Source: Pseudomonadales bacterium (GTDB lineage Bacteria > Pseudomonadota > Gammaproteobacteria > Pseudomonadales > Azotimanducaceae). Taken from it: a DNA stretch of 64,000 nucleotides. The position numbers and the translations under genes are program-made. The stretch lies in NCBI GenBank assembly GCA_028281005.1, contig JANQKS010000079.1:40024-104023 (forward strand). The letters are read 5' to 3'. The notes under the pieces were generated by a model, which did no database searches, had not been told where the DNA came from, and saw nothing but the letters and a program-made list of their open reading frames with translations. Below are positions 1 to 64,000 of this stretch, piece by piece (the stretch's first letter is position 1; each line of letters starts with the position of its first letter).

Positions 1-144
1 TGCAACCTGTGTTATCCGGGCAAATCACCGTCCCGTAAGCTCCGTTAGGACCACCGCACACTGCAGCATCACGGTGAAGATCCGCCGGCAAAAGTGTGAC
101 CCATGTCACGCTTGTGGCGCTCGGCAAGGTATACAGTCGCGTCT

Positions 145-414
145 ATGCGCGAAGAAGACGAACAATCCAACGTCCGCCACTTTCGTATGGCCCATCGCTA
201 TTTCTGCGAAAACGGCCAATGGTGGTTTTCCACCCGCGAAGGCGAAGAAGGCCCTTATCCCAGCCGTGAGGCGGCGGAGACGGCCATGCAGCGCTATGTG
301 GATTCCATCAATGCGATGAAAGAATACAAGAAGAAGCATGCTGAACGCTTCGCCAAAGACTCAGAAAAAGAAGTTGACCGCTCCATTTGGAACCAACAGA
401 TCGACACCCTTTAA
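145..414 (+). CDS. DUF6316-like small protein
   Basis: An 89-residue soluble protein of unknown function. The core reads HRYFCENGQWWFSTREGEEGP, followed by a helix beginning SREAAETAMQRYV, which resembles the DUF6316 family of gammaproteobacterial proteins. The tail is rich in Lys, Glu and Arg and looks helical. An in-frame ATG at 103 also exists, but the family-like sequence begins just after the ATG at 145, so I chose that one; no strong Shine-Dalgarno sequence decides it. It is convergent with the acetyltransferase-like gene downstream. No signal peptide or membrane segment is visible. Confidence 0.6.
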   Translation: MREEDEQSNVRHFRMAHRYFCENGQWWFSTREGEEGPYPSREAAETAMQRYVDSINAMKEYKKKHAERFAKDSEKEVDRSIWNQQIDTL

Positions 415-430
415 CACTTCCTAACTCGCC

Positions 431-1180
431 CTAACACGTCCAGATTGTCAGTTCGCCGACAGCTTTGAAGCCTATCTCACGCAGCTGCTGAACCCTCGCA
501 GGGTCACGCTCGTAACCCACAACACCCAGGTTCGGAAACTGATTGGCCGTGTAGGCCAGACACGCACGCACCGCGCTGGTCGCGCCAAACCAGTTTGAGA
601 TGCCCATTGCACCTATTACATCTTTGGCACCTATTGCGGCACCAATTGCACCTGTGCTTTTGTTAATGGCTAAGCCGCCGGCGATCTTGCCATGGCTTTC
701 GACATATAGCAGCCGCACAAGGGGGTTCTCCAGCAGCGCTGGACGGAATATTTGTGCACCCGGCGGAGTCTCACCCCAAGCCTCTACCCATTGTGTTAAC
801 TCGCTTGCGGTGCACACCACACAGACCTGTGTGTGGTCGATGCGAAGCGGTCCAATCTGCGCCGCCGGGGGTATGGCAATCCACTGCGCTTCAAACAGTA
901 CACTAAAGCCGTTGGGCGCTAATTGATGGCAACCGTGGGCGTCTTTGATGCTCCAGCTGGCAGGTGTTTGCGTCTGCTGGAGCGCTTCGTGGATTTCTTC
1001 GATGAGTGCATCCGGCTGGGCGCCGCTGGCGACCAGGTTGGAATGGAATGGCGGCAGCGGCACCTTGGACCACCAGTGGTGTTCATCGACGTGGAAAGGC
1101 AGCCGCCAGCTATTGGCTTGCGCGGTGTACCAATCCTTGTTGTTGCGGATTGCGATACTGCACCAATCGGAGTCGTACAT
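431..1180 (-). CDS. GNAT-like acetyltransferase-family protein
   Basis: A 249-residue soluble protein. The second half looks like a GNAT fold: VRLLYVESHGKIAGGLAIN suggests the central strands, then a Gly/Ala-rich stretch (IGAAIGAKDVIGAMGISNW), then a C-terminal part with NLGVVGYERDPARVQQLREIGFK, the usual 'xxGF' ending of GNAT proteins. The N-terminal half carries HVDEHHWWSKVPLPPFHSNL, a pattern seen in proteins with a degenerate N-terminal acetyltransferase half. Substrate unknown. It starts 4 nt after the rluE-like stop and is probably the last gene of the minus-strand operon beginning at 5593. Confidence 0.55.
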   Translation of the reverse strand: MYDSDWCSIAIRNNKDWYTAQANSWRLPFHVDEHHWWSKVPLPPFHSNLVASGAQPDALIEEIHEALQQTQTPASWSIKDAHGCHQLAPNGFSVLFEAQWIAIPPAAQIGPLRIDHTQVCVVCTASELTQWVEAWGETPPGAQIFRPALLENPLVRLLYVESHGKIAGGLAINKSTGAIGAAIGAKDVIGAMGISNWFGATSAVRACLAYTANQFPNLGVVGYERDPARVQQLREIGFKAVGELTIWTC

Positions 1181-1184
1181 GGCC

Positions 1185-1730
1185 TCAGGCTTGTTCGATC
1201 AATCTGTATTCACCCGGAGACAATCCGTCGATGGTCCATGAGGCGACGCGGTAGCGTATTAAGCGCAACACAGGGAAACCAATTGCGGCGCACATGCGGC
1301 GCACTTGTCGATTCCTGCCTTCACTGATGGTGATCTCTAACCAGCTGTCGGGAACTTGTTTGCGCTGTCTAATGGGCGGTTGTCTCGACCATAACTGCGC
1401 TGGTGCGGCCATACGTCTGGCACGCGCTGGACGGGTGAGCCCGTCCTTGAGCTGCAACCCCTCACACAAGGGTGCGATGGCCTGCTCATCCGGTTCCCCT
1501 TCGACCTGGGCCCAATAGGTTTTAGTCACCTTAAAATCGGGATGGGTGATCTTGTGTTGCAATGAAGCTGAATCAGTCAGCATGAGCAGGCCTTCGCTGT
1601 CGCGGTCGAGGCGTCCGGCCACGTAAACGTCTGGAATGTCGATGTAGCTTTGCAACGTTGCGCGATGGGTTTTGTCGGTAAACTGCGACAGCACGTTGTA
1701 AGGCTTGTTGAAAAGGACAATGCGGGACAT
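1185..1730 (-). CDS. rluE: 23S rRNA pseudouridine synthase, RluE-type
   Basis: A 181-residue RsuA/RluB/RluE-family pseudouridine synthase. It opens with the family start MSRIVLFNKPYNVLSQFTD, and the catalytic motif GRLDRDSEGLLMLT (about residues 39-52) contains the active-site Asp. Later motifs are KTYWAQVEG and EGRNRQVRRMCAAIGFPVLRLIR, characteristic of the family. There is no N-terminal S4 domain, which fits the short RluE branch (U2457 of 23S rRNA in E. coli) better than RluB or RsuA. It lies 47 nt downstream of the LytTR regulator gene on the same strand. Confidence 0.85.
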   Translation of the reverse strand: MSRIVLFNKPYNVLSQFTDKTHRATLQSYIDIPDVYVAGRLDRDSEGLLMLTDSASLQHKITHPDFKVTKTYWAQVEGEPDEQAIAPLCEGLQLKDGLTRPARARRMAAPAQLWSRQPPIRQRKQVPDSWLEITISEGRNRQVRRMCAAIGFPVLRLIRYRVASWTIDGLSPGEYRLIEQA

Positions 1731-1777
1731 GGTGGATAGAGAATTGGCGTTTCTTGCGCTGCAGGTGGCACAACAGT

Positions 1778-2530
1778 CTACATCTGTTTGAATAAGTACC
1801 CATAACTCTGGGAGGACCGGAGCTTTTCCGGGCGTTCCCGCAGGGTCAGCGTAAAACGTCCGCGCAAATCACGTTTGGCCGCGGCAATCTGGTCCACGCG
1901 CACGATGGTGCCGCGGTGAATGCGCCAAAACTGCTGCGGATCTAATTCCTGTTCAAGCTCCTTGATACTTTTACGTACCACATAGTCACGCGCCGCCGTG
2001 GCAACGGTGGTGTATTTGTGATCCGCCTGGAAGAAGACAACGTCTGCCACCGCCACCAACTCGGTGGTGTCGTCTAATCCGGCCCGGATCCATTGCAAGC
2101 AATCCGATCGCGCAGGGTTTAAATCCCGCAACAGTGCTTGTAGCTGTTCGCGGGCAGCTAATAAGTCAGGGTCCTGTTGATGTGTCTGGAGGCGCGCGAT
2201 AGTGCACTGCAGACGTTCATCGCTTACCGGCTTGAGTAAATAGTCCACTGCCGCGCGCTCAAACGCCTCGACAGCAAACTCATCAAATGCAGTCACAAAC
2301 ACAATTTGTATATCTGCGGGTAACTCGGTGGCCACCTGTAAGCCGCTTAAGCCTGGCATTTGGATGTCCAAAAAAGCGATATCCGGCTCGGTTTCGTCGG
2401 CCAAAGCAATGGCCTGGCGGCCATTCACCGCAGTGCCAGTGATCTCAAGCTCCGGCCACAATTGCTGCAGTTTGCCGGCCAGGTAATCAATTAGGGTCTG
2501 TTCGTCGTCGACGATAATGGCGCTGGGCAT
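1778..2530 (-). CDS. LytTR-family response regulator
   Basis: A 250-residue two-component response regulator. An N-terminal receiver domain (about 1-120) has the acidic pair in IIVDDEQ, the phospho-acceptor Asp in PDIAFLDIQMPGLSG and the conserved Lys in YLLKPVSDERL. The C-terminal LytTR DNA-binding domain (about 150-250) includes VVFFQADHKYTTV and FWRIHRGTIVRVDQI. It starts 9 nt after the stop of the histidine kinase gene, so the two form a cognate pair of the LytS/LytR or AlgZ/AlgR type. The target is unknown; the carotenoid oxygenase gene in the same operon is a candidate. Confidence 0.9.
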   Translation of the reverse strand: MPSAIIVDDEQTLIDYLAGKLQQLWPELEITGTAVNGRQAIALADETEPDIAFLDIQMPGLSGLQVATELPADIQIVFVTAFDEFAVEAFERAAVDYLLKPVSDERLQCTIARLQTHQQDPDLLAAREQLQALLRDLNPARSDCLQWIRAGLDDTTELVAVADVVFFQADHKYTTVATAARDYVVRKSIKELEQELDPQQFWRIHRGTIVRVDQIAAAKRDLRGRFTLTLRERPEKLRSSQSYGYLFKQM

Positions 2531-2539
2531 GGCGCTATT

Positions 2540-3604
2540 TTAGTCCGCTTCAGCGAAGCTGTGCTCTAACGGCACACGTAGATTAGCCACCATGCCGTGC
2601 GGTTTATTTTCCGTCAACGTGAGGCTTGCCGCTTCCCCGTAGAGCGCCTGTAAACGTTCACGCACGTTGCGTAAGCCGGTGCCAGTACCTGGGTTAGATT
2701 GGGTCGCTTCAACCCCGTGTCCGGTGTCGGCGACGGTGATGTTCACACTGGCGTTGTCGGCGCACACGGCCACGTGAATGCTGCCACCGGTTTCATTGGG
2801 TTCGATGCCGTGGGTCACCGCATTTTCGATCAACGGCTGCACCAGCAGCGGTGGCAGCGGGTGGGCTTGCAGGTGGTTGGGGCAGTTAATGTCGTAGCTG
2901 ATGCGGCCTTGCATCCGGGTGGCTTGAATATCCAGGTATGCCTTACCGATGGTGATTTCTTCTGCGATGGTGGTGTCTTGTTGCCGTGTGCGTTTCAAGG
3001 TGGAGCGCAGCAGGGTGGTCAGGTTGAGCAGGGTTTGTTCTGCCACGTCCGGCTTGTTATGGATCAGCCCGGCAATATTGGATAACGTGTTGAAGAGGAA
3101 GTGGGGTTCTATCTGGGCTTGCAGCAGCCGCAACTCAGTTTCTGCCAGCAGCCGCTCGCGTTTCTCCTGTTCGGCGTGAGCTTTCGCCAGCTTCGCTTCC
3201 GCGTCCGCCAGGCGGCCACGGGTGCTGAAGATGGCGAAACCAACCACACCGAAGAAGGTGGTGATCACCAAAGTGTCGTACTCACCGATAAAAAAATGCC
3301 AGGCATCACCAAAAATGCCGACGCCGGAGACGATCAAACCAAAAGCCATACCTAAAGCAGTGAGAGGGATGGCGGCGACGTATGGGTTCATCCACCGCGC
3401 CAGCAGGTTGCCGAGCAACAAAAAGCTGAGATTGATCGACCAGCCGATGGAAAACGACATGAGCGCACTGGCCCAAAATGGCGTGCCGGTGAAGATCACC
3501 ACCAACAAGCTGATACCCAAACACAGCAGGCCGGTGAGTAGAAATGTCTTCACCGGCTCGGTGTCGATGGCGTTGAAGCTGAATTGTGGCTGCGGCTCGG
3601 ACAT
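2540..3604 (-). CDS. LytS/AlgZ-type sensor histidine kinase
   Basis: A 354-residue membrane sensor kinase. Several hydrophobic segments lie between about residues 20 and 140 (including VKTFLLTGLLCLGISLLVVIF), then a coiled linker of the type DAEAKLAKAHAEQEKRERLLAETE. The His_kinase motif QIEPHFLFNTLSNIAGLIH carries the phospho-acceptor His. The ATPase domain contains PPLLVQPLIENAVTHGIEP and TGTGLRNVRERL. An upstream in-frame ATG would run into the carotenoid oxygenase gene; the ATG at 3604, 10 nt after that stop, gives MSEPQPQFSFN and is preferred. No recognisable sensory domain other than the membrane region, so the signal is unknown. Confidence 0.88.
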   Translation of the reverse strand: MSEPQPQFSFNAIDTEPVKTFLLTGLLCLGISLLVVIFTGTPFWASALMSFSIGWSINLSFLLLGNLLARWMNPYVAAIPLTALGMAFGLIVSGVGIFGDAWHFFIGEYDTLVITTFFGVVGFAIFSTRGRLADAEAKLAKAHAEQEKRERLLAETELRLLQAQIEPHFLFNTLSNIAGLIHNKPDVAEQTLLNLTTLLRSTLKRTRQQDTTIAEEITIGKAYLDIQATRMQGRISYDINCPNHLQAHPLPPLLVQPLIENAVTHGIEPNETGGSIHVAVCADNASVNITVADTGHGVEATQSNPGTGTGLRNVRERLQALYGEAASLTLTENKPHGMVANLRVPLEHSFAEAD

Positions 3605-3614
3605 GTGGATGCGC

Positions 3615-5141
3615 TTACGCCTGAACAAATTTGCCGTGGAGGCCAAGCGGCAGTGCATAAGGTAGGCGGGCGGTGGCCACTGGCCCATCATCGACGGCTT
3701 CGACGTTGAATACATTCAGCAACATCTGCCCTTTGTGCCAATCCAACGCACTGCCTACGACCCATCCCTCACTTTCCGGTGTGCTGCCCGGTCGCGGCAC
3801 AAACAGATGTTCTTCAGGGATCTGTTGGTCGGGATAGCGATAGGAGCGCCGCTGGCCACTGTCTAGGTCCATGGTGCTCACTTCGTTTAAGTTCACGTGG
3901 GCCGGTTGTTTAAGCAGATGATTGCGCGACAGCATCACCACGCGGCGATACCGCTTGCCGCTGACGCGCGGATCGATGACGGGAAATTCGGATTCAAGGT
4001 GCATACCGAACATGGGCGCTTCGCTCACGCGTTTTGCCTTCGTATCGATCTGATATTGATGATGGTGCACGGTTGTACCCGGTGTGATGTTGCCGCGCAT
4101 GAGCTCACTAAAGCTGTCGATGACGGAGACCGGATCCGGGGAACGTGGTGCGTCGAAGCGGATCACCCCGGCTGTGTCCTCCCAAGCGTTGCCGTAGTGG
4201 AATACCCACTGGGCGGGCAAATCGAGCCAGTAGTGGTTGTCGAAATCGTTTTTGTCCACCACCAGCACCTTGGTGGGTTTGTCAGCGTGCCATTTATGCG
4301 CCGCTAAAAATGAGCCGGTGTTGGCATCAGGTTCGTAGTGCAGCGGGGGGATCATCAACACCAGATGACGTTCGGTCACCACAAAGTCGTGCACCATGCT
4401 CATGGCTTCGGCCTGGACTTTTCCCATTTTTACCACTTGGCCTTGCTTGTTGATGTGCCACAACACCAGCAAATTCGCCTGCGAGACATAGCCAAAGTTC
4501 CACAAGGTGCCGTCTGGCTCTACCCGTGGGTGGGCTGAAAACGGCACCCCCTGAGTGTGGTCTGAAAACGCATAGACGCCTTTTGTGTCTAGGCTTTCGG
4601 CGTCGATTTCCCATGGTGAACCTGCTTCCCACAAAGCCAGCAGTTTGCCGTGGTGGGGGAGGACGCTGATGTTGGCTACGTTGACCGCGTCGGCGCTGGT
4701 CACCGGCGCCGGATCGGGTAAATCGGAAGCGAAGCTGGAATAGAGCGGACGGCCGGCTTTGCGTTCGGCGGCAAGTTTGTAGGTCTGTACCATCTTACCT
4801 TTGTGCCTGACTCCTTCTGGCCCCATGAAGTAGCCCTGTACCATACCGTCACCGTCAAACAAGTGGCGGTAGCGGAAGCCCCCCACTTCATGTTGAGCAG
4901 GTCCGTTGCGATACAGCGTGCCGCGCAACTCCGCGGGCCATTTGCCGGACACCTCAGCGTCTGCGGCAAAAGCATCTTGTGTGACGCTGCGGTAGCCGAG
5001 CAGCCAGGGGTGGTCCTGCAAGGCCTGCTGAAACTGCTCAGCCCAAGAGGAGGTGTTAGCGGCCGCCGGCCGCCAGGCTCCGGCACCGGCGGTAAACCCG
5101 GCTAAGGCCAACAATGAGCGATTGAAGCTTCTACGTTTCAT
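3615..5141 (-). CDS. Carotenoid oxygenase family protein, exported
   Basis: A 508-residue non-heme iron carotenoid or stilbene cleavage dioxygenase. The N-terminus MKRRSFNRSLLALAGFTAGA looks like a signal peptide of Tat character. The four expected iron-ligand histidines are visible: H204 in FSAHPRVEPDG, H251 in MVHDFVVTE, H315 in FHYGNAWED and H502 in LGLHGKF. LYRNGPAQHEVGG and HLFDGDGMVQGY are also family hallmarks. The start overlaps the DUF2141 stop by 4 nt, and a LytS/LytR pair follows on the same strand. No carotenoid synthesis gene is in the window, so the substrate may be imported, dietary or a lignostilbene. An exported location is unusual for this family. Confidence 0.88.
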   Translation of the reverse strand: MKRRSFNRSLLALAGFTAGAGAWRPAAANTSSWAEQFQQALQDHPWLLGYRSVTQDAFAADAEVSGKWPAELRGTLYRNGPAQHEVGGFRYRHLFDGDGMVQGYFMGPEGVRHKGKMVQTYKLAAERKAGRPLYSSFASDLPDPAPVTSADAVNVANISVLPHHGKLLALWEAGSPWEIDAESLDTKGVYAFSDHTQGVPFSAHPRVEPDGTLWNFGYVSQANLLVLWHINKQGQVVKMGKVQAEAMSMVHDFVVTERHLVLMIPPLHYEPDANTGSFLAAHKWHADKPTKVLVVDKNDFDNHYWLDLPAQWVFHYGNAWEDTAGVIRFDAPRSPDPVSVIDSFSELMRGNITPGTTVHHHQYQIDTKAKRVSEAPMFGMHLESEFPVIDPRVSGKRYRRVVMLSRNHLLKQPAHVNLNEVSTMDLDSGQRRSYRYPDQQIPEEHLFVPRPGSTPESEGWVVGSALDWHKGQMLLNVFNVEAVDDGPVATARLPYALPLGLHGKFVQA

Positions 5142-5593
5142 TTAGACAGCTCCAAACTGTGGGTGGTGTCCCCGCTCACGGTGAACTTTACGTCTTCCCA
5201 CTTCGGCGGACCAAAGTTACCGCGGGCGTTGTTGGACATGGCCCAGGGTTCTGTGGGCATGCCGATGAAGTTACTGTCGAGTTCGCCGTTGCCGTTCACG
5301 TCATGCATTACCTGGATGGCATATTCACCATCGTCCAAGCCGCTGGCGACAAATGTCATGTCACCCGTTTGCGCCGGTTGCATGAGAGCGGCAGCGGGAG
5401 GTTGTTCTTCTTTAAAACCTTGTTCGCCGGCCAACACCGCCACCATCACTGAGCCTTCGGCTTCAGTGACGTTGCTGACCACGATGGTTAACGTTGCAGC
5501 CGCGATGCTTTGCGTGAGCATCAGGCAGTACAGCGTGGCGCCGGTAATGAGTACCGTTCTCAATTTGGGTAGTGTAAGTGGGTTGAAATACAT
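5138..5593 (-). CDS. DUF2141-family secreted protein
   Basis: A 151-residue secreted protein. A signal peptide covers roughly residues 1-32 (LRTVLITGATLYCLMLTQSI then AAATL). The mature part is a small beta-sandwich with LDDGEYAIQVMHDVNGNGELDSNFIGMPTEPWAMSNNA, the signature region of DUF2141. The start is set at the ATG preceded by GGAGCC rather than the ATG 36 nt upstream. Its stop overlaps the start of the carotenoid oxygenase gene (ATGA), so the two are translationally coupled, and DUF2141 proteins have been seen near carotenoid enzymes. Function unknown; possibly an accessory or lipid-binding protein for the oxygenase. Confidence 0.75.
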   Translation of the reverse strand: MYFNPLTLPKLRTVLITGATLYCLMLTQSIAAATLTIVVSNVTEAEGSVMVAVLAGEQGFKEEQPPAAALMQPAQTGDMTFVASGLDDGEYAIQVMHDVNGNGELDSNFIGMPTEPWAMSNNARGNFGPPKWEDVKFTVSGDTTHSLELSK

Positions 5594-5789
5594 GTCTAAA
5601 GGCTCCTTAGCTTGGCTTGTATACCACACTAGGGGCTAAGCAGCTTCAGTGGGGCCGATTGCGACGAATTGGTAATCAGCCGGGTGGAGCGGTCATGCAC
5701 GGTTTGAAACGGCAGGGAAAAATTGCGCAGAGGTGAGACAAGCAGGGCGCCGCGGCGACGCCCCGTGTGCGGCTTTGGAGTAGGCCCGC

Positions 5790-6284
5790 TTAGTTGACGG
5801 AGCGTTTGCGGCCGGGCGCGCGCTGCTCGCCGATCACTGGTCCCCAATCTGCCATCAACGCGTTGCGCAGCTGATTGACCGTTTCATAACCCAAGCGCAT
5901 GGCGAGGGTCTGCTCCGCACCCCGTAAAGTTTGCATGGCTTGATTAATCAATGCGGAGCCACGCTCACTAAAGACGATGCGGTTGGCTCGCTTGTCGCTT
6001 GGGTCAGGAATCTGCGTCACCAAATCATCGGCTTCCAAGTCGTTGATTTGCTGCTGTATGGCTTGACGGCTCACACCCAATGCCCGTGCTAACTCCGCCG
6101 CTCGAGTGACGCCGTTTGAGATATGAATCAGAATCATGGTTTGAGTACGTGTTCGTGGGCGATAACCCGCACGTTGCAATCCATTCTGTAGACTTTCATC
6201 CATCCAATAGTAGGCGCGCAATAACCCGCGCATCAGCACTTCCGGTGGAAGCTCGTCGTTGGTGTCGTTGTCGTAGCCGCTCAT
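5790..6284 (-). CDS. MarR-family transcriptional regulator
   Basis: A 164-residue MarR-type winged-helix regulator. The HTH region reads THAARALGVSRQAIQQQINDLE-like (here VTRAAELARALGVSRQ, about residues 62-77). It is followed by a wing DDLVTQIPDPSDKRANRIVFS, whose D-x-R motif is the MarR wing signature. The ATG at 6284 has an upstream GGGG and is preferred to the ATG at 6353. It is divergent from the nitroreductase/MFS pair, a usual arrangement for a repressor of a detoxification operon. The intergenic space (6285-6517) would hold its operator. Confidence 0.85.
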   Translation of the reverse strand: MSGYDNDTNDELPPEVLMRGLLRAYYWMDESLQNGLQRAGYRPRTRTQTMILIHISNGVTRAAELARALGVSRQAIQQQINDLEADDLVTQIPDPSDKRANRIVFSERGSALINQAMQTLRGAEQTLAMRLGYETVNQLRNALMADWGPVIGEQRAPGRKRSVN

Positions 6285-6338
6285 GTATGCCCCTTTGAGT
6301 CCGTGCGGGAATGGCGCGTGTTCCTTGTCATGCCCTGT

Positions 6339-6354
6339 CATGCTTGCTTGCATG
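6339..6354. promoter_or_regulatory. Inverted repeat near marR start, possible operator
   Basis: CATGC - 6 nt - GCATG lies 55 nt upstream of the marR-like start, in the divergent intergenic region. MarR proteins usually bind short inverted repeats close to their own promoter. The arms are only 5 bp and no promoter hexamers could be fixed beside it, so this is a weak candidate. Confidence 0.2.
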
Positions 6355-6450
6355 CCCTTTACGCGGGTATCACGTGCAGCGCCGTTGGGGTATTGTTGCT
6401 TAAATACGGGGACTCAGGCAACCTGCTTGTCCACCCCTTTTCAAGGCGGT

Positions 6451-6480
6451 TAGATCAGGAGAGATCAGGAGAAATCAGGC
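6451..6480 (+). repeat. Three 10-bp direct repeats upstream of the nitroreductase gene
   Basis: Three consecutive 10-bp units (tagatcagga, gagatcagga, gaaatcaggc) end 37 nt before the nitroreductase ATG. The spacing puts each unit on the same face of the helix. Whether they bind a protein or are a slippage product cannot be told from sequence. Similar short tandem units occur upstream of other genes in this window (9487, 18243, 41211). Confidence 0.5.
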
Positions 6481-6517
6481 AGCTGCAGTAAGCTAAACGG
6501 CGGCTAGGGGAGAGATC

Positions 6518-7180
6518 ATGGAACTGTACGATGTCATGCGCACCACGTTCGCGGCGCGGGAATTTACTCACGACCCGGTTTCGGATGAGGTGCTGCAAAA
6601 GATTTTCGACAACGCCCGCTTTGCGCCCAGCGGCGGCAATCGCCAGGGCTGGAAAGTAGTGGTTGTGCGCGAGGCGGACACGAAGCGCGCCCTGGTGCCA
6701 TTGATAGAGCCGACGTTGCAGCGCTACTGGGCTCAGGTGCAGGCCGGGGAAGCACCTTGGAACACGATTCATCCTACTCAACTCAGCGAAGCAGACATTG
6801 CCGCCACCGGGTTTCCGCGAGCCTTGGTAGAGAGTATTTCCATGGCGCCGGTGGTGTTGTTGGTCTTTGTTGATCTTTCCGTGGTGGCTTCATTCGATAG
6901 CGGCTTGGACCGCGTGGGTGTGATCAGCGGCGCGTCGATCTATCCGTTTGTGTGGAATATTTTGTTAGCCGCGCGTAACGAAGGTTATGGTGGTACCTTA
7001 ACCACCTTTGTCGGCGGGCAGGAAGGTGCGCTGAAGACGCTGGTAGGGGTGCCTGATGAGTATGCCTTCGCGGCCATGTTGCCGCTGGGTAAGCCGGTCA
7101 AGCAATTGACTAAGCTTAAGCGCAAGGCGGTGCAGGACTTTGCCGTACGCGAGCGTTTTGACGGGGAGCCATTGGCTTAA
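6518..7180 (+). CDS. Nitroreductase-family FMN oxidoreductase
   Basis: A 220-residue nitroreductase-fold protein. The N-terminal FMN-binding signature is seen in RTTFAAREFTHDPVSDEVLQ and FAPSGGNRQGWKVVVVRE. The C-terminal part has VWNILLAARNEGYGGTLTTFV and AAMLPLGKPVKQLTKLKRK, the typical end of the fold. A Shine-Dalgarno GGGGAGA precedes the ATG. It lies 44 nt upstream of an MFS gene and divergent to a MarR regulator. The three could form a module handling a nitro- or quinone-type compound, but the substrate is not evident. Confidence 0.85.
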   Translation: MELYDVMRTTFAAREFTHDPVSDEVLQKIFDNARFAPSGGNRQGWKVVVVREADTKRALVPLIEPTLQRYWAQVQAGEAPWNTIHPTQLSEADIAATGFPRALVESISMAPVVLLVFVDLSVVASFDSGLDRVGVISGASIYPFVWNILLAARNEGYGGTLTTFVGGQEGALKTLVGVPDEYAFAAMLPLGKPVKQLTKLKRKAVQDFAVRERFDGEPLA

Positions 7181-7224
7181 CCGGAAATCCGGCGGGGGTC
7201 GCCGGGTCGAATCTAGGGGAGAAT

Positions 7225-8838
7225 ATGTCTGACAACAATAAGCTGGCTGGGGAACGCCCCGGCGCCGAACTGGTGAACTCAAAATACGCGCGTTATGTGC
7301 TGTTTGTGCTGATCATCGTTTATGTCTTTAACTTTATAGACCGCCAAATCATTTCCATTCTGGCTGAAGAGATCAAGGCGGATCTTGGCATTGGTGATGC
7401 CGAAATCGGATTTTTGTACGGCACTGCCTTTGCCATCTTTTACGCCGTGTTTGGGATTCCCCTGGGTAAGCTTGCGGATGTGTGGAACCGCAAAAGTCTG
7501 ATCGCCATCGGCTTATCGTTCTGGAGTTTGATGACGGCCCTGTCGGGGTTTGCGAAAAGCTACCCGGCCCTAGCCGCTTGCCGCTTTGGCGTGGGGGTGG
7601 GTGAAGCCAGCGCAACCCCGGCGGCTTTTTCCATGCTGTCGGATTATTTCTCGCCCAAAGTCCGCGCCACGGTATTGGCCATCTACTCCAGCGGCATCTA
7701 CATCGGTGCCGGTGTGGGGTTGTTCCTGGGCGGTGCGGTGGTGGAAGCCTGGTATGCCTGGTATCCGGATCCGGCGGCGGCCCCGCTGGGACTGAAACCC
7801 TGGCAGGCCGCATTTTTAACCGTCGGGCTGCCTGGCATATTGGTGGCGGTCTGGGTGTGGACCATACGAGAACCGATTAGAGGCATCAGCGAAGGGCTGG
7901 TCACCCCCGCGCACCCGCAACCCTTTAAAGCCACTCAAAATACCCTGTTCAGTGTGTTGCCGGGGCTTTCCCTATGGACGTTATTTCAAGCCGGTGGTGT
8001 GCGCGCTGTGCTCAATAATCTGCTGCTGTTGGCAGTGGTGGTTGCACTGTTTTACGGCCTGTATTGGGTGATGCCCACCGCATTGCAATGGATTGCTCTG
8101 GGCACCGGTGTCTATATCACCGTCAGTTGGGTGCAGTATTTAAAACTTAACGATCCGGCCTGTTTTGCCATGATGTTTAAGTCGAAAGCTTTTGTGACCG
8201 TCACCATCGGTTTTCCCGCCGTTTCTTTTGTGACCTATGGCATTGGTTTCTGGTCGCCGCCGTTTATGCAACGGGTACATGGTGAATCCATCGCGGATGC
8301 CGGTTTGTTTCTGGGTTTAGGCGCAGCCATTGGTGGCTTTATCGGCATTGTGCTCGGTGGCTTTTTAGCGGACGCGTGGAAAGCCCGCAGCGCCAATGCG
8401 CGCATCTACATTGGGCTTGCCATACCGGTGTTGTCTCTGCCGTTTGCGCTTGGGTTTTTATACGCGGACAACGCGGTGACAGCCTATATATGCAGTTTTG
8501 TGTTTAGCATCTTGTCACCCGCGTGGATCGGTGCAGCCACCAGCACGATTAACGATTTGGTGATGCCGCGCATGCGGGCTACGGCCTCGGCTTATTACGT
8601 GTTGATGAACACCTTCCTGGGTTTGGCGTTAGGGCCTTACCTGATGGGGCAGTTGAGTGATCTAAACATGTCCAGCGGCATGGCGCCGGGCGCAGCGCTG
8701 CAGTCTGCGGTGACGTGGGGGCTGGTGGCGTTTGCGGTCAGTGCAGTGTTTTTGTTGGCCGCATTGCGTTACCTCGCGGATGATGAAGCCACCCGGGTTG
8801 AGCGCGCACGTGCCTTGGGAGAGCCCGACCCGGTTTAA
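7225..8838 (+). CDS. MFS transporter, spinster-like
   Basis: A 537-residue major facilitator protein with about 12 hydrophobic segments. The first half has FNFIDRQIISILAEEIKADL (TM1 and following loop), then GIPLGKLADVWNRKSLIAIG, the MFS motif A, and GVGVGEASATPAAFSMLSDYF, typical of the spinster-like group. A long middle region (about residues 215-310) contains extra hydrophobic segments, which makes it longer than a standard MFS protein. The start ATG has GGGGAGA upstream. It follows the nitroreductase gene by 44 nt. Substrate unknown. Confidence 0.85.
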   Translation: MSDNNKLAGERPGAELVNSKYARYVLFVLIIVYVFNFIDRQIISILAEEIKADLGIGDAEIGFLYGTAFAIFYAVFGIPLGKLADVWNRKSLIAIGLSFWSLMTALSGFAKSYPALAACRFGVGVGEASATPAAFSMLSDYFSPKVRATVLAIYSSGIYIGAGVGLFLGGAVVEAWYAWYPDPAAAPLGLKPWQAAFLTVGLPGILVAVWVWTIREPIRGISEGLVTPAHPQPFKATQNTLFSVLPGLSLWTLFQAGGVRAVLNNLLLLAVVVALFYGLYWVMPTALQWIALGTGVYITVSWVQYLKLNDPACFAMMFKSKAFVTVTIGFPAVSFVTYGIGFWSPPFMQRVHGESIADAGLFLGLGAAIGGFIGIVLGGFLADAWKARSANARIYIGLAIPVLSLPFALGFLYADNAVTAYICSFVFSILSPAWIGAATSTINDLVMPRMRATASAYYVLMNTFLGLALGPYLMGQLSDLNMSSGMAPGAALQSAVTWGLVAFAVSAVFLLAALRYLADDEATRVERARALGEPDPV

Positions 8839-8920
8839 ATTTTGTCTGCATAACGGAGTTTTGTTGCGCACGCGCAGATGTTGATGCACTCTGTGCGGTC
8901 CACTGCAAGGGAAGCAAAAC

Positions 8921-9493
8921 TTGGAACAATCCGGCGAATATCGCATTGCCGCCCGCCGCGAAGACGTGTGGTCGGCGCTCAATGCCCCGGACGTTTTGGG
9001 GGCCTGTATCGAAGGCTGTCAACGTGTCGAAAAGCTGGATGACGAGCATTTCGAGGTGGCGGTAAAAGCCAAGGTCGGTCCGGTGAGCGCAACCTTTAAT
9101 GCTGCTCTGGAGCTGTCTGACATCGAGGCGCCGGTGAGCTACACCATCAACGGTAACGCCAAAGGGGGTGCCGCGGGTTTCGCCAAAGGCAGTGCAAACG
9201 TGCACTTGGACGAAGACGACGGCGTCACTGTGTTGCGCTATGGCGTCAAAGCCAACGTCGGCGGCAAATTGGCGCAGGTGGGCAGCCGTCTAGTGGATGG
9301 CGCCGCACGTAAGATGGCAGATGATTTTTTTGCCGAGTTCTCCAAGCGCCTAGATCCCGATTCTGTTGCGGTGGCCACCGCGGCTACGGACACTGATGCC
9401 GCTGAAGAACGTGAATTCGAAAAAAGTGGCGGCTGGCTGATGTGGGTGGTTGCCTTTGTTGGTCTTGCCATTGCGGTGATCTTGGCGTTTTAG
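8921..9493 (+). CDS. coxG: CoxG-like SRPBCC protein with C-terminal membrane anchor
   Basis: A 190-residue protein of the carbon monoxide dehydrogenase subunit G family (SRPBCC fold). It opens EQSGEYRIAARREDVWSALN and has VLGACIEGCQRVEKLDDEHF, then GAAGFAKGSANVHL, the normal CoxG order. A C-terminal hydrophobic helix (WLMWVVAFVGLAIAVILAF) anchors it in the membrane, as CoxG is known to recruit the hydroxylase there. The start is TTG, preceded by AAGGGAAG. It precedes coxS by 109 nt and probably belongs to the same operon. Confidence 0.85.
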   Translation: MEQSGEYRIAARREDVWSALNAPDVLGACIEGCQRVEKLDDEHFEVAVKAKVGPVSATFNAALELSDIEAPVSYTINGNAKGGAAGFAKGSANVHLDEDDGVTVLRYGVKANVGGKLAQVGSRLVDGAARKMADDFFAEFSKRLDPDSVAVATAATDTDAAEEREFEKSGGWLMWVVAFVGLAIAVILAF

Positions 9494-9522
9494 AGCGCAG
9501 GCGAGTTTTAGAGCGCGGGCGA
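9487..9522 (+). repeat. 18-bp tandem duplication at the end of coxG
   Basis: Two consecutive 18-bp units (gttttagagcgcaggcga, gttttagagcgcgggcga) differ at one base. The coxG stop codon lies in the first unit and is duplicated in the second. This is a recent slippage-type duplication between coxG and coxS. Confidence 0.75.
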
Positions 9523-9602
9523 CAAGAAAGTTCGGTGATTTTCAGGACTTACCGAACGCACGGGACTTTAACGAATTAGAGGGGAAGGATGGGAATCACG
9601 CG

Positions 9603-10061
9603 ATGAAAGTCACACTCACAGTCAACGGCACTGAGCATGCAGTAGAAGTGCCGGCCAACACACTATTGGTTGATTTGATCAGGGTTAATCTGCAACTCAC
9701 CGGTACCCACGTGGGTTGCGATACAACGCAGTGCGGCGCCTGCACGGTGCATTTGGACGGGCGTGCCGTAAAAGCGTGTTCGATGTTGGCGGCTCAGGCG
9801 GAAGGTGCGCACGTGACGACTATCGAAGGCATCGGCGACCCTGAAAATCTGCACCCGATGCAGGCGGCGTTTCGTGAACACCATGCTTTGCAGTGTGGTT
9901 TTTGTACGCCAGGCATGATCATGCAGGCCATTGACCTCATCGACAACAATGACGGCCTAGACAGCCAAACCATACGCGAAGGTCTGGAAGGCAACATCTG
10001 CCGTTGTACCGGATATCACAACATTGTAAGGGCCATTGAATCAGTGGCTAACGCGAGCTAA
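9603..10061 (+). CDS. coxS: Molybdenum hydroxylase [2Fe-2S] small subunit
   Basis: A 152-residue iron-sulfur subunit of the xanthine oxidase / CO dehydrogenase family. The N-terminal ferredoxin-like cluster is seen in VGCDTTQCGACTVHLDGRAV, completed by KACS. The C-terminal helical cluster is in LQCGFCTPGMIMQ and EGNICRCTGYHNIVRAIE. It passes electrons from the molybdenum site to the FAD subunit. It is followed 12 nt later by the large subunit gene and then the FAD subunit, giving S-L-M order. Confidence 0.93.
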   Translation: MKVTLTVNGTEHAVEVPANTLLVDLIRVNLQLTGTHVGCDTTQCGACTVHLDGRAVKACSMLAAQAEGAHVTTIEGIGDPENLHPMQAAFREHHALQCGFCTPGMIMQAIDLIDNNDGLDSQTIREGLEGNICRCTGYHNIVRAIESVANAS

Positions 10062-10073
10062 GCAGGGGGCAGC

Positions 10074-12440
10074 ATGAGCGAAGCACTTGAAGATACCGGT
10101 GAAACCGGGATTGGTGCACCGGTGCGGCGCCGGGAAGACTTACGTTTCATCACCGGCAACGGCAACTACACGGACGATCTCAATCAACCTGGCCAGTTGT
10201 ATGCGGTCTTTTGTCGCAGCCCTTACCCGCGGGCGCGCATCGATGGCATTGATTGTGATGACGCCTTGGCGGTGCCGGGTGTGGTTGCCGTCTATACTGG
10301 TCAGCAGATGGTGGACGATGGCATAGGTGATCTACCCTGCGGTTGGATGGTCAAAAGCAAAGACGGTGCCGACATGTTGTCGTCGCCGCATCCCCCCATG
10401 GCGGCCACGGTGGCCAATTACGTGGGAGAACCTTACGCGCTGGTGGTAGCGGAGTCGTTGCAAGCGGCCAAACAAGGTGCGGAATCCGTCTATGCAGATT
10501 TCACCGAGTTGCATGTAGTGGTAGACCTTGCCACCGCCACGGCATCGGATGAAATATACGAAGGTATACCCAATAACCTCGCCTACACCTGGGCGTTGGG
10601 TGATGAAGATGCCACTCGCATGGCGTTTGCCAAAGCCGCCCATGTCACCACCATGGATTTGACCAATAACCGCTTGATCCCCAACGCCATCGAGCCGCGC
10701 GCGTGTCTGGGGATGTTTGAGAGCGCCACCGGCGACTATACCCTCTATACCACCAGCCAAAATCCGGGGCTAGAACGGTTGGTGCTGAGCGCCTTTGTGC
10801 AGGTTGCACCGGAGCATAAGTTGCGCATTGTGGCGCCGGACGTCGGCGGTGGTTTCGGCTCCAAAATATTTATCTACGCTGAAGAAACCGCTGTAATCTG
10901 GGCCGCCGCTAAAGCCAATCGCCCGATCAAGTGGGTGGCTGAGCGCAGTGAAAGTTTCTTAGCGGATGCGCACGGTCGCGACCACATCACCCACGCAGAA
11001 TTGGCGATGGACGAAATGGGGCGCTTCACCGGCCTGAAAGTGCAGACCACCGCCAATCTTGGCGCTTATCTGTCCACTTTCGGCTCGTCGGTGCCCACCT
11101 ACCTCTACGGCACTTTGCTGGCCGGGCAGTACAAAACACCCAACATTTATGTTGAGGTGCAAGGGGCATATACCAATACCGCGCCGGTGGATGCCTATCG
11201 CGGCGCTGGCCGGCCCGAGGCCACCTATGTGGTAGAGCGCATCGTTGAACAAGCCGCGCGGGAGTTAGGCAAAGATCCGGCCGACCTACGGCGCATGAAC
11301 ATGATCCAGCCGGAAGAATTCCCTTACGAAACACCGGTAGCTCTGGTGTACGACACCGGCAATTACGAAGCGAGCCTCGACAAGGCGTTAGACATCATTG
11401 ACTACGCCGGATTTGAGGCACGGCGGGCCGCCGCCGCGGAGCAGGGTAAGCGGCGAGGTATTGGATTTGCTTGCTACATTGAGGCCTGCGGGTTGGCACC
11501 CTCCAAACTGGCCATAGAATTGGGTGCTGGCGTTGGCCTGTATGAAAGCGGTGAAATTCGTGTCAACCCAACAGGTTCGGTCAGCGTATTTACCGGCTCT
11601 CACAGCCATGGGCAAGGCCATGAAACCACCTTCGCGCAGGTAGTCTCGGACAAGCTCGGGATCAATTACGATGACATCGATATCATTCACGGTGACACCG
11701 GGCGCATGGACTTTGGCCTTGGCACTTATGGTTCACGCTCGCTGGCAGTGGGCGGTTCGGCGCTGGTGGCGGCGGCCGACAAGCTGATTGAAAAAGGTAA
11801 GAAAATTGCCGCGCACATGATGCAGGCTACGCCGGAACAGGTCACCTTTGAAGACGGCCAGTTCACCCTGCAGGACTCCAACCAGTCCATGTCGATCCAG
11901 GAAGTGGCATTTGCCTCATATGTACCGGCAGATTACCCGGAAGACCTGGAACCGGGGTTTGCCGAAAAGGCATTCTACGATCCAAACAACTTCACTTACC
12001 CCGCGGGTACTCATATCGCCGAAGTTGAAGTGGATATCGAAACCGGCGTGGTGAGTTTGGAGGATTTTGTTGCCGTGGACGATTTTGGGCACATCATCAA
12101 TCCGCTCATTGTGCACGGTCAGGTTCACGGCGGTGTGGCCCAGGGCGCCGGGCAGGCGATCATGGAACACGGTATTTACGATGAGTATGGGCAGCTTCAA
12201 ACTGGTTCGATGATGGACTATACGATGCCGCGCGCGGACGATTTGCCGGACTTCAAAGTGGACACCACTGTCACTCCTTGTACGCACAATCCCCTGGGAG
12301 TGAAAGGCTGCGGTGAAGCCGGTGCAATAGGCTCTCCTGCCGCGATCATGAACGCCATTACCCATGCCTTAGGTATCAAAGACATCTCCATGCCGGCCAC
12401 GCCGGAGAAAGTGTGGCGCGCCATCGGAGGTAATAGCTAA
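10074..12440 (+). CDS. coxL: Molybdopterin-binding large subunit, form II CoxL-like
   Basis: A 788-residue molybdenum-hydroxylase large subunit. N-terminal GAPVRRREDLRFITGNGNYTDD leads the a/b hammerhead domain. The molybdopterin domain has PDVGGGFGSK, GSHSHGQGHETTFAQ and, near the C-terminus, GVKGCGEAGAIGSPAA with the expected catalytic Glu. The active-site loop reads AYRGAGR (residues 374-380), the form II signature; form I CO dehydrogenases carry AYxCSFR with a copper-binding Cys. So CO oxidation should not be assumed; a purine, aldehyde or N-heterocycle is equally possible. Its stop overlaps the FAD subunit start by 1 nt. Confidence 0.93.
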   Translation: MSEALEDTGETGIGAPVRRREDLRFITGNGNYTDDLNQPGQLYAVFCRSPYPRARIDGIDCDDALAVPGVVAVYTGQQMVDDGIGDLPCGWMVKSKDGADMLSSPHPPMAATVANYVGEPYALVVAESLQAAKQGAESVYADFTELHVVVDLATATASDEIYEGIPNNLAYTWALGDEDATRMAFAKAAHVTTMDLTNNRLIPNAIEPRACLGMFESATGDYTLYTTSQNPGLERLVLSAFVQVAPEHKLRIVAPDVGGGFGSKIFIYAEETAVIWAAAKANRPIKWVAERSESFLADAHGRDHITHAELAMDEMGRFTGLKVQTTANLGAYLSTFGSSVPTYLYGTLLAGQYKTPNIYVEVQGAYTNTAPVDAYRGAGRPEATYVVERIVEQAARELGKDPADLRRMNMIQPEEFPYETPVALVYDTGNYEASLDKALDIIDYAGFEARRAAAAEQGKRRGIGFACYIEACGLAPSKLAIELGAGVGLYESGEIRVNPTGSVSVFTGSHSHGQGHETTFAQVVSDKLGINYDDIDIIHGDTGRMDFGLGTYGSRSLAVGGSALVAAADKLIEKGKKIAAHMMQATPEQVTFEDGQFTLQDSNQSMSIQEVAFASYVPADYPEDLEPGFAEKAFYDPNNFTYPAGTHIAEVEVDIETGVVSLEDFVAVDDFGHIINPLIVHGQVHGGVAQGAGQAIMEHGIYDEYGQLQTGSMMDYTMPRADDLPDFKVDTTVTPCTHNPLGVKGCGEAGAIGSPAAIMNAITHALGIKDISMPATPEKVWRAIGGNS

Positions 12441-13240
12441 TGTATCAGTTCAATTATCACAAACCGGCGAGCCTCGACGAGGCGGTGGCCTTGTTCCGAG
12501 AGGCGGATGATCCGATGTACTTAAGTGGTGGCATGACTTTGCTTGCCACCATGAAGCAACGCCTGGCCGCACCCACGGATTTGATTGATCTGGCGGGCAT
12601 CGCAGAAATGACGGGTGTTCAAGTCAACGCGGATGCCGTTCGTGTCGGGGCGTTCACCACCCATAACGTTGTGGCAGGTTCCGCAGAGATCCAACAAGCG
12701 TTACCGGTCTTATCGCAACTGGCTGGCCTCATCGGCGACAATCAAGTCCGTAATCGCGGCACCATCGGTGGCTCGGTGGCAAACAGCGACCCGTCTGCGG
12801 ACTATCCCGCCGCGGTGGTGGGCTTGGGCGGTACGGTCCACACTCAACAGCGCAGTATCAGCGGGGATGAGTTTTTTCAGGACCTTTTTGAAACGGCGCT
12901 GCAGCCGGGTGAAATTATCACCCACATAGACTTCCCCATACCCAAACGTGCGGCTTATCGTAAGTTTCCGAACCCGGCGTCACGATATGCCGTGGTTGGT
13001 GTATTGATCGCGGACTTCGGTGGCAGCGTGCGCGTCGGTGTCACCGGAGCCGGGCCCTGCGCGTTTCGTGCGAGTGGCATCGAAGAGGTGCTGAACGAAC
13101 ATCTTGACCCTTCCGCCATTAACGGCGTGGAGGTGCCAGACGCCGGATTCAACAATGATCTCCATGCCTCCGCCGAATATCGGGCCCATCTGGTGAAGGT
13201 GATGGCGCGTCGCGCGTTGAGTGATTTGTTAAAAACCTGA
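12440..13240 (+). CDS. coxM: Molybdenum hydroxylase FAD-binding subunit
   Basis: A 266-residue FAD subunit of the CoxM/CutM family. MYQFNYHKPASLDEAVALF is the standard opening. PCMH-type FAD-binding motifs follow: YLSGGMTLLATMKQRL and IGDNQVRNRGTIGGSVANSDPSADYPAA. A CO_deh_flav_C domain forms the last third (RKFPNPASRYAVVGV). Translation is coupled to the large subunit through the overlapping TAATG. It transfers electrons from the 2Fe-2S clusters onward to the respiratory chain or another acceptor. Confidence 0.93.
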   Translation: MYQFNYHKPASLDEAVALFREADDPMYLSGGMTLLATMKQRLAAPTDLIDLAGIAEMTGVQVNADAVRVGAFTTHNVVAGSAEIQQALPVLSQLAGLIGDNQVRNRGTIGGSVANSDPSADYPAAVVGLGGTVHTQQRSISGDEFFQDLFETALQPGEIITHIDFPIPKRAAYRKFPNPASRYAVVGVLIADFGGSVRVGVTGAGPCAFRASGIEEVLNEHLDPSAINGVEVPDAGFNNDLHASAEYRAHLVKVMARRALSDLLKT

Positions 13241-13241
13241 T

Positions 13242-13409
13242 ATGAGCCGCACCACACGGGCGGTGTTGTGTCAGGCACTGTCGGATGACATCGGTAGCGT
13301 AAGCCTCCAAGCGGTTGACGCCATGCGTTTGCTGGAAAATCGTGAAGTCATCGGCAAGGCGGTGGTCACGATGAATGGGTACGACTACAGCGCGCAACTA
13401 ACCACATGA
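13242..13409 (+). pseudogene. Collapsed quinone oxidoreductase remnant (55 codons)
   Basis: An open frame starts at an ATG 1 nt after the coxM stop and ends with an ATGA overlap into the VOC gene. The predicted peptide begins MSRTTRAVLCQALSDD, like the first strand of zinc-type NADPH:quinone oxidoreductases. It ends AMRLLENREVIGKAVVTMN, like their last helix and strand. About 270 residues between these ends are missing. I read it as an internally deleted remnant that kept its frame, perhaps because it couples translation from coxM to the VOC gene. It could also be a genuine small protein. Confidence 0.5.
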
Positions 13410-13801
13410 AAATCTATATCACCAGTATTTTTGTCGACGATCAGCAAAAAGCGCTGCAGTTTTACACTGAGACGTTGGGCTTTGAAAAGAAACACGATGT
13501 TCCCGCGGGCGAGCACCGCTGGCTCACGCTGACCGCAAAAGATGCACCCGGCGGGACGGAGTTGTTGTTGGAGCCGAGTGTGCATCCCGCGGTGGGTCCG
13601 TATCGCGCTGCGCTGGTTGCCGATGGCATCCCGGCAACCTCATTCCAGGTGGATGATCTTGAGGCGGAATATCAACGCTTGTCAGCTAAAGGGGTTACGT
13701 TCACACTGCCGCCTACCGAAGCCGGCGATGTCAAAGTGGCTGTGTTTGACGACACCTGCGGTAATCTGATCCAACTGATGGAGATGTCGGGCAAGGGGTG
13801 A
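13406..13801 (+). CDS. VOC-family (glyoxalase-like) protein
   Basis: A 131-residue protein of the vicinal oxygen chelate fold. MKIYITSIFVDDQQKALQFYTETLGF is the first beta-alpha-beta unit. GEHRWLTLTA and the end FDDTCGNLIQLMEM provide the metal-site strands, including the usual D-x-x-G-N-x-I-x-L motif. It resembles the small 'extradiol dioxygenase-like' members used in glyoxal or antibiotic resistance, but the substrate is open. It is translationally coupled by ATGA to the short frame before it. Confidence 0.85.
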   Translation: MKIYITSIFVDDQQKALQFYTETLGFEKKHDVPAGEHRWLTLTAKDAPGGTELLLEPSVHPAVGPYRAALVADGIPATSFQVDDLEAEYQRLSAKGVTFTLPPTEAGDVKVAVFDDTCGNLIQLMEMSGKG

Positions 13802-13865
13802 AGCTATTGTTTGGCAGAAACATGGCGCTGGGTCCGTTTAATCTAGAGCTGAGACAATTGCAGCT

Positions 13866-13885
13866 ATGTATCGCGAGCGATACAT
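13866..13885. promoter_or_regulatory. Perfect 9+2+9 palindrome, TA operator
   Basis: ATGTATCGC - GA - GCGATACAT is a perfect inverted repeat ending 7 nt before the antitoxin start. Phd/YefM-type antitoxins repress their own operon by binding such palindromes over the promoter, so this is the likely autoregulatory operator. The palindrome is intact although the toxin gene looks broken. Confidence 0.65.
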
Positions 13886-13892
13886 TTGAGCT

Positions 13893-14129
13893 ATGAATGA
13901 TGTGACTGTCCGAGAATTGCGCAATCACGGCGGTGATGTTGTTGACCGGGTCATCGCTGGAGAGCGTCTGATCGTTACTAAGGCCGGCAAGCCTGTTGCC
14001 GAACTATGTCCGTTGCCCAGATCTGGCTTGGACGCTGCTGCTTTGCTAAGTAGATGGCACAAGCTTCCCTTGCTCGATGCTGATTCCTTTTTTTGGGATA
14101 TTGCCGCTCATATGGACGCAGCGATATGA
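13893..14129 (+). CDS. Phd/YefM-type antitoxin
   Basis: A 78-residue type II antitoxin. MNDVTVRELRNHGGDVVDRV and GERLIVTKAGKPVAELCPL are the two halves of the Phd/YefM DNA-binding domain. The C-terminal tail (LDADSFFWDIAAHMDAAI) is the toxin-binding segment. A strong palindrome lies just upstream. It is followed directly by a PIN-domain remnant, so the pair is of the VapBC kind with a Phd-family antitoxin. It seems intact and could still repress its own promoter. Confidence 0.85.
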   Translation: MNDVTVRELRNHGGDVVDRVIAGERLIVTKAGKPVAELCPLPRSGLDAAALLSRWHKLPLLDADSFFWDIAAHMDAAI

Positions 14130-14390
14130 ATGCGACGGAGATTCTGGATAGATTTTGATCCGCTTCCGCTTCCGCCTCCGCTTGACGCTGCCGCAGCTCG
14201 CGTGTTCGGTGAGGTAGCGGCTGACATTCGCTCGATTGGTCGTAAAACGGCCGCTCGCTCTTATGATGCCCTGATAGCGGCCATATCCCTCGCGAATGAT
14301 CTCCCTTTGTACACGGTTAATCCAAATGACTTCGAAGGCATCAGACGGCTAAAGCTGGTCGAGATTCCCCATCCTCACAGCACTACCTGA
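14130..14390 (+). pseudogene. VapC-type PIN toxin, N-terminal half missing
   Basis: An 86-codon frame beginning immediately after the antitoxin stop. From DPLPLPPPLDAAAARVFGEVAADIR onward it matches the C-terminal half of VapC/FitB PIN toxins, including ARSYDALIAAISLANDLPLYTVNPNDFEGI, with the late acidic residues. The first 45 or so residues of a normal PIN domain, with the catalytic Asp in a LLDTN-type strand, are absent and replaced by MRRRFWIDF. The preceding codon in frame is the antitoxin stop, so there is no longer start. It is probably inactive. Confidence 0.7.
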
Positions 14391-14407
14391 ACGAGCATCG
14401 GTCCTAA

Positions 14408-14426
14408 GCCGGATTACCGGCGTTTT
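14408..14426 (+). terminator. Weak hairpin plus short T run after the TA remnant
   Basis: GCCGG - ATTA - CCGGC followed by GTTTT. The stem is only 5 bp and the T tract short, so termination would be weak. It lies 18 nt after the PIN remnant, separating it from the pan operon. Confidence 0.3.
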
Positions 14427-14554
14427 ACAATCCCAAATTGCAATAGTACTCTCACCATCCGGCTCAACACCGGGCATGCGTGCGTATACATAACCTGCTC
14501 TGCAGGCGGTATGCGCTAGGACTTGATCTCAAGGGACAGGTACCGAATTGCACT

Positions 14555-14560
14555 TATAAT
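14555..14560 (+). promoter_or_regulatory. Possible -10 element of the pan operon
   Basis: A perfect TATAAT lies 35 nt before the panB start. No convincing -35 hexamer at 16-18 nt spacing is visible, so only the -10 is annotated. Transcription would begin near 14567 and would include the hairpin at 14571-14590. Confidence 0.4.
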
Positions 14561-14570
14561 TCGTCCAGTC

Positions 14571-14590
14571 CCTCCCTTTAAACCGGGAGG
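14571..14590 (+). promoter_or_regulatory. panB: RBS-sequestering hairpin before panB
   Basis: CCTCCC - 8 nt - GGGAGG is a perfect 6-bp GC stem. The 3' arm is the Shine-Dalgarno sequence of panB itself (GGGAGGAAAT, then ATG). When folded, the RBS would be hidden, so the hairpin may set a low or regulated translation rate for the pantothenate operon. No known riboswitch class is recognised. Confidence 0.45.
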
Positions 14591-14594
14591 AAAT

Positions 14595-15383
14595 ATGAAC
14601 ATTCTCGACTTTGCCAAGCGCAAATGCGCAGGTGAAAACATCTCCATGGTGACGTGTTACGACTTCTGGTCGGCGCGCATCCTCAACCAAACTGACATCG
14701 ACACCCTGCTGGTAGGGGATAGTCTCGCCATGGTGATGCATGGTTACGACAGTACGGTGCACGCCACGGTAGACATGATGGCGACCCATGTTGCGGCCGT
14801 GCGCCGTGGCGCGCCGGATAAGTTTGTGGTCGGCGACATGCCTTTTTTGTCGGTGCGCAAAGGATTGGGCCCGGCGATGGACGCGGTGATGGCGTTGATG
14901 CAGGCGGGCAGCAACTGCGTAAAAATTGAAGGTGCCGACGGCCAACTCGACGTCATGGCGCACATTGTTGAATCCGGCGTGCCGGTGATGGGGCATTTGG
15001 GATTAACACCGCAGTCGGTGGAGGCGTTTGGTGGCCACAAGGTGCAAGGGCGTAACGAAGGTGACGCCGCGCAGATCTTGCAGGCGGCAAAAGCCGTGCA
15101 AGAGGCCGGCTGTTTTGCGCTGGTGTTGGAGTGTGTACCCGCCGAGCTAGGGCGTATGGTCACCGAACAGTTAGACATCCCCACCATCGGGATCGGCGCA
15201 GGTGCTTCGACCAATGGTCAGGTATTGGTGCTGCACGACATGTTGGGGATGGACGCTGGTTTTAAACCAAAATTCTTGCGTCATTACGCCGCTGGTGAGC
15301 GTACGGTGGCCGACGCGGTGAATCACTATCACGCCGATGTTGTAAACGGCGCTTTCCCAAGCGCGGCGGAGATGTACGCATGA
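14595..15383 (+). CDS. panB: 3-methyl-2-oxobutanoate hydroxymethyltransferase
   Basis: A 262-residue PanB, which makes ketopantoate from 2-oxoisovalerate and methylenetetrahydrofolate. MVTCYDFWSARIL, LLVGDSLAMVMHGYDSTVHATVDMM and VKIEGAD carry the metal and substrate residues, and GHLGLTPQSVEAFGGHKVQGR is the family signature. The start was taken at the ATG with GGGAGG upstream; an upstream in-frame ATG (14523) lacks an RBS. First gene of panB-panC-coaX, overlapping panC by 4 nt. Confidence 0.95.
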   Translation: MNILDFAKRKCAGENISMVTCYDFWSARILNQTDIDTLLVGDSLAMVMHGYDSTVHATVDMMATHVAAVRRGAPDKFVVGDMPFLSVRKGLGPAMDAVMALMQAGSNCVKIEGADGQLDVMAHIVESGVPVMGHLGLTPQSVEAFGGHKVQGRNEGDAAQILQAAKAVQEAGCFALVLECVPAELGRMVTEQLDIPTIGIGAGASTNGQVLVLHDMLGMDAGFKPKFLRHYAAGERTVADAVNHYHADVVNGAFPSAAEMYA

Positions 15384-16156
15384 AGGTGATCGAAGACTTG
15401 CAAAGTTGGCGCGAAACGCGGCGTGGTTTGCAAGGCAGCATCGGCTTTGTGCCCACCATGGGTGCGTTGCATGATGGCCACGCTGCCTTATTGCAAGCCA
15501 GTGTTGAGAGCGATGACGTGACGGTGCTCAGCATCTATGTAAACCCCACGCAGTTTAATGATCCGAATGATCTGGCCAACTATCCGGACACCCTGGATGA
15601 GGACCTGAAGGTAGCCCAAGCTCTGGGGGTGGATTACGTTTTGCTGCCGCGCTACGCGGACATCTACCCCGATGGCTATCGGTATCAGGTGGTGGAAAAC
15701 CAGTTCAGCAACGAATTGTGTGGCAGCAATCGCCCGGGGCATTTCACCGGTGTGCTTACGGTGGTGATGAAGCTGTTGAACCTGGTACGGCCGCGGCGTG
15801 CCTATTTCGGCAAAAAGGATTACCAGCAATATATGCTGGTGCGCGATATGGTGGAGACGTTTTTTATGGACGTCGACATTGTCGGTTGTGAAACTGTCCG
15901 CGAATGCGACGGTTTGGCGATGAGTTCTCGCAACAAGTTGCTGAGTAAAGACGCGCGGCGAGAGGCGGCCAAGTTTAACCAAACCCTGCGCGCGCCTGTT
16001 GATGACGCACACGTGCGTGCCCAGCTTGCTGCTTTTGGGTTCCAGGTGGATTATGTCGAAACCCGTGGGAACCGGCGTTTCGGCGCCATTGTGGTGGATT
16101 GCGGTGAACACACCGTGCGTCTAATCGATAACGTGGAGGCCTGTGAGGTAGCCTGA
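15380..16156 (+). CDS. panC: Pantothenate synthetase
   Basis: A 258-residue PanC, which ligates pantoate to beta-alanine with ATP. FVPTMGALHDGHAALL carries the HxGH-type nucleotide motif, followed by SIYVNPTQFNDPNDLANYP. YFGKKDYQQYMLVRDM and GLAMSSRNKLLS hold the KMSKS-like and catalytic loops. The C-terminal domain is somewhat short compared with the usual 280 residues, but the dimerisation part is present. ATGA overlap with panB and TGATG overlap with coaX. Confidence 0.95.
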   Translation: MKVIEDLQSWRETRRGLQGSIGFVPTMGALHDGHAALLQASVESDDVTVLSIYVNPTQFNDPNDLANYPDTLDEDLKVAQALGVDYVLLPRYADIYPDGYRYQVVENQFSNELCGSNRPGHFTGVLTVVMKLLNLVRPRRAYFGKKDYQQYMLVRDMVETFFMDVDIVGCETVRECDGLAMSSRNKLLSKDARREAAKFNQTLRAPVDDAHVRAQLAAFGFQVDYVETRGNRRFGAIVVDCGEHTVRLIDNVEACEVA

Positions 16157-16938
16157 TGATTCTTGCGCTGGATGTCGGCAACAGCCAAATCTATTGCGGT
16201 GTGTTTGATGACGCCAAGTTAGTCACCCAATTTCGGCATGCTTCCACCGCGCGAACCTCGTCCGATGAGATCGGCGTGTTCTTGCGCGGTGCGTTGCGCG
16301 AAAACGGTGTAAATCCCGAACACATCAAAACCATCGCCATCTCCTCGGTGGTGCCGGAACTCAACTATTCGCTGCGCGCCTGTTGCCAAAAGTATTTTGG
16401 ACTGGAGCCGATGTTGATGCGCCCGGGCGTAAAAACCGGCCTCAAAATTGCCTATAAAGATCCGAAAGAAGTCGGCAGCGATCGCATTGCGGATGCCATG
16501 GGTGCGGTCAAGCTGTTTCCCGATCGCAACCTCATTGTCATTGATTTCGGCACTGCCACCACCGTCTGCGCCATTGCCAAAGACCGCACCTTCCTCGGCG
16601 GCAACATCATGCCCGGCGTACGTTTGGCCATGGAGGCGTTGGAAGCGAAAACCGCCAAGCTGCCTTCAGTGGAAATCCGGCCGGTGAAAAACGCCATCGG
16701 CAAAACCACCATCGGCAGCATCCAGAGCGGTCTGTACTGGAGCAACGTCGGCATGGTGCGTGAACTCACACAGCGCATTTCGGCGGAAGCTTTTCCCGAT
16801 GAAGCACCGCTGGTCATCGCCACCGGTGGTTTTGCCCACCTGTTTGATCGCGAGCAACTGTTTGATCATGTGGTGTCTGATCTGATTCTCACCGGCTTGC
16901 TCGAAGCCCTCCACTTGAACGGCTACCTGGAAACCTAG
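16156..16938 (+). CDS. coaX: Type III pantothenate kinase
   Basis: A 260-residue CoaX, the first enzyme of coenzyme A synthesis from pantothenate. LALDVGNSQIYCGVFDD is the phosphate-binding strand-turn. SSVVPELN and IVIDFGTATTVCAIAKD are the type III motifs, and GGNIMPGVRLAMEAL contains the substrate loop. Type III kinases are not inhibited by CoA, so flux is likely set elsewhere, perhaps at panB translation. The gene is fused by a 1-nt overlap to panC, so three successive steps of the pathway are co-translated. Confidence 0.94.
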   Translation: MILALDVGNSQIYCGVFDDAKLVTQFRHASTARTSSDEIGVFLRGALRENGVNPEHIKTIAISSVVPELNYSLRACCQKYFGLEPMLMRPGVKTGLKIAYKDPKEVGSDRIADAMGAVKLFPDRNLIVIDFGTATTVCAIAKDRTFLGGNIMPGVRLAMEALEAKTAKLPSVEIRPVKNAIGKTTIGSIQSGLYWSNVGMVRELTQRISAEAFPDEAPLVIATGGFAHLFDREQLFDHVVSDLILTGLLEALHLNGYLET

Positions 16939-17007
16939 ATTTCAAGCCGCTTGATTCAGCGTGATCAAGTGGTTTGAGCACTGGCACCTCGATTACACTG
17001 CGAAGCC

Positions 17008-18216
17008 ATGGGTAACAAGGTCGGCTACGGCTGGGTCATCGTTGCTGCCATGTTCTTCATGCAGACGGTGAGTTCCGGGTTAGGCTTCTACAACATGTCG
17101 GTCTATATGGCCGAATTTGCAAAAACACTCGAGTTGCCGTTAGCGCAGGTGTCGTTTGCGGTCACGCTGTTTTTTATTGTCGGCGGTGTGGCGGGCATGC
17201 AGGTGGCGCGGTTGATGGAACGTATCCACGTGCGTTGGATCGTTGTCTGGGCGGCCCTGCTCGCCGGCGTCAGCCTGAGCAGCGTGGCGCTGGCGACCGA
17301 GTTGTGGCACATCTACGTTCTATTTGTGTTGTATGGCATCGGGTATACCGGTACCTCCCTGGTGGTGGCGACCACCTTGGTTACGCAGTGGTTCCCGGGC
17401 TCAAATCGCTCGGTGGCTTTGTCGATCGCATCCACCGGCTTGTCTTTTGGCGGCGTGGTGGTCACACCGGCGACCGCCTACCTATTTAACAGCCTTGGCG
17501 CACCGGCGACCATTCCCTGGTTGGGTTTAGCCTATGTAGTGCTGATCGTGCCGCTTGGGTTGTGGGTGATCCGGCCGGCGCCGCATCAGGCCGGCGCGCA
17601 GCTGTCGAAAGACGAAGGAGAATGGACCTACGCCAGTGCCATTCGCACACGGTTCTTCATTCTATTGTCGGCCGGTTACGTGTTTGCGCAAGGTTCCCAA
17701 GTGGGAGGTATTTCTCACCTGTATAACCGCGTGACCGAACTTGCCGATTTCACCGTGGCCGCCACCGCGGTCCAGGTCCTCACCGTGTGCAGTATTTTGG
17801 GGCGTTTCGCCGGTGGCTGGGTGGTGATGTACGTGTCGATACGACCGTTTGCGCTGGCGAATCTGGTGCTGCAAATGATTGGTTTGGGTTTAGTCGCAAC
17901 CGCAACGCAAGCCTCTACGGTTTTGCTCGGAGCGGGTCTGTTCGGTGTGAGTATCGGCAATGTGCTGATGCTGCAACCGTTGTGGCTGGCTGAAGCTTTT
18001 CCTGGCTCAATTTATCCACGTGTGTTCGCCCTGGGTAACGCGGCGACCTTGGTGGGGGTCGCGCTGGGCCCGTTTGTGCTGGGTACCGCCTATGATGTGG
18101 CGGGTTACACAGTGGCTTATGGCGTGGCGGTTGCGCTGTGCGCGGCTGCCTTTGTCATCATCGCCGCGGCAGGTGTACGGCCAAATGTGCCCCAGGTTGC
18201 GCGGGAACCCGCCTAG
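17008..18216 (+). CDS. MFS transporter
   Basis: A 402-residue major facilitator protein with about 12 membrane helices. GYGWVIVAAMFFMQTVSSGL opens TM1; GGVAGMQVARLMERIHVRWIV holds the motif A loop; GIGYTGTSLVVATTLVTQWF is typical of the oxalate/formate or monocarboxylate-like MFS branch. The second half begins near residue 215 (FFILLSAGYVFAQGSQVGGI). It stands 91 nt after coaX and just before degQ. Substrate unknown; the pantothenate neighbours do not settle it. Confidence 0.82.
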   Translation: MGNKVGYGWVIVAAMFFMQTVSSGLGFYNMSVYMAEFAKTLELPLAQVSFAVTLFFIVGGVAGMQVARLMERIHVRWIVVWAALLAGVSLSSVALATELWHIYVLFVLYGIGYTGTSLVVATTLVTQWFPGSNRSVALSIASTGLSFGGVVVTPATAYLFNSLGAPATIPWLGLAYVVLIVPLGLWVIRPAPHQAGAQLSKDEGEWTYASAIRTRFFILLSAGYVFAQGSQVGGISHLYNRVTELADFTVAATAVQVLTVCSILGRFAGGWVVMYVSIRPFALANLVLQMIGLGLVATATQASTVLLGAGLFGVSIGNVLMLQPLWLAEAFPGSIYPRVFALGNAATLVGVALGPFVLGTAYDVAGYTVAYGVAVALCAAAFVIIAAAGVRPNVPQVAREPA

Positions 18217-18242
18217 TCACCCGAGGTCAAACGCCGGTAGAA

Positions 18243-18272
18243 CTGGTTGGAAGAGATCTGGTTGGAAGAGAA
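18243..18272 (+). repeat. 15-bp tandem duplication before degQ
   Basis: Two adjacent 15-bp units (ctggttggaagagat, ctggttggaagagaa) with one final-base difference end 12 nt before the degQ ATG. Each unit carries a GGAAGAG purine block, so the duplication doubles a possible Shine-Dalgarno sequence. Confidence 0.7.
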
Positions 18273-18284
18273 TTGAATAACAAG

Positions 18285-19640
18285 ATGTTTCACAAACGCC
18301 TGTTTGTTCTGCTTTGTTGCGGTGTGTTCCTCGCGCCCCTAACGGCGCGCGCCGCGTTACCCATGTCGGTGCCTGGCGAAGGTGAACTGCCGAGTTTGGC
18401 CAATATGTTAGAGCGGGTGAATCCTGCCGTGGTCAACATCGCCACTTACACCACCGTGCGCACATCAAATCCTTTGTTGGATGATCCGTTTTTTCGCCGC
18501 TTTTTTAACGTGCCGCGTACGCGGCGCACTCAGAGCGCGGGTTCCGGTGTCATTGTAGATGCAGAAGCAGGCTACATTGTTACCAATCATCATGTGGTCG
18601 GCAGGGCTGACGAAATTTCCATTGGCCTGGCAGACGGGCGTGTGCTGCAGGCGGATCTGGTTGGCCGTGATCAGCAGGTGGACTTGGCGGTGCTGAAAGT
18701 AGATCCGCAAGAGCTCATAGAGATTGGTCTGGCTAACAGTGCTGATCTACGGGTGGGTGATTTTGTGGTGGCCATCGGCAATCCGTTTGGCTTAAACCAA
18801 ACAGTGACCAGCGGCATTGTCAGTGCGCTGGGTCGCAGCGGTCTCGGTATTGAAGGATACGAAGATTTCATCCAAACCGATGCGCCGATCAATCCGGGCA
18901 ACTCGGGCGGCGCGTTAGTGGATTTGAATGGCGATCTGGTGGGGATCAACACCGCGATCTTGGCGCCTACCGGCAGCAACGTTGGTATTGGTTTTGCCAT
19001 TCCCTCCAATATGGTCCGCGCCATCATGGACGAGCTCATAGAGCACGGCGAAGTGCGCCGTGGTCTGATCGGTGTGACAGTACAGAGTCTTAATGCGGAG
19101 CTGGCCCGCGCTTTTGGTGTGCAGCGCCGCGACGGCATTGTTGTGGTGGAAGTAGAACCTGACAGTCCTGCTGACGAAGCCGGTTTGGAAGCGGGTGACA
19201 TCATCACCCGGGTAGGTAAGCGGGACATTCGACGCTTGTCCGATTTTCACAGCCAGGCCGCCATCATGTTTATCGGTGATGAGATTGACGTGGAGCTGAT
19301 TCGCAACGGTCGCGAACGCTCCGTGGCTCTGGAAATCACTGAAAATACTCAGCAACGGGCGGTAGGTCGGCGTGTAGACCCGCGGCTGGCCGGTGTGGAG
19401 TTTGAGAATTTTTGGAATCCGGACGAACCCGGTAAAAGCGCAGGTGTGCTGACCACCACCGTGGATTCGCGCAGCAAGGCCTACGCCTACGGTCTGCGTG
19501 CGGGTGACGTGATTGTGGCGGCAAACCGTCGCACGATCGGCGACATATCAGAGCTGCGTGATGCGATTTTGCTTAACCAACGCCAGATTGTGCTGCGCGT
19601 GTATCGCAACGGCCGCTTTGGAGATGTGTTAATCCGCTAA
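18285..19640 (+). CDS. degQ: DegQ/AlgW-type periplasmic serine protease
   Basis: A 451-residue HtrA-family protease. A signal peptide (MFHKRLFVLLCCGVFLAPLT to ARA) sends it to the periplasm. The trypsin-like domain has the triad: His in YIVTNHHVVGRAD, Asp in VDLAVLKVD and Ser in NPGNSGGALVDLNGD. Two PDZ domains follow (RGLIGVTVQSLN region and the C-terminal VDPRLAGVEF region). Two PDZ domains favour DegP/DegQ over DegS. An in-frame TTG at 18273 is closer to the GGAAGAG block, but the ATG fits the signal peptide better. It would degrade misfolded envelope proteins. Confidence 0.92.
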   Translation: MFHKRLFVLLCCGVFLAPLTARAALPMSVPGEGELPSLANMLERVNPAVVNIATYTTVRTSNPLLDDPFFRRFFNVPRTRRTQSAGSGVIVDAEAGYIVTNHHVVGRADEISIGLADGRVLQADLVGRDQQVDLAVLKVDPQELIEIGLANSADLRVGDFVVAIGNPFGLNQTVTSGIVSALGRSGLGIEGYEDFIQTDAPINPGNSGGALVDLNGDLVGINTAILAPTGSNVGIGFAIPSNMVRAIMDELIEHGEVRRGLIGVTVQSLNAELARAFGVQRRDGIVVVEVEPDSPADEAGLEAGDIITRVGKRDIRRLSDFHSQAAIMFIGDEIDVELIRNGRERSVALEITENTQQRAVGRRVDPRLAGVEFENFWNPDEPGKSAGVLTTTVDSRSKAYAYGLRAGDVIVAANRRTIGDISELRDAILLNQRQIVLRVYRNGRFGDVLIR

Positions 19641-19719
19641 AACGTCCTCTACGGGACATTGCGTATGTACGCTCTCGCAGAATCCGAGAGGATGGGCGGG
19701 TGTGTTAGGGGAGTCCGCC

Positions 19720-20901
19720 ATGTCCAAGTCGCAACTCATCGATATTGCGCTGAATGATCTCAAACATGGTCGCGCCGGCACCATGCAGCTGGCTGACGAG
19801 ATCTACAAGGTGCCGGTAGAAAAATACTACGACCAAGATCGCTTTGAGCTGGAGCGACGCCGGATTTTTCGTCGTTTACCGTTGGTGCTGGCCACCACGG
19901 CGGAGCTGCGCGAGGTGGGTGACTACAAAGCCATGGAAGCCGCGGGTGTACAGGTATTGATCACCCGCACGAAAAGCGGTGTGGTGAAAGCGTTTGTAAA
20001 TATGTGCACCCACCGCGGCGCGCGCCTCACCGCGGAGGGTTGCGGTAAAGCTTATAAATTCACCTGCCCGTACCATGCGTGGACGTTTAGCCCGGAAGGG
20101 GATTTGGTGGCGGTTTACGCAGAACAGGATTTCGGTGCCATCGACAAGTCTGAGTTTGGCCTAACCGAACTGCCGACGTTGGAAAAAGCAGGCTTGATCT
20201 GGGTCACGCTGAACCCTAAATCTGACTTGGACATAGAGGCGTTCTTGTCGGGATACGACAGTCTGTTGGATCAGTTTGGTTTTGCGTCTTGGCATCTGCA
20301 GGCGACACAAACGCTGGAGGGGCCGAATTGGAAAGTCGCTTATGACGGCTATTTGGACTACTACCACCTGCCTATATTGCACGGTAAGTCATTTGGCACC
20401 GACATCGGCAATCAAGCCATCTACTATTCGTGGGGCCCGCACCAGCACTTAGGGCGGCCGGATACCTCGTGGTCCGAATACGAGGGCTTGGAACCAGAGG
20501 CATGGCCTACCGAACGGCTGTTGCAAGGGGTGTGGACTATTTTTCCGCACATCTCCATCGCCAGTTTCCAAGGCGGCGGGCGCTCGGTGATGATCTCCCA
20601 ACTGTTTCCGGGTGAGACCCCGGAAACGTCGCGTACGGTGCAGTATTACCTGATGGAAAATGCGCCTGACAAGGATGAGTTGGTGGACGAAGCCAAGGAC
20701 CAGTTTGATTTCCTCAAGTTTGTGGTGGGGGAAGAAGACTACGCCACCGGCAATGCCCTGCAGAAGAATCTTGATGTCGGCGCACGAGATTACATCGTGT
20801 TTGGCAAAAACGAACTCGGCGGGCAAAACTTTCACAAGTGGGTGGACGCCGTTGTGGAGGCATCTGACGAGGACTTACCCAAGCTGTTTCAGACCGGATA
20901 A
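19720..20901 (+). CDS. Rieske-type aromatic ring-hydroxylating oxygenase, alpha subunit
   Basis: A 393-residue Rieske non-heme iron oxygenase. The Rieske cluster motif is C-x-H ... C-x2-H in MCTHRGARLTAEGCGKAYKF and CPYHAWTF. The catalytic domain has WKVAYDGYLDYYHLPILHG, giving the two His of the 2-His-1-carboxylate iron site. The ATG at 19720 follows AGGGGAG at good spacing; a GTG 18 nt earlier is in frame but less likely. No reductase or ferredoxin gene is adjacent, so its electron donor must be elsewhere. Substrate unknown. Confidence 0.87.
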   Translation: MSKSQLIDIALNDLKHGRAGTMQLADEIYKVPVEKYYDQDRFELERRRIFRRLPLVLATTAELREVGDYKAMEAAGVQVLITRTKSGVVKAFVNMCTHRGARLTAEGCGKAYKFTCPYHAWTFSPEGDLVAVYAEQDFGAIDKSEFGLTELPTLEKAGLIWVTLNPKSDLDIEAFLSGYDSLLDQFGFASWHLQATQTLEGPNWKVAYDGYLDYYHLPILHGKSFGTDIGNQAIYYSWGPHQHLGRPDTSWSEYEGLEPEAWPTERLLQGVWTIFPHISIASFQGGGRSVMISQLFPGETPETSRTVQYYLMENAPDKDELVDEAKDQFDFLKFVVGEEDYATGNALQKNLDVGARDYIVFGKNELGGQNFHKWVDAVVEASDEDLPKLFQTG

Positions 20902-21034
20902 AACACAAACCACTCTCCACGCCCGAGCGCTGCCCGGCGTCACATAGCGGCTATGCTCCGCCGCCATTCTTCTGGTTAAATGTATCTCTCGCACGGTGCA
21001 CTACCCACGCGCCGGCAGAAAAGGGTAAACCACG

Positions 21035-21544
21035 TTGGTGTTGATAGGTTTAGGCAGTAATCAGGGGCCTTCGGCAAACATCGTTCCAAACGCCATGCAG
21101 GCACTGGCGGAGTTTGCGCTGCCCGGCAGCCTGCGTTGTTCGCGTCTGTGGCAAACCTCACCAGTTGACTGTCCGCCGGGGTCCAATGAATTTGTAAACG
21201 CCGCGGTTTGTTTTGAAGCACGCCCGGAGTTGACGCCGGAGACATTGCTGAAGCAGCTAAAGGCACTTGAGGTAGAGTTTGGCCGCGGCCGTAAACTGGT
21301 GCGGAACGCGCCCCGCGAGTTGGACCTGGACCTGTTGGTTTATGATCAGCACATCCGCAACAGCGAAGATTTCACCTTGCCGCATCCGCGCGCGGTCAAT
21401 CGCCTGTTTGTGCTGGCACCAGCCGCGGAAGTGGCGCCGCAATTGCGCTGGCCGGGGCTCGATTTAACGATACAAGAATTGCTTAATGCATTGGAGACGG
21501 ATGAACAAGCCATTCCTATGGCTGACGTTGCTGTTGGTGGCTGA
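21035..21544 (+). CDS. folK: 6-hydroxymethyl-7,8-dihydropterin pyrophosphokinase
   Basis: A 169-residue FolK, which transfers pyrophosphate from ATP to the pterin in folate synthesis. LIGLGSNQGP is the N-terminal signature, WQTSPVDCPPGSNEFVNAAV the pterin-binding region, and APRELDLDLLVYD and TLPHPRAVNRLFVLAPAAE the metal and ATP sites. The start is TTG (or the GTG next to it); no ATG is available upstream of the conserved region. The next gene begins inside its 3' end. Confidence 0.92.
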   Translation: MVLIGLGSNQGPSANIVPNAMQALAEFALPGSLRCSRLWQTSPVDCPPGSNEFVNAAVCFEARPELTPETLLKQLKALEVEFGRGRKLVRNAPRELDLDLLVYDQHIRNSEDFTLPHPRAVNRLFVLAPAAEVAPQLRWPGLDLTIQELLNALETDEQAIPMADVAVGG

Positions 21545-22439
21545 GTGGGTGCCGAGCCAAGCACTGGCTTATACCCCGGAGATTCATCAACAGCTGACGT
21601 TTATTGCCGCTCGGCAATTTAATCGCTGCGTGCAAGATTCACAGCAGGTGGAACGCCTGTCTGCGTTGGACACGCGCTACATCGTTAAAGCCAACGTCGC
21701 CCAGGCGGACAACAATTTTTTTGTGCGGATGTTTCGGTGGAACTACTACAACCGCGCAGATCAAGGCACGCGGTCATCTTGGTGGTTGGTGGAAACCCGA
21801 TTTCACGGACATTTCTCGGAGCTCTTGGGGCAGCTGCAAAACACCGAGCAAAACACCGAAAAGAAGCGCCGAGCGTTACAAACCTTGGGGCGGTTGCTGA
21901 CGTACATCCAAAAGACCAGCTCCCCGCCGCACGTGGTGCCGGTGTTTACCGGGCGCTGGTGGCGGTTTTCCATGAGTGACCGCTTCAATCGCTTTCCGGT
22001 AGACGCGCATGCTGTGGAACAAGCGGTGGCCGCCGCGTGTGCACAGATAGATCCGGCCAACGATTCGTTTTCCAAACTGCTGATCGATACGGCGGAGCAG
22101 ACCATCACCGCGGTGAAGTCACCGATAGCGGGTTTTCCCGCCACTTGGGAGTCTTATTGGGAGTTTGCGGATCAAGCAGATGATTTTGGCGAGTATGGCC
22201 GTGCAGGCAATAATTTTGGTGACCGCACGCAGTTCCGTTGTGGTACGGAGCGCTGTTTGTTACTCAAAGATGATCCGCTGTATGCAGAGTTTGCGCTGCG
22301 CCGCCATGTGGCTGCGGTCGTTGCATCCATGCGTGCCATCGCGTTGATGCAGGCAATCCCTGTACCTGCTGAAGATCCGCTCCCGGTACAGACCCCGGAA
22401 GTGGACTTTGCCCGGGGTGCTGCGGGGCTTGAACCCTGA
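21501..22439 (+). CDS. Secreted phospholipase C / P1-nuclease-like protein
   Basis: A 312-residue secreted protein, overlapping folK by 44 nt in another frame. The signal peptide is MNKPFLWLTLLLVAEWVPSQ, cleaved near ALAYTPEIH. The mature protein starts with an EIH motif and later has LGRLLTYIQKTSSPPHVVPV, which resembles the zinc-binding helix LGxxxHxxQDxxxPxH of phospholipase C / S1-P1 nucleases. Here the first His and the Asp are replaced (L-L-T-Y-I-Q-K), so catalysis is doubtful. An ATG at 21486 is in frame but would precede the signal peptide by five residues. Function uncertain. Confidence 0.5.
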   Translation: MNKPFLWLTLLLVAEWVPSQALAYTPEIHQQLTFIAARQFNRCVQDSQQVERLSALDTRYIVKANVAQADNNFFVRMFRWNYYNRADQGTRSSWWLVETRFHGHFSELLGQLQNTEQNTEKKRRALQTLGRLLTYIQKTSSPPHVVPVFTGRWWRFSMSDRFNRFPVDAHAVEQAVAAACAQIDPANDSFSKLLIDTAEQTITAVKSPIAGFPATWESYWEFADQADDFGEYGRAGNNFGDRTQFRCGTERCLLLKDDPLYAEFALRRHVAAVVASMRAIALMQAIPVPAEDPLPVQTPEVDFARGAAGLEP

Positions 22440-24313
22440 TGCACTGTGTACCGGCGTGGCTCAAGGCTTGGTTGAGCACTGCGCTGGTCTGTTGCTGCGT
22501 GGCGGTCTACGCGGCACCCGACATCGCTAATTTGAGCCAACAGGTGGATGGCTACATGCGGCACACAGTGGTGTCAGGCAAAACCGTGGGGGCCACCGTT
22601 GCCATTGTACGCAATGGCCGATTGCTGGCCCTCAAAGGTTATGGTGATGCCGACCGCACGCGCGGCATTCCGGTGCAGGGTGGTACCACCCAGTTTCGTA
22701 TCGGCAGTATCACCAAGGTATTGGTGTGGATTGCCGTGATGCAACAGGTGGAAGCCGGCCGTCTGGATCTTGAAGCAGACGTCAACAGTTACCTGCAGGA
22801 TTTTCAACTTCCGCCTGATTTCACCGCGCCCGTCACCTTGCGCCACTTAATGACCCACACCCCGGGGTTGGAGGACAACCTCGTGGACTTGTTTGTCAGC
22901 GGCCCTCGTCAGCTGGGTGAGCTAGGCAGCAATCTTGCCAACCATGTGCCGCAACGTGTGCGACTACCGGGCAGCCTGACCGCATACTCGAACTATGGCG
23001 CTGCGTTGGCGGGGTATTTAGTGGCCCACGTCAGCGGCATGAGCTGGGATGACTATGTCGAAGCGCATGTGCTGCAGCCCTTGGGGATGCGTGACAGCAC
23101 TACGCGACAACCCGTACCGGCGCATATGGAGGCCACCCGCGCGCGGGGTTACCTACCGGTACTTGGCGGAGAGAAGGAGCAGGGCTTCACTTATGTGCCT
23201 TTGGCGCCCGCAGGTGCGGCAAGCGCAACCGCCGCGGACATGGCCAAACTGATGGCGGAGTTGTTGAATCCGAATGCCAGCCAAATACTGAGCGCTGCGT
23301 CGAAGGCACAGTTGTTTGGCGATGCTTTTGTCATCCACCCTGAAGTGAATGCCATGGCCCTGGGTCCGTATGAAATGACGCTTGGGGATGGCGCCCGCGC
23401 CGTGGGTCACGATGGCAACACGATCTTGTTTAACTCGCGCATGGTGTTATGGCCGCAACAAGGCGTGGGTGTGTTTGTTTCCACCAATACGCTAGGGGCG
23501 GAACCCGTGGCTACCGAACTGGTGGAACTAGTAGCCAGCCAGTTGGGCCTGGCTGGGTCTGAGCCTGCACTGGCGGACGTTGTAGACGGCGCCAAATACG
23601 CAGGCCAATATCTCAGCGCGCGGCGCAACCACAGCAACTTCTCCAAGCTGCTGGGGGTGATGGACAGTGCGCAAGTGCAGTTTGATAAAGAAACACTCTC
23701 ACTTTTGATCACCGACTTGGGCGGCACTCGGCGCTACCGTCAAGTCAGTGACGGCGCCTTTCAACAGGTGGACGGCTTTACCCGGGTTGCGTTTACCCCA
23801 AGTCCCAGTGGTGGGCAGATTTTGTACTTTTCTGATCGTCCGATGACAGCCTACACAGCAGCTACGCTGCCTGAATCAGTGATGGTTAATCTCGCTATTT
23901 TATTAACCTGGCTGGTGCTGGCGGTGGGAGTGCTGTTGGTGTGGCCCATCTCCAGTTTGACCCACCGGCGGCATGACACGGTAGCAGGGCAGCGTTTGTT
24001 GGCGTTGCTGTGTTACGCCGCTTGTGTGGTAGTGGCCCTCTTTGGTGTTTCCGTGGCGGGTGCAGCGGAAAATGCTTATGCGTTGTTGCTGCATGGCTTT
24101 GCCAACATTGCGCAGCTGTTGTGGTGGCCGGTAGCCTTTGCTGTCTTGGTGGTGGTGCAGTTGGTATATGGCTTCCGCGTATGGCTGGCGGGGTTTTGGT
24201 GGCCAAGCCGACGTTTGCACTTCACGCTGCTGCTGTTTGCCCAGTGCGCCATGGTATGGTGGTTTTGGTATTGGAACTTATTACCGGCCGTGTTGCTCGA
24301 ATACCTGAAGTAA
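22439..24313 (+). CDS. Serine hydrolase (class C beta-lactamase fold) with membrane domain
   Basis: A 624-residue exported hydrolase. After a signal-like N-terminus (AWLSTALVCCCVAVYAA), the beta-lactamase fold has the SxxK nucleophile SITK (residues 90-93) in FRIGSITKVLVW and the Tyr of TAYSNYGAAL. LRHLMTHTPGLEDNL is typical of these esterases and peptidases. A domain of about 110 residues and then four hydrophobic helices occupy the C-terminal third (from about residue 475), so the enzyme is anchored facing the periplasm. Its start overlaps the previous stop (TGATG). Probably a peptidase or esterase rather than a true beta-lactamase. Confidence 0.83.
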   Translation: MHCVPAWLKAWLSTALVCCCVAVYAAPDIANLSQQVDGYMRHTVVSGKTVGATVAIVRNGRLLALKGYGDADRTRGIPVQGGTTQFRIGSITKVLVWIAVMQQVEAGRLDLEADVNSYLQDFQLPPDFTAPVTLRHLMTHTPGLEDNLVDLFVSGPRQLGELGSNLANHVPQRVRLPGSLTAYSNYGAALAGYLVAHVSGMSWDDYVEAHVLQPLGMRDSTTRQPVPAHMEATRARGYLPVLGGEKEQGFTYVPLAPAGAASATAADMAKLMAELLNPNASQILSAASKAQLFGDAFVIHPEVNAMALGPYEMTLGDGARAVGHDGNTILFNSRMVLWPQQGVGVFVSTNTLGAEPVATELVELVASQLGLAGSEPALADVVDGAKYAGQYLSARRNHSNFSKLLGVMDSAQVQFDKETLSLLITDLGGTRRYRQVSDGAFQQVDGFTRVAFTPSPSGGQILYFSDRPMTAYTAATLPESVMVNLAILLTWLVLAVGVLLVWPISSLTHRRHDTVAGQRLLALLCYAACVVVALFGVSVAGAAENAYALLLHGFANIAQLLWWPVAFAVLVVVQLVYGFRVWLAGFWWPSRRLHFTLLLFAQCAMVWWFWYWNLLPAVLLEYLK

Positions 24314-24407
24314 AAAAACGACGCTAAGCTGGAACAGCAACAATAAGTAAGCCAAACCCAGCCATCGAAACTCAAAAACAAATAGAACAAACAAGGATAA
24401 ACACGGC

Positions 24408-25343
24408 TTGGCCAAGTTACACCTGGGTCTAACACCATGGAATTTTGCGGATCTGTCCGCCCCCAGCTTGTGTGCACAGGCGCAATTTGCCGAGCAGCAC
24501 GGCTATGAGTCGCTGTGGTTACCGGAGAACCACTTTGGCGAAAACGCGCTACCAGACCCGCTCACCTTGCTCGCCAGTGTGGCGGGTGCCACCCAGACCA
24601 TCCGCTTAGGCACCACATCTTACCTGTTGACGTTGCGCAACCCTTTGCAAGCGGCTGAACAGGTGGCGGTGTTGGACCAACTGAGCGGCGGGCGCCTCAT
24701 ACTGGGGGTAGGTCGCGGTTACGCACCGGAAATGTTACGTGCTTTCCACGTCCCCCCGAAAGAAAAGCGCCGCATCTTCGCCTGGAGCTTAGAACTGATG
24801 CGCGACGCCTGGGCCGGCAACCCGGTGGCCTTGGACGGGGATGCAGAACACGCGGTGCACGTATATCCGCGGCCGCGGCAATTGCCGCATCCGCCGCTGT
24901 GGGTGGCAGCTTTTGGACCGAAAGCGTTGGCCCAGGCGGGCCGTTTGGGATTGCCGTATTTGTGTTCACCGATGGAGAGTTTGGCAACTTTAGAGAAAAA
25001 CTATGCGTCGCACCGAGCTGCTGCTGATGCCGAAGGTGTTGAACTGAGTGCGGTGGTGCCGCTGATGCGTACCGTATTTGTCAGCTGCGACTCGAGTGTC
25101 CTGCAGCAGGTGCGGGACGAACTGAGCCAGGGTTTTGAAAATGCACGCTTGGAGGCGGGGGAAACCCTGGCGGATTGGGCCATTGTTGGCGAACCGCAAG
25201 AAGTGATGGACACCATCGCGCGCTACCAAGAACGTTTAGGCATGACACACATGGTGGCCACGCGCTTGCGCATTGGCGGCATTGCGGAGCCAGTGCTGCG
25301 CGAGAGTGTGGCGCTTCTGGCGGAAAGCGTAGACGGCAGGTAA
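24408..25343 (+). CDS. LLM-class flavin-dependent oxidoreductase
   Basis: A 311-residue luciferase-like monooxygenase-family protein. HLGLTPWNFADLSAPSLCAQ then EQHGYESLWLPENHFGENAL mark the first barrel strands. RLGTTSYLLTLRNPLQAAEQVAVLD and GGRLILGVGRGYAPEML are conserved LLM motifs. The enzyme would use F420 or FMN; no F420 biosynthesis gene is in view, so FMN is more likely in this organism. Start is TTG with AAGGAT upstream. It precedes the CtBP-like gene by 32 nt, so they are probably cotranscribed. Confidence 0.85.
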   Translation: MAKLHLGLTPWNFADLSAPSLCAQAQFAEQHGYESLWLPENHFGENALPDPLTLLASVAGATQTIRLGTTSYLLTLRNPLQAAEQVAVLDQLSGGRLILGVGRGYAPEMLRAFHVPPKEKRRIFAWSLELMRDAWAGNPVALDGDAEHAVHVYPRPRQLPHPPLWVAAFGPKALAQAGRLGLPYLCSPMESLATLEKNYASHRAAADAEGVELSAVVPLMRTVFVSCDSSVLQQVRDELSQGFENARLEAGETLADWAIVGEPQEVMDTIARYQERLGMTHMVATRLRIGGIAEPVLRESVALLAESVDGR

Positions 25344-25375
25344 CATCCGGGACCTCATCCATCGGGAGCAAAACT

Positions 25376-26383
25376 GTGACGTTTAACGTTCTGTGGCCTG
25401 CCATGCGCTGGCCGGACAATCGTGAAATTGAGACATCCAGTGTGGGTGAGCACAGCGCACAGTTTTGTGAGCGTTATGAAGATGTCAGTGATGAGCAGTG
25501 GACAAGTTGTGATGCTGTGGTGAGCGTCGGTGACATCCCGGCCGAATACCGCGCAAAGATGAACAACTGCCGCATTTTTGTGACGCCAAAAGTAGGTTTT
25601 GACAACATCGACCTAAAAGCTTGGGGTGAGCTAGGTGTGCCGGTATGTAATGTGCCCGATTACGGCACCCAAGAAGTGGCGGACCATGCCATGGCGCTGA
25701 TGCTCTCCCTGATGAAAGGCATTACCTTCCATACCCGGGAGTTAAAGACAGACCCACGTGGTTTGTGGCGACCGGCGTTAAACCCCTATGGCAAACGCTT
25801 GTCTGCCTGTGTGTGCGGCATTGTTGGCCTCGGCAGAATTGGTACGGCGGCTGCCCTGCGCGCCAAAGCGTTTGGCATGGACGTGGTCATGTACGACCCG
25901 TATCGGGAAAATGGCGCTGAGCTCAGCGTGGGTATCCGACGGGCGCATAGCTTAGAGGAATTGTTTGCGCAGAGTGACGTGGTGAGTTTACACCTACCTC
26001 TGTCGAGCGAAACAGAAAAGCTCATCAATGCAGATGTGTTGGCGCACAGTAAACCCGGGTTAATTCTCATCAACACCGCCCGCGGTCCCATCATCGACCT
26101 GGATGGATTGTACGCGGCCATGCAAGCCAATCACGTGCAGGCCGCCGGTCTGGATGTGTTGCCGGAAGAACCTGCCAACCCGGGACACCCTTTAATTAAA
26201 GCCTGGGCGGCTGATGAAGAGTGGATCAACCACCGCTTGCTCATTACACCGCACTCCGCCTTTTTTACCCCTGAGAGCGTTTACGACATGCGCTACAAAG
26301 GGGGTGAAGTGGCTGTCACTTACCTTGGCGGCGGACGCCTGCAAAACTGCGTAAACGCGGCATGGCTAAGTGATCCGCGCTGA
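25376..26383 (+). CDS. D-2-hydroxyacid dehydrogenase, CtBP-like
   Basis: A 335-residue NAD-dependent 2-hydroxyacid dehydrogenase. The nucleotide-binding motif is CGIVGLGRIGTAAALRAKAFG. NTARGPIIDLDGLYAAMQ holds the conserved Arg, VLPEEPANPGHPL the Glu, and LLITPHSAFFTPES the catalytic His. NVPDYGTQEVADHAMALML resembles the C-terminal binding protein branch. The GTG at 25376 with GGGAGC upstream is taken as start; earlier in-frame codons lie inside the LLM gene. Substrate unknown. Confidence 0.85.
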   Translation: MTFNVLWPAMRWPDNREIETSSVGEHSAQFCERYEDVSDEQWTSCDAVVSVGDIPAEYRAKMNNCRIFVTPKVGFDNIDLKAWGELGVPVCNVPDYGTQEVADHAMALMLSLMKGITFHTRELKTDPRGLWRPALNPYGKRLSACVCGIVGLGRIGTAAALRAKAFGMDVVMYDPYRENGAELSVGIRRAHSLEELFAQSDVVSLHLPLSSETEKLINADVLAHSKPGLILINTARGPIIDLDGLYAAMQANHVQAAGLDVLPEEPANPGHPLIKAWAADEEWINHRLLITPHSAFFTPESVYDMRYKGGEVAVTYLGGGRLQNCVNAAWLSDPR

Positions 26384-26396
26384 AGGGAACGCCTAA

Positions 26397-27167
26397 GTGA
26401 CCACGGCCGCAGCCCCGGACTACAACAAACGCCGCCAACGGGTATTCCTGGTACTGTCCGGGGTCTTTCTGGGCACCCTGGCGCTGCTCAATGTGCTTGG
26501 CATCAGCCGTTTTGTGGACCTCTCCTTTACGGTGTTTGGGGTGCAGATCCCCATGGTGGTTGCGGTTGGGGTGCTGCCGTACCCGGTCACCTTTATGTGC
26601 ACTGATCTCATCTCGGAGTTGTATGGTGAGAAGAAAGCGCGCGACATGGTTTGGGTGGGTGTGTTGTTGAATGTATGGGTCATCTTTTTGTTGTGGTTGG
26701 GGGGTGCGCTACCCGGTTTTGAACCCATAGACCCCTCCACTGGATTACCCATGTTGGATGAAGCCGGCCGGCTGCCGGTGTTTTATGAGGTGCGTGAATT
26801 GGCTTTTGGGGCCGTGGCGGCTTCCATGATGGCTTATCTGGTGGCGCAGTTCTGCGATGTACGCCTGTTTCATTTTTGGAAAAAAGTGACAGCGGGTAAG
26901 CACCTGTGGTTACGCAACAACGCCTCGACCATGGTCAGCCAGATTGTTGATACCACTGCGGTGATACTCATCACCCACTTTTATGCGCGTGCTTTACCGG
27001 TGGACAATGAGGCCGACATCTGGCCGCAGCTGTTGGTGTTCATCGCCTCAGGCTACGTATTTAAGCTGGTGGTGGCAGCCTTGGACACCGGGCCCATCTA
27101 TCTCGCCGTGAAGTACCTCAAACGTTACCTGGGTTTACACGGTTACGAAGAAGCCCGCGACGATTAA
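26397..27167 (+). CDS. yhhQ: Queuosine precursor transporter, YhhQ family
   Basis: A 256-residue membrane protein of the YhhQ/COG1738 (vitamin uptake-like) family. Six or so hydrophobic segments are visible. VGVLPYPVTFMCTDLISELYGEKKARDMVWVG is the family signature, and LWLRNNASTMVSQIVDTTAVILITHF the second conserved region. YhhQ imports preQ0/preQ1 in E. coli. The start is GTG, 13 nt after the dehydrogenase stop. It is convergent with the SDR gene, overlapping it by 4 nt at the stops. Confidence 0.88.
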   Translation: MTTAAAPDYNKRRQRVFLVLSGVFLGTLALLNVLGISRFVDLSFTVFGVQIPMVVAVGVLPYPVTFMCTDLISELYGEKKARDMVWVGVLLNVWVIFLLWLGGALPGFEPIDPSTGLPMLDEAGRLPVFYEVRELAFGAVAASMMAYLVAQFCDVRLFHFWKKVTAGKHLWLRNNASTMVSQIVDTTAVILITHFYARALPVDNEADIWPQLLVFIASGYVFKLVVAALDTGPIYLAVKYLKRYLGLHGYEEARDD

Positions 27168-27859
27168 GATTCCACCTGGCCGAGGTTGGCGTGAATAACC
27201 GCGCCGTTTACAACCGGACTTTGCGCGGCCCAGAACAACGTTTGGGCAATCTCATCCGGTGTCACAAGGCGCCCAAAGGCGCTCATCCCGGCGATGGCCT
27301 GCATGGCACCCGCGGGTACGTGTTCGCGTAACATTTCGGTGTCGGTGAAGCCCGGGCAGATACATGCGGTGTGTATGCCTTTGCCGGCGAGGTCCTGACA
27401 AGTGGCGCGCATCATGCCGACCATGGCGTGTTTACTGGTGACATAGCTGAACGAGCCCGGAACCGCTTTCTCTGACAGCGTTGAGCCGACGTACAGAATG
27501 CTTGAGCCAGTGCCCATATAGGGCAACACAAACCCATTGAGGGTATTGGGTGCCACCAGATTGATCTCAAAGATCTGGCGCAGGTCAGCGCTGTCGGTAG
27601 CCTCGGTGGTGTCATTGGTGAGTCTGGCGGCGTTGTGTATCAGCGTAACAGTCTCCGCATCGTCCAGTAGTTCGGTCAGCTGAGCGCGGATGGCGTCGAG
27701 AAAACTAGGGTCTGCCAAATCGCTGGTGATGTGCGTCACTTGGTCGAGGGGGCAGGCTCGGCGGGACAGGTTGATGACCCGGTAGCCTGCTTGGGTGAAC
27801 AGATCCGCGGTGTGCAAGCCAATACCCGCACTGGCGCCGGTAATTAATACGGTTTTCAT
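27164..27859 (-). CDS. Short-chain dehydrogenase/reductase, sepiapterin-reductase-like context
   Basis: A 231-residue classical SDR. The NADP-binding motif is LITGASAGIGLHTADLF (residues 5-21), followed by LIHNAARLTN in place of NNAG. The catalytic Ser-Tyr-Lys lie in ILYVGSTLSEKAVPGSFSYVTSKHA. CPGFTDTEML follows. It is the last gene of a minus-strand operon after a PTPS-family pterin enzyme. That pairing recalls tetrahydrobiopterin synthesis, where PTPS is followed by sepiapterin reductase (an SDR), but the pterin role is inferred from position alone. Confidence 0.85.
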   Translation of the reverse strand: MKTVLITGASAGIGLHTADLFTQAGYRVINLSRRACPLDQVTHITSDLADPSFLDAIRAQLTELLDDAETVTLIHNAARLTNDTTEATDSADLRQIFEINLVAPNTLNGFVLPYMGTGSSILYVGSTLSEKAVPGSFSYVTSKHAMVGMMRATCQDLAGKGIHTACICPGFTDTEMLREHVPAGAMQAIAGMSAFGRLVTPDEIAQTLFWAAQSPVVNGAVIHANLGQVES

Positions 27860-27884
27860 GTTGTTGTCAGGTGTCCTTTGCCGG

Positions 27885-28376
27885 TTACGCCGCTTGCCAT
27901 GTGGCGCTGGCCCACTGTCCCTCGCCGGAGGAGCAGCGCAGCATGAGGTGATTAATATCCAACGCCGCGATGTTGGGCTGGGCGAGCAACCGGTCGAGTA
28001 AATACTGAGCCAACTCTTCGACGGTCACGTTGCGGACCGGTAGCAGGGTCAGATCACGGCCCAGAAACGGGATACGCTCATTGGCGAAGGTCACCCAGGT
28101 ATATCCATCAGCCTCTTCAATATTTAAGTACGGTGATTCGGTGGGCATCAACACTTGCTCATCCAATTCATCACACATTGCTTTCAAGGTTTTTTTAAGG
28201 ATGTTGTAGTCAAACGTCAGGCCGTCATCCTGTACGGGCGCGTTAGCGTCCAACGTGACGTGGAAATTGTGCCCGTGCAGATTCTCCCGTTCGCTGGCGC
28301 TGAACAAGGTGAAGTGGGCGGCGGCAAAGTGAAGGTACTCTTTACTGATTTCGATGGTGGTGTTGTGGCTGGGCAT
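27885..28376 (-). CDS. 6-pyruvoyltetrahydropterin synthase-family protein, Cys-less type
   Basis: A 163-residue T-fold enzyme of the PTPS/QueD family. The zinc ligands are H21 in FAAAHFTLF and H34/H36 in ENLHGHNFHV. PTPS-II and QueD enzymes have a catalytic Cys just before HGH; here the segment is SERENLHGH, with Glu residues (E29, E31) and no Cys, similar to the PTPS-III group. NVTVEELAQYLLDRLL contains the conserved acidic residue of the second site. It lies between the CULT gene (7 nt) and the SDR gene (25 nt). So it may make a pterin other than the queuosine precursor. Confidence 0.83.
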   Translation of the reverse strand: MPSHNTTIEISKEYLHFAAAHFTLFSASERENLHGHNFHVTLDANAPVQDDGLTFDYNILKKTLKAMCDELDEQVLMPTESPYLNIEEADGYTWVTFANERIPFLGRDLTLLPVRNVTVEELAQYLLDRLLAQPNIAALDINHLMLRCSSGEGQWASATWQAA

Positions 28377-28383
28377 CGTTGTA

Positions 28384-28779
28384 TTACTGCTCTTCTTGTA
28401 TTCGATCTAAAATCAATCCGTAAAAATAGTCCTCGCCGCTGGCGCGCGCGAAATACCATCCAAGGTGGGTGTGACATTCGGCGCAGGTGGCGATACGCCA
28501 GAAGTAACCCATGAACCAAGTGTCGGCCGCTTCTGGGGCTCCGGAGATATCGCACCCCAAGGCGTTGCCGAAACAGCCCACATGAAAGCTGAAACCGTGT
28601 GGATTGGTAAAGTGGTGGTCAAAGCTGCCGTTCACTGCAATGCGTTCGTCGCTGCGGCTCACAACGTGTGAGCAGGTCGCGCAATAAACGAAACTTTTGT
28701 CATCCGCGTCTTCTATCTCTAACATCGAACGCAGTTTGGGGTCGAGATTGGAGACGGGCGGGTCTTTTACTTCACTCAC
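28384..28779 (-). CDS. Cereblon-like CULT-domain protein
   Basis: A 131-residue single-domain protein of the CULT family (the thalidomide-binding domain of cereblon). Two CxxC pairs for zinc are C33/C36 and C99/C102. The three cage tryptophans are W88 in DTWFMG, W94 in YFWRIA and W108 in HLGWYF. Their spacing (6 and 14 residues) and their distance from the zinc cysteines equal those of human cereblon W380/W386/W400. NPHG (59-62) matches the N351/H353 loop. The start is GTG. First gene of a minus-strand operon with PTPS and SDR genes. Bacterial homologues bind uridine and cyclic imides in vitro; the natural role is unknown. Confidence 0.9.
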   Translation of the reverse strand: MSEVKDPPVSNLDPKLRSMLEIEDADDKSFVYCATCSHVVSRSDERIAVNGSFDHHFTNPHGFSFHVGCFGNALGCDISGAPEAADTWFMGYFWRIATCAECHTHLGWYFARASGEDYFYGLILDRIQEEQ

Positions 28780-28859
28780 GGGTTACTCACTTGCGTCACA
28801 CACTCACCTTGCTTGTATAGGTCTGGATCGCGGGAGCTTTAAGCGCAACAGTCAACATT

Positions 28860-29525
28860 ATGGATACATTCACTGGCATTTACGAGCAAGCTGCTCAGCG
28901 GAAGGGGGGCGAAGCCGCTTTAGAAGCTCTGTTGGTTAAACCCAAATCCAAGGCCGTCTTGCGGCGCACAGCGGACGCCGCGGTATTGGCGGAGATGACC
29001 AAGTGTGTATTCCGCTCCGGCTTCGTGTGGAAAGTGATTGAAAACAAGTGGCCGGGTTTTGAAGCAGCCTTTGACCAATTCGATGTGGCCAGCTGCGCCA
29101 TGTTGTCCGATGAAGATTTGGAAGGTCTACAACAGAATACACAGATTGTGCGCAACGCGAAAAAGATCGCCAGCGTCCGCAATAACGCGCAATACATATT
29201 GGACGTACGCGCCGAGCACGGCAGCTTCGGCAAGTTTCTCGCTGGGTGGCCGGACGACGATTTCGTCGCGCTGTGGGATGAGCTGAAACAAAACGGTGAC
29301 CGCCTCGGTGGCCAGACCGGACGCTTTTTTTTGCGCTTTATTGGCCGCGACACGCCGATGTTCTCTAACGATGTGGTTAAAGCCCTCATCAGCCAAGGTG
29401 TGATCGATAAAACGCCCACCTCTAAAGCCGCCCTGCGTGCGGTGCAAGAGGCCTTTAATCAATGGCGTAGTGAAAGTGGCCGCAGTTACAATGAGATTTC
29501 CAGAACTTTGGCCTTTTTAGTTTAG
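28860..29525 (+). CDS. DNA-3-methyladenine glycosylase I-family protein
   Basis: A 221-residue helix-hairpin-helix protein of the Tag family, which removes 3-methyladenine from DNA. EMTKCVFRSGFVWKVIENKW carries the conserved aromatic/FxW region, ASCAMLSDEDLEGLQQNTQIVRNAKKI the central signature, and GGQTGRFFLRFIGRDTPMFS the C-terminal part. The zinc-binding residues of classical E. coli Tag are not all present, which suits the divergent Tag group of environmental bacteria. Divergent from the CULT gene with about 80 nt between; probably its own promoter. Confidence 0.8.
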   Translation: MDTFTGIYEQAAQRKGGEAALEALLVKPKSKAVLRRTADAAVLAEMTKCVFRSGFVWKVIENKWPGFEAAFDQFDVASCAMLSDEDLEGLQQNTQIVRNAKKIASVRNNAQYILDVRAEHGSFGKFLAGWPDDDFVALWDELKQNGDRLGGQTGRFFLRFIGRDTPMFSNDVVKALISQGVIDKTPTSKAALRAVQEAFNQWRSESGRSYNEISRTLAFLV

Positions 29526-29542
29526 TGCCGTAAACCATTGTC

Positions 29543-30283
29543 ATGAACGCAAAATCGCAAGCTCAAGTGCAAGGTATGAAAGCGGCTGGCCGCGCGGTGC
29601 GTGCTGCGTTTGATGCCATGTTTTCCGCCTGTCAGCCGGGTATCACCACCCAAGCGTTAGATCAGGTGGGTGCCGCAGAGTTAGCCCGCCACGGTGCCCG
29701 CTCTGCTCCACAGTTGTATTACGACTTTCCGGGTGCTACGTGCATATCGGTAAACCATCAGGCAGCGCACGGTATTCCCGGCGACCTGGTGGTGCGCGAC
29801 GGCGATATGGTCAATATCGACGTTTCCGCCAATTTGGGTGGCTTTGTGGCGGATATGGGTCAGTCTTTTGTGGTGGGTGAGGCCAATAGTGAACAACAGC
29901 GTATTTGCACCGCGGTGCAGGAGGCGGTGGAAGCAGCGATTGCTAAAGTCCGTTCAGGCCGTTCCCTGAATGTAATTGGCAAGGCCGTGCAAGCAGTGGC
30001 GGACCGCGAAGGTTATACCATTGTGGAAAATCTCGGTAGCCACGGCGTGGGAGACTCAATTCATGAGGAGCCGTCCTACGTACCGCTGGATAATCCTCAA
30101 GAAACACGCTCACTCATCCGCGGCATGGTGCTCACCATCGAACCCTTCTTTAGCACCGGGGTGCAATGGGTTCATGAAGAAGAGGACGGATGGACCTTGT
30201 CCGTCCCGGAGGGGCACCTGGTGGCTCAGTTTGAACACACTATTATTGTCACCGATCGGGGCGCGATGGTGGTGACCCAATAA
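29543..30283 (+). CDS. map: Methionine aminopeptidase, type I-like
   Basis: A 246-residue metallo-aminopeptidase. The five metal ligands are found in order: DGDMVNIDVSANLGGFVADMG (two Asp), ENLGSHGVGDSIHEEP (His), MVLTIEPFF (Glu) and VAQFEHTIIV (Glu). CISVNHQAAHGIPGDLVV carries the substrate His. It is not next to rpsB, so this may be a second map copy. It starts 17 nt after the glycosylase stop and ends 9 nt before the acyl-CoA dehydrogenase, suggesting one transcript. Confidence 0.88.
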   Translation: MNAKSQAQVQGMKAAGRAVRAAFDAMFSACQPGITTQALDQVGAAELARHGARSAPQLYYDFPGATCISVNHQAAHGIPGDLVVRDGDMVNIDVSANLGGFVADMGQSFVVGEANSEQQRICTAVQEAVEAAIAKVRSGRSLNVIGKAVQAVADREGYTIVENLGSHGVGDSIHEEPSYVPLDNPQETRSLIRGMVLTIEPFFSTGVQWVHEEEDGWTLSVPEGHLVAQFEHTIIVTDRGAMVVTQ

Positions 30284-30292
30284 GGCGAACAC

Positions 30293-31471
30293 ATGCAGTA
30301 TCAGCTCAGTGAAGAACAACAAGCGTTTCAACAAGAAGTTGAGTCTTTCCTAGCCGAGCACCTGCCACAGGATCTGGCCGACAAAGTGCGCTGCGGGGCG
30401 GGTGTGTCCAAACAAGAATTAAGCGCGTGGACAAAAACCCTCAACGCCAAAGGCTGGGCAGCTCCCAACTGGCCGCAAGAGCATGGCGGTACCGGTTGGA
30501 ATCTTGTGCAGCGCCATATCTTTGACGTTGCCTGCCGCCAGGCGCATGCCCCGCAATTGTCTGGTTTTGGCTTCAACATGGTGGGTCCCGCCATCATCAA
30601 GTACGGCACTGTAGCCCAGCACGATCAGTTTCTGCCAAAAATACGCAACGCCGATTTGTGGTTCTGCCAGGGTTATTCTGAGCCACAGGCGGGCTCTGAT
30701 CTGGCCAGCCTTGGCACTCGCGCGGTGCGCAATGGTGATGAATACGTGGTGAATGGCCAGAAAATCTGGACGTCCGCCGCTGAAGATGCCGATTGGATTT
30801 TTGCCTTGGTGCGCACCAACGCTGATGTGCAGCAACAAAAGGGCATTAGCTTTCTGTTGATCGATATGGCGTCGCCGGGTGTCACGGTGGAACCGCTGTA
30901 TGCGTTTAACGGTAAACGCCTTTGGAACCAGGTGTTTTTCGAAGATGTGCGGGTACCTGTCAGCCAGCGACTTGGAGAAGAAGACCGCGGCTGGACGGTG
31001 GCTAAAAGCCTGCTCGGGGATGAGCGTTTGTTGGTGTCTCGGGTAGCGGAGAACAAGCGCGTGTTGAAAGTTGTCAGGCAGGCTTTGGCCAGCCAAGCTG
31101 CCAGCGGATTGCAACTGCCGTCGGGCCTGGCAGCGGAGGCGGATGCTCTGGAGATTCGTCTGCAGGCGTTGGAGATGACCAGTCTGCGTATCCTCACAGA
31201 AGCAGACGCTGGTGCACAGATTGGTGCGGAACCCTCCATGTTAAAACTCAAAGGCAGTGAGCTCGTGCAAGACCAGGACGAACTGTTATTCCGCATAGTT
31301 GATTACCTGGTCTTACCACAAGACACTAAACACAGTGAGCGCAGTCGCGTGGGCCCGGACTACGCTGAATACGTCGCGTCCGGACGTTATCACCATCGCG
31401 GTTACACCATCGCCGGGGGCTCCTCGGAAGTGCAACACAACATCATCGCGAAACAGGTTCTAGGGTTATAA
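30293..31471 (+). CDS. Acyl-CoA dehydrogenase
   Basis: A 392-residue FAD-dependent acyl-CoA dehydrogenase. WCFQGYSEPQAGSDLASLGT (here LWFCQGYSEPQAGSDLASL) and VNGQKIWTSAAEDADWIFAL are the standard FAD and substrate motifs. The C-terminus has RYHHRGYTIAGGSSEVQHNI, with the Gly-Gly-Ser-Ser-Glu typical of the pimeloyl-CoA dehydrogenase-like branch. It would oxidise an acyl-CoA and pass electrons to ETF. Which acyl group is unknown; no other beta-oxidation gene is adjacent. Confidence 0.9.
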   Translation: MQYQLSEEQQAFQQEVESFLAEHLPQDLADKVRCGAGVSKQELSAWTKTLNAKGWAAPNWPQEHGGTGWNLVQRHIFDVACRQAHAPQLSGFGFNMVGPAIIKYGTVAQHDQFLPKIRNADLWFCQGYSEPQAGSDLASLGTRAVRNGDEYVVNGQKIWTSAAEDADWIFALVRTNADVQQQKGISFLLIDMASPGVTVEPLYAFNGKRLWNQVFFEDVRVPVSQRLGEEDRGWTVAKSLLGDERLLVSRVAENKRVLKVVRQALASQAASGLQLPSGLAAEADALEIRLQALEMTSLRILTEADAGAQIGAEPSMLKLKGSELVQDQDELLFRIVDYLVLPQDTKHSERSRVGPDYAEYVASGRYHHRGYTIAGGSSEVQHNIIAKQVLGL

Positions 31472-31473
31472 AT

Positions 31474-31875
31474 ATGTTAATGGCAATTATTGGCGGCAGT
31501 CTCATCGGCATGGCGGCGGTCTGGCTTTTTTTGAGTTTAGGGCGCGTTGCCGGCATCAGCGGTATAGCGGCCAACGCCCTGTTGCGTTCTAAACAGAATC
31601 TGTGGCCGTTAATGTTTATATTGGGGTTGGGTGTGGGCGGATGGTTGGCGTACAGCTTAACCGGCCCTCGTCCGTCTGTGGAGTTGAGCGCCGAGCATAA
31701 CGTGTGGTTGCTGGTGGGTGGTTTGTTAGTTGGCTTTGGTACGCGTATGGGTTCCGGCTGTACCAGCGGCCACGGTGTATGCGGTATGGCGCGCCTCTCC
31801 AAACGCTCAATTGCCGCCACCCTCTGTTTTCTCGCCGTTGGTATGTTAACCGCCACTCTACTGGCGCTGGCGTGA
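31474..31875 (+). CDS. YeeE/YedE-family membrane protein, first half
   Basis: A 133-residue membrane protein with about four hydrophobic segments. GCTSGHGVCGMARLSKRS is the YeeE/YedE (thiosulfate transporter TsuA-like) cysteine motif. It is paired with the next gene, which carries the other half of the family, so transporter function needs both. The start is ATG 2 nt after the dehydrogenase stop. It probably moves thiosulfate or another sulfur species across the inner membrane. Confidence 0.85.
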   Translation: MLMAIIGGSLIGMAAVWLFLSLGRVAGISGIAANALLRSKQNLWPLMFILGLGVGGWLAYSLTGPRPSVELSAEHNVWLLVGGLLVGFGTRMGSGCTSGHGVCGMARLSKRSIAATLCFLAVGMLTATLLALA

Positions 31876-31883
31876 AGGTGATG

Positions 31884-32336
31884 ATGAATAATATCAGCGG
31901 ACTGCTTGCGGGCATTTTGTTTGGTGCCGGATTGGTCGTGGCGGGTATGACCGATCCCGCCAAAGTGCTGGCCTTCTTGACGCTAAATCAACATTGGGAT
32001 CCAACCCTGATCTTTGTGCTGGGTGCGGCGGTTGTGATGACCTTTGTTGGTTACCGCTTGGTGGGTATGCGCGCCGCGCCACTATTTGACGAGGCGTTCC
32101 ACGCCCCCACCTCAAGCGTGGTCGATAAACGTCTATTGGGTGGGGCGGCGGTGTTTGGTCTCGGCTGGGGTATCACTGGGTTCTGTCCGGGTCCAGCGCT
32201 GGTCGGCTTGATGACTCTGGACCCGCGCGCTGCAGTGTTCCTAGCCGCCTTTGTTGCGGGCATGCTGATTTATGAGCGTTGGTTTGGCCAGGCTGATTTG
32301 CCCAGCGCACCCGATCCCATCCCGGTTGACGGCTAG
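31884..32336 (+). CDS. YeeE/YedE-family membrane protein, second half (DUF6691-like)
   Basis: A 150-residue membrane protein complementary to the preceding gene. ISGLLAGILFGAGLVVAGMTDPAKVLAFL is the DUF6691/YedE opening, and GITGFCPGPALVGLM the second cysteine motif. The ATG at 31884 has GAAGG five bases upstream; ATG 31881 is adjacent and in frame. Its TAG stop coincides with the first bases of the MITE-like repeat, so the original C-terminus may have been changed by the insertion. Confidence 0.85.
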   Translation: MNNISGLLAGILFGAGLVVAGMTDPAKVLAFLTLNQHWDPTLIFVLGAAVVMTFVGYRLVGMRAAPLFDEAFHAPTSSVVDKRLLGGAAVFGLGWGITGFCPGPALVGLMTLDPRAAVFLAAFVAGMLIYERWFGQADLPSAPDPIPVDG

Positions 32337-32461
32337 GGAGCCTCTGCATAAGTCTCAAACGCTCAGAGGCACTGGCGCGTGGGCTGGCAAGGCGGCGCTT
32401 GCAGGAAATGTAGGCACCTTTTCAAGAGCGCCAACGCAGCCCAGCGCACGCGCCAGTGCCT
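32335..32461 (+). mobile_element. MITE-like element, copy 1 (right end missing)
   Basis: Begins with AGGGAGCCTCTGCATAAGT, the same terminal repeat found at the far end of the copy at 63856. Positions 32351-32446 match the reverse complement of that copy with two visible substitutions. The right terminal repeat is absent: past 32446 the sequence differs and forms an imperfect inverted repeat (32367-32388 with 32439-32461) that could fold into a long hairpin. No transposase is encoded. The left end provides the stop codon of the DUF6691-like gene. Confidence 0.8.
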
Positions 32462-32624
32462 GAAGCACACGCTTGGCCTAGAGAACGATCAGTGGCGGAT
32501 ACTCGACCAAGCGCACCGGAAGCGCAATATTGCAGAGTACGAAGGTGGGTTGGATATCGATGCAGCGCTTGTTGAAGCTCTGATCAGGGTGGCGAATACG
32601 GTAGCAGAGCGGATTCAAAGGTAG
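32462..32624 (+). pseudogene. 3' remnant of a HEPN-like gene cut by the MITE
   Basis: An open frame runs out of the MITE and ends at 32624. Its last 50 codons read like the C-terminus of a HEPN-type helical protein found in toxin-antitoxin pairs: WRILDQAHRKRNIAEYEGG then DIDAALVEALIRVANTV. The 5' part is gone and replaced by MITE sequence. No partner nucleotidyltransferase remains. The HEPN link is from pattern only. Confidence 0.45.
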
Positions 32625-32647
32625 TGTTACCTGTACTTGACCCGTGG

Positions 32648-33442
32648 CTACCGCGGCGACCGCCCATAAACCAGACCAAACCCCTGGGTCTTGTAGGCCA
32701 GCAATGTCAGCAATTCGTCTGACGCATTTTCCACCACAGCATCGTCCAGCGAGAGGAACCAGTTTTCCTGAGTCCGGTAGATAGGCGTGGTGTACCAGGC
32801 AAACAGCGCCGCTCGCGGAGCTTGGGATTTGTTCATTCCAGTCCGGTGCCACAAGCGGCTCTCAAACACCACTAGCGTCCCGGCCGGAACAATCACCGGG
32901 ACCGCATGCAGCGCAAGCGTTTCGCCATCTGCATCGTCCCCAGCGAGATGACTCTGGGGCACCACTTCGGTTGCGCCGTTGTCTGCGGTGAAATCATCGA
33001 GCACATAGGCGCAATTAAAACCCTGCGGTTCCGCCGGCCAGGGTTTGGGCACAAACACCTGGTCCGGATGCAGCACGCCACCTTGGCTGCCGGGCTCAGC
33101 AATGTTTGCCGAGATGTTACCCAGCAGTGCCGGCCAGCCGATGACTTGACGCAGCAGCTCGATCACCACGGGCAACTGCACCAGATCACTGAAAACGGGG
33201 TGGCGATTGAGGATGTTCCAAACCCGGACGTTGTGTTCCCCGTAGTCGAGACCAAAGGCATCCGCCTTGCGGCCGAGGCGCTTATCTTCTTCAGCCGCTG
33301 CATAGGTTGCGTCTCTTGCTTGCCGCAGTTGCGACGCCGACATCTGCCCACCTAACAGCGCAAGACCGTATTCGCGAATGTGCTCTAAGGCTTGCGCTGG
33401 GTCATCGACGATAGGGGGTAATCTGTCCTGCTGAGGGCTCAT
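32648..33442 (-). CDS. Phytanoyl-CoA dioxygenase-family (PhyH) oxygenase
   Basis: A 264-residue Fe(II)/2-oxoglutarate oxygenase. The first iron ligands His and Asp are in LHPDQVFVPKPWP, and the distal His in VFESRLWHRTGMNKS, with the following Arg/Ser region expected to bind 2-oxoglutarate. NGATEVVPQSHLAG is the PhyH signature loop. PhyH enzymes hydroxylate many small molecules. The start at 33442 (MSPQQDRL) is 48 nt downstream of the Uup stop on the same strand. Substrate unknown. Confidence 0.82.
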   Translation of the reverse strand: MSPQQDRLPPIVDDPAQALEHIREYGLALLGGQMSASQLRQARDATYAAAEEDKRLGRKADAFGLDYGEHNVRVWNILNRHPVFSDLVQLPVVIELLRQVIGWPALLGNISANIAEPGSQGGVLHPDQVFVPKPWPAEPQGFNCAYVLDDFTADNGATEVVPQSHLAGDDADGETLALHAVPVIVPAGTLVVFESRLWHRTGMNKSQAPRAALFAWYTTPIYRTQENWFLSLDDAVVENASDELLTLLAYKTQGFGLVYGRSPR

Positions 33443-33489
33443 GGCCTCTCCTTAGTATCACCAACTCTTTTTTGATACAAGTGAAGACC

Positions 33490-35325
33490 TCACGGTCTGG
33501 CTTTAGCCGCCTCGAGTGCTGCCCACCTTTCGTAGGCCTGCTCCAACTCGTCGCTCACTGCCGCCAGTGACTTCATGGTCTCCGCGACAATCGATTGATC
33601 CTGTTGGTAGAAGTCTGGTTCGGAAGTGGTGGCCGTCAGTGCCTGCTGAGTCGCTTCCAGTTTCTCGATCAAATCGGGCAGTAGATTCAGTTCACGCTCG
33701 TCTTTGTAGGAGAGCTTGGTCTGGTGCTTTGTTGGTTTTGCAGACTTTGTCGCCTTTGCCTCGTTGGTCGCCTGTGTTCCTTTTGTCCCCGAGGGCTTGC
33801 GCTTTGTTTCAGCAACAGCCTCTGGTTCTTTAAGCTGGCGTTTCCAATCAGAGTAACCGCCGACATATTCACCGACGCGTCCGTGTCCCTCCAGCACCAA
33901 TGTGCTGGTGACCGTCTGATCCAAGAAAGTCCGGTCATGGCTGACCAGTATCAGGGTGCCGGCGAATGCGCTGAGTAATTCTTCCAGCAGCTCTAAAGTT
34001 TCCACGTCCAGATCATTGGTGGGTTCGTCCAGCACCAGAAGATTGGCGGGTTTTGAGAACAGTTTTGCCAACAGCAGCCGGTTGCGCTCGCCGCCGGACA
34101 ACGCCTTAACAGGAGAGTTCACGCGCTCCGGAGGAAACAGGAAGTCACGCAAGTAACCCACCACGTGCTGGGTTTTATCACCAATACGGATCTGATCGCT
34201 GCCGTCCGCGACATTGTCGCGGACCGATCGGTCCGGTTGCAGCTGCATGCGCTCTTGATCAAAGTAGGCGATCTGCAGCTGGGTGCCTTGTTTTACTGTG
34301 CCTGAAGTGGGCGTCAGCCCCCCAAGCAATAGCTGCAGCAGTGTGCTCTTGCCGCTGCCGTTTGGGCCAATCACACCGACCCGATCCCCACGCAGAATGG
34401 TAGTGGAGAAATCGCTGATGATGGCTTGTCGTTCGTACGCAAAGCTCGCGTGTTCCGCCTGCAGGACAATTTTTCCCGAGTTGTTGCTGGCGTCCAATGC
34501 AAGTTTGACCTTCCCTTGGCGTTCGAGACGGTTTTTGCGCTCTCGACGCATGGCCTCCAGGCGGCGCGCACGGCCTTCGTTGCGAGTTCGGCGGGCTTTT
34601 ATGCCTTGGCGAATCCACTGCTCCTCCGCGCCCAGCACTTGATCAAATTTGCGGTTTTCCTGCGCTTCGGCTGCCAGCTCCGCGGCTTTCTGCTTTTGGT
34701 ATTGTGCATACGAACCAGGGTAGGAGGTCAGGTTGCCACGATCCAGCTCGATGATGCGGGTCGCCAGCGCATCGATAAATGCCCGGTCATGCGAGATGAA
34801 TAACACCGCGCCCGAAAAGCCGAGCAACGCCGTCTGCAGCGCAGTGATGGAATCGATATCCAGGTGGTTGGTGGGTTCATCCAGCAGCAGCAGGTCCGGT
34901 TCGCTGACGATTGCCTGTCCCAGCATGGCGCGTCGACGAATGCCGCCGCTGCTTTCTGACATCAGCGGGTCAGCCGGCAGATTGAGCCTGCTCAGGGTCG
35001 CTTCTATCCGATGTGATCTGTCCCACTCTTCGAAGTGGGCATCTTCGGCACTGAGGCCCGCCGCTATCGTGTCGTACAGCGTCTCCGTCGCCGCGGCGGG
35101 TACCTCCTGAGCCAGTTTGGCGATCCTGATGCCATCACCCGCTTCGACGGTACCCGAGTCCAATGGCTGGTGGCCACTGAGCACGTTCAACAAAGACGAC
35201 TTACCGGTGCCGTTACGGCCGATAAGACACACCCGTTCTTTCTCGTTGATCACCAGGTTGACGTCTTCGAGTAGTGGTATGTGGCCGAATGCCAGAGAGG
35301 CGTCGCGAAGTTGCAGTAGCGGCAT
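33490..35325 (-). CDS. uup: ABC-F ATPase, Uup family
   Basis: A 611-residue soluble ABC-F protein with two ATPase domains. Walker A motifs are GRNGTGKSSLL and GPNGSGKSTLLQLLL; signature motifs are ESSGGIRRRAMLG and KALSGGERNRLLLA; DEPTNHLDIDSIT and DEPTNDLDVETLE carry Walker B. A basic linker (KTK-rich, TNEAKATKSAKPTKHQTK) leads to a C-terminal coiled coil typical of Uup. Uup binds ribosomes and DNA and affects transposon excision in E. coli. The ATG at 35325 (MPLLQLRDASLAFG) is preferred to one 60 nt upstream. Confidence 0.92.
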   Translation of the reverse strand: MPLLQLRDASLAFGHIPLLEDVNLVINEKERVCLIGRNGTGKSSLLNVLSGHQPLDSGTVEAGDGIRIAKLAQEVPAAATETLYDTIAAGLSAEDAHFEEWDRSHRIEATLSRLNLPADPLMSESSGGIRRRAMLGQAIVSEPDLLLLDEPTNHLDIDSITALQTALLGFSGAVLFISHDRAFIDALATRIIELDRGNLTSYPGSYAQYQKQKAAELAAEAQENRKFDQVLGAEEQWIRQGIKARRTRNEGRARRLEAMRRERKNRLERQGKVKLALDASNNSGKIVLQAEHASFAYERQAIISDFSTTILRGDRVGVIGPNGSGKSTLLQLLLGGLTPTSGTVKQGTQLQIAYFDQERMQLQPDRSVRDNVADGSDQIRIGDKTQHVVGYLRDFLFPPERVNSPVKALSGGERNRLLLAKLFSKPANLLVLDEPTNDLDVETLELLEELLSAFAGTLILVSHDRTFLDQTVTSTLVLEGHGRVGEYVGGYSDWKRQLKEPEAVAETKRKPSGTKGTQATNEAKATKSAKPTKHQTKLSYKDERELNLLPDLIEKLEATQQALTATTSEPDFYQQDQSIVAETMKSLAAVSDELEQAYERWAALEAAKARP

Positions 35326-35459
35326 GGTTAGGGCAGTAGTGGTTAGATGACATAGTAGCGATGCGCATTGGCAACGGCCACTCACATGGCCGACGCAGTA
35401 GTGACAACGCGCTGGCGTTTGCAGGTCATACGACCAACGAGTTTCTGTATTATCGGGCC

Positions 35460-35933
35460 ATGAAACTCCTGGGATTTTGCCTGCTGTTGTTTTTCGTCGT
35501 ACCGTGCGCAGCGCAGCAGCGGGCCGAATTTATTCTGGTGGAGAAAAAGGAGCGTCGTCTAACGTTGTTTCATGAAGGCGCGCCCCTAAGGAGCTATCGC
35601 GTGGCGCTCGGTCAGAATCCCGCCGGTCACAAGCTTCAAGAGGGTGATGAACGTACACCGGAAGGCACTTACTTTATCGACTACAAAAACGCCGACAGCG
35701 ATTTTCACCGTTCGTTGAAAATCTCATACCCGAATCGTCGAGACAAAACCCGAGCCCAGCAGGCCGGTGTGAGCCCCGGGGGATTGATCATGATTCACGG
35801 GCTCGGGGACACCCCCCGATCCTGGCACGGGCTGATTGATTGGACGGATGGGTGCATCGCGGTGACCGACGAGGAAATTGAAGAGATCTGGGACCTTGTC
35901 GATCTGGATACGCCGATTATGATCCTGCCGTGA
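35460..35933 (+). CDS. L,D-transpeptidase-family (YkuD) protein
   Basis: A 157-residue exported protein. The signal peptide is MKLLGFCLLLFFVVPCAAQQ. The YkuD domain follows with LVEKKERRLTLFHEG and SYRVALGQNPAGHKLQEGDERTPEGTY. The active-site segment is IMIHGLGDT and, later, GCIAVTDEEIEEIW, containing the catalytic Cys. It would cross-link or anchor peptidoglycan, or be a carboxypeptidase. An in-frame ATG at 35361 would add 33 residues before the signal peptide, so it is rejected. It is divergent from uup. Confidence 0.87.
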   Translation: MKLLGFCLLLFFVVPCAAQQRAEFILVEKKERRLTLFHEGAPLRSYRVALGQNPAGHKLQEGDERTPEGTYFIDYKNADSDFHRSLKISYPNRRDKTRAQQAGVSPGGLIMIHGLGDTPRSWHGLIDWTDGCIAVTDEEIEEIWDLVDLDTPIMILP

Positions 35934-35951
35934 TCAACCGAGCGGAGAGCG

Positions 35952-36368
35952 TCAGCGCGGGTCGAGACGCACAAACTCCCGCGGTGGAAATCCCATCAGG
36001 ATCCGTGCAAACAGCGGTAGCCGATTGTCTTCCAGTACCTGGTCATGCAGCGCTCCTTCTACCGGTACTGCGGTGTAATTGCCACTTTGTGCGGCCCGCT
36101 CGCCGCCAAACTCGATGTGAATCTCGGGGTTTCGCTGGACCTGACGGAACCACGCTCTAGGCCAGTGGTTGGCCGCCAGATACAGATCACCTTGGCTTTG
36201 AAATAGGGAGAGGACACGCTGGGTTTCGCTGCCGTCGTCTTCGGTCACGGTGATGACCAAATTGTCCTCGCCGCGAGGCTGTGAATAGCCAAGCCAAGTT
36301 TCGAACGCGACGACCAACCCCACATAAATGGCGAGCAGGATGACTACGATTTTGATGGTCAATTTCAT
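35952..36368 (-). CDS. DUF385-like deazaflavin-type nitroreductase with N-terminal anchor
   Basis: A 138-residue protein with one N-terminal transmembrane helix (LTIKIVVILLAIYVGLVVAF). The rest resembles the split-barrel F420/FMN-dependent nitroreductase family (DUF385): DLYLAANHWPRAWFRQVQRNPEIHIEFGGER. The start with GAAGGTG upstream is preferred. No F420 biosynthesis genes are in the window, so a flavin cofactor is more likely or the protein only keeps the fold. It is convergent with the L,D-transpeptidase gene. Confidence 0.7.
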   Translation of the reverse strand: MKLTIKIVVILLAIYVGLVVAFETWLGYSQPRGEDNLVITVTEDDGSETQRVLSLFQSQGDLYLAANHWPRAWFRQVQRNPEIHIEFGGERAAQSGNYTAVPVEGALHDQVLEDNRLPLFARILMGFPPREFVRLDPR

Positions 36369-36512
36369 TGCGGCACCTTCGTTGGCTCTAATCTGGGGCA
36401 CACTTTAACAAGACCCATCCACCGGCGCTCGTGCACTTTTCGGGAAGCGCGCGACATCAACCCCGCCCGGTGATTACACTTAGCGCCAGGCAATTCGACA
36501 CCGGAGGATGAA

Positions 36513-37019
36513 ATGAACCCAGAAGCGCTCAGAGCTTTGCAGGCGCCACTCAAGGCCCAGTACGAAACCAACCCCGCGGCCGCTGTAATTACCCTGCGCG
36601 CAGAGGCCAATGGCGCGGATGGCATTGCGTGTAAAGTCGATACCGGCCGTGCGCTGGTGGAGGCGGGTCTGCACCCTGCCACCGGCGGCGATGGTTCCAA
36701 AGCCTGTTCAGGTGACATGCTGCTTGAAGCGCTGGTCGCCTGCGCGGGGGTGACGTTTCAAGCTGTGGCGACGGCGTTTGGCATAGAGGCAAAAGGCCTG
36801 CGCGTCACCGCCGAGGGAGATCTCGATTTCAGGGGCACGCTCGGGGTTGCTAAAGACGCATCTGTCGGGTTTGGCGATATTCGTCTGAACTTCGACTTTG
36901 ACGCGGATGCGCCGCAGGCAACCCTAGATAAGTTGATCGAGCTTACAGAGCGTTACTGCGTGGTGCTGCAGACCATCAAACAGCCGCCGCGACTGACAGT
37001 GACCCAGCGCGGCGGCTGA
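36513..37019 (+). CDS. OsmC/Ohr-family protein
   Basis: A 168-residue OsmC-fold protein. GDGSKACSGDMLLEALVACAGVTFQAVATAFG contains the peroxidatic-type Cys regions of the family, and ELTERYCVVLQTIKQPP holds the second conserved Cys. OsmC proteins reduce organic hydroperoxides. A Shine-Dalgarno GGAGGA precedes the ATG. It is divergent from the DUF385-like gene. Confidence 0.85.
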   Translation: MNPEALRALQAPLKAQYETNPAAAVITLRAEANGADGIACKVDTGRALVEAGLHPATGGDGSKACSGDMLLEALVACAGVTFQAVATAFGIEAKGLRVTAEGDLDFRGTLGVAKDASVGFGDIRLNFDFDADAPQATLDKLIELTERYCVVLQTIKQPPRLTVTQRGG

Positions 37020-37063
37020 ACAACCCGACAGGGAAGCAAGCTGCATTACTGGGAGCCAGTCGC

Positions 37064-37205
37064 TCAGTGCAATCTGAAGTCGCCATAAACCAGCAGAAGT
37101 GAAAAAGACCAGGTCACAAACGTGTTCACAAGCGAGCTATACGACCACACCGCGCAGGTGATAAACAGTATGACGGCCAGCGTTTTTTTTTGAGGTTTGT
37201 GTCAT
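37064..37205 (-). pseudogene. Small membrane protein interrupted by an A9 run
   Basis: Reading the minus strand from an ATG at 37205, the frame MTQTSKK meets a run of nine A and stays open only briefly (stop 22 codons in). Shifting by one base at the run gives a continuous frame KTLAVILFITCAVWSYSSL then VNTFVTWSFSLLLVYGDFRLH and a stop at 37064. That is a membrane peptide of about 46 residues with two hydrophobic stretches. With eight A the two parts would join. So it is a frameshifted, phase-variable or slippage-read small gene, or a sequencing error. Confidence 0.4.
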
Positions 37206-37287
37206 GGTCGAACTTTAAATCGCGAGACGCCAAATACAGACCCCCAAGCGATTGGAGGCGTTGAGAGGTTGTCCGGCGATGAGGCTC

Positions 37288-37854
37288 TCAAGTTAGCCCA
37301 CGCACAAACTGCATAAACAACGGGATCGCCTGCCGGCGTACGGTCTGCGCCTCAAACGCCGTATTGAGCAAAAGGCCGGACAAGAAATGAAACATCACTT
37401 CCGCCTGCTCCTGCGGATCGGCCACGCCCAGCTCCGCAACTTTACTGGCCATGATGGCGCGCGTTTCCACGTCGTAGCGTTGTTTGATGTCACGCATGCG
37501 ATCGCTTCTGGCGGCCAGGCTGTTGCCTTCGATCAGCACGATCACCGCCTGGGGGGAGCGGCGTGCGTCGTCAAACAGCATATGGGCCAAGGCTTCGAAC
37601 CAGGCCAGCGGCTCGTCGGTTTCGATGTGGTTTAGCGCGCGCTCGAAACCGGCCACCAGGCGTTCGTAGCGATACTCCAAAATCGATTCTTTGTTTTTGA
37701 AGTAGTAGCGCAGGTGCGGCGGTGCGAGCCCGGCGGCGTCGGCGATGTCGAGCAGCTTGGTCTGCGAGTAGCCGTTGTTTGCGATACAGGCTTCGAAAGC
37801 CCGCACGATCTTGGTACGGGTCTCGGCACTCTTTTTAGTTTTTAAATTGTTCAT
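37288..37854 (-). CDS. TetR-family regulator
   Basis: A 188-residue TetR-type repressor. The HTH domain reads RTKIVRAFEACIANNGYSQT then KLLDIADAAGLAPPHLRYYFKNKESIL (about residues 12-58). The C-terminal ligand domain is all-helical and not recognisable. It starts 19 nt downstream of the Baeyer-Villiger monooxygenase stop and is probably cotranscribed with it, so it likely controls this operon and perhaps the divergent hydrolase. Confidence 0.87.
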   Translation of the reverse strand: MNNLKTKKSAETRTKIVRAFEACIANNGYSQTKLLDIADAAGLAPPHLRYYFKNKESILEYRYERLVAGFERALNHIETDEPLAWFEALAHMLFDDARRSPQAVIVLIEGNSLAARSDRMRDIKQRYDVETRAIMASKVAELGVADPQEQAEVMFHFLSGLLLNTAFEAQTVRRQAIPLFMQFVRGLT

Positions 37855-37873
37855 TGATCAGGCTTCAGTGTGA

Positions 37874-39766
37874 TCAGCGCAGCTCGTAGTGATCCGGGTC
37901 CGCTGCGTAGATGAAGTCAAAAAACTCGTGCATGTCCCAGGGCATGTTCACGCCGGACTTCCCATGTTTGTTCAGATAGTAACTGTTGCCGCCTTTTTCT
38001 TCTTCCCACAGGAGCTCGCTCATACCTTCGTCCAGGCGCTTGTTATAGTCAAAGTACACCTCTTTTTTGAGTTCCGTTGAGGTGGCCCCCGCCTCAATCA
38101 TCTGCGTGATGGCGCTGCAGATGTAGCGTGAGAGCATTTCCACCGCGGAATGAAAGCTGCCGGCGCGCACCCCGGCATTAGGGCCATACATCATAAAAAA
38201 ATTGGGGAAGCCCGGCAGAGTCATGGTGGCGTATGCGCGTGCCCCGTCTTCTGACCAGAGCTCTTCAATGGTGCGGCCGTTGCGGCCGACGTAGGTCACC
38301 GGCCAGAGGTAACGTTCCACTTCGAAGCCGGCGGCCAGCACAATCAAATCAAAATTGCGCTGGGTGCCGTCGGCGGAGCGAATGCCCGAGGGTGTGATGC
38401 ACTCGATCGGGTCGGGTAGCAGTTCGACATTGTCGCGCAGCAGGGTGTCGTAGAAACCGTTATCAACCACAATCCGGCGGGACAACGGCGCAAACTCGGG
38501 GATTAAGTGTTCGATGTAGTCGGGCTTCGCGGCCATCTTGTGCTTGATGCGGCCGATCAGCATGTCGCGCAGTTCGTCGTTTTTTTGATTGATTTTGCCG
38601 CCCTGGGCGCGCCAGGCCTCATCGAGGTATTGCAGCTCCTGATTGCGCACGGATGCCTGTACGAAGGTATAACGGTTCCAACTGGCGTACCCCGGCAGGT
38701 TGGCCAGCAGCCACTTTCTCGGTTCGGGGATGGGCGCGCGGTAGCGTCCCACCGGTGTCACCCAGTTGGGCGTGCGTTGGTACACGGCAACATGTTCTGC
38801 TTTTTCCGCCACGCGCGGCAGCAGCTGTGAACCGGTGGAGCCAGTGCCGATGATGGCAACGCGCTTACCGCTGTAGTCGTAGCTTTGGTCCCACTCGGTG
38901 GTGTGGAACATGGCACCGGCAAAACTCTCGATGCCCTCTATGGGCGGCTTCTTGGCGGTGCTGAAGAGGCCCGCGCAGCTCACCACAAAGTTGGGTTGGA
39001 TACGTTGCGGATTGCCGTCAGCATCTTCCAGATCAATTTCCCAGCAGGCGGATGCTTCGGACCATTGCGCGTGCGTCACCTTGGTATTGAAGCTGGCGTG
39101 GTGTCGAAGTTCGTACTTGTCGACCAGGTGGTTGATGTATTGCAGCAATTCGTCGCGCGGTGCAAAGGCGTGTTGCCAGGGGTAGTCCGGCTCGAAGGTA
39201 AAGCTGTAGATGAAGTTGGTAATGTCCACCCGCGCATCGGGGTAGGCGTTCCACAACCATGTGCCGCCGAAGTCGCCGTGTCGCTCGACGATGCGGTAGC
39301 GAATGCCCAAACCCTGTAGTTGGATGGCGCAGACGATGGCGCTGAAACCCGCGCCGATGATGAGCGCCTCAAAGTCATCCGCCGCGGCTGGGCGCTCGGC
39401 GTGCCACTTGGCGGAGCGTTTGTAGCCGTCGAACGCCAGTTCTTCGTATGCAAAACGCGCCACCGAATCGGTGGCGGGGGTGTCGTCAAACACATCAATC
39501 AGCTCGCGCACCTGATCCATCGAAAGCTCTGTTTGGACCGGGGCGTTGGGGTCCATCAGATACTCAAACGCTGCTTCTTTTAACGCTTCGTGATGGGCTT
39601 GCGGGACGGCGAGGATGTCGTAGGGGGTGCCGGGTATGTCTCTGAGCTGCACGCCCATGTCTTTGAAGCGTGTATCTCCGGTATGTTGGTATAGGGTGAC
39701 ACGCAACGCGTTCAGGTCGGCTTCTTCGATGGCATCGCGCACCAGTTGCTCGTCGAATCTCGTCAT
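37874..39766 (-). CDS. Baeyer-Villiger-type flavin monooxygenase
   Basis: A 630-residue flavoprotein monooxygenase. An N-terminal extension of about 130 residues precedes the FAD motif IIGAGFSAIVCAIQL (residues 137-150). The Baeyer-Villiger fingerprint FAGAMFHTTEWD is at 282-293, and the NADPH motif IIGTGSTGSQLLPRV at 306 onward. ARVDITNFIYSF and GPNAGVRAGSFHSAVEM are also typical. It would insert oxygen next to a ketone using NADPH and O2. Its promoter region faces that of a hydrolase gene, which suggests ester or lactone cleavage as the next step. Confidence 0.87.
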   Translation of the reverse strand: MTRFDEQLVRDAIEEADLNALRVTLYQHTGDTRFKDMGVQLRDIPGTPYDILAVPQAHHEALKEAAFEYLMDPNAPVQTELSMDQVRELIDVFDDTPATDSVARFAYEELAFDGYKRSAKWHAERPAAADDFEALIIGAGFSAIVCAIQLQGLGIRYRIVERHGDFGGTWLWNAYPDARVDITNFIYSFTFEPDYPWQHAFAPRDELLQYINHLVDKYELRHHASFNTKVTHAQWSEASACWEIDLEDADGNPQRIQPNFVVSCAGLFSTAKKPPIEGIESFAGAMFHTTEWDQSYDYSGKRVAIIGTGSTGSQLLPRVAEKAEHVAVYQRTPNWVTPVGRYRAPIPEPRKWLLANLPGYASWNRYTFVQASVRNQELQYLDEAWRAQGGKINQKNDELRDMLIGRIKHKMAAKPDYIEHLIPEFAPLSRRIVVDNGFYDTLLRDNVELLPDPIECITPSGIRSADGTQRNFDLIVLAAGFEVERYLWPVTYVGRNGRTIEELWSEDGARAYATMTLPGFPNFFMMYGPNAGVRAGSFHSAVEMLSRYICSAITQMIEAGATSTELKKEVYFDYNKRLDEGMSELLWEEEKGGNSYYLNKHGKSGVNMPWDMHEFFDFIYAADPDHYELR

Positions 39767-39801
39767 ATCTGCCTCTTCCTTCTGCCTCTCTGTTGTTGCA
39801 A

Positions 39802-39830
39802 ATATTTTATTTTATTAAATAAAAAAATAT
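39802..39830. promoter_or_regulatory. AT-rich dyad between monooxygenase and hydrolase genes
   Basis: An imperfect inverted repeat (atattttattttatt / aaataaaaaaatat) fills the 60-nt divergent gap. It is far more AT-rich than its surroundings and is a plausible TetR operator overlapping both promoters. It overlaps a potential ATG at 39829. Confidence 0.4.
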
Positions 39831-39870
39831 GATAAAGTTCGCGGCATTACTTGTCCAGGGGAGATGGCTT

Positions 39871-41184
39871 GTGAGCAGTTTTTTGCGCCGATCAGGGATT
39901 GTGCTGCTGCTGATGGTGGCGTTCAGTCCATACATCCATGCCGAACGCGCTGCTCGATTGAGTGCCGTCGCGCCGGAAAAAGTGGGCATGAACAGCGAAC
40001 GCTTAGCGGCCGTCACGGGGCACATGCAGCAGCTGGTGGATGACGGACGTCTCGCTGGCACGGTTACGATCGGTACGCGCCACGGCAAAATTGTGCATTA
40101 CGAGGCGGTTGGCTTTCAGGATCTGGCCAGCCGCAAAAAGCTCGCTAAAGACGCCATCTTCCGTATCTACTCCATGACCAAGCCGGTCACCGGCGTGGCG
40201 CTGATGATGCTGTACGACGAAGGCAAATTCAGTCTGTCCGACCCGCTCGCCAAGTACATTCCCGAGTTTGACAATCTAAGCGTCTACACCGGTCTTGATG
40301 ACGATGGCAATATGCTCACGGACCCCGCCGAGCGTGCGGTCACCATCCGCCACCTGTTAACCCATACCGCCGGTCTTGCGTACGGCACAATGATGGGCAC
40401 TCACCCCGTTGATGTGGCTTATTCCGAAGCCAATATTTTTGATCCGGACTCAAACCTGCAAACCTTTGTTGAAAAGATCACGCAGATCCCCCTGAAATTT
40501 CAGCCCGGTACGGTATTTAACTACAGCGCTGCGGTAGAGGTGCAGGGGCATCTGGTGGAGGTCCTCAGCGGCCAGCGGTTTGGTGATTTTCTGCAATCCC
40601 GCTTATTTGAACCGTTGGGGATGGTAGACACTGCCTTTTACGTGCCGCCTGCAAAACTTGCGCGTCTAGCCGAGGTGTATCACTACGATGGGTCTGATGC
40701 ACTTATTGCCCAGGAGCTGTTTGGCGGTGCCATCCGCTTCACCGAAGATCAGCGGCTACAGGCCGGGGGCTGGGGGCTGGTCTCCACGGCGATGGATTAC
40801 CTGCGGTTTTCGCAGATGCTGTTAAACGGCGGCGAGTTGGACGGGGTGCGCATTTTATCACCTGCTACCGTCAAGCTGATGCGTACCAACCATTTGCCTA
40901 AGGGGGTGACCGAGATGTCGTCCGCCCTCGGCGGGCAGCCGGGCAGCAGCTTTGGGCTGGATTTTGCGATCATCGAAGACCCGGTGGAAAACGGCACGGC
41001 GTATTCCAAAGGTGAGTATTACTGGGGTGGTGCCGCCGGCACCTGGTTTTGGATCGACCCGGTAGAAGACCTGGTGTTTGTCGGCATGGTGCAGCAATTC
41101 GCCGGGCAACCGCAGATTCCCGACGTGCGCGGCATTTCCAAGCGCGCCTTTTATTCCGCAATCGAAGAACTGGTAGAGAACTAA
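39871..41184 (+). CDS. Serine hydrolase, esterase type of beta-lactamase fold
   Basis: A 437-residue exported hydrolase. GTG at 39871 follows GGGGAG at good spacing; an ATG at 39829 is in frame but lies in the presumed operator. The signal segment RSGIVLLLMVAFSPYIHA leads to a mature protein with the SxxK nucleophile in YSMTKPVTGVAL and the Tyr in FNYSAAVEVQGHLVEVLSG. HLLTHTAGLAYG is typical of EstB-like class C esterases. The divergent Baeyer-Villiger enzyme and the following TonB receptor suggest uptake and cleavage of an ester or lactone. Confidence 0.87.
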   Translation: MSSFLRRSGIVLLLMVAFSPYIHAERAARLSAVAPEKVGMNSERLAAVTGHMQQLVDDGRLAGTVTIGTRHGKIVHYEAVGFQDLASRKKLAKDAIFRIYSMTKPVTGVALMMLYDEGKFSLSDPLAKYIPEFDNLSVYTGLDDDGNMLTDPAERAVTIRHLLTHTAGLAYGTMMGTHPVDVAYSEANIFDPDSNLQTFVEKITQIPLKFQPGTVFNYSAAVEVQGHLVEVLSGQRFGDFLQSRLFEPLGMVDTAFYVPPAKLARLAEVYHYDGSDALIAQELFGGAIRFTEDQRLQAGGWGLVSTAMDYLRFSQMLLNGGELDGVRILSPATVKLMRTNHLPKGVTEMSSALGGQPGSSFGLDFAIIEDPVENGTAYSKGEYYWGGAAGTWFWIDPVEDLVFVGMVQQFAGQPQIPDVRGISKRAFYSAIEELVEN

Positions 41185-41210
41185 ACGTTTCTGGAGAGAG
41201 ACAAGCGCGA

Positions 41211-41240
41211 AACAGAGAGAAACAGAGAGAAACAGGAGAG
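41211..41240 (+). repeat. Three 10-bp direct repeats before the TonB receptor gene
   Basis: Units aacagagaga, aacagagaga and aacaggagag run directly into the start region, the last supplying the purine-rich Shine-Dalgarno sequence for the ATG at 41245. Loss or gain of a unit would leave the SD-to-start distance unchanged but alter the leader length. Confidence 0.6.
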
Positions 41241-41244
41241 AGGC

Positions 41245-43479
41245 ATGTACAAGTTTTCGAGTGTTGCAAGTGTTGCAGGTGTGGTGTTGCTCAGCCTGTT
41301 TACCCCCTTTGGGGTACTGGCCGAGCAGGCGACGACAGACACAATAGACACGATAGAAGAGGTGGTGGTCACCGCGCAAAAACGCGAGCAGAACCTCACC
41401 GACGTTGGCATCAGCATCGCTGTGATCGGCGAGCAGGCCATCCGCGATCAGCGTATTTTCATGGTGGAAGACATCCATCAGTTCACCCCCAACGCGTCGG
41501 TGAAAAACGTCATCCCCGGGCTTATGCCGATCCTTACGGTACGCGGCGTGGGGCTAAACGACTTTAATGCGGCAAACAATCCGGCCATTGGTGTCTACGT
41601 GGATGAGGTGTCGCTGAGTTCACTGGCGTTGCTGAGTTCTGACCTGTACGACCTCGAACGAATGGAAGTGCTGAAAGGGCCACAAGGTACGCTCTACGGC
41701 CGCAACTCCACCGCCGGTGCGCTGAACGTGATCACCGCTAAACCGGATCCGGAAGGCCGTTCCGGCCGCATCAGCGCCGGTGCCGGTGACTATGACCTCA
41801 TCGAAGTGGAAGGCATGTTCAACGCACCGCTGTCGGATGCCTTGGCGCTGCGTGTAGCCGGGAAAGTGATCGACCAGGGTGAAGGTTACTGGGAGAACGA
41901 TTTTCTGGGCAGGGATGTAGGCGAGCGTGATGTGTGGATGGCGCGCGCCCAACTGTTATGGCAGCCGAGTGACCGCACCAGCGTGCTGCTGAAAGTGGAT
42001 GAACAGAAGGGCAGAAGTGAAACCGGCACCGGGAATTTCGCCGGCGCCTTACCCAGCCCGTTGCGAACCGATTGCCCCAATCCTGAATGTATGAACTTTG
42101 TCGGCTACATGGACACCGACGGCGACATTTACCGGGGCAGTTTTTCAGCTGACCCGACTTACGACATGAATCAGACGATCTCCAGCTTGCGCATCGACAC
42201 AGAGTTTGACTTCGGCACGCTTTCGGCCATCACCGGCTACGTCGACTTCGACCGGGAATACTCAGCCGATGTGGACGCAAGCCCTGTGGCGATCCTGGAT
42301 TTCTACAACGACGACGAGGTTAAGCAGCTCTCTCAGGAAGTGCGTCTGTCCGGCGAGGGCGGCAGCACGGTGTGGCAGGTGGGTGTGTTCTACACCGACG
42401 ATGAAGTCACCACCACCTACTTCGGAGATTTGCCCGGTTTGCTGAACACCACGACGTTCAGTTTGGGTGAGATCAACAGCACCAACCTTTCGGTATTTGC
42501 CAATGTGGAGTGGGCGTTAAGCGACGCTTTAACCCTGGTTACGGGCGTGCGTTACTCGGACGAAGAGCGTGAGGGGCTGGTCTACACCGACGACCTCGTG
42601 TCCTTGGCCCCTGCCAGTTTCTTATCGTTTGCACCTCTCGGCAGCGGCCCGGTACGCCTTGCCTTTGTGGATGACACCGTCAAAGACGACAGCGTCGATT
42701 GGAAGCTGGGCCTGAACTGGTCGGTCGCGGAAGACACTCTGTTGTATGCCAGTGTTTCCCAAGGCACCAAAAGCGGCGGCTTTTTTACCGGCGTGGTGAC
42801 AAGCAATGCGCAACTCATCCCCTACGATGCCGAGCAGCTCATTGCCTACGAAATCGGCGTGAAGGGCCAAGCGGCCGACTTAGGCTTGAGCTACGAAGCC
42901 GCCGTGTTTTACTACGACTATGAGGATGTGCAGACCTTCATCGGCGACAACTCGGGTGCGGTGCCCGTCAATCGTTTAGGTAATGTGAGCGGTGCGAGCA
43001 TTTACGGCTTGGATCTCCTTGTACAGTGGCGTCCGCCGGCGTTGAGCGGGCTGGCGCTTTATGCCGGTTTTGGTTTGCTGGATACCGAACTGGACTCATT
43101 TGTCAGCGGCGCAGACACCATTCCGAAGGGCAATGAGCAGCCGGATGCGCCGGAGTTTTCCACCAACTTGGCGGCCAGCTACGAATTTACTTTGGCCGAT
43201 GGTGCCGCGCTGCAGATCGCGGTGGATGGCCGTTATCAAGATGAGACGTACCACAACGCGTTGAACGAAGCTTTCTCCGAGTCGGAAAACTATTGGGTGT
43301 TGAATGCGCGCGTGTCACTGTACCTGCAAGAGAACTGGGAATTTATGGCGTGGGCGAAGAACATCGATGACGATGAGTACATGACGCAGTTTTCCAACAA
43401 CTTAGCCTTGGGCAACGGCTCACGCGTACACGGCGCACCGCGCACGTACGGGTTCACCGCAACCAGGCATTTTAACTAG
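41245..43479 (+). CDS. TonB-dependent outer membrane receptor
   Basis: A 744-residue TonB-dependent receptor. A signal peptide (SVASVAGVVLLSLFTPFGVL to AEQA) precedes the TonB box region DTIEEVVVTAQKREQNL. The plug domain has GVGLNDFNAANNPAIGVYVDEV and LKGPQGTLYGRNSTAGALNVIT, then the beta-barrel to the end; the last residues TATRHFN end in an aromatic. It resembles receptors used for complex organic substrates rather than siderophores. It follows the hydrolase by 60 nt and is convergent with the second TetR gene, overlapping it by 4 nt at the stops. Confidence 0.93.
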   Translation: MYKFSSVASVAGVVLLSLFTPFGVLAEQATTDTIDTIEEVVVTAQKREQNLTDVGISIAVIGEQAIRDQRIFMVEDIHQFTPNASVKNVIPGLMPILTVRGVGLNDFNAANNPAIGVYVDEVSLSSLALLSSDLYDLERMEVLKGPQGTLYGRNSTAGALNVITAKPDPEGRSGRISAGAGDYDLIEVEGMFNAPLSDALALRVAGKVIDQGEGYWENDFLGRDVGERDVWMARAQLLWQPSDRTSVLLKVDEQKGRSETGTGNFAGALPSPLRTDCPNPECMNFVGYMDTDGDIYRGSFSADPTYDMNQTISSLRIDTEFDFGTLSAITGYVDFDREYSADVDASPVAILDFYNDDEVKQLSQEVRLSGEGGSTVWQVGVFYTDDEVTTTYFGDLPGLLNTTTFSLGEINSTNLSVFANVEWALSDALTLVTGVRYSDEEREGLVYTDDLVSLAPASFLSFAPLGSGPVRLAFVDDTVKDDSVDWKLGLNWSVAEDTLLYASVSQGTKSGGFFTGVVTSNAQLIPYDAEQLIAYEIGVKGQAADLGLSYEAAVFYYDYEDVQTFIGDNSGAVPVNRLGNVSGASIYGLDLLVQWRPPALSGLALYAGFGLLDTELDSFVSGADTIPKGNEQPDAPEFSTNLAASYEFTLADGAALQIAVDGRYQDETYHNALNEAFSESENYWVLNARVSLYLQENWEFMAWAKNIDDDEYMTQFSNNLALGNGSRVHGAPRTYGFTATRHFN

Positions 43480-44162
43480 AACGCCCCACTTTGACGGCGT
43501 ATCGTACTGACCCGCCTTGGGTGGGTCAGTACCGCGCGCAGCCCCAGATCTGCTGTGGTGTCCGCCACCTGATGTGGGTCAAACCGGTCGCGATCTTTTT
43601 GATACCAGGCCAGGGTTGATTCGCCCAATGAAAACAGGAGCTGTGTGACGATCTCAAGGTTGTTGAACACAAACACACCGTGCTTTTCGCCCTCACGCAA
43701 GTGGTGGCGATAGGCGTCAGTGATCTGATCGCGCATGCCCCAAAATTCGGGATGTGATTCCTCGGTCAACTCCGGGAACTGGAATGGCGAGCCCAAGACG
43801 TTTTCGTTTGTGCACAGATGGTAGGTGTCGTGCCGCACCAGGCGATACAACGCGACGTCGGCGGGATCATCGCGCTCCGCCTCCGTGCGGATGAATGTGA
43901 TGACGGGTTCCACCGTGTCCGTGACCACCGCGCGAAAGATCTCCTTTTTATTTTTGAAGTAGTGAAACAGCGAAGGCTGACGTAGGCCCGCTGCGTCGGC
44001 GATTTCGCGGGTGGAGGTGCCCGCGAACCCCTTCTCGCGGAACAGCCGCCGCGCCACGGCCAGAATCTCCTCAGCGACCGGCTGATCAGTTTCGTTTGCA
44101 CTTGCGCGTGGCCGGCCGATGCGGGGTTTGGTTTGACCTATGGGCTGTGCCTTCTTCGCCAT
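43476..44162 (-). CDS. TetR-family regulator
   Basis: A 228-residue TetR-type repressor. The HTH is in EILAVARRLFREKGFAGTSTREIADAAGLRQPSLFHYFKNKKEIF, roughly residues 29-73. It starts at ATG 44162 (MAKKAQPIGQTK); an upstream in-frame ATG exists but adds a poor extension. It is divergent from the Rieske oxygenase gene. The 20-bp perfect palindrome between them is its likely operator. Confidence 0.88.
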   Translation of the reverse strand: MAKKAQPIGQTKPRIGRPRASANETDQPVAEEILAVARRLFREKGFAGTSTREIADAAGLRQPSLFHYFKNKKEIFRAVVTDTVEPVITFIRTEAERDDPADVALYRLVRHDTYHLCTNENVLGSPFQFPELTEESHPEFWGMRDQITDAYRHHLREGEKHGVFVFNNLEIVTQLLFSLGESTLAWYQKDRDRFDPHQVADTTADLGLRAVLTHPRRVSTIRRQSGAF

Positions 44163-44209
44163 GCCATTCACCGTACTTGACAACATCACATATTGTACGC
44201 AGAATTTAA

Positions 44210-44229
44210 TTTCTATCAATTGATAGAAA
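44210..44229. promoter_or_regulatory. Perfect 20-bp palindrome, likely TetR operator
   Basis: TTTCTATCAATTGATAGAAA reads identically on both strands. It lies 48 nt before the regulator start and 58 nt before the Rieske oxygenase start, between two divergent genes, which is where TetR proteins usually bind. No matching copy was noticed elsewhere in the window. Confidence 0.65.
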
Positions 44230-44286
44230 GAAATTAGAGGTTGCGATTTGGCAACCACCAAACCCAAACCGCGATGGAGGAGAACC

Positions 44287-45438
44287 ATGTCTACCCCGAG
44301 CCAAGCGTTGATCCAGACCGATGAGCTGCAGCGCGTCCGTAACCCGTTAGAAGAAGCGTGGACTCTGCCGCCAAGTGCGTATACGTCGGCACAAGTGTTT
44401 GAACGAGAGTGTGCAACGTTGTTCAGCACCGGTTGGCTATGTGTGGGCCGCGAGGAACAGTTCACCCATGCGGGTGACTACCGCTGTATTGACCTGCCCG
44501 CTCAGCCGATTGTGGTGGTGCGCGGGCACGACGGTGAAATACGCGCGTTTTCCCGCGTTTGCCTGCATCGTGCCATGCCGGTGGCGGAGGGCGCGGGTAA
44601 CACAACCCGTTTTGTCTGCCCGTACCATCACTGGACATACGAACTCACCGGCGAGCTGCGCAGTGCGCCGATGATGCAGGGTGCGCGTGGGTTTGACGCC
44701 AAACAATGCAGGCTGCCGAGTTTGGCCGTCGAAGTGTGGCAGGGGTTCGTTTTTGTGAACGCCGACCCGCAAGCAGAGGCATTGGCACCGCAATTGGTGG
44801 GGTTAACGCAACTGATTGCCAACTACGAGTTCGAACAGATGGTCATCGTCGACACCCTAGAGTTCGATAGCCCATGGAACTGGAAAATTCTGGTTGAGAA
44901 TTTCATGGAGGCTTACCACCACATTGGTACCCACAAGACGACGTTCCAACCGGTGTATCCGGCCCAGGCGTCGAGCGTGGATGACAATGCGGGTGAACCC
45001 TGGGTGCTGCTGCGTATGCCGGCAAAACCCGAGCACGCGGTTGCGGATGTGGTGTTTCCGAAGCTACGTGAGGATCAGCAACACGAGCTGCTTGCGATCT
45101 GCGTGTTTCCAACACTGCTGTTTGCCGCCTCCGCTTCCGGAGCGGCCTGGTATCAACTCGAGCTCACCGCACATGACCAAATGACGCTCAAGATACACGC
45201 GATGACCACGGCTGCCGGCGCACAGGGCCTGGATGAGACGAGCCGTACCGAATTGATGGCCATGTTACGTACCATTCATGAAGAAGACATCGAAGCCAAT
45301 CGCGGCCCCTGGATTGGCTTGAATGGGAGTATGACCACCCAAGGCCGGCTCAGCCCCTATGAGAAATCAATCTGGCAACTGAACCAGCTGTGGGCGGATG
45401 CGCTCGGCTTAGCTGCCGCGCCGGTGGAGGGCGTCTGA
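44287..45438 (+). CDS. Rieske-type aromatic ring-hydroxylating oxygenase, alpha subunit
   Basis: A 383-residue Rieske oxygenase. The cluster motif is CLHRAMPVAEGAGN followed by CPYHHWTYE. The mononuclear iron site is in WNWKILVENFMEAYHHIGTHK, with two His separated by four residues. It starts at ATG 44287 with GGAGGAGAA upstream. The following SDR gene starts 1 nt after its stop and a divergent TetR gene controls the unit. No reductase partner is adjacent. It resembles the family that includes choline/carnitine-type monooxygenases, so demethylation or hydroxylation of a small amine or aromatic is possible. Confidence 0.87.
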   Translation: MSTPSQALIQTDELQRVRNPLEEAWTLPPSAYTSAQVFERECATLFSTGWLCVGREEQFTHAGDYRCIDLPAQPIVVVRGHDGEIRAFSRVCLHRAMPVAEGAGNTTRFVCPYHHWTYELTGELRSAPMMQGARGFDAKQCRLPSLAVEVWQGFVFVNADPQAEALAPQLVGLTQLIANYEFEQMVIVDTLEFDSPWNWKILVENFMEAYHHIGTHKTTFQPVYPAQASSVDDNAGEPWVLLRMPAKPEHAVADVVFPKLREDQQHELLAICVFPTLLFAASASGAAWYQLELTAHDQMTLKIHAMTTAAGAQGLDETSRTELMAMLRTIHEEDIEANRGPWIGLNGSMTTQGRLSPYEKSIWQLNQLWADALGLAAAPVEGV

Positions 45439-45439
45439 C

Positions 45440-46261
45440 GTGGACATACTGATCACAGGCGCAGGGCGGGGCATCGGTTACCTCACCGCCGGTAAGTTGG
45501 CCAAGATGGGCCACCGGGTGTTTGCCGGAGTGCGCGACCCTGCGCAAGCGGCACCCGCGCTGTCTCGCCTGGCCGGTGAGGTCATCCCAATCCGCCTGGA
45601 CCTGCTTGACCAGGATACCATCACACCTGCCGTTGAAGCGGTGATGGCCCGCACGAACCACTTGCACGGGCTTGTCAACAACGCTGGCATCAGTAACTTA
45701 GGGCCGCTTGAAGATCAGCCTGACGAAGAGTTTGAGCGGATCATGCAGACCAACTTCTTTGGCCACTATCAGCTCACGCGGACGGTGCTGCCGCACATGC
45801 GCGCCCAGCAAAACGGCCGCATTGTCATGGTCAGCTCTCTGTCTGGCTTGTTCGGACTGCCGGGGGAGACCGCTTACTGCTGCAGTAAATTTGCGATGGA
45901 AGCGATGGCGGAGTGTCTGCGCTTTGAAGTTGCATCATTTGGTATCGGCGTAGCTGTCATCAATCCGTCCTACACCCAAACGGAATTGGCCGCCTCAACG
46001 GACCTGGATCGCGCCACGCCGCGGATGTCACCCTACCGCGAACAAATGAAGGCACTGCTGCGTGTGCAGCAGGCTGGCGAAGCGGCAGGCGACGATGGCG
46101 GTGTGGTGGCGGATACCATTGTGGATGCACTCACCGCTGCAACACCAAAAATGCGTTACGTGCCCGGCAGCGCGGCGGAGCTGTATGCCACGTGGAAAGG
46201 CGTCAGCGACGAGGAGTTTCACAATCTAGTGCGGCAGACGCTGGCTGCTGGGGGTGGTTGA
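45440..46261 (+). CDS. Short-chain dehydrogenase/reductase
   Basis: A 273-residue classical SDR. The cofactor motif is ILITGAGRGIGYLTAGKLA; LVNNAGISNLGPLED is the NNAG motif; the catalytic Ser/Tyr/Lys occur in MVSSLSGLFGLPGETAYCCSKFA. The start is GTG, 1 nt after the Rieske stop, so translation is coupled. It probably oxidises the hydroxylated product of the oxygenase. Confidence 0.88.
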   Translation: MDILITGAGRGIGYLTAGKLAKMGHRVFAGVRDPAQAAPALSRLAGEVIPIRLDLLDQDTITPAVEAVMARTNHLHGLVNNAGISNLGPLEDQPDEEFERIMQTNFFGHYQLTRTVLPHMRAQQNGRIVMVSSLSGLFGLPGETAYCCSKFAMEAMAECLRFEVASFGIGVAVINPSYTQTELAASTDLDRATPRMSPYREQMKALLRVQQAGEAAGDDGGVVADTIVDALTAATPKMRYVPGSAAELYATWKGVSDEEFHNLVRQTLAAGGG

Positions 46262-46420
46262 GGCGCCAGTGCAAACACGTTGCCGTGGGAATAAGTGTTT
46301 ATGAGCTACAAAAAACAATGTGTGGCCGTAGCGTGACGGGAAAGGAAATCGTGGTTCTGCCGTCCGGCGAGGAGTAAGCTCTAGAGTCAAAGCCTGCGAT
46401 CTAGAGGTCACCTTCCGTCC

Positions 46421-46846
46421 ATGAAGTTAACCCAAATACTTTGCGCCGGCCTGTGCGGGTTGCTTCTGACTGCTTGCGATACGGGAGCCGGTCCTGATCC
46501 GAACGATACGGCGCAGCCGCGAGCGTCGACGGATTCTGTGGAGGTAACCGGCATCGAGGCTCCCGCTCAAGCGCCGGATGTGCGCACCATGCAGATGTGG
46601 ACACGCAGCTGTGCGCTGTGTCACGTCGATGGCAACGCGGGTGCGCCGCGCGTCGGGTATGCCGAAGAATGGCTGCCACGCATGGCGCAGGGCCGGGATA
46701 CATTGTTGAAACACACGGTCGAGGGCCTGAACAGCATGCCGCCGCTGGGTTATTGCATGGCGTGTGAGCGAGAAGATTTCCTTGCCTTAATCGATTTTAT
46801 GACGGTGAATTTGGCGCCGTCTCCGACGCCAGGAGGCAACCCGTGA
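46421..46846 (+). CDS. Cytochrome c5-like lipoprotein
   Basis: A 141-residue lipoprotein cytochrome. The lipobox LLTAC puts the lipidated Cys at residue 19. A heme-binding CALCH lies at residues 64-68, and a possible axial Met at NSMPPLG around residue 109. GYCMACEREDFLALIDFMTV resembles the C-terminus of cytochrome c5. Its stop overlaps the start of an aldonolactone-oxidase-like gene (GTGA). It would accept electrons from that enzyme in the periplasm. Confidence 0.83.
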   Translation: MKLTQILCAGLCGLLLTACDTGAGPDPNDTAQPRASTDSVEVTGIEAPAQAPDVRTMQMWTRSCALCHVDGNAGAPRVGYAEEWLPRMAQGRDTLLKHTVEGLNSMPPLGYCMACEREDFLALIDFMTVNLAPSPTPGGNP

Positions 46847-48204
46847 ACTGGTCGCGACGCCGACTATTGGCCAGCAGTGCGTTGACCGCCTTGTTTGCAG
46901 CTGCGCGCCCGGTTTCCGGCGCTACACCGGAAGCGGCTTCCCTGCCGTGGCGTAACTGGTCGGGGGGCCTCGTGTGTCAACCCAGCGGGCGATTTTCACC
47001 GGGCTCGGAAGCAGAACTGAGTGAGTATCTCGCCACCACTTCAGGCGTGGTACGCCCGGTTGGCGCCGGGCATTCGTTTTCGCCACTGGTGCCAACCGAC
47101 GGCCATCTGCTGGTGATCGATCAGCTTTCCGGCATGCTGGATCATGATCCGGCAACCCTGCAAGCGACGTTTGCCGCGGGCACACGCCTGGGTGATATGG
47201 GTCCGGCGCTGGATGCCGCGGGGCAAGCGATGCTCAATCTGCCGGACATCGATCGGCAGACCTTGGCGGGGGCCACCGCCACGGCGACACATGGCACCGG
47301 TATCCAGTTCACCTGCTTGTCAGGGTTTGTGCAGCAACTGCGTTTAATCACGCCGGCAGGGGAGGTACTTGACGTTGGTCCGGGTGATGAGCTTTTTGAC
47401 GCCGCCCGCGTCAGCCTCGGGGCACTTGGCATTATCACCCGTATGACGCTGCAAAACCGTTCACCCTATCGGCTCAAAGCGCGCAACTGGGTAGCGCCCA
47501 TTGAGGAAGTGCTGGAGACGTTTGACGAGCAGGCCGCGGCTCACCGGCATTTTGAGATGTTCCCGCTCACGCACTCTGACTATGCGCTGACATTGTCGAT
47601 CGACGAGACAGACGAACCCATTAACAACCCGCCGCCGTCACCGGAAGAGGAGGCTGCCTTCGGCGAAGCCATGGCTTACTGGATGACGGTGCCGCCGCGG
47701 GAACGCCTACCCATGGTGAACGGGTTGGCCGAACAAATAGAGCCGACCGAAGCAGTGGATGCTTCGTACAAGATCCTCAGCAATATCCGCAACGGACGCT
47801 TTAATGAAATGGAGTATTCGGTGCCGTTGGAAGCCGGCGCCGATTGCCTGCGTGAAATCCTTAAAACCATCCTCGAAAAAGAAGTGGATGTGGTGTTCCC
47901 ATTGGAATACCGCTACGTGCGCCGCGACGACACCATGCTCAGCATGAGCTCAGGGCATGAAGATCACGCAGCGATTTCCATTCACCGCACCGCATTTGAG
48001 GATTATCGTCCCTATTTCGATTTGATTGAGCCGATATTCTGGAAATATGGCGGTCGGCCACACTGGGGCAAAGTGCACTCGCTGGGCGCTGCTGAGCTGT
48101 CCAAGTTGTATCCCCGTTTTAAAGAATTCCAGGCCATTCGAGAAGCACTCGACCCCCAAGGGCGTATGCTCAATGATCATTTGCGTAAGGTTTTTGTTGG
48201 CTAA
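46843..48204 (+). CDS. FAD-linked aldonolactone oxidase-like enzyme, exported
   Basis: A 453-residue FAD-linked oxidase of the L-gulono/D-arabinono-1,4-lactone oxidase family. NWSRRRLLASSALTALFAAA is a Tat-type signal. The PCMH domain has VVRPVGAGHSFSPLV, with H77 possibly binding FAD covalently, and LAGATATATHGTGIQFTCLS. The C-terminal ALO domain ends with GRPHWGKVH. The start is GTG, overlapping the cytochrome c stop. It would oxidise an aldonolactone, sugar alcohol or similar alcohol in the periplasm and pass electrons to the cytochrome. Confidence 0.85.
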   Translation: MNWSRRRLLASSALTALFAAARPVSGATPEAASLPWRNWSGGLVCQPSGRFSPGSEAELSEYLATTSGVVRPVGAGHSFSPLVPTDGHLLVIDQLSGMLDHDPATLQATFAAGTRLGDMGPALDAAGQAMLNLPDIDRQTLAGATATATHGTGIQFTCLSGFVQQLRLITPAGEVLDVGPGDELFDAARVSLGALGIITRMTLQNRSPYRLKARNWVAPIEEVLETFDEQAAAHRHFEMFPLTHSDYALTLSIDETDEPINNPPPSPEEEAAFGEAMAYWMTVPPRERLPMVNGLAEQIEPTEAVDASYKILSNIRNGRFNEMEYSVPLEAGADCLREILKTILEKEVDVVFPLEYRYVRRDDTMLSMSSGHEDHAAISIHRTAFEDYRPYFDLIEPIFWKYGGRPHWGKVHSLGAAELSKLYPRFKEFQAIREALDPQGRMLNDHLRKVFVG

Positions 48205-48223
48205 ACAGCCATGAGGTAACGCT

Positions 48224-49480
48224 ATGAAACGACGCTCTTTGCTTGGCGGTGCCGCCGGGCTTGCCGTCACGGCTGGAGTCGGGCCTGGAAGTTTATTGTG
48301 GGCGCCGTTTGCGCGCTCAAAGGCTAAATCCAGTGGCCATGACGCATACTTTGCAAAGTTGAACGAGATGCTGAAGCGCGATGGCCCTGGGCATCCGGTG
48401 ATGTTGCTTGACACCGCCCGCATCAATCACAACATTGACAGAATTACCGCATCGGTAGGTGATGGCAAACAATACCGTGTGGTGGTGAAATCTTTGCCTT
48501 CTGTCCCCTTGCTGCAGCATGTCACGCAGCGCGCCAAAACCAAGGCGTTAATGGTGTTTCATCAGCCGTTTTTAAACGCCACTGCCGAGGCGTTCCCCGA
48601 AGCGGATGTGTTGATGGGCAAGCCGATGCCGGTGACGGCAGCGCGCACGTTTTATGACAAGCTGGGGAACACAAAGTTTGATCCCGCTTCGCAAGTGCAG
48701 TGGCTGATCGATTCCCATGACCGCCTGCTGCAGTATCAGGGGCTGGCGCGCACGCTCGGCTTGAAAATGCAGCTCAATTTCGAGATCGACGTAGGCCTGC
48801 GCCGAGGTGGGCTGGCGGAACCAGAAGCTCTGAGTGCAGCATTGGCGGTGGTGGCCGCAGACCCTGAGCACCTCAGCGTCAGTGGACTGATGGGTTATGA
48901 ACCCCATTTAACCGGGCAGCAGGCGGATCTAAATCATCCCGAGGTGCGCAAAGTGCTCGGTATCTACCATGGGTTCATTGAGCGGCTGCAAGCAGCCGAT
49001 CTTAATCCTGAACAGCTGACGCTCAACGGTGCCGGTAGCCACACACTAAAAATCTATGAAAAAGATGACACCATGAACGACCTTTCCGCGGGTTCGGGCG
49101 TGGTGATGCCGACGGATTTTGATACCTATCATTTGATCGATCACCGACCAGCCCTATTTATTGCCACACCCATCCTCAAGCGTTATACGCACAACCCCTT
49201 TATGGCCGAACCGCCGGCCAATATGCAGCAGGTTTACTACATCTATGGCGGTTATTGGAAAGCAAAAATGGCTTCGCCGGTGGAAGTGGGCGACACCATT
49301 TACCAGAGCACCAATCAAAGCCCCATCGCAACTTCTGCTGAGGTTAATCTGGAGGTGGATGACTACATGTTCCTGCGGCCGACTCAGAGCGAATTTGTCA
49401 TGCTGCAGTTTGGTGATTTACTTGCGGTGAGCGACGGTGAAATATCGGCGCGCTGGCCGGTTTTTCACCAGACCGGTTAG
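48224..49480 (+). CDS. DSD1-family PLP enzyme (D-amino acid type), exported
   Basis: A 418-residue alanine-racemase-fold enzyme. KRRSLLGGAAGLAVTAGVGP is a Tat-type signal. The PLP lysine is in YRVVVKSLPSVPLLQH after MLLDTARINHNI. LQLNFEIDVGLRRGGL and SGLMGYEPHL are typical of the D-threonine aldolase / D-serine dehydratase (DSD1) family; the C-terminal domain ends with LQFGDLLAVSDGEI. A PLP enzyme with a Tat signal suits periplasmic export in folded form. It follows the oxidase gene by 19 nt. Substrate not resolved. Confidence 0.83.
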   Translation: MKRRSLLGGAAGLAVTAGVGPGSLLWAPFARSKAKSSGHDAYFAKLNEMLKRDGPGHPVMLLDTARINHNIDRITASVGDGKQYRVVVKSLPSVPLLQHVTQRAKTKALMVFHQPFLNATAEAFPEADVLMGKPMPVTAARTFYDKLGNTKFDPASQVQWLIDSHDRLLQYQGLARTLGLKMQLNFEIDVGLRRGGLAEPEALSAALAVVAADPEHLSVSGLMGYEPHLTGQQADLNHPEVRKVLGIYHGFIERLQAADLNPEQLTLNGAGSHTLKIYEKDDTMNDLSAGSGVVMPTDFDTYHLIDHRPALFIATPILKRYTHNPFMAEPPANMQQVYYIYGGYWKAKMASPVEVGDTIYQSTNQSPIATSAEVNLEVDDYMFLRPTQSEFVMLQFGDLLAVSDGEISARWPVFHQTG

Positions 49481-49550
49481 CCTAGGCTGCGCTGAGAAAA
49501 GGTTAAGCACAAATTAGGCACAAAAGGCTAGAAAAGGCTAGGCACAAAAA

Positions 49551-49572
49551 AGGGCGGTCACTTGACCGCCCT
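49551..49572. terminator. Bidirectional hairpin terminator
   Basis: AGGGCGGTCA - CT - TGACCGCCCT is a perfect 10-bp stem with a 2-nt loop, flanked by AAAAAA on the left and CTATTTT on the right. It lies between the convergent DSD1-like and torF genes and would stop transcripts from both sides. Confidence 0.85.
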
Positions 49573-49599
49573 CTATTTTCGCAATTGCGAGTCTGAGAT

Positions 49600-50295
49600 T
49601 TACAGTGCGCGAGAGACGGAGAACACAGCGCGTGCTTCGCCCAAGTCGCCGAAGTCTTCGTCATCGTCTGCGTCAGTACCGGTGATGGCTAACGTAAAAG
49701 TGGTGCCTTTGTAGTCATAGTTGATACCGGCCAAGTAGTCGATGTAGCTGTCTTCGGTGATGCCAATTGCTTCTTCTTCAGTGTCGGTGTAACCCACGTG
49801 GAGGTCCATAGACCAGCTCTCAGAGAAGCTCATGGAGTAGCCTACGCTGTAGACCAGGGCTGAGTCGTCACTGCCGAAGTAGTCGGGGGAGTAGACCAAT
49901 CCAAGAGAGAAGTCTCCTAGGCCTAGCGAAGCGACAAATTCGCTGTAGTTCAGCGCGTTTTCGTTACCCGCGTAGTAGAAGTAGATGTAGGAAAGATCCA
50001 ATTCCACACCTTCGGCGACCTCGAACGCATACCCGGCGAAGAAGTCCATCTCAGTGGTGACTTCAGAGCCAAAGTCAACGTTAGAACCCCACGCGCCCAC
50101 ATAAGCGCCATTGTCGAAAGCGAGATCTATGCCGGCCTGGACGGCGCCTTTTTCGCTGGTTTGAGAAACACCGCGGAAAACATAATCGGTGGCTAGGGTA
50201 CCCGAGCCTGAAAACTCTGCCGCCATCACTGCATTGGTACTCAGACCAAACAGCAACAATGCGCCAAGAGTGCGTGATAGATATTTAGAAAACAT
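49600..50295 (-). CDS. TorF-family putative outer membrane porin
   Basis: A 231-residue secreted beta-barrel protein. The signal peptide is LSRTLGALLLFGLSTNAVMA. The mature part begins EFSGSGTLATDYVFRGVSQT, the TorF family signature, then alternating amphipathic strands, ending in VSRAL. An RBS AAGGGG lies 5 nt before the ATG. Two tandem -24/-12 type sigma-54 boxes lie 90-130 nt upstream, and an NtrC-like site further on is shared with the divergent guanidine operon. It may let a nitrogen compound cross the outer membrane. Confidence 0.87.
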   Translation of the reverse strand: MFSKYLSRTLGALLLFGLSTNAVMAAEFSGSGTLATDYVFRGVSQTSEKGAVQAGIDLAFDNGAYVGAWGSNVDFGSEVTTEMDFFAGYAFEVAEGVELDLSYIYFYYAGNENALNYSEFVASLGLGDFSLGLVYSPDYFGSDDSALVYSVGYSMSFSESWSMDLHVGYTDTEEEAIGITEDSYIDYLAGINYDYKGTTFTLAITGTDADDDEDFGDLGEARAVFSVSRAL

Positions 50296-50386
50296 TTGAA
50301 CCCCTTATAGCTTCTTATGTAAGTCGTTTAATTTATTTAGTTTGAACCCGCGGATGTCTCCTTGGGTCGCACATGTCGTTGCATCC

Positions 50387-50403
50387 TGCACTTTGCGTGC
50401 CAA
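50387..50403 (-). promoter_or_regulatory. Sigma-54 (-24/-12) promoter 1 of torF
   Basis: On the minus strand the sequence is TTGGCACGCAAAGTGCA: GG and GC are separated by exactly 10 nt, and TTGGCACG is the consensus -24 block; the -12 block GTGCA differs from TTGCA by one base. Transcription would start near 50376, giving an 80-nt leader before torF. Confidence 0.65.
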
Positions 50404-50407
50404 ATCC

Positions 50408-50424
50408 CGCACATTGCGTGCCAC
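50408..50424 (-). promoter_or_regulatory. Sigma-54 (-24/-12) promoter 2 of torF
   Basis: A second copy 21 nt upstream of the first reads, on the minus strand, GTGGCACGCAATGTGCG, again with GG and GC separated by 10 nt. The two boxes are imperfect 21-nt tandem repeats (50388-50430 region), so they look like a duplicated promoter element. Which one is used cannot be told. Confidence 0.5.
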
Positions 50425-50573
50425 ATCCTGCTCACGCTCTTCGGGTCGGCCTAGAAGCCGCGTGGTGCGCAGTTTGCCTAAAGGTTGATCGGGGGATTCG
50501 CACGACACGGAAGCAGGCGCTGCTTCAATTTGGGGCTAAAACGCGCCTTATTTAGTGCGGCGATAGCACTAAA

Positions 50574-50590
50574 TGCACAACTTTGGTGCA
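50574..50590. promoter_or_regulatory. NtrC-type binding site
   Basis: TGCACAACTTTGGTGCA fits the NtrC consensus (TGCAC - 7 nt - GTGCA) and lies between the divergent torF and guanidine promoters. Its centre is about 87 bp upstream of the predicted guanidine-operon start and about 206 bp upstream of the predicted torF start. An adjacent dyad TTAGTGC - 7 nt - GCACTAA (50552-50572) has the half-sites in opposite order. Confidence 0.65.
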
Positions 50591-50642
50591 CTTTTTCCGG
50601 GTGGATACCGCCGGAGTGTACCTTGACCACGAAATCTCGGGT

Positions 50643-50658
50643 TGGCACACCCCTTGCT
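50643..50658 (+). promoter_or_regulatory. Sigma-54 promoter of the guanidine operon
   Basis: TGGCACACCCCTTGCT matches the -24/-12 consensus TGGCACRNNNNTTGCW, with GG and GC separated by 10 nt. Transcription would begin near 50669, about 77 nt before the riboswitch. This indicates control by nitrogen limitation through NtrC in addition to guanidine sensing. Confidence 0.75.
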
Positions 50659-50745
50659 AGCTACGTGACAGGTACGAACTGTGTTCTGGCAGTTTACCGA
50701 CTGCAATTGAGCCGAAGATACATTTGGCAAGGTTTGCAAATAATG

Positions 50746-50870
50746 GATGGCTAGGGTTCCGGCTGCACGCAGTGTCTGGTCCGAGAGCCATCGACCTTGA
50801 TTATCGTTGCGCAACTACCAATGCGTCGCTGTGAGTGAAGGTTACACGGCGGGACAAAAGCCCGGGAGAT
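50746..50870 (+). ncRNA. Guanidine-I riboswitch (ykkC class)
   Basis: The conserved blocks of the ykkC riboswitch are all present in order: CTAGGGTTCCG near the 5' end, CTGGTCCGAGAGC in the middle, ACACGGCGGGACAAAAGCCCGGGAGA at the 3' end. GATGGCT pairs with AGCCATC to close the first helix, and ACCTT pairs with AAGGT around the second arm. It lies 76 nt before the substrate-binding protein start. Guanidine binding should switch on the downstream importer and degradation genes. Recognised by eye without covariance scoring, but the blocks are near-exact. Confidence 0.92.
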
Positions 50871-50889
50871 TTCGGTTTCTGTTGGAATG

Positions 50890-50909
50890 CCCATTGCTAA
50901 AACAATGGG
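50890..50909 (+). terminator. Hairpin of the riboswitch expression platform
   Basis: CCCATTG - CTAAAA - CAATGGG forms a 7-bp stem 20 nt after the riboswitch. It could be a transcription terminator or part of the expression platform, but no clear U tract follows (TAGTCGTTCTG), so the switching mechanism is not obvious. Confidence 0.4.
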
Positions 50910-50946
50910 TAGTCGTTCTGTAACAACGATAATTAGGAGCACGCGA

Positions 50947-52020
50947 ATGCGCGACCGACTTTATGAACTGATCAGACGGATGGGCAAAACAATCTGTCTG
51001 CTGAGTGTTTTGATTACTCCCATGTATAGCTTCAATGCGATGGCCGACGAGCGCGATTCGTTCCGCGTTTGCTGGTCCATCTATGTGGGATGGATGCCCT
51101 GGGGTTATGGCGACGAAGCGGGCATCGTCGAAAAGTGGGCGGATAAGTACGGCATCGAAATCGAAGTGGTGCAGATTAACGACTACGTCGAATCGATCAA
51201 CCAGTACACGGCCGGGGCGTTTGACGGCTGCACCATGACCAATATGGATGCGCTCACCATACCGTCCGCCGGCGGCGTGGACACCACCGCACTGGTGGTG
51301 GGCGACTTTTCCAACGGTAACGACGCGATCATTCTGAAAGGCAAAGAATCACTGGAAGACATCAAGGGCCAGCAAGTTAATCTGGTGGAACTCAGCGTAT
51401 CGCACTACTTACTGGCCCGGGCGTTGGACTCGGTCTCTATGACCGAAACCGATGTGCAAGTGGTCAACACGTCCGATGCGGACATGGTGGCCGCTTACAC
51501 CACCGATGACGTGACGAGCGTGGTAACGTGGAATCCGCTGGTTGCGGAAATTTTGGAAATGCCAGGCGCCAACAAAGTGTTTGATTCGGCGGCCATCCCG
51601 GGTGAGATCATCGATACCTTGATGGTCAATACGGAAACGTTAAACGCCAACCCCAAGTTTGGCAAAGCGCTGGTCGGCGCGTGGTACGAGATCATGGCGG
51701 CGATGTCCGATGACGCCGTGCGTGAATCCATGGGTAAAGCTTCAGGCACCGATCTGGCGGGTTACGACATGCAGCTTGCGTCCACTAATATGTTTTACAC
51801 ACCGGGTGCCGCGGTTGAATTTGTGAACAGCGATGCGTTGCTGAAAACCATGCAGTACGTGGCGGAGTTTTCCTTCGATCATGGCCTGCTGGGTGAAGGT
51901 GCGCCGGACGCGGGTTTCATCGGTATCGAAACACCCAGCGGCGTGTTTGGCGATGCGGGTAACGTCAAGCTGCGCTTCGACCCAAGCTACATGCAGATGG
52001 CGGCGGATGGCGAGCTCTAA
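50947..52020 (+). CDS. ABC transporter substrate-binding protein, urea/guanidine operon type
   Basis: A 357-residue periplasmic binding protein. MGKTICLLSVLITPMYSFNAM is the signal region, then FRVCWSIYVGWMPWGYGDEAGI begins the mature fold. GAFDGCTMTNMDALTIPSAG and VNLVELSVSHYLLARALD match the NitT/TauT-like proteins found in urea-carboxylase operons. The start at 50947 has AGGAG upstream; an ATG at 50887 lies in the leader hairpin. First gene after the guanidine-I riboswitch. It would bind guanidine or a related guanidinium compound. Confidence 0.88.
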   Translation: MRDRLYELIRRMGKTICLLSVLITPMYSFNAMADERDSFRVCWSIYVGWMPWGYGDEAGIVEKWADKYGIEIEVVQINDYVESINQYTAGAFDGCTMTNMDALTIPSAGGVDTTALVVGDFSNGNDAIILKGKESLEDIKGQQVNLVELSVSHYLLARALDSVSMTETDVQVVNTSDADMVAAYTTDDVTSVVTWNPLVAEILEMPGANKVFDSAAIPGEIIDTLMVNTETLNANPKFGKALVGAWYEIMAAMSDDAVRESMGKASGTDLAGYDMQLASTNMFYTPGAAVEFVNSDALLKTMQYVAEFSFDHGLLGEGAPDAGFIGIETPSGVFGDAGNVKLRFDPSYMQMAADGEL

Positions 52021-52037
52021 GCCGGAAGCACGCTGTC

Positions 52038-52856
52038 ATGTCCAGAAGGTGGGTTAATGCGCATCCTGGCCGAGCGCTGAAGGTTGCGTTGGGTCTGCTG
52101 CCTTTCGCGTGTCTGCTGCTCCTGTATCAGGTGCAGTCAGACGCACGCAAGGCCGAGAACCCAAACGATAAACTCTTGCCGAGCTTCACGGAGATGCAGG
52201 CCGCCATAGATCGGATGGCCTTCACCCCGAGCAAACGCACGGGTGAATACCTGATGTGGCGAGATACGAGTAGCAGCTTAACAAGGCTCGTCACGGGGAT
52301 CGCTATCGCTGCTTTGCTGGGCCTGACGTTTGGTTTGTTGGCGGCTGCATTGCCGATGGCGGACGCATTCAGCATGCCCTTGGTGACGGCCATCTCCCTT
52401 ATTCCACCGATGGCGGTGTTGCCGATTCTTTTTATCGTGTTTGGTTTGGGGGAGTTATCCAAGGTGGTCTTGATTGTTGTGGGGATAGCGCCGTTTATCA
52501 TCCGCGAGATTTATCTGCGCACCAAAGAAATCCCCGTGGAGCAGCTGATCAAAGCCCAAACCCTGGGTGCTAATTCTGCTCAGGTGGTGGCGCGCGTGTT
52601 GTTACCGCAGGTAGCCCCGCGTCTCATCGGTGCTGTGCGCCTGAGTCTCGGTGCCGCTTGGCTGTTTTTGATTGCTGCGGAGGCCATTGCCTCCACCGAC
52701 GGTCTGGGCTACCGGATTTTCCTGGTGCGGCGGTACCTTTCCATGGATGTGATCTTGCCTTATGTCGTGTGGATCACCCTGTTGGCGTTTTTGCTGGACC
52801 GGGGGCTGATCATACTGAGCCGCCGGTTTTTCCCTTGGTATCACACCAATGACTAA
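52038..52856 (+). CDS. ABC transporter permease
   Basis: A 272-residue inner membrane permease with about six hydrophobic segments. The EAA-like loop reads VEQLIKAQTLGANSAQVVARVLLPQVAPRLIG, which contacts the ATPase. RLVTGIAIAALLGLTFGLLAAALP and AVLPILFIVFGLGELSKVVLIV are NitT/TauT-type permease segments. It follows the binding protein by 17 nt and overlaps the ATPase gene by 8 nt. Part of a single importer with genes on either side. Confidence 0.9.
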   Translation: MSRRWVNAHPGRALKVALGLLPFACLLLLYQVQSDARKAENPNDKLLPSFTEMQAAIDRMAFTPSKRTGEYLMWRDTSSSLTRLVTGIAIAALLGLTFGLLAAALPMADAFSMPLVTAISLIPPMAVLPILFIVFGLGELSKVVLIVVGIAPFIIREIYLRTKEIPVEQLIKAQTLGANSAQVVARVLLPQVAPRLIGAVRLSLGAAWLFLIAAEAIASTDGLGYRIFLVRRYLSMDVILPYVVWITLLAFLLDRGLIILSRRFFPWYHTND

Positions 52857-53760
52857 AGCCCAGACGGACGTACTGCCGGAATCAATGCTGGAAGCAATGC
52901 CAGAAGCAAGGCCGGATGCAACGCAGGGCCAAGCGGACGCTGCACAGTTCATCGAGTTGGACCGCCTAAGTAAATCTTACGGCGACAACCACGTCTTGGA
53001 AGAGCTGTCCACCTCGGTGGCGCGCAACGAATTTGTGACCCTGGTCGGCACTTCCGGCTGCGGTAAAAGTACGTTCTTAAAGATATTGTTGGGCATAGAA
53101 ACGAGCACCTCGGGGCAGCTACGCATTGAAGGGGTGCCAGTACACCCCGAGCCCAGCCCGGATCGCGGGATCGTTTTTCAAAGGTATTCTGTGTTTCCGC
53201 ATCTCAACGTGCGACAAAACGTGGCGCTTGGGCGTGAGTTTGATCGCACACGTATCTTCGGGCGCCAATTCGGTGCGGCACGGCGCGAAACCCTGGCGGA
53301 GGCGGATCACTGGCTTGAAGCAGTGGGTTTGATTGCATCGGCGGAAAAATACCCGCATGAACTGTCCGGCGGCATGCAGCAGCGCTTGGCACTGGCGCAG
53401 GCGCTGCTCAAACAGCCCCAGGTGTTATTACTGGATGAACCCTTTGGCGCGCTAGATCCCGGCATCCGCAAAGATATGTATGAACTGGTGCTGCGGCTCT
53501 GGTCGGGCCACAAGCTGACTGTTTTTATGGTCACCCACGATTTATCCGAAGGCTTTTATTTAGGTACACGGCTGTGGGTGTTCGATAAGATTCGTCATGA
53601 CCCGCATGCACCACAGCTGTATGGCAGCACAATCACCTACGATTTACCGGTGCACGTCGCAGACAGCGAACGCCAGCGCATAGCTGATGAAGTTGCAGAG
53701 CAGCAGCATGAAGCGGGTGAGGTGGATGAGGTGGGTAAAGAGGAGCACGCACATGCCTGA
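52849..53760 (+). CDS. ABC transporter ATP-binding protein
   Basis: A 303-residue ATPase. Walker A is VGTSGCGKSTFLKILLG, the signature ELSGGMQQRLALAQALLK and Walker B LLLDEPFGALDPGIRKDM, with the switch His in MVTHDLSEGF. An unusual N-terminus carries four 4-residue units PESM-LEAM-PEAR-PDAT, encoded by a fourfold 12-bp repeat at 52876-52923. The C-terminal tail is rich in Glu and His. It overlaps the first DUF1989 gene (ATGCCTGA). Energises the guanidine-type importer. Confidence 0.92.
   Translation: MTKAQTDVLPESMLEAMPEARPDATQGQADAAQFIELDRLSKSYGDNHVLEELSTSVARNEFVTLVGTSGCGKSTFLKILLGIETSTSGQLRIEGVPVHPEPSPDRGIVFQRYSVFPHLNVRQNVALGREFDRTRIFGRQFGAARRETLAEADHWLEAVGLIASAEKYPHELSGGMQQRLALAQALLKQPQVLLLDEPFGALDPGIRKDMYELVLRLWSGHKLTVFMVTHDLSEGFYLGTRLWVFDKIRHDPHAPQLYGSTITYDLPVHVADSERQRIADEVAEQQHEAGEVDEVGKEEHAHA
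52876..52923 (+). repeat. Four 12-bp coding repeats in the ATPase gene
   Basis: Units ccggaatcaatg, ctggaagcaatg, ccagaagcaagg and ccggatgcaacg encode PESM, LEAM, PEAR and PDAT. The count is a multiple of three, so unit gain or loss would keep the frame. They precede the ATPase core. Confidence 0.65.
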
Positions 53761-54481
53761 CAATGCGATGTTTTACCAAACGCAGATCAGCGGCGGCCAC
53801 CATTGGTCGTTCTTCGCACGGCGCGGTAATGCCATGGCTCTGCGTGACATACGCGGTGGCGCGAATGTGGGCATGCTGTTTTATAACCCAGAGCTTAGGA
53901 ACGAAAAGTACAACGCGCCGGACACGTTGAAGTGCCAGCACACTTTCCAATTGACCGCCGGGCATTGTCTTTACTCCGACATGGGGCGCATTTTTTGCTC
54001 CATTGTCGCCGACAGTTTTGGCGCCCACGATACGGTGTGCGGCAACAGCACCGCGCAAATCGTGGCTGAACGCTGGCAGCCGCGCAGCTATCAGACGCAG
54101 AGCAACGCCTGGACACAAAATGGCCACGACAGTTTTCTCACTGAGCTGGCCAAGTACGATTTAAACGTACGTCACATGGCAGCCAACGTGAACTGGTTTA
54201 GCCATGTGGTGGTGGATGACGAAGGCGCCATGTCGCTTAAGCAAACCCCCTCGCAAGATAAAGAAGTGACCTTACGTTTCGAGATGGACACCATCGTGGT
54301 GCTGCACACCTGCCCCCATCCCATGGATACGAGTCCAACTTATCCTGAAACTGAGGTGCAAATTGTGCTGGCCAAAGCCGATCCGGTGCAGCCGGACGAT
54401 TTGTGTCTGAATCACTGTGATGAGAACCGCCGCGGCTTTCGCAACAATGCACTGTTTCACATGGAGCCATTTTATGATTAA
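53753..54481 (+). CDS. DUF1989 protein (urea carboxylase-associated, carboxyguanidine deiminase type), first copy
   Basis: A 242-residue DUF1989 protein of the group formerly called urea-amidolyase-associated. ISGGHHWSFFARRGNAMALRDIRGGANVGMLFYN is the N-terminal signature, and FCSIVADSFGAHDTVCGNS the metal or active-site region. Two such proteins form the carboxyguanidine deiminase in guanidine-degrading bacteria, converting carboxyguanidine to allophanate. The start at 53753 overlaps the ATPase stop; an in-frame ATG at 53687 lies inside the ATPase gene. It overlaps the second copy by 8 nt. Confidence 0.87.
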   Translation: MPDNAMFYQTQISGGHHWSFFARRGNAMALRDIRGGANVGMLFYNPELRNEKYNAPDTLKCQHTFQLTAGHCLYSDMGRIFCSIVADSFGAHDTVCGNSTAQIVAERWQPRSYQTQSNAWTQNGHDSFLTELAKYDLNVRHMAANVNWFSHVVVDDEGAMSLKQTPSQDKEVTLRFEMDTIVVLHTCPHPMDTSPTYPETEVQIVLAKADPVQPDDLCLNHCDENRRGFRNNALFHMEPFYD

Positions 54482-55115
54482 GCAAAGCGAACTGGACGCA
54501 CAGAATGCCGCCTTCAGCGCATCGGTGGACGCGGGCGACTATTTCCTGCGTGTGGTGCCTGAAGGGGGCTTTGTACGCATCGTTGACCTGGAAGGCAACC
54601 AAGCGGCGGATACGCTGTTTTACAGCGCGGCGGATCCGGCGGAGCGTTACTGCGCCATGAATACGTTGCGCGCCCAGGGCAACGTCTATCTCACCGCCGG
54701 TTCCACTTTAAAGACCAACCTGGACCGTGATCTTTTGACCATCGTGGCCGACACGTGTGGTCGTCATGACACGTTGGGCGGGGCTTGCTCTACCGAATCC
54801 AATACGGTGCGTTATGACTTGGAAAAGCGCACCATGCATGCCTGCCGAGACAGCTGGATGCTGGCCATCCAAGAGCAGCCGGAGCTGGGTTTAGGCAAAG
54901 ATGACATCACCCACAACATCAACTTCTTCATGAACGTGCCGATCACTCCGGCGGGGGAATTGACCTTCGCAGACGGCATTTCAGCACCGGGCAAATATGT
55001 CGAACTGCAAGCGCACATGGACACGATCGTGCTGATCTCAAATTGTCCGCAGCTTAACAACCCATGCAACGGCTATAACCCAACACCGATCGAAGTGTTG
55101 GTCTGGGACAAATAA
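54474..55115 (+). CDS. DUF1989 protein, second copy
   Basis: A 213-residue DUF1989 protein related to the preceding one. DAGDYFLRVVPEGGFVRIVDLEGNQAADTLFYSAADPAERY and TIVADTCGRHDTLGGACSTESN are its core motifs. KNMPITPAGELTF-like text (here NVPITPAGELTFADG) follows. The two copies probably form a heteromeric carboxyguanidine deiminase. ATG 54474 overlaps the previous stop. A gap of 61 nt precedes the carboxylase gene. Confidence 0.87.
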   Translation: MIKQSELDAQNAAFSASVDAGDYFLRVVPEGGFVRIVDLEGNQAADTLFYSAADPAERYCAMNTLRAQGNVYLTAGSTLKTNLDRDLLTIVADTCGRHDTLGGACSTESNTVRYDLEKRTMHACRDSWMLAIQEQPELGLGKDDITHNINFFMNVPITPAGELTFADGISAPGKYVELQAHMDTIVLISNCPQLNNPCNGYNPTPIEVLVWDK

Positions 55116-55176
55116 ACCAACCCGCGGGGACGACCCTGCGGGCATCCATCGACGTGGGACGGCCCACCAACGAGTT

Positions 55177-58100
55177 ATGTTTGACACCATCTTAGTGGCC
55201 AATCGGGGGGTGATCGCTGGGCGCATCATCCGCACCTTAAACGCGATGAACATCCGATCCATCGCGGTCTATCATCAAGAAGACTTTCAAGCGGACTATG
55301 TTCGCGCAGCCACGCAGGCCGTTTGCCTGGGTGATGGCAGCGTGGCGGATACCTATCTAAACGCCGGGTTGATTTTGCAAATTGCCGAAGTACAGGGTGC
55401 GCAGGCGATTCATCCCGGCTACGGCTTTTTGAGTGAAAACGTCGCGTTTGCTCAGGCATGTGAAGCGCAAGGCATCGCCTTCATTGGTCCAACCCCAGAG
55501 CAAATCGAAGGGTTTGGGCTCAAACATGAAGCGCGTCGCCTGGCGGAAGCGGCCGGGGTGCCTTGCATTCCCGGCTCTCCCTTGTTGAACAACTTAAGTG
55601 AGGCGCAAATCTGGGCAACTGAGCTCGGCTTTCCGGTGATGCTCAAAAGTACCGCAGGTGGTGGCGGTATTGGTATGCAGGTGTGCCATGCAGCGGATGA
55701 ACTCGAGTCCGCGTGGGACACGGTACGCCAGTTGGGTGAGAGCTTTTTCGCCAACGCCGGAGTCTTCGTGGAAAAGTATGTGGATCACGCGCGTCACATT
55801 GAGATACAGGCTTTTGGCGACGGCGCAGGCACCGTCGTCACCCTCGGTGAGCGAGATTGCTCAGCCCAGCGGCGTAATCAAAAAGTCATTGAAGAAACAC
55901 CCGCGCCTAATCTACGCGACAGCATCCGCGACGAGATGGCCGCCACGGCTGAGCGCTTGCTGACGCAGGTGAACTACCGAAACGCCGGCACTGTTGAGTT
56001 TATCTACGACACCGACACCGAGGCGTTTTACTTTCTAGAGGTGAATACCCGGCTGCAGGTTGAACACGGCGTTACCGAAGAGGTATGGGGTGTGGATCTG
56101 GTGGAATGCATGGTGCGGCAGACAGCGGGCGCAATGACACCGCTGCAAGCCTGGCGCGAGACGTTGCGCCCACAAGGCCATGCCATTCAGGTGCGGGTCT
56201 ACGCCGAAGACCCGGGGCGGGATTTTTTACCCTCTCCTGGCTTGATCAGCGATCTGCACTGGCCGCAAGGGCACGGGTTGCGCCTGGAGACTTGGGCCGC
56301 GGCGGGCTGCACGGTGCCGGCGTTGTTTGATCCGATGATCGCCAAGGTCATCCAGCGGGCAGAAGATCGGGACACTTGCCTGGCTGAGCTTACACAGCAC
56401 CTCGAACAAGCCCACATCTACGGCGTGGAAACCAACATTGATTACGCGGCGAGCGTGTTGACCGCACCGTTGTTTCAAAGCGGTGCGCTGCTGACCCGCT
56501 CACTTGCCGATCATGCCTTTGCACCCGCGGTGATCAAGGTGCTCAGCCCAGGTACACAAACCACGGTACAGGACGGCGGCCGTCCGGGTTATTGGCATGT
56601 GGGTGTACCGCCCTCGGGCCCCATGGACCGTGCCAGTTTTGAACTGGCCAACCAATTGGTGGGGAATGTCGCCTCCGCCGCGGCGCTGGAAATCACCGTG
56701 ACCGGGCCCACGCTCAAGATAGAGGTGGATACGGTTATCGCCATTGTTGGAGCGGATATTGAAGCGCAGCTGGATGGTGAAGCCGTGCCGCTGTGGGCGC
56801 CGGTATCCATACACGCGGGGCAGACGCTCAGCCTCGGTAAAATCCACGGTTTCGGCGCGCGCTGTTACCTGGCGTTTGCCCAGGGGATCGATTGCCCGAG
56901 TGTTTTAGGTTCCCAATCGACCTTTGTTCTGGGCCAGTTTGGCGGCCATGTCGGCCGCGCACTGCGCACGGGAGACGTGCTGCGTCTGCAATCCGGACAA
57001 GGGGCACATACCGAAGCGGGACTGGACGATGCGCTCGTGCGTCACGCCGAAGTGTTTAAAGCCGCACAAGAAACCGACACCTGGACACTGCAGGTGGTCT
57101 ACGGCCCGCATGGTGCTCCGGAGTACTTCGATGCGGACTTTATAGACACGTTTTTCGACGCCCGCTGGGAGGTGCATTACAACTCCAGTCGCACGGGTAT
57201 ACGCTTGTTAGGGCCGCAGCCCAAGTGGACAAGAGACACTGGCGGTGAAGCGGGCTTACACCCCTCCAATATACACGACAACGCTTATGCCTTTGGCAGC
57301 GTGGACTTTACCGGCGATATGCCGGTGATCCTGGGCCCGGACGGCCCGTCCCTGGGTGGATTTGTTTGCCCGGCTACGGTGGTGCATGCTGACTTGTGGA
57401 AGCTCGGGCAACTTAAGGCCGGTGTCGGTGTGCGTTTCCAGCCGGTAGCCGCAGAGCAATCTGAGCGGGAAGCGAATCAGTCGCACCCGCCCGCGTCACC
57501 CATTGTTCTGCATACGCGGCTGGAACAGGATGATGTGGTGGTACGGCTGGCAGGTGATCACTTCGTGTTGATTGAGCTTGGGCCGATGGAGTTGGACATT
57601 GCGCGCCGATTACGCGTGCAACGTCTGCTGTTGTGGCTGCAGACCCACCCATTGGATGGCATGCAAGAGCTCACACCCGGCGTACGTTCGCTGCAAGTGC
57701 ACTATGACCCGGGTAAGTTACCGTTGAATCGGCTGTTGCAGCATGTCGAGCAAGCCTGCGATGAATGCCAACAAGATGAACATGCGGTGGTACCCAGCCG
57801 CATTGTGCACCTGCCGCTGTCCTGGGACGACGACGTGTGTCAGCAAGCGGCTGACCGCTACACCCAGTCCGTGTGGCCCGGCGCGCCTTGGTGTCCGAGC
57901 AACCTGGAGTTCATCCGGCGCATCAACGGGCTTGAATCCATCGACGACGTGAAGCGCATCATTTTTGATGCCTCTTATCTAGTGCTTGGATTAGGCGATG
58001 TGTACCTGGGTGCACCATTGGCAACACCGTTGAACCCCTGCCACCGCCTGGTGACGACCAAATACAATCCGGCGCGCACCTGGACGGCGGAAAACTCGGT

Positions 58101-58791
58101 GGGTATAGGCGGTGCCTATCTGTGTATTTACGGCATGGAAGGCCCGGGAGGTTATCAACTATTCGGCCGTACCGTGCAGATGTGGAATCGATACCGCCAA
58201 ACCCCAGAGTTTCAACAACCCTGGCTGCTGCGCTTTTTTGACCAGATTCGCTTTTTTGAAGTGCCGGCCGAAGAATTACTCGACATTCGCCAACAGTTTG
58301 AATTAGGCATGTATCCCCTGCGCATTGAAGAAACGCAGTTTGATCTCGCGGAGTATCAAGCCGGTCTGGTTCGTGACGGTGCTGAGATCCAGACATTTTC
58401 CCAGCGAAGAGGTGCTGCCTTTCAAGCAGAAATGCAGCGCTGGCGCGCCACAGGCGACGATGTCTTTCAGGAGAATCATGAGGCTGCGGCCGATACCGCC
58501 ACGGAGCTTGCTGATGGCCAACTCCCGGTTGACAGCAACATAGACGGTTCCGTTTGGGAGCTTGTTGTTCAAGAAGGGGACGTCGTTGAGCTAGGTCAAA
58601 CGGTGTGCCTGGTGGAGTCGATGAAGATGGAGGTCCCGGTTACCGCACCCGCGGCGGGTAAGGTAGTGGAGATTTTTGTCAGCAAAGGTGCATCGGTACG
58701 TGCGGGTCAAACGCTCATGGCCATCGAAGAGGTTACGAATTCAGAAATAGCAGCAGATGCAGCAGCCGCGGCGCAAGAGGCACGGTCATGA
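55177..58791 (+). CDS. Biotin-dependent carboxylase of the urea/guanidine carboxylase family
   Basis: A 1204-residue multidomain ligase. Biotin carboxylase occupies about residues 1-450 (ILVANRGVIAGRIIRTLNAM, GGGGIGMQVCHAADEL-type ATP loop, EVNTRLQVEHGVTEEVWGVDLVE). Then come the AHS2 and AHS1 carboxyltransferase domains (KVLSPGTQTTVQDGGRPGYW; later IRRINGLESIDDVKRI). The biotin carrier is at the C-terminus (CLVESMKMEVPVTAPAA, with the biotinylated Lys). The riboswitch and DUF1989 genes argue for guanidine, not urea, as the preferred substrate. It overlaps atzF by 4 nt (ATGA). Confidence 0.9.
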   Translation: MFDTILVANRGVIAGRIIRTLNAMNIRSIAVYHQEDFQADYVRAATQAVCLGDGSVADTYLNAGLILQIAEVQGAQAIHPGYGFLSENVAFAQACEAQGIAFIGPTPEQIEGFGLKHEARRLAEAAGVPCIPGSPLLNNLSEAQIWATELGFPVMLKSTAGGGGIGMQVCHAADELESAWDTVRQLGESFFANAGVFVEKYVDHARHIEIQAFGDGAGTVVTLGERDCSAQRRNQKVIEETPAPNLRDSIRDEMAATAERLLTQVNYRNAGTVEFIYDTDTEAFYFLEVNTRLQVEHGVTEEVWGVDLVECMVRQTAGAMTPLQAWRETLRPQGHAIQVRVYAEDPGRDFLPSPGLISDLHWPQGHGLRLETWAAAGCTVPALFDPMIAKVIQRAEDRDTCLAELTQHLEQAHIYGVETNIDYAASVLTAPLFQSGALLTRSLADHAFAPAVIKVLSPGTQTTVQDGGRPGYWHVGVPPSGPMDRASFELANQLVGNVASAAALEITVTGPTLKIEVDTVIAIVGADIEAQLDGEAVPLWAPVSIHAGQTLSLGKIHGFGARCYLAFAQGIDCPSVLGSQSTFVLGQFGGHVGRALRTGDVLRLQSGQGAHTEAGLDDALVRHAEVFKAAQETDTWTLQVVYGPHGAPEYFDADFIDTFFDARWEVHYNSSRTGIRLLGPQPKWTRDTGGEAGLHPSNIHDNAYAFGSVDFTGDMPVILGPDGPSLGGFVCPATVVHADLWKLGQLKAGVGVRFQPVAAEQSEREANQSHPPASPIVLHTRLEQDDVVVRLAGDHFVLIELGPMELDIARRLRVQRLLLWLQTHPLDGMQELTPGVRSLQVHYDPGKLPLNRLLQHVEQACDECQQDEHAVVPSRIVHLPLSWDDDVCQQAADRYTQSVWPGAPWCPSNLEFIRRINGLESIDDVKRIIFDASYLVLGLGDVYLGAPLATPLNPCHRLVTTKYNPARTWTAENSVGIGGAYLCIYGMEGPGGYQLFGRTVQMWNRYRQTPEFQQPWLLRFFDQIRFFEVPAEELLDIRQQFELGMYPLRIEETQFDLAEYQAGLVRDGAEIQTFSQRRGAAFQAEMQRWRATGDDVFQENHEAAADTATELADGQLPVDSNIDGSVWELVVQEGDVVELGQTVCLVESMKMEVPVTAPAAGKVVEIFVSKGASVRAGQTLMAIEEVTNSEIAADAAAAAQEARS

Positions 58792-60554
58792 TTCCAACGG
58801 TGGCCAATCTGCGCGCAGCTTATTTGGAGGGTCGCTTGACCCTCCGCGATATGGTGCAACGCCAGCGGGCGTTGGCGCTGGCGGACGAACACAACGCCTG
58901 GATTTACGTGCTGAGCGAAGCGGAACTAGCGCTCTATTTGGATGACCTGGACGGCAAAGATCCAACGGACCTGCCGCTGTACGGCATACCCTTTGCCGTA
59001 AAAGACAACATCGATGTGGCACACGTGCCTACCACCGCGGCGTGTCCCGCTTTCAGCTACGTCCCCACCGAGTCAGCCACGGTGGTGCGCCGCTTGGTGG
59101 CTGCCGGTGCCATTCCCATCGGTAAAACTAATCTGGACCAATTTGCCACCGGCCTCGTCGGCGTCCGTTCACCCTACGGCGAAACAAAAAATGCACTCAA
59201 CCCTGCATACATCTCCGGCGGCAGCAGCGCGGGTTCTGCGGTGGCCACCGCGCTTGGGCAGGTAAGTTTTGCGCTGGGCACAGACACCGCCGGTTCGGGT
59301 CGAGTGCCGACCGGTTTCAACAACATCATCGGCCACAAACCGTCGCTGGGACTGATCAGCAACCGAGGTGTGGTGCCGGCCTGCCGAACCCTGGACAGTG
59401 TTTCCGTGATGGCGATGACCACAGCGGACGTCGCGCAGGTGCTGGCTCAGTGTGTGGCGTTCGACCCCGAAGACCCCTACAGCCGATGCAACAGCTACAG
59501 CAATACACCGCGCTACTTTGGCGGCGTGCCAAATGAGTTTCATTTTGGCGTGCCGCAGGCACCGGATTTTGATGGGGATGACGAGGCGCGCGCGCTGTTT
59601 CAGGTCAGTGTGGAAGTGCTGGAATCTTTGGGCGGCACCGCAGTGGAGCTTGACTTCGAACCGTTTCTGACCGCGGCCAAGCTCCTTTACGCAGGGCCGT
59701 GGGTGGCGGAGCGGCGTTTGGCCACTACCGGTGTTGAGGTGGCTGACCTATTGCCTGTACTGCAAGAGATACTGGCCAGCGGTGCGGGCGCAACCGCGGA
59801 AGACGCCTTTGCCGCGCAGTACACGCTTGCAGCGTTGAAACGCACCTGTGATCAGGCGCTGTCCCAGGTCGACTTTGTGCTTTCGCCCACCACACCGACG
59901 GTATATGCCCGCAGCCAGATCAGCGCCGATCCGATCGCCTTAAACACGAAAATTGGCACCTACACCAACTTCATGAATTTGCTGGACTATACGGCGACGG
60001 CGGTGCCTGTTGGGATGCTGTCGAGCGGGGTAGGGTGGGGAGTCACCCTGTTTGCAAACAGGGAAACAGACTACGCGCTGCTCAGCATGGCCCAACAGCT
60101 ACAGGAAAATCTGGCGCTGCCTTTGGGCGCTAGCGGCAAAGGTGAGGTGGCTCCCGCCCCTGAAGCGGCGCCGTATCTTGATCAACTGGATATTGTCGTC
60201 TGCGGTGCGCACCTGGAAGGGCAGCCGTTAAACTGGCAGCTCAAAGAGCGAGGCGCAAACTTAAAGCAGACAACCACCACCAGCCCGAACTACGCTCTGT
60301 TTGCCCTGGCCGACAACAAACGGCCGGCACTCATTCGGCGGGGCGGCGCGGCGATAGAGGTGGAAGTGTGGTCCATGCCGACTCCAACCTGGGGTTCGTT
60401 TGTCCACGGCATAGCAGCACCGTTAGGCATCGGTAAGGTTGAGCTGGCGGACGGCAGCTGGGTAAGCGGCTTTATCTGCGCGGACGGGGTGCCGGAAGGT
60501 GCGGTGGAGATCTCTGAGTACGGCGGCTGGCGCAACTGGAAAGCTCAACGCTAG
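58788..60554 (+). CDS. atzF: Allophanate hydrolase
   Basis: A 588-residue amidase-signature enzyme plus C-terminal domain. The Ser-cisSer-Lys triad is given by FAVKDNIDVAHVPTTAACP (Lys), GGSSAGSAVATALGQVSFALGTDTAGSGRVP (two Ser). The C-terminal domain, from about residue 460 (DIVVCGAHLEGQPLNWQL), matches the AtzF C-terminal region that splits N-carboxyurea. It converts allophanate to two CO2 and two ammonium, completing guanidine breakdown. It is translationally coupled to the carboxylase. Confidence 0.93.
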   Translation: MIPTVANLRAAYLEGRLTLRDMVQRQRALALADEHNAWIYVLSEAELALYLDDLDGKDPTDLPLYGIPFAVKDNIDVAHVPTTAACPAFSYVPTESATVVRRLVAAGAIPIGKTNLDQFATGLVGVRSPYGETKNALNPAYISGGSSAGSAVATALGQVSFALGTDTAGSGRVPTGFNNIIGHKPSLGLISNRGVVPACRTLDSVSVMAMTTADVAQVLAQCVAFDPEDPYSRCNSYSNTPRYFGGVPNEFHFGVPQAPDFDGDDEARALFQVSVEVLESLGGTAVELDFEPFLTAAKLLYAGPWVAERRLATTGVEVADLLPVLQEILASGAGATAEDAFAAQYTLAALKRTCDQALSQVDFVLSPTTPTVYARSQISADPIALNTKIGTYTNFMNLLDYTATAVPVGMLSSGVGWGVTLFANRETDYALLSMAQQLQENLALPLGASGKGEVAPAPEAAPYLDQLDIVVCGAHLEGQPLNWQLKERGANLKQTTTTSPNYALFALADNKRPALIRRGGAAIEVEVWSMPTPTWGSFVHGIAAPLGIGKVELADGSWVSGFICADGVPEGAVEISEYGGWRNWKAQR

Positions 60555-60634
60555 CGTGTTCAGCCTCTCGGCTTCGAAGAGGGGAACAATCCCGGGTTTT
60601 CTGTTGTCCTAGCGTGTAACGAGAGGAAAATACT

Positions 60635-61135
60635 GTGAATCCCAAACTTTTTACGTGGGCTGCCTTGCTCACGCTCACCATGACGTGTATGCCTGTCGTT
60701 GAGGGCGAGGAAGCGTCTTACCTGATTACCGATCATGCCGTTTGCGCGCCGGATGGTCTCGCTTTGGGAGGTTATGACGTGGTGTCCTATTTTGTGGATG
60801 GGCCGCAAATAGGCTCCGCGGAGTATGCGCACCCGTATGAGGGCCTTTCCTATCACTTCGCTAGCGCGGCACACCTGGCACGGTTTAAGGCGACCCCAGA
60901 GCGTTACCTACCAAAATACCGCGGTTGGTGTTCCGCTACCTTGGCCATGGGGCGCCTCGCCTGCCCAGACTTCACCAACTACAAAATTGAAAACGGACAG
61001 CTGCTTTTGTTCGAACGTATTGGGTTCGCCAATGGTTTGGATATGTGGAATGCCGATCCTGTCACCGCCGGGCAAAATGCCGACAGCCATTATCAGCGGC
61101 TGTTGCGCGCCGCAAAATCAAGCTTCCTCGAGTAA
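60635..61135 (+). CDS. YHS domain-containing secreted protein
   Basis: A 166-residue protein with a signal peptide (LFTWAALLTLTMTCMPVVEG). The YHS-like fold has LALGGYDVVSYFVDGPQIG then YHFASAAHLARFKATPERYLPKYRGWCS, typical of 'YHS domain (seleno)protein' families. A Cys lies in YRGWCSATLAMG. The start is GTG with GAGAGGAAA upstream. It precedes the TAXI-like gene by 3 nt, so both are probably coupled. YHS domains often bind metals, but no assignment is possible here. Confidence 0.8.
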   Translation: MNPKLFTWAALLTLTMTCMPVVEGEEASYLITDHAVCAPDGLALGGYDVVSYFVDGPQIGSAEYAHPYEGLSYHFASAAHLARFKATPERYLPKYRGWCSATLAMGRLACPDFTNYKIENGQLLLFERIGFANGLDMWNADPVTAGQNADSHYQRLLRAAKSSFLE

Positions 61136-61138
61136 CCC

Positions 61139-62365
61139 GTGCGGTGGAGCGCACTGGCATTTGCGTGCCTGTTCACGGTTTGCGTCGGTGCCGAACCCGT
61201 GCGCCTGGGATGGGTGACGAGCGAACCCAATCCTGAAATTGGCCGGGCCATTGCGGCTGCGCTGACCGACATCGACCATGAAGTGGTTTCCTTTAATGAC
61301 AAAAACGCGCTGCGTGCCGCGCTGGTGAATCGCGACATCGATTTAGCGCTCCTGGAGAAACCCGAAAAAGACCACCCGGAGCTCAGAACACTTTTTCCAG
61401 TGTTTAACTCCGTCCTACACGTCCTTGTCAAAACCGACAATGGCGTGTGCGCGCCAGGTTCACTGGCAAAGGAGCTGGTATCCGCCAAGGTGTATGCCGG
61501 GCCAACAGGCAGTGCGGGACATCGCGTGTTAGGAATCCTGGCCACGACGGGATTAGCACCCGCCATGGATGACATGGAGGTATTGGCCACCCCGTTTGGC
61601 GATCCGCCCGATGCCTTTTTCATCTTCGGCGGCATCTTGAGTGAGGACGCCCTCAGCCGGCTGGATGGATTTTGTCTGCGTGCGCTAGATGATCACAGCA
61701 CGCTCGGAGCGGGCTCCAGCGTGGAAGGCTTAACGTTACGTTACCCACAACTTGAGCCGTTTTTGATTCCACGCGGGCTGTATCCATCGCTGTCCGCTGC
61801 GCCGACTTTAACTGTTTCCATCAAGTCGCTGCTTGCAGCACACGCCGAGTTCGACGAAGACCTGGCCTACGAAATCGTCGAACGCGTAAGCGACATTGGC
61901 CCCACCATTCGCCACATCTATCCGTTAACCTCATTGGACCTTGTAGCGGAAAGCACCAGCAATTCGGCAAGTCTGCGCCTGCATCCAGCCAGCGTACGCT
62001 TTTTACAACGAGACGCCCCCGGTTTCGTTGAACGTTATGCGGAGGTGCTCGCTTTTGGCGTGACGCTGATGGTTGCCCTTGTTACCGCCATTGCGGCGCT
62101 TGTCGGTCAACGTCGGCGCAGTCGTAAAGAACGATTGGATGTGTATTTCGTGCGCCTGATGGAAATTCGTAACAGTTGGGAGTCGTCGGCCATGACCCAG
62201 CAGGAGGCTCAACTTGAAGCGCAAACGCTGCGTTCGACCGTTATTCAGCTGCTGGTGGATGAGCGCATTGACGCCGATCAAGCGTTGGTGTCTTTTCTGT
62301 TGGTGTCGGATGGCCTGTTAAACGATCTAAAAGACGCCAACGCTCCTCTCACCGATAGGGTTTGA
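61139..62365 (+). CDS. TAXI-family solute-binding-like protein with membrane anchor
   Basis: A 408-residue protein. A signal-like N-terminus (MRWSALAFACLFTVCVGA) leads a periplasmic binding-protein fold: RLGWVTSEPNPEIGRAIAAAL and LALLEKP, with LRLHPASVRFLQRDAPGF near residue 280, which resembles the TAXI family (TRAP-type binding proteins). One transmembrane helix (EVLAFGVTLMVALVTAIAALV) then a cytoplasmic coiled tail of about 80 residues follow. This is a sensor-like layout rather than a free binding protein. Start GTG, 3 nt after the YHS stop. Stops overlap the convergent glycosyltransferase gene by 17 nt. Confidence 0.75.
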   Translation: MRWSALAFACLFTVCVGAEPVRLGWVTSEPNPEIGRAIAAALTDIDHEVVSFNDKNALRAALVNRDIDLALLEKPEKDHPELRTLFPVFNSVLHVLVKTDNGVCAPGSLAKELVSAKVYAGPTGSAGHRVLGILATTGLAPAMDDMEVLATPFGDPPDAFFIFGGILSEDALSRLDGFCLRALDDHSTLGAGSSVEGLTLRYPQLEPFLIPRGLYPSLSAAPTLTVSIKSLLAAHAEFDEDLAYEIVERVSDIGPTIRHIYPLTSLDLVAESTSNSASLRLHPASVRFLQRDAPGFVERYAEVLAFGVTLMVALVTAIAALVGQRRRSRKERLDVYFVRLMEIRNSWESSAMTQQEAQLEAQTLRSTVIQLLVDERIDADQALVSFLLVSDGLLNDLKDANAPLTDRV

Positions 62366-63041
62366 AAAACCCCTCAACACCAACACGGCGGTTGCGTTCG
62401 TAGCGCCACAATATGACGCAGACTTGAAAAAGCGCTCGAAACTCCCCTATCTGCAGAAATTTACGCGAGTCGGTTTGCACGCGAATCGGCAAAAGCACTG
62501 ATGGAGCGAGAGCCACGGCGCGGTCAGAAAACTCCAGATCTTCGATGGTGTCGGGTCTAAATCCGCCGAGATGTGCAAAAAAAGAACGACGCACAAACAT
62601 GGATTGATCTCCGTAGACCACCCCGGTTCGACGACATCTGTAATTATGCAGCCAAGACACCACTTTAAGCTTCCAGTTGTTTGGTGAAAAACTGTGCTCA
62701 AATCCGCCCCAACAGGCGGCTTCGTCAAGCGCGGCGATGGCCTTGAGCCCTGCGTCGGGTAGCCGAGAATCCGCATGATGGAACAGCAACCACGGTGCTT
62801 GTGCAAACCTGGCCCCGTAGTTCATTTGTTGGCCCCGTCCTGGTTCGGATTGAAAGACTTTCAGGCGGTTGCTTTCATCGGTGTTTGCCATGGCTGACAT
62901 GGCTTCGAACGTGCCGTCGGTGCTGCCGCCATCCACCACGATAACTTCTTCTACAACATCCGATTGAAGCAGTGCGGCGACATTACCCGGAAGTGTTTTG
63001 GCTTCATTGAGTGCCGGTATGATGACGCTAAGCGGCCGCAT
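62349..63041 (-). CDS. Family 2 glycosyltransferase (TIGR04283-like)
   Basis: A 230-residue GT-A glycosyltransferase. RPLSVIIPALNEAKTLPGNVAALLQ is the donor-binding start, EEVIVVDGGSTDGTFEAM the DxD region, and RGQQMNYGARFAQAPWLLFHHADSRLP the nucleotide-sugar part; GGFRPDTIEDLEFSDRAV follows. It matches the TIGR04283 type found near sugar-phosphate genes. The start ATG 63041 is chosen because longer in-frame ATGs lie inside the neighbouring gene. It follows the helical-repeat gene by 55 nt on the same strand. Confidence 0.87.
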   Translation of the reverse strand: MRPLSVIIPALNEAKTLPGNVAALLQSDVVEEVIVVDGGSTDGTFEAMSAMANTDESNRLKVFQSEPGRGQQMNYGARFAQAPWLLFHHADSRLPDAGLKAIAALDEAACWGGFEHSFSPNNWKLKVVSWLHNYRCRRTGVVYGDQSMFVRRSFFAHLGGFRPDTIEDLEFSDRAVALAPSVLLPIRVQTDSRKFLQIGEFRALFQVCVILWRYERNRRVGVEGFFKPYR

Positions 63042-63096
63042 CAACAGTCGGTTCCTGTGTCTTTTGTGGCGGCCATCGGTTGCAAGGCACGACGTG

Positions 63097-63879
63097 TCAT
63101 TCTGGTTGCACCCATTCATAACCCTGTCCTTGCAGTGCGAGCCGTACCCAGTGGTTTCCCGGCGAATAAGCGAGTGCTCGGCTAAAGGTAGATGCCGACG
63201 CTTCGTTATCACCTTGCTTGGCGTGTGAACGCGCAAGCCAGTTCATGATGTCTACTTGCCCCCACTCTCCGCTTTGGCACAAGCCGGTGTCTTCAAAGCG
63301 TAGACCTGCCAGCCGGGTTTGGGCCAGAGCGGCTTCGAACAGGGTTTGTGCTTCTTGGGGTGAGCCGCCTAAAAACCGCGGTAAGATAAATTTTGCAGTG
63401 CCTCGCACTAAGGCGATGCGAGGGTTGTCCGGATCGAGGGACTCCGCCCGCGCAATGCGGCGCAAACCTCTGTGGCCATTCCAGAAAAAACGCCAGGGCT
63501 TAAGTAGCAGATACTGTCCGTCCAGCATGGACCCGAGGATGAGCATCTCGATATCGTCTTGGTCGGCTTCGAGCGCTTTGGAAACGATAGCAAGCCCATT
63601 ACGAATGGCCTTGGTGGCGGCCTGGCTGTCGTCGGCAGGGATATAGGCGGCCGCTAGTCTAAATTGTTTTAGTGCGGCCCAGCGTGGCGCAGCGGCGTCA
63701 AGTCGCTTAAGCGCTGCCACATTATTGGCAGCGAAGTAGCGTTCAATGGAGCGGCAGGTTTTGTCTATATCTGTCTCTGCCCTCTCTGCTGTCTGTGCCA
63801 ACACCACCGGGGGTAACAGTACTGTCAGCAGCAAAGTGAGTGGTATGCAAGAGCTAGGGAGCCTCTGAATAAGTTTCAT
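63097..63879 (-). CDS. Exported helical-repeat (TPR-like) protein whose start lies in the MITE
   Basis: A 260-residue exported protein. MKLIQRLPSSCIPLTLLLTV then LLPPVVLAQTAER is the signal peptide. The mature part is alpha-helical with TPR-like stretches (IALVRGTAKFILPRFLGGSPQEAQTLFEAAL; HAKQGDNEASASTFSRALAYSPGNHW). The ATG and first eight codons lie inside the terminal repeat of the MITE-like element at 63856-64000, so the current start was created or replaced by the insertion. A GTG at 63972 is in frame but would read through the element. Function unknown; cotranscribed with the glycosyltransferase. Confidence 0.72.
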   Translation of the reverse strand: MKLIQRLPSSCIPLTLLLTVLLPPVVLAQTAERAETDIDKTCRSIERYFAANNVAALKRLDAAAPRWAALKQFRLAAAYIPADDSQAATKAIRNGLAIVSKALEADQDDIEMLILGSMLDGQYLLLKPWRFFWNGHRGLRRIARAESLDPDNPRIALVRGTAKFILPRFLGGSPQEAQTLFEAALAQTRLAGLRFEDTGLCQSGEWGQVDIMNWLARSHAKQGDNEASASTFSRALAYSPGNHWVRLALQGQGYEWVQPE

Positions 63880-64000
63880 GTGCACAGGCGCCGTATGGCG
63901 CGCCCGCTGGGCTGCGTTGGCGCTCTTGAAAAGGTGCCTACATTTCCTGCGAGCGCCGCCTTGCCAGCCCACGCGCCAGTGCCTCTGAGCTTTTGAGACT
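63856..64000 (-). mobile_element. MITE-like element, copy 2 (runs off the window)
   Basis: Inverted relative to copy 1. Read on the minus strand it matches copy 1 from 32351 to 32446 with two substitutions and ends with ACTTATTCAGAGGCTCCCT, the reverse complement of the copy 1 terminal repeat with one mismatch. The other end is beyond the window. No transposase. The end of the element supplies the start codon of the helical-repeat gene. Confidence 0.8.

Follow-up and report, generated by a model that had tools for sequence, protein, structure and literature searches.

The closest described relatives of the protein analysed here are human cereblon, with its thalidomide-binding domain, and MsCI4 (MGR_0879) of Magnetospirillum gryphiswaldense, a bacterial cereblon-type protein used in structural work as a proxy for the drug target. 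In cereblon, the rim of the pocket contacts the rest of the ligand. MsCI4 binds both thalidomide and uridine, the latter in the low micromolar range, and the parts of PMC4449219 drawn on here describe thymidine and cytidine/cytosine as being without effect. MsCI4 residues Trp79, Trp85 and Trp99 correspond to human Trp380, Trp386 and Trp400, Ala52 to His353 and Glu76 to Glu377, and main-chain atoms of Phe77 (His378 in the human protein) and of Trp79 form hydrogen bonds with the glutarimide (PMC8900816, in part). The animal protein reads C-terminal cyclic imides, of which PCMT1 is one maker (PMC11974815, in part). A search by titles and the beginnings of abstracts returned no open-licence literature on the gene neighbourhoods of bacterial CULT proteins, and the words "operon" and "neighbor" occur 0 times in PMC4287342.

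The locus described below lies in a 64,000-nt stretch of a Pseudomonadales genome, referred to as the window. Its relevant features are:

26397..27167, plus strand: convergent Vut_1 transporter (TIGR00697 queuosine precursor transporter), found in 36/59 family CULT loci
27164..27859, minus strand: SDR oxidoreductase, 231 aa, with Tyr139/Lys143
27885..28376, minus strand: PTPS-family protein, 163 aa, with a PTPS-III-type motif
28158..28163, minus strand: Asp72-Glu73 of the PTPS, Asp-His in the aligned Plasmodium chain
28269..28286, minus strand: ExxHGH motif of the PTPS (E31 to H36)
28384..28779, minus strand: CULT-domain protein, 131 aa, GTG start, assigned from MsCI4/cereblon sequence and predicted fold
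28456..28458, minus strand: Trp108 (cage; MsCI4 Trp99, human Trp400)
28474..28485, minus strand: zinc pair C99/C102
28498..28500, minus strand: Trp94 (cage; MsCI4 Trp85, human Trp386)
28516..28518, minus strand: Trp88 (cage; MsCI4 Trp79, human Trp380)
28522..28527, minus strand: Ala85-Asp86, the rim pair in place of human Glu377-His378 and MsCI4 Glu76-Phe77
28594..28605, minus strand: NPHG motif, residues 59-62 (N59 and P60 invariant)
28672..28683, minus strand: zinc pair C33/C36

A CULT protein with an intact cage and an altered rim

The window protein matches MsCI4 with a phmmer E-value of 2.4e-24, over 105 residues without a gap, and human cereblon with E-values of 1.2e-10 to 4e-9, so the likeness is not due to chance. 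Its predicted model has the beta-tent fold of MsCI4 and cereblon, with 24% identity to human cereblon in the structural alignment. This confirms the CULT identity proposed from the sequence alone, and W88, W94, W108, C33/C36, C99/C102 and N59-P60-H61-G62 all sit where that proposal had put them. Nine positions (C33, C36, N59, P60, W88, W94, C99, C102 and W108) are invariant in an alignment of 46 CULT sequences. Long open frames upstream of some CULT genes were taken for unused upstream reading frame rather than domain fusions. A search pattern matched in three stretches of viral contigs, none of which encodes a CULT relative.

The sequence-only reading had also held that the spacing of these residues equals that of human cereblon. 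For N351, C391 and C394, the match to positions of the window CULT is presumed, as is an equivalent of Phe402. For Trp380/386/400 and His353 the claim stands, with window spacings (6 and 14 between the tryptophans, 27 from H61 to W88) in agreement with the equivalences in the parts of PMC8900816 drawn on here. Spacing alone, however, hides a difference at the rim, where the equivalents of Glu377 and His378 are Ala85 and Asp86.

The ungapped alignment to MsCI4 places W88, W94, W108, H61 and F110 in the window pocket, with Ala85-Asp86 at its rim. Both proteins consist of a single CULT domain with the same predicted fold, three cage tryptophans, two CxxC pairs and the NP pair, but Glu76-Phe77 of MsCI4 is replaced by Ala85-Asp86, Tyr101 by Phe110, and Ala52 by His61 (histidine, as in the human protein). 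The window CULT further differs from MsCI4 in having, within its family, a fixed locus beside PTPS-SDR. With the human thalidomide-binding domain it shares the cage tryptophans, the zinc pairs and the His353 equivalent; unlike human cereblon, it possesses neither the Lon part nor the DDB1-binding part, and the rim pair Glu377-His378 is replaced.

The altered rim is a property of the window's family: 54 of 59 family CULT sequences carry Ala-Asp (the remainder being Glu-His in 2, Ala-His in 2 and Glu-Asp in 1), compared with 0/45 sequences scored outside it. Among the class loci outside the family, 25/27 could be scored, with Ala-Asp in 0, Gly-Asp in 1, and Glu followed by His, Tyr, Phe or Trp in 16; among the phylum loci, Ala-Asp occurs in 0/20 and Glu-Phe in 14/20. 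The CULT tree (104 rows, 101 columns, quick search) is poorly resolved; on it, 57/59 family sequences and one class sequence (L204) fall on one side of a moderately supported branch (SH-aLRT 86), with MsCI4 on the opposite side. The two remaining family sequences, L085 and L088, have a Glu-His rim and group with the outside sequences; neither PTPS nor HAD was found in the short stretches around their CULT genes. By its aligned residues, then, this CULT branch is one in which the cage is intact and the rim altered. Such a branch, with a fixed genomic home, is a natural experiment on ligands relative to MsCI4.

My preferred reading, held with about as much confidence as doubt, is that the window encodes a single-domain cereblon-type CULT protein whose three-tryptophan cage is predicted to take up a small flat ring by its imide edge, and which is likely a stand-alone binder rather than a part of PTPS-SDR. 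By analogy, a glutarimide- or uracil-like ring would be bound through the cage and through hydrogen bonds to the main chain at residues 86 and 88. I choose a cyclic-imide-type ligand, with modest confidence, because MsCI4 takes thalidomide and uridine and animal cereblon takes cyclic imides. A glutarimide-like product, the second ligand suggested from the sequence alone, stays a candidate. With its altered rim, the protein might just as well bind a different class of ligand. A role as a uracil or uridine sensor or store seems rather unlikely: it would suit the low-micromolar uridine affinity given for MsCI4 (PMC4449219, in part) and the cage tryptophans kept in the window CULT, but no pyrimidine gene was recognised among the recurring neighbours, whose clusters are annotated in part.

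Gene order in the window and across the family

The gene order given by the sequence-only reading is correct, with PTPS 7 nt after CULT and the SDR a further 25 nt downstream. I then compared this arrangement over the window's family, represented by 120 genomes from 37 genera, all metagenome-assembled. CULT is present in 59/120 genomes and 24/37 genera. In 47 of the 59 loci, PTPS follows CULT in the same orientation: directly (within 300 nt) in 17, with HAD between in 17, with an antisense gene between in 9, and across a larger gap in 4. The other 12 loci show no PTPS in the stretch examined, in some cases because the contig ends. The neighbourhood that the earlier reading called for in related genomes is thus conserved. 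CULT heads a same-strand run with PTPS in 17/59 loci directly and in another 17/59 through HAD; these loci span many genera and, together with the 7-nt gap in the window, make co-transcription of CULT with PTPS likely and a functional tie conceivable. Other genes of the block at the 59 loci encode a ferredoxin-reductase-like protein (44), the transporter (36), a luciferase-like protein (33) and HAD (29).

From this arrangement it had been proposed that CULT, PTPS and SDR work together as a single operon, with CULT binding or sensing a pterin that PTPS/SDR produce. The short gaps, the 47/59 loci and the distribution of PTPS (105/120 family genomes, made up of 56/59 CULT-positive and 49/61 CULT-negative; Fisher 0.025, uncorrected and with relatedness ignored) speak for this proposal, yet several observations make it improbable. 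PTPS is kept in most genomes without CULT, and PTPS and SDR are adjacent in 20/20 of the CULT-negative loci fetched (of 49). Where both CULT and PTPS occur in same-strand order, antisense genes separate them in 9/47 loci. Two genomes (L076 and L077) have CULT, HAD and SDR, but PTPS was not found anywhere in the genome. The ferredoxin-reductase-like gene of the same block is conserved almost as well as PTPS (44/59 vs 47/59). The pocket itself also argues against a pterin: the related MsCI4 is described as binding neither thymidine nor cytidine (PMC4449219, in part), from which it follows that a methyl group at the uracil 5 position is not tolerated, and therefore that a fused two-ring pterin should not fit a like cage.

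Since close relatives without CULT keep PTPS-SDR, CULT likely works on its own. On a tree of PTPS and SDR (63 rows, quick search), CULT requires 5 changes and HAD 8. In the window's genus, the four CULT-negative genomes make up a supported clade, and together with the window, L031 and L032 they belong to a larger supported group of seven. This is most simply read as a loss of CULT in which PTPS-SDR was retained. CULT in the window may do no more than share the PTPS-SDR transcript, and the case is a warning that the PTPS-SDR operon can mislead as a clue to the ligand. The gene for the TIGR00697-type transporter converges on the PTPS-SDR pair, and a relative is present in 18/20 of the fetched CULT-negative loci.

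The PTPS-SDR pair as a probable folate/pterin module

The closest solved chains to the window PTPS are 1y13 and 2a0s, both annotated PTPS and presumably Plasmodium proteins. Residues E31, H34, G35 and H36 are conserved in at least 95% of 67 family PTPS sequences, which thus carry ExxHGH. This motif is the PTPS-III signature (PMC5041015, in part), and in the Plasmodium falciparum PTPS a Cys-to-Glu change was held responsible for making 6-hydroxymethyl-dihydropterin (PMC2229834, in part). The window PTPS has in common with the PTPS-III proteins (Plasmodium, bacterial folate-type) the ExxHGH motif and the lack of Cys at either alternative position. Two other classes were considered and rejected: for PTPS-I (QueD), R30 occupies the Cys position of CxxxHGH and the score is 51.8 bits against an NCBIfam QueD cut-off of 89.25; for PTPS-II (biopterin), S28 occupies the Cys position of CxxxxxHGH.

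The window PTPS differs from the PTPS-III reference in two respects. Asp-Glu replaces the Asp-His of the aligned solved chain, as it does in at least 95% of the 67 family sequences; the pair is unusual for a PTPS of the folate type. The window's genome also encodes FolB alongside PTPS; over the family, FolB is missing in 24/120 genomes, PTPS in 15/120 and both in 0/120 (p 0.028, relatedness ignored), counts that bear on whether this PTPS might replace FolB. The SDR keeps Tyr139/Lys143 in the family. The cofactor motif of pteridine reductase/FolM-type SDR proteins is TGxxxRxG, and this type was rejected for the window protein, which has TGASAGIG, with G8, S10, G12 and G14 in at least 95% of 65 sequences. 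The ExxHGH-bearing PTPS and the SDR are most likely a separate folate/pterin module.

A HAD gene beside CULT in relatives of the window

A HAD hydrolase gene is found in 29/59 CULT-positive and 1/61 CULT-negative family genomes (Fisher 2e-10, which ignores relatedness and is not taken as proof), and lies no more than 200 nt downstream of CULT in 28/59 loci (the tblastn spans overlap by a few nt in two). No HAD gene was found in the window's genome, but L089 and L090, whose CULT proteins are 75-76% identical to the window's, carry the order CULT-HAD-PTPS-SDR. The best solved relative is 3smv (entries also 8ywo and 9v14; E 2e-38), with entries named (S)-2-haloacid dehalogenase and L-azetidine-2-carboxylate hydrolase; the alignment covers 201 residues, FDCYGTL-DWE included. 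Against the NCBIfam HAD_type_II model, this HAD scores below the cut-off (111.5 vs 125.4 bits).

These data raise the alternative that HAD is the true partner, with CULT binding and HAD opening or hydrolysing a small ring compound, in which case the window's lineage lacks its HAD. The names of the solved relative would agree with this, as would one genus that keeps HAD beside CULT with PTPS at a distance: three of its genomes have PTPS 10-12 kb off, and three have it on a separate contig. I nevertheless regard it as unlikely. Thirty of the 59 CULT genomes, the window's included, are without HAD; the tree test of co-occurrence on the PTPS+SDR tree yields just 2 to 4 independent pairs; and because HAD is found only at this locus, linkage alone may explain the co-occurrence. 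Outside the family, no close HAD copy was found beside CULT; the only HAD matches are of 23-31% and come from five class loci, in four of which the match is on the opposite strand. HAD is a better lead than PTPS, and no more.

CULT outside the family

CULT was found in 28/368 other genomes of the class and 20/397 other genomes of the phylum that were drawn (the window's own left out). With the window's PTPS as tblastn query, which could miss a distant PTPS, PTPS was detected near CULT in 0/27 class loci and 0/20 phylum loci fetched, some of the stretches being short (3.3-3.4 kb in L297 and L306). The CULT-PTPS neighbourhood was thus not seen beyond the family (0/47 loci), which further weakens a pterin role. 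When genome contigs were ranked by similarity to the family CULT, PTPS was present in 65 of the best 80. A 25% SDR match lies 2.9 kb from CULT in L223, outside the family.

Other genes, named from sequence, recur beside CULT in these genomes. In 5 loci, a TauE/SafE-like transporter gene lies upstream of CULT at a distance of one or two genes; three BatA/BatB/BatD-like genes in a row directly precede CULT in L296, L298, L299 and L302; and a rhodanese-like gene directly follows it in L308, L310 and L315, of two other families. No common theme was seen among these three kinds of neighbour.

A degron-like reading

Returning to the stand-alone binder that I favour, its natural ligand may be a cyclic imide at the end of a damaged protein or peptide, as in the animal cereblon degron. 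Because the rim is Ala-Asp, such a reader might have a different flanking preference, and since CULT consists of a single small domain, an effector, if there is one, would have to be a separate protein. PCMT-family genes are present in 115/120 family genomes, including all 59 with CULT, and are so nearly universal as to be uninformative.

In four genomes of one genus (L081-L084), the gene for Anbu, a proteasome relative, lies about 40-200 nt upstream of CULT. A bolder version, which I consider very improbable, is that the rim-altered cereblon branch reads cyclic-imide ends of damaged proteins and delivers them to partners differing between lineages, namely a HAD that opens the ring in many and Anbu in that one genus. 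If true, this would parallel the cereblon degron pathway, but without ubiquitin. A general Anbu-CULT link was rejected, since family genomes with CULT (29/59) and without it (25/61) have Anbu about equally often. Among the loci fetched outside the family Anbu occurs in one; its distance from CULT in L217 is 3.9 kb. Anbu was also found in 17 of 48 additional CULT-positive genomes, with only that of G133 near its CULT by the coordinates listed. In L086 and L087, whose CULT rim is Ala-His, a TauD-like dioxygenase gene (named from sequence) takes the place of Anbu upstream of CULT-HAD.
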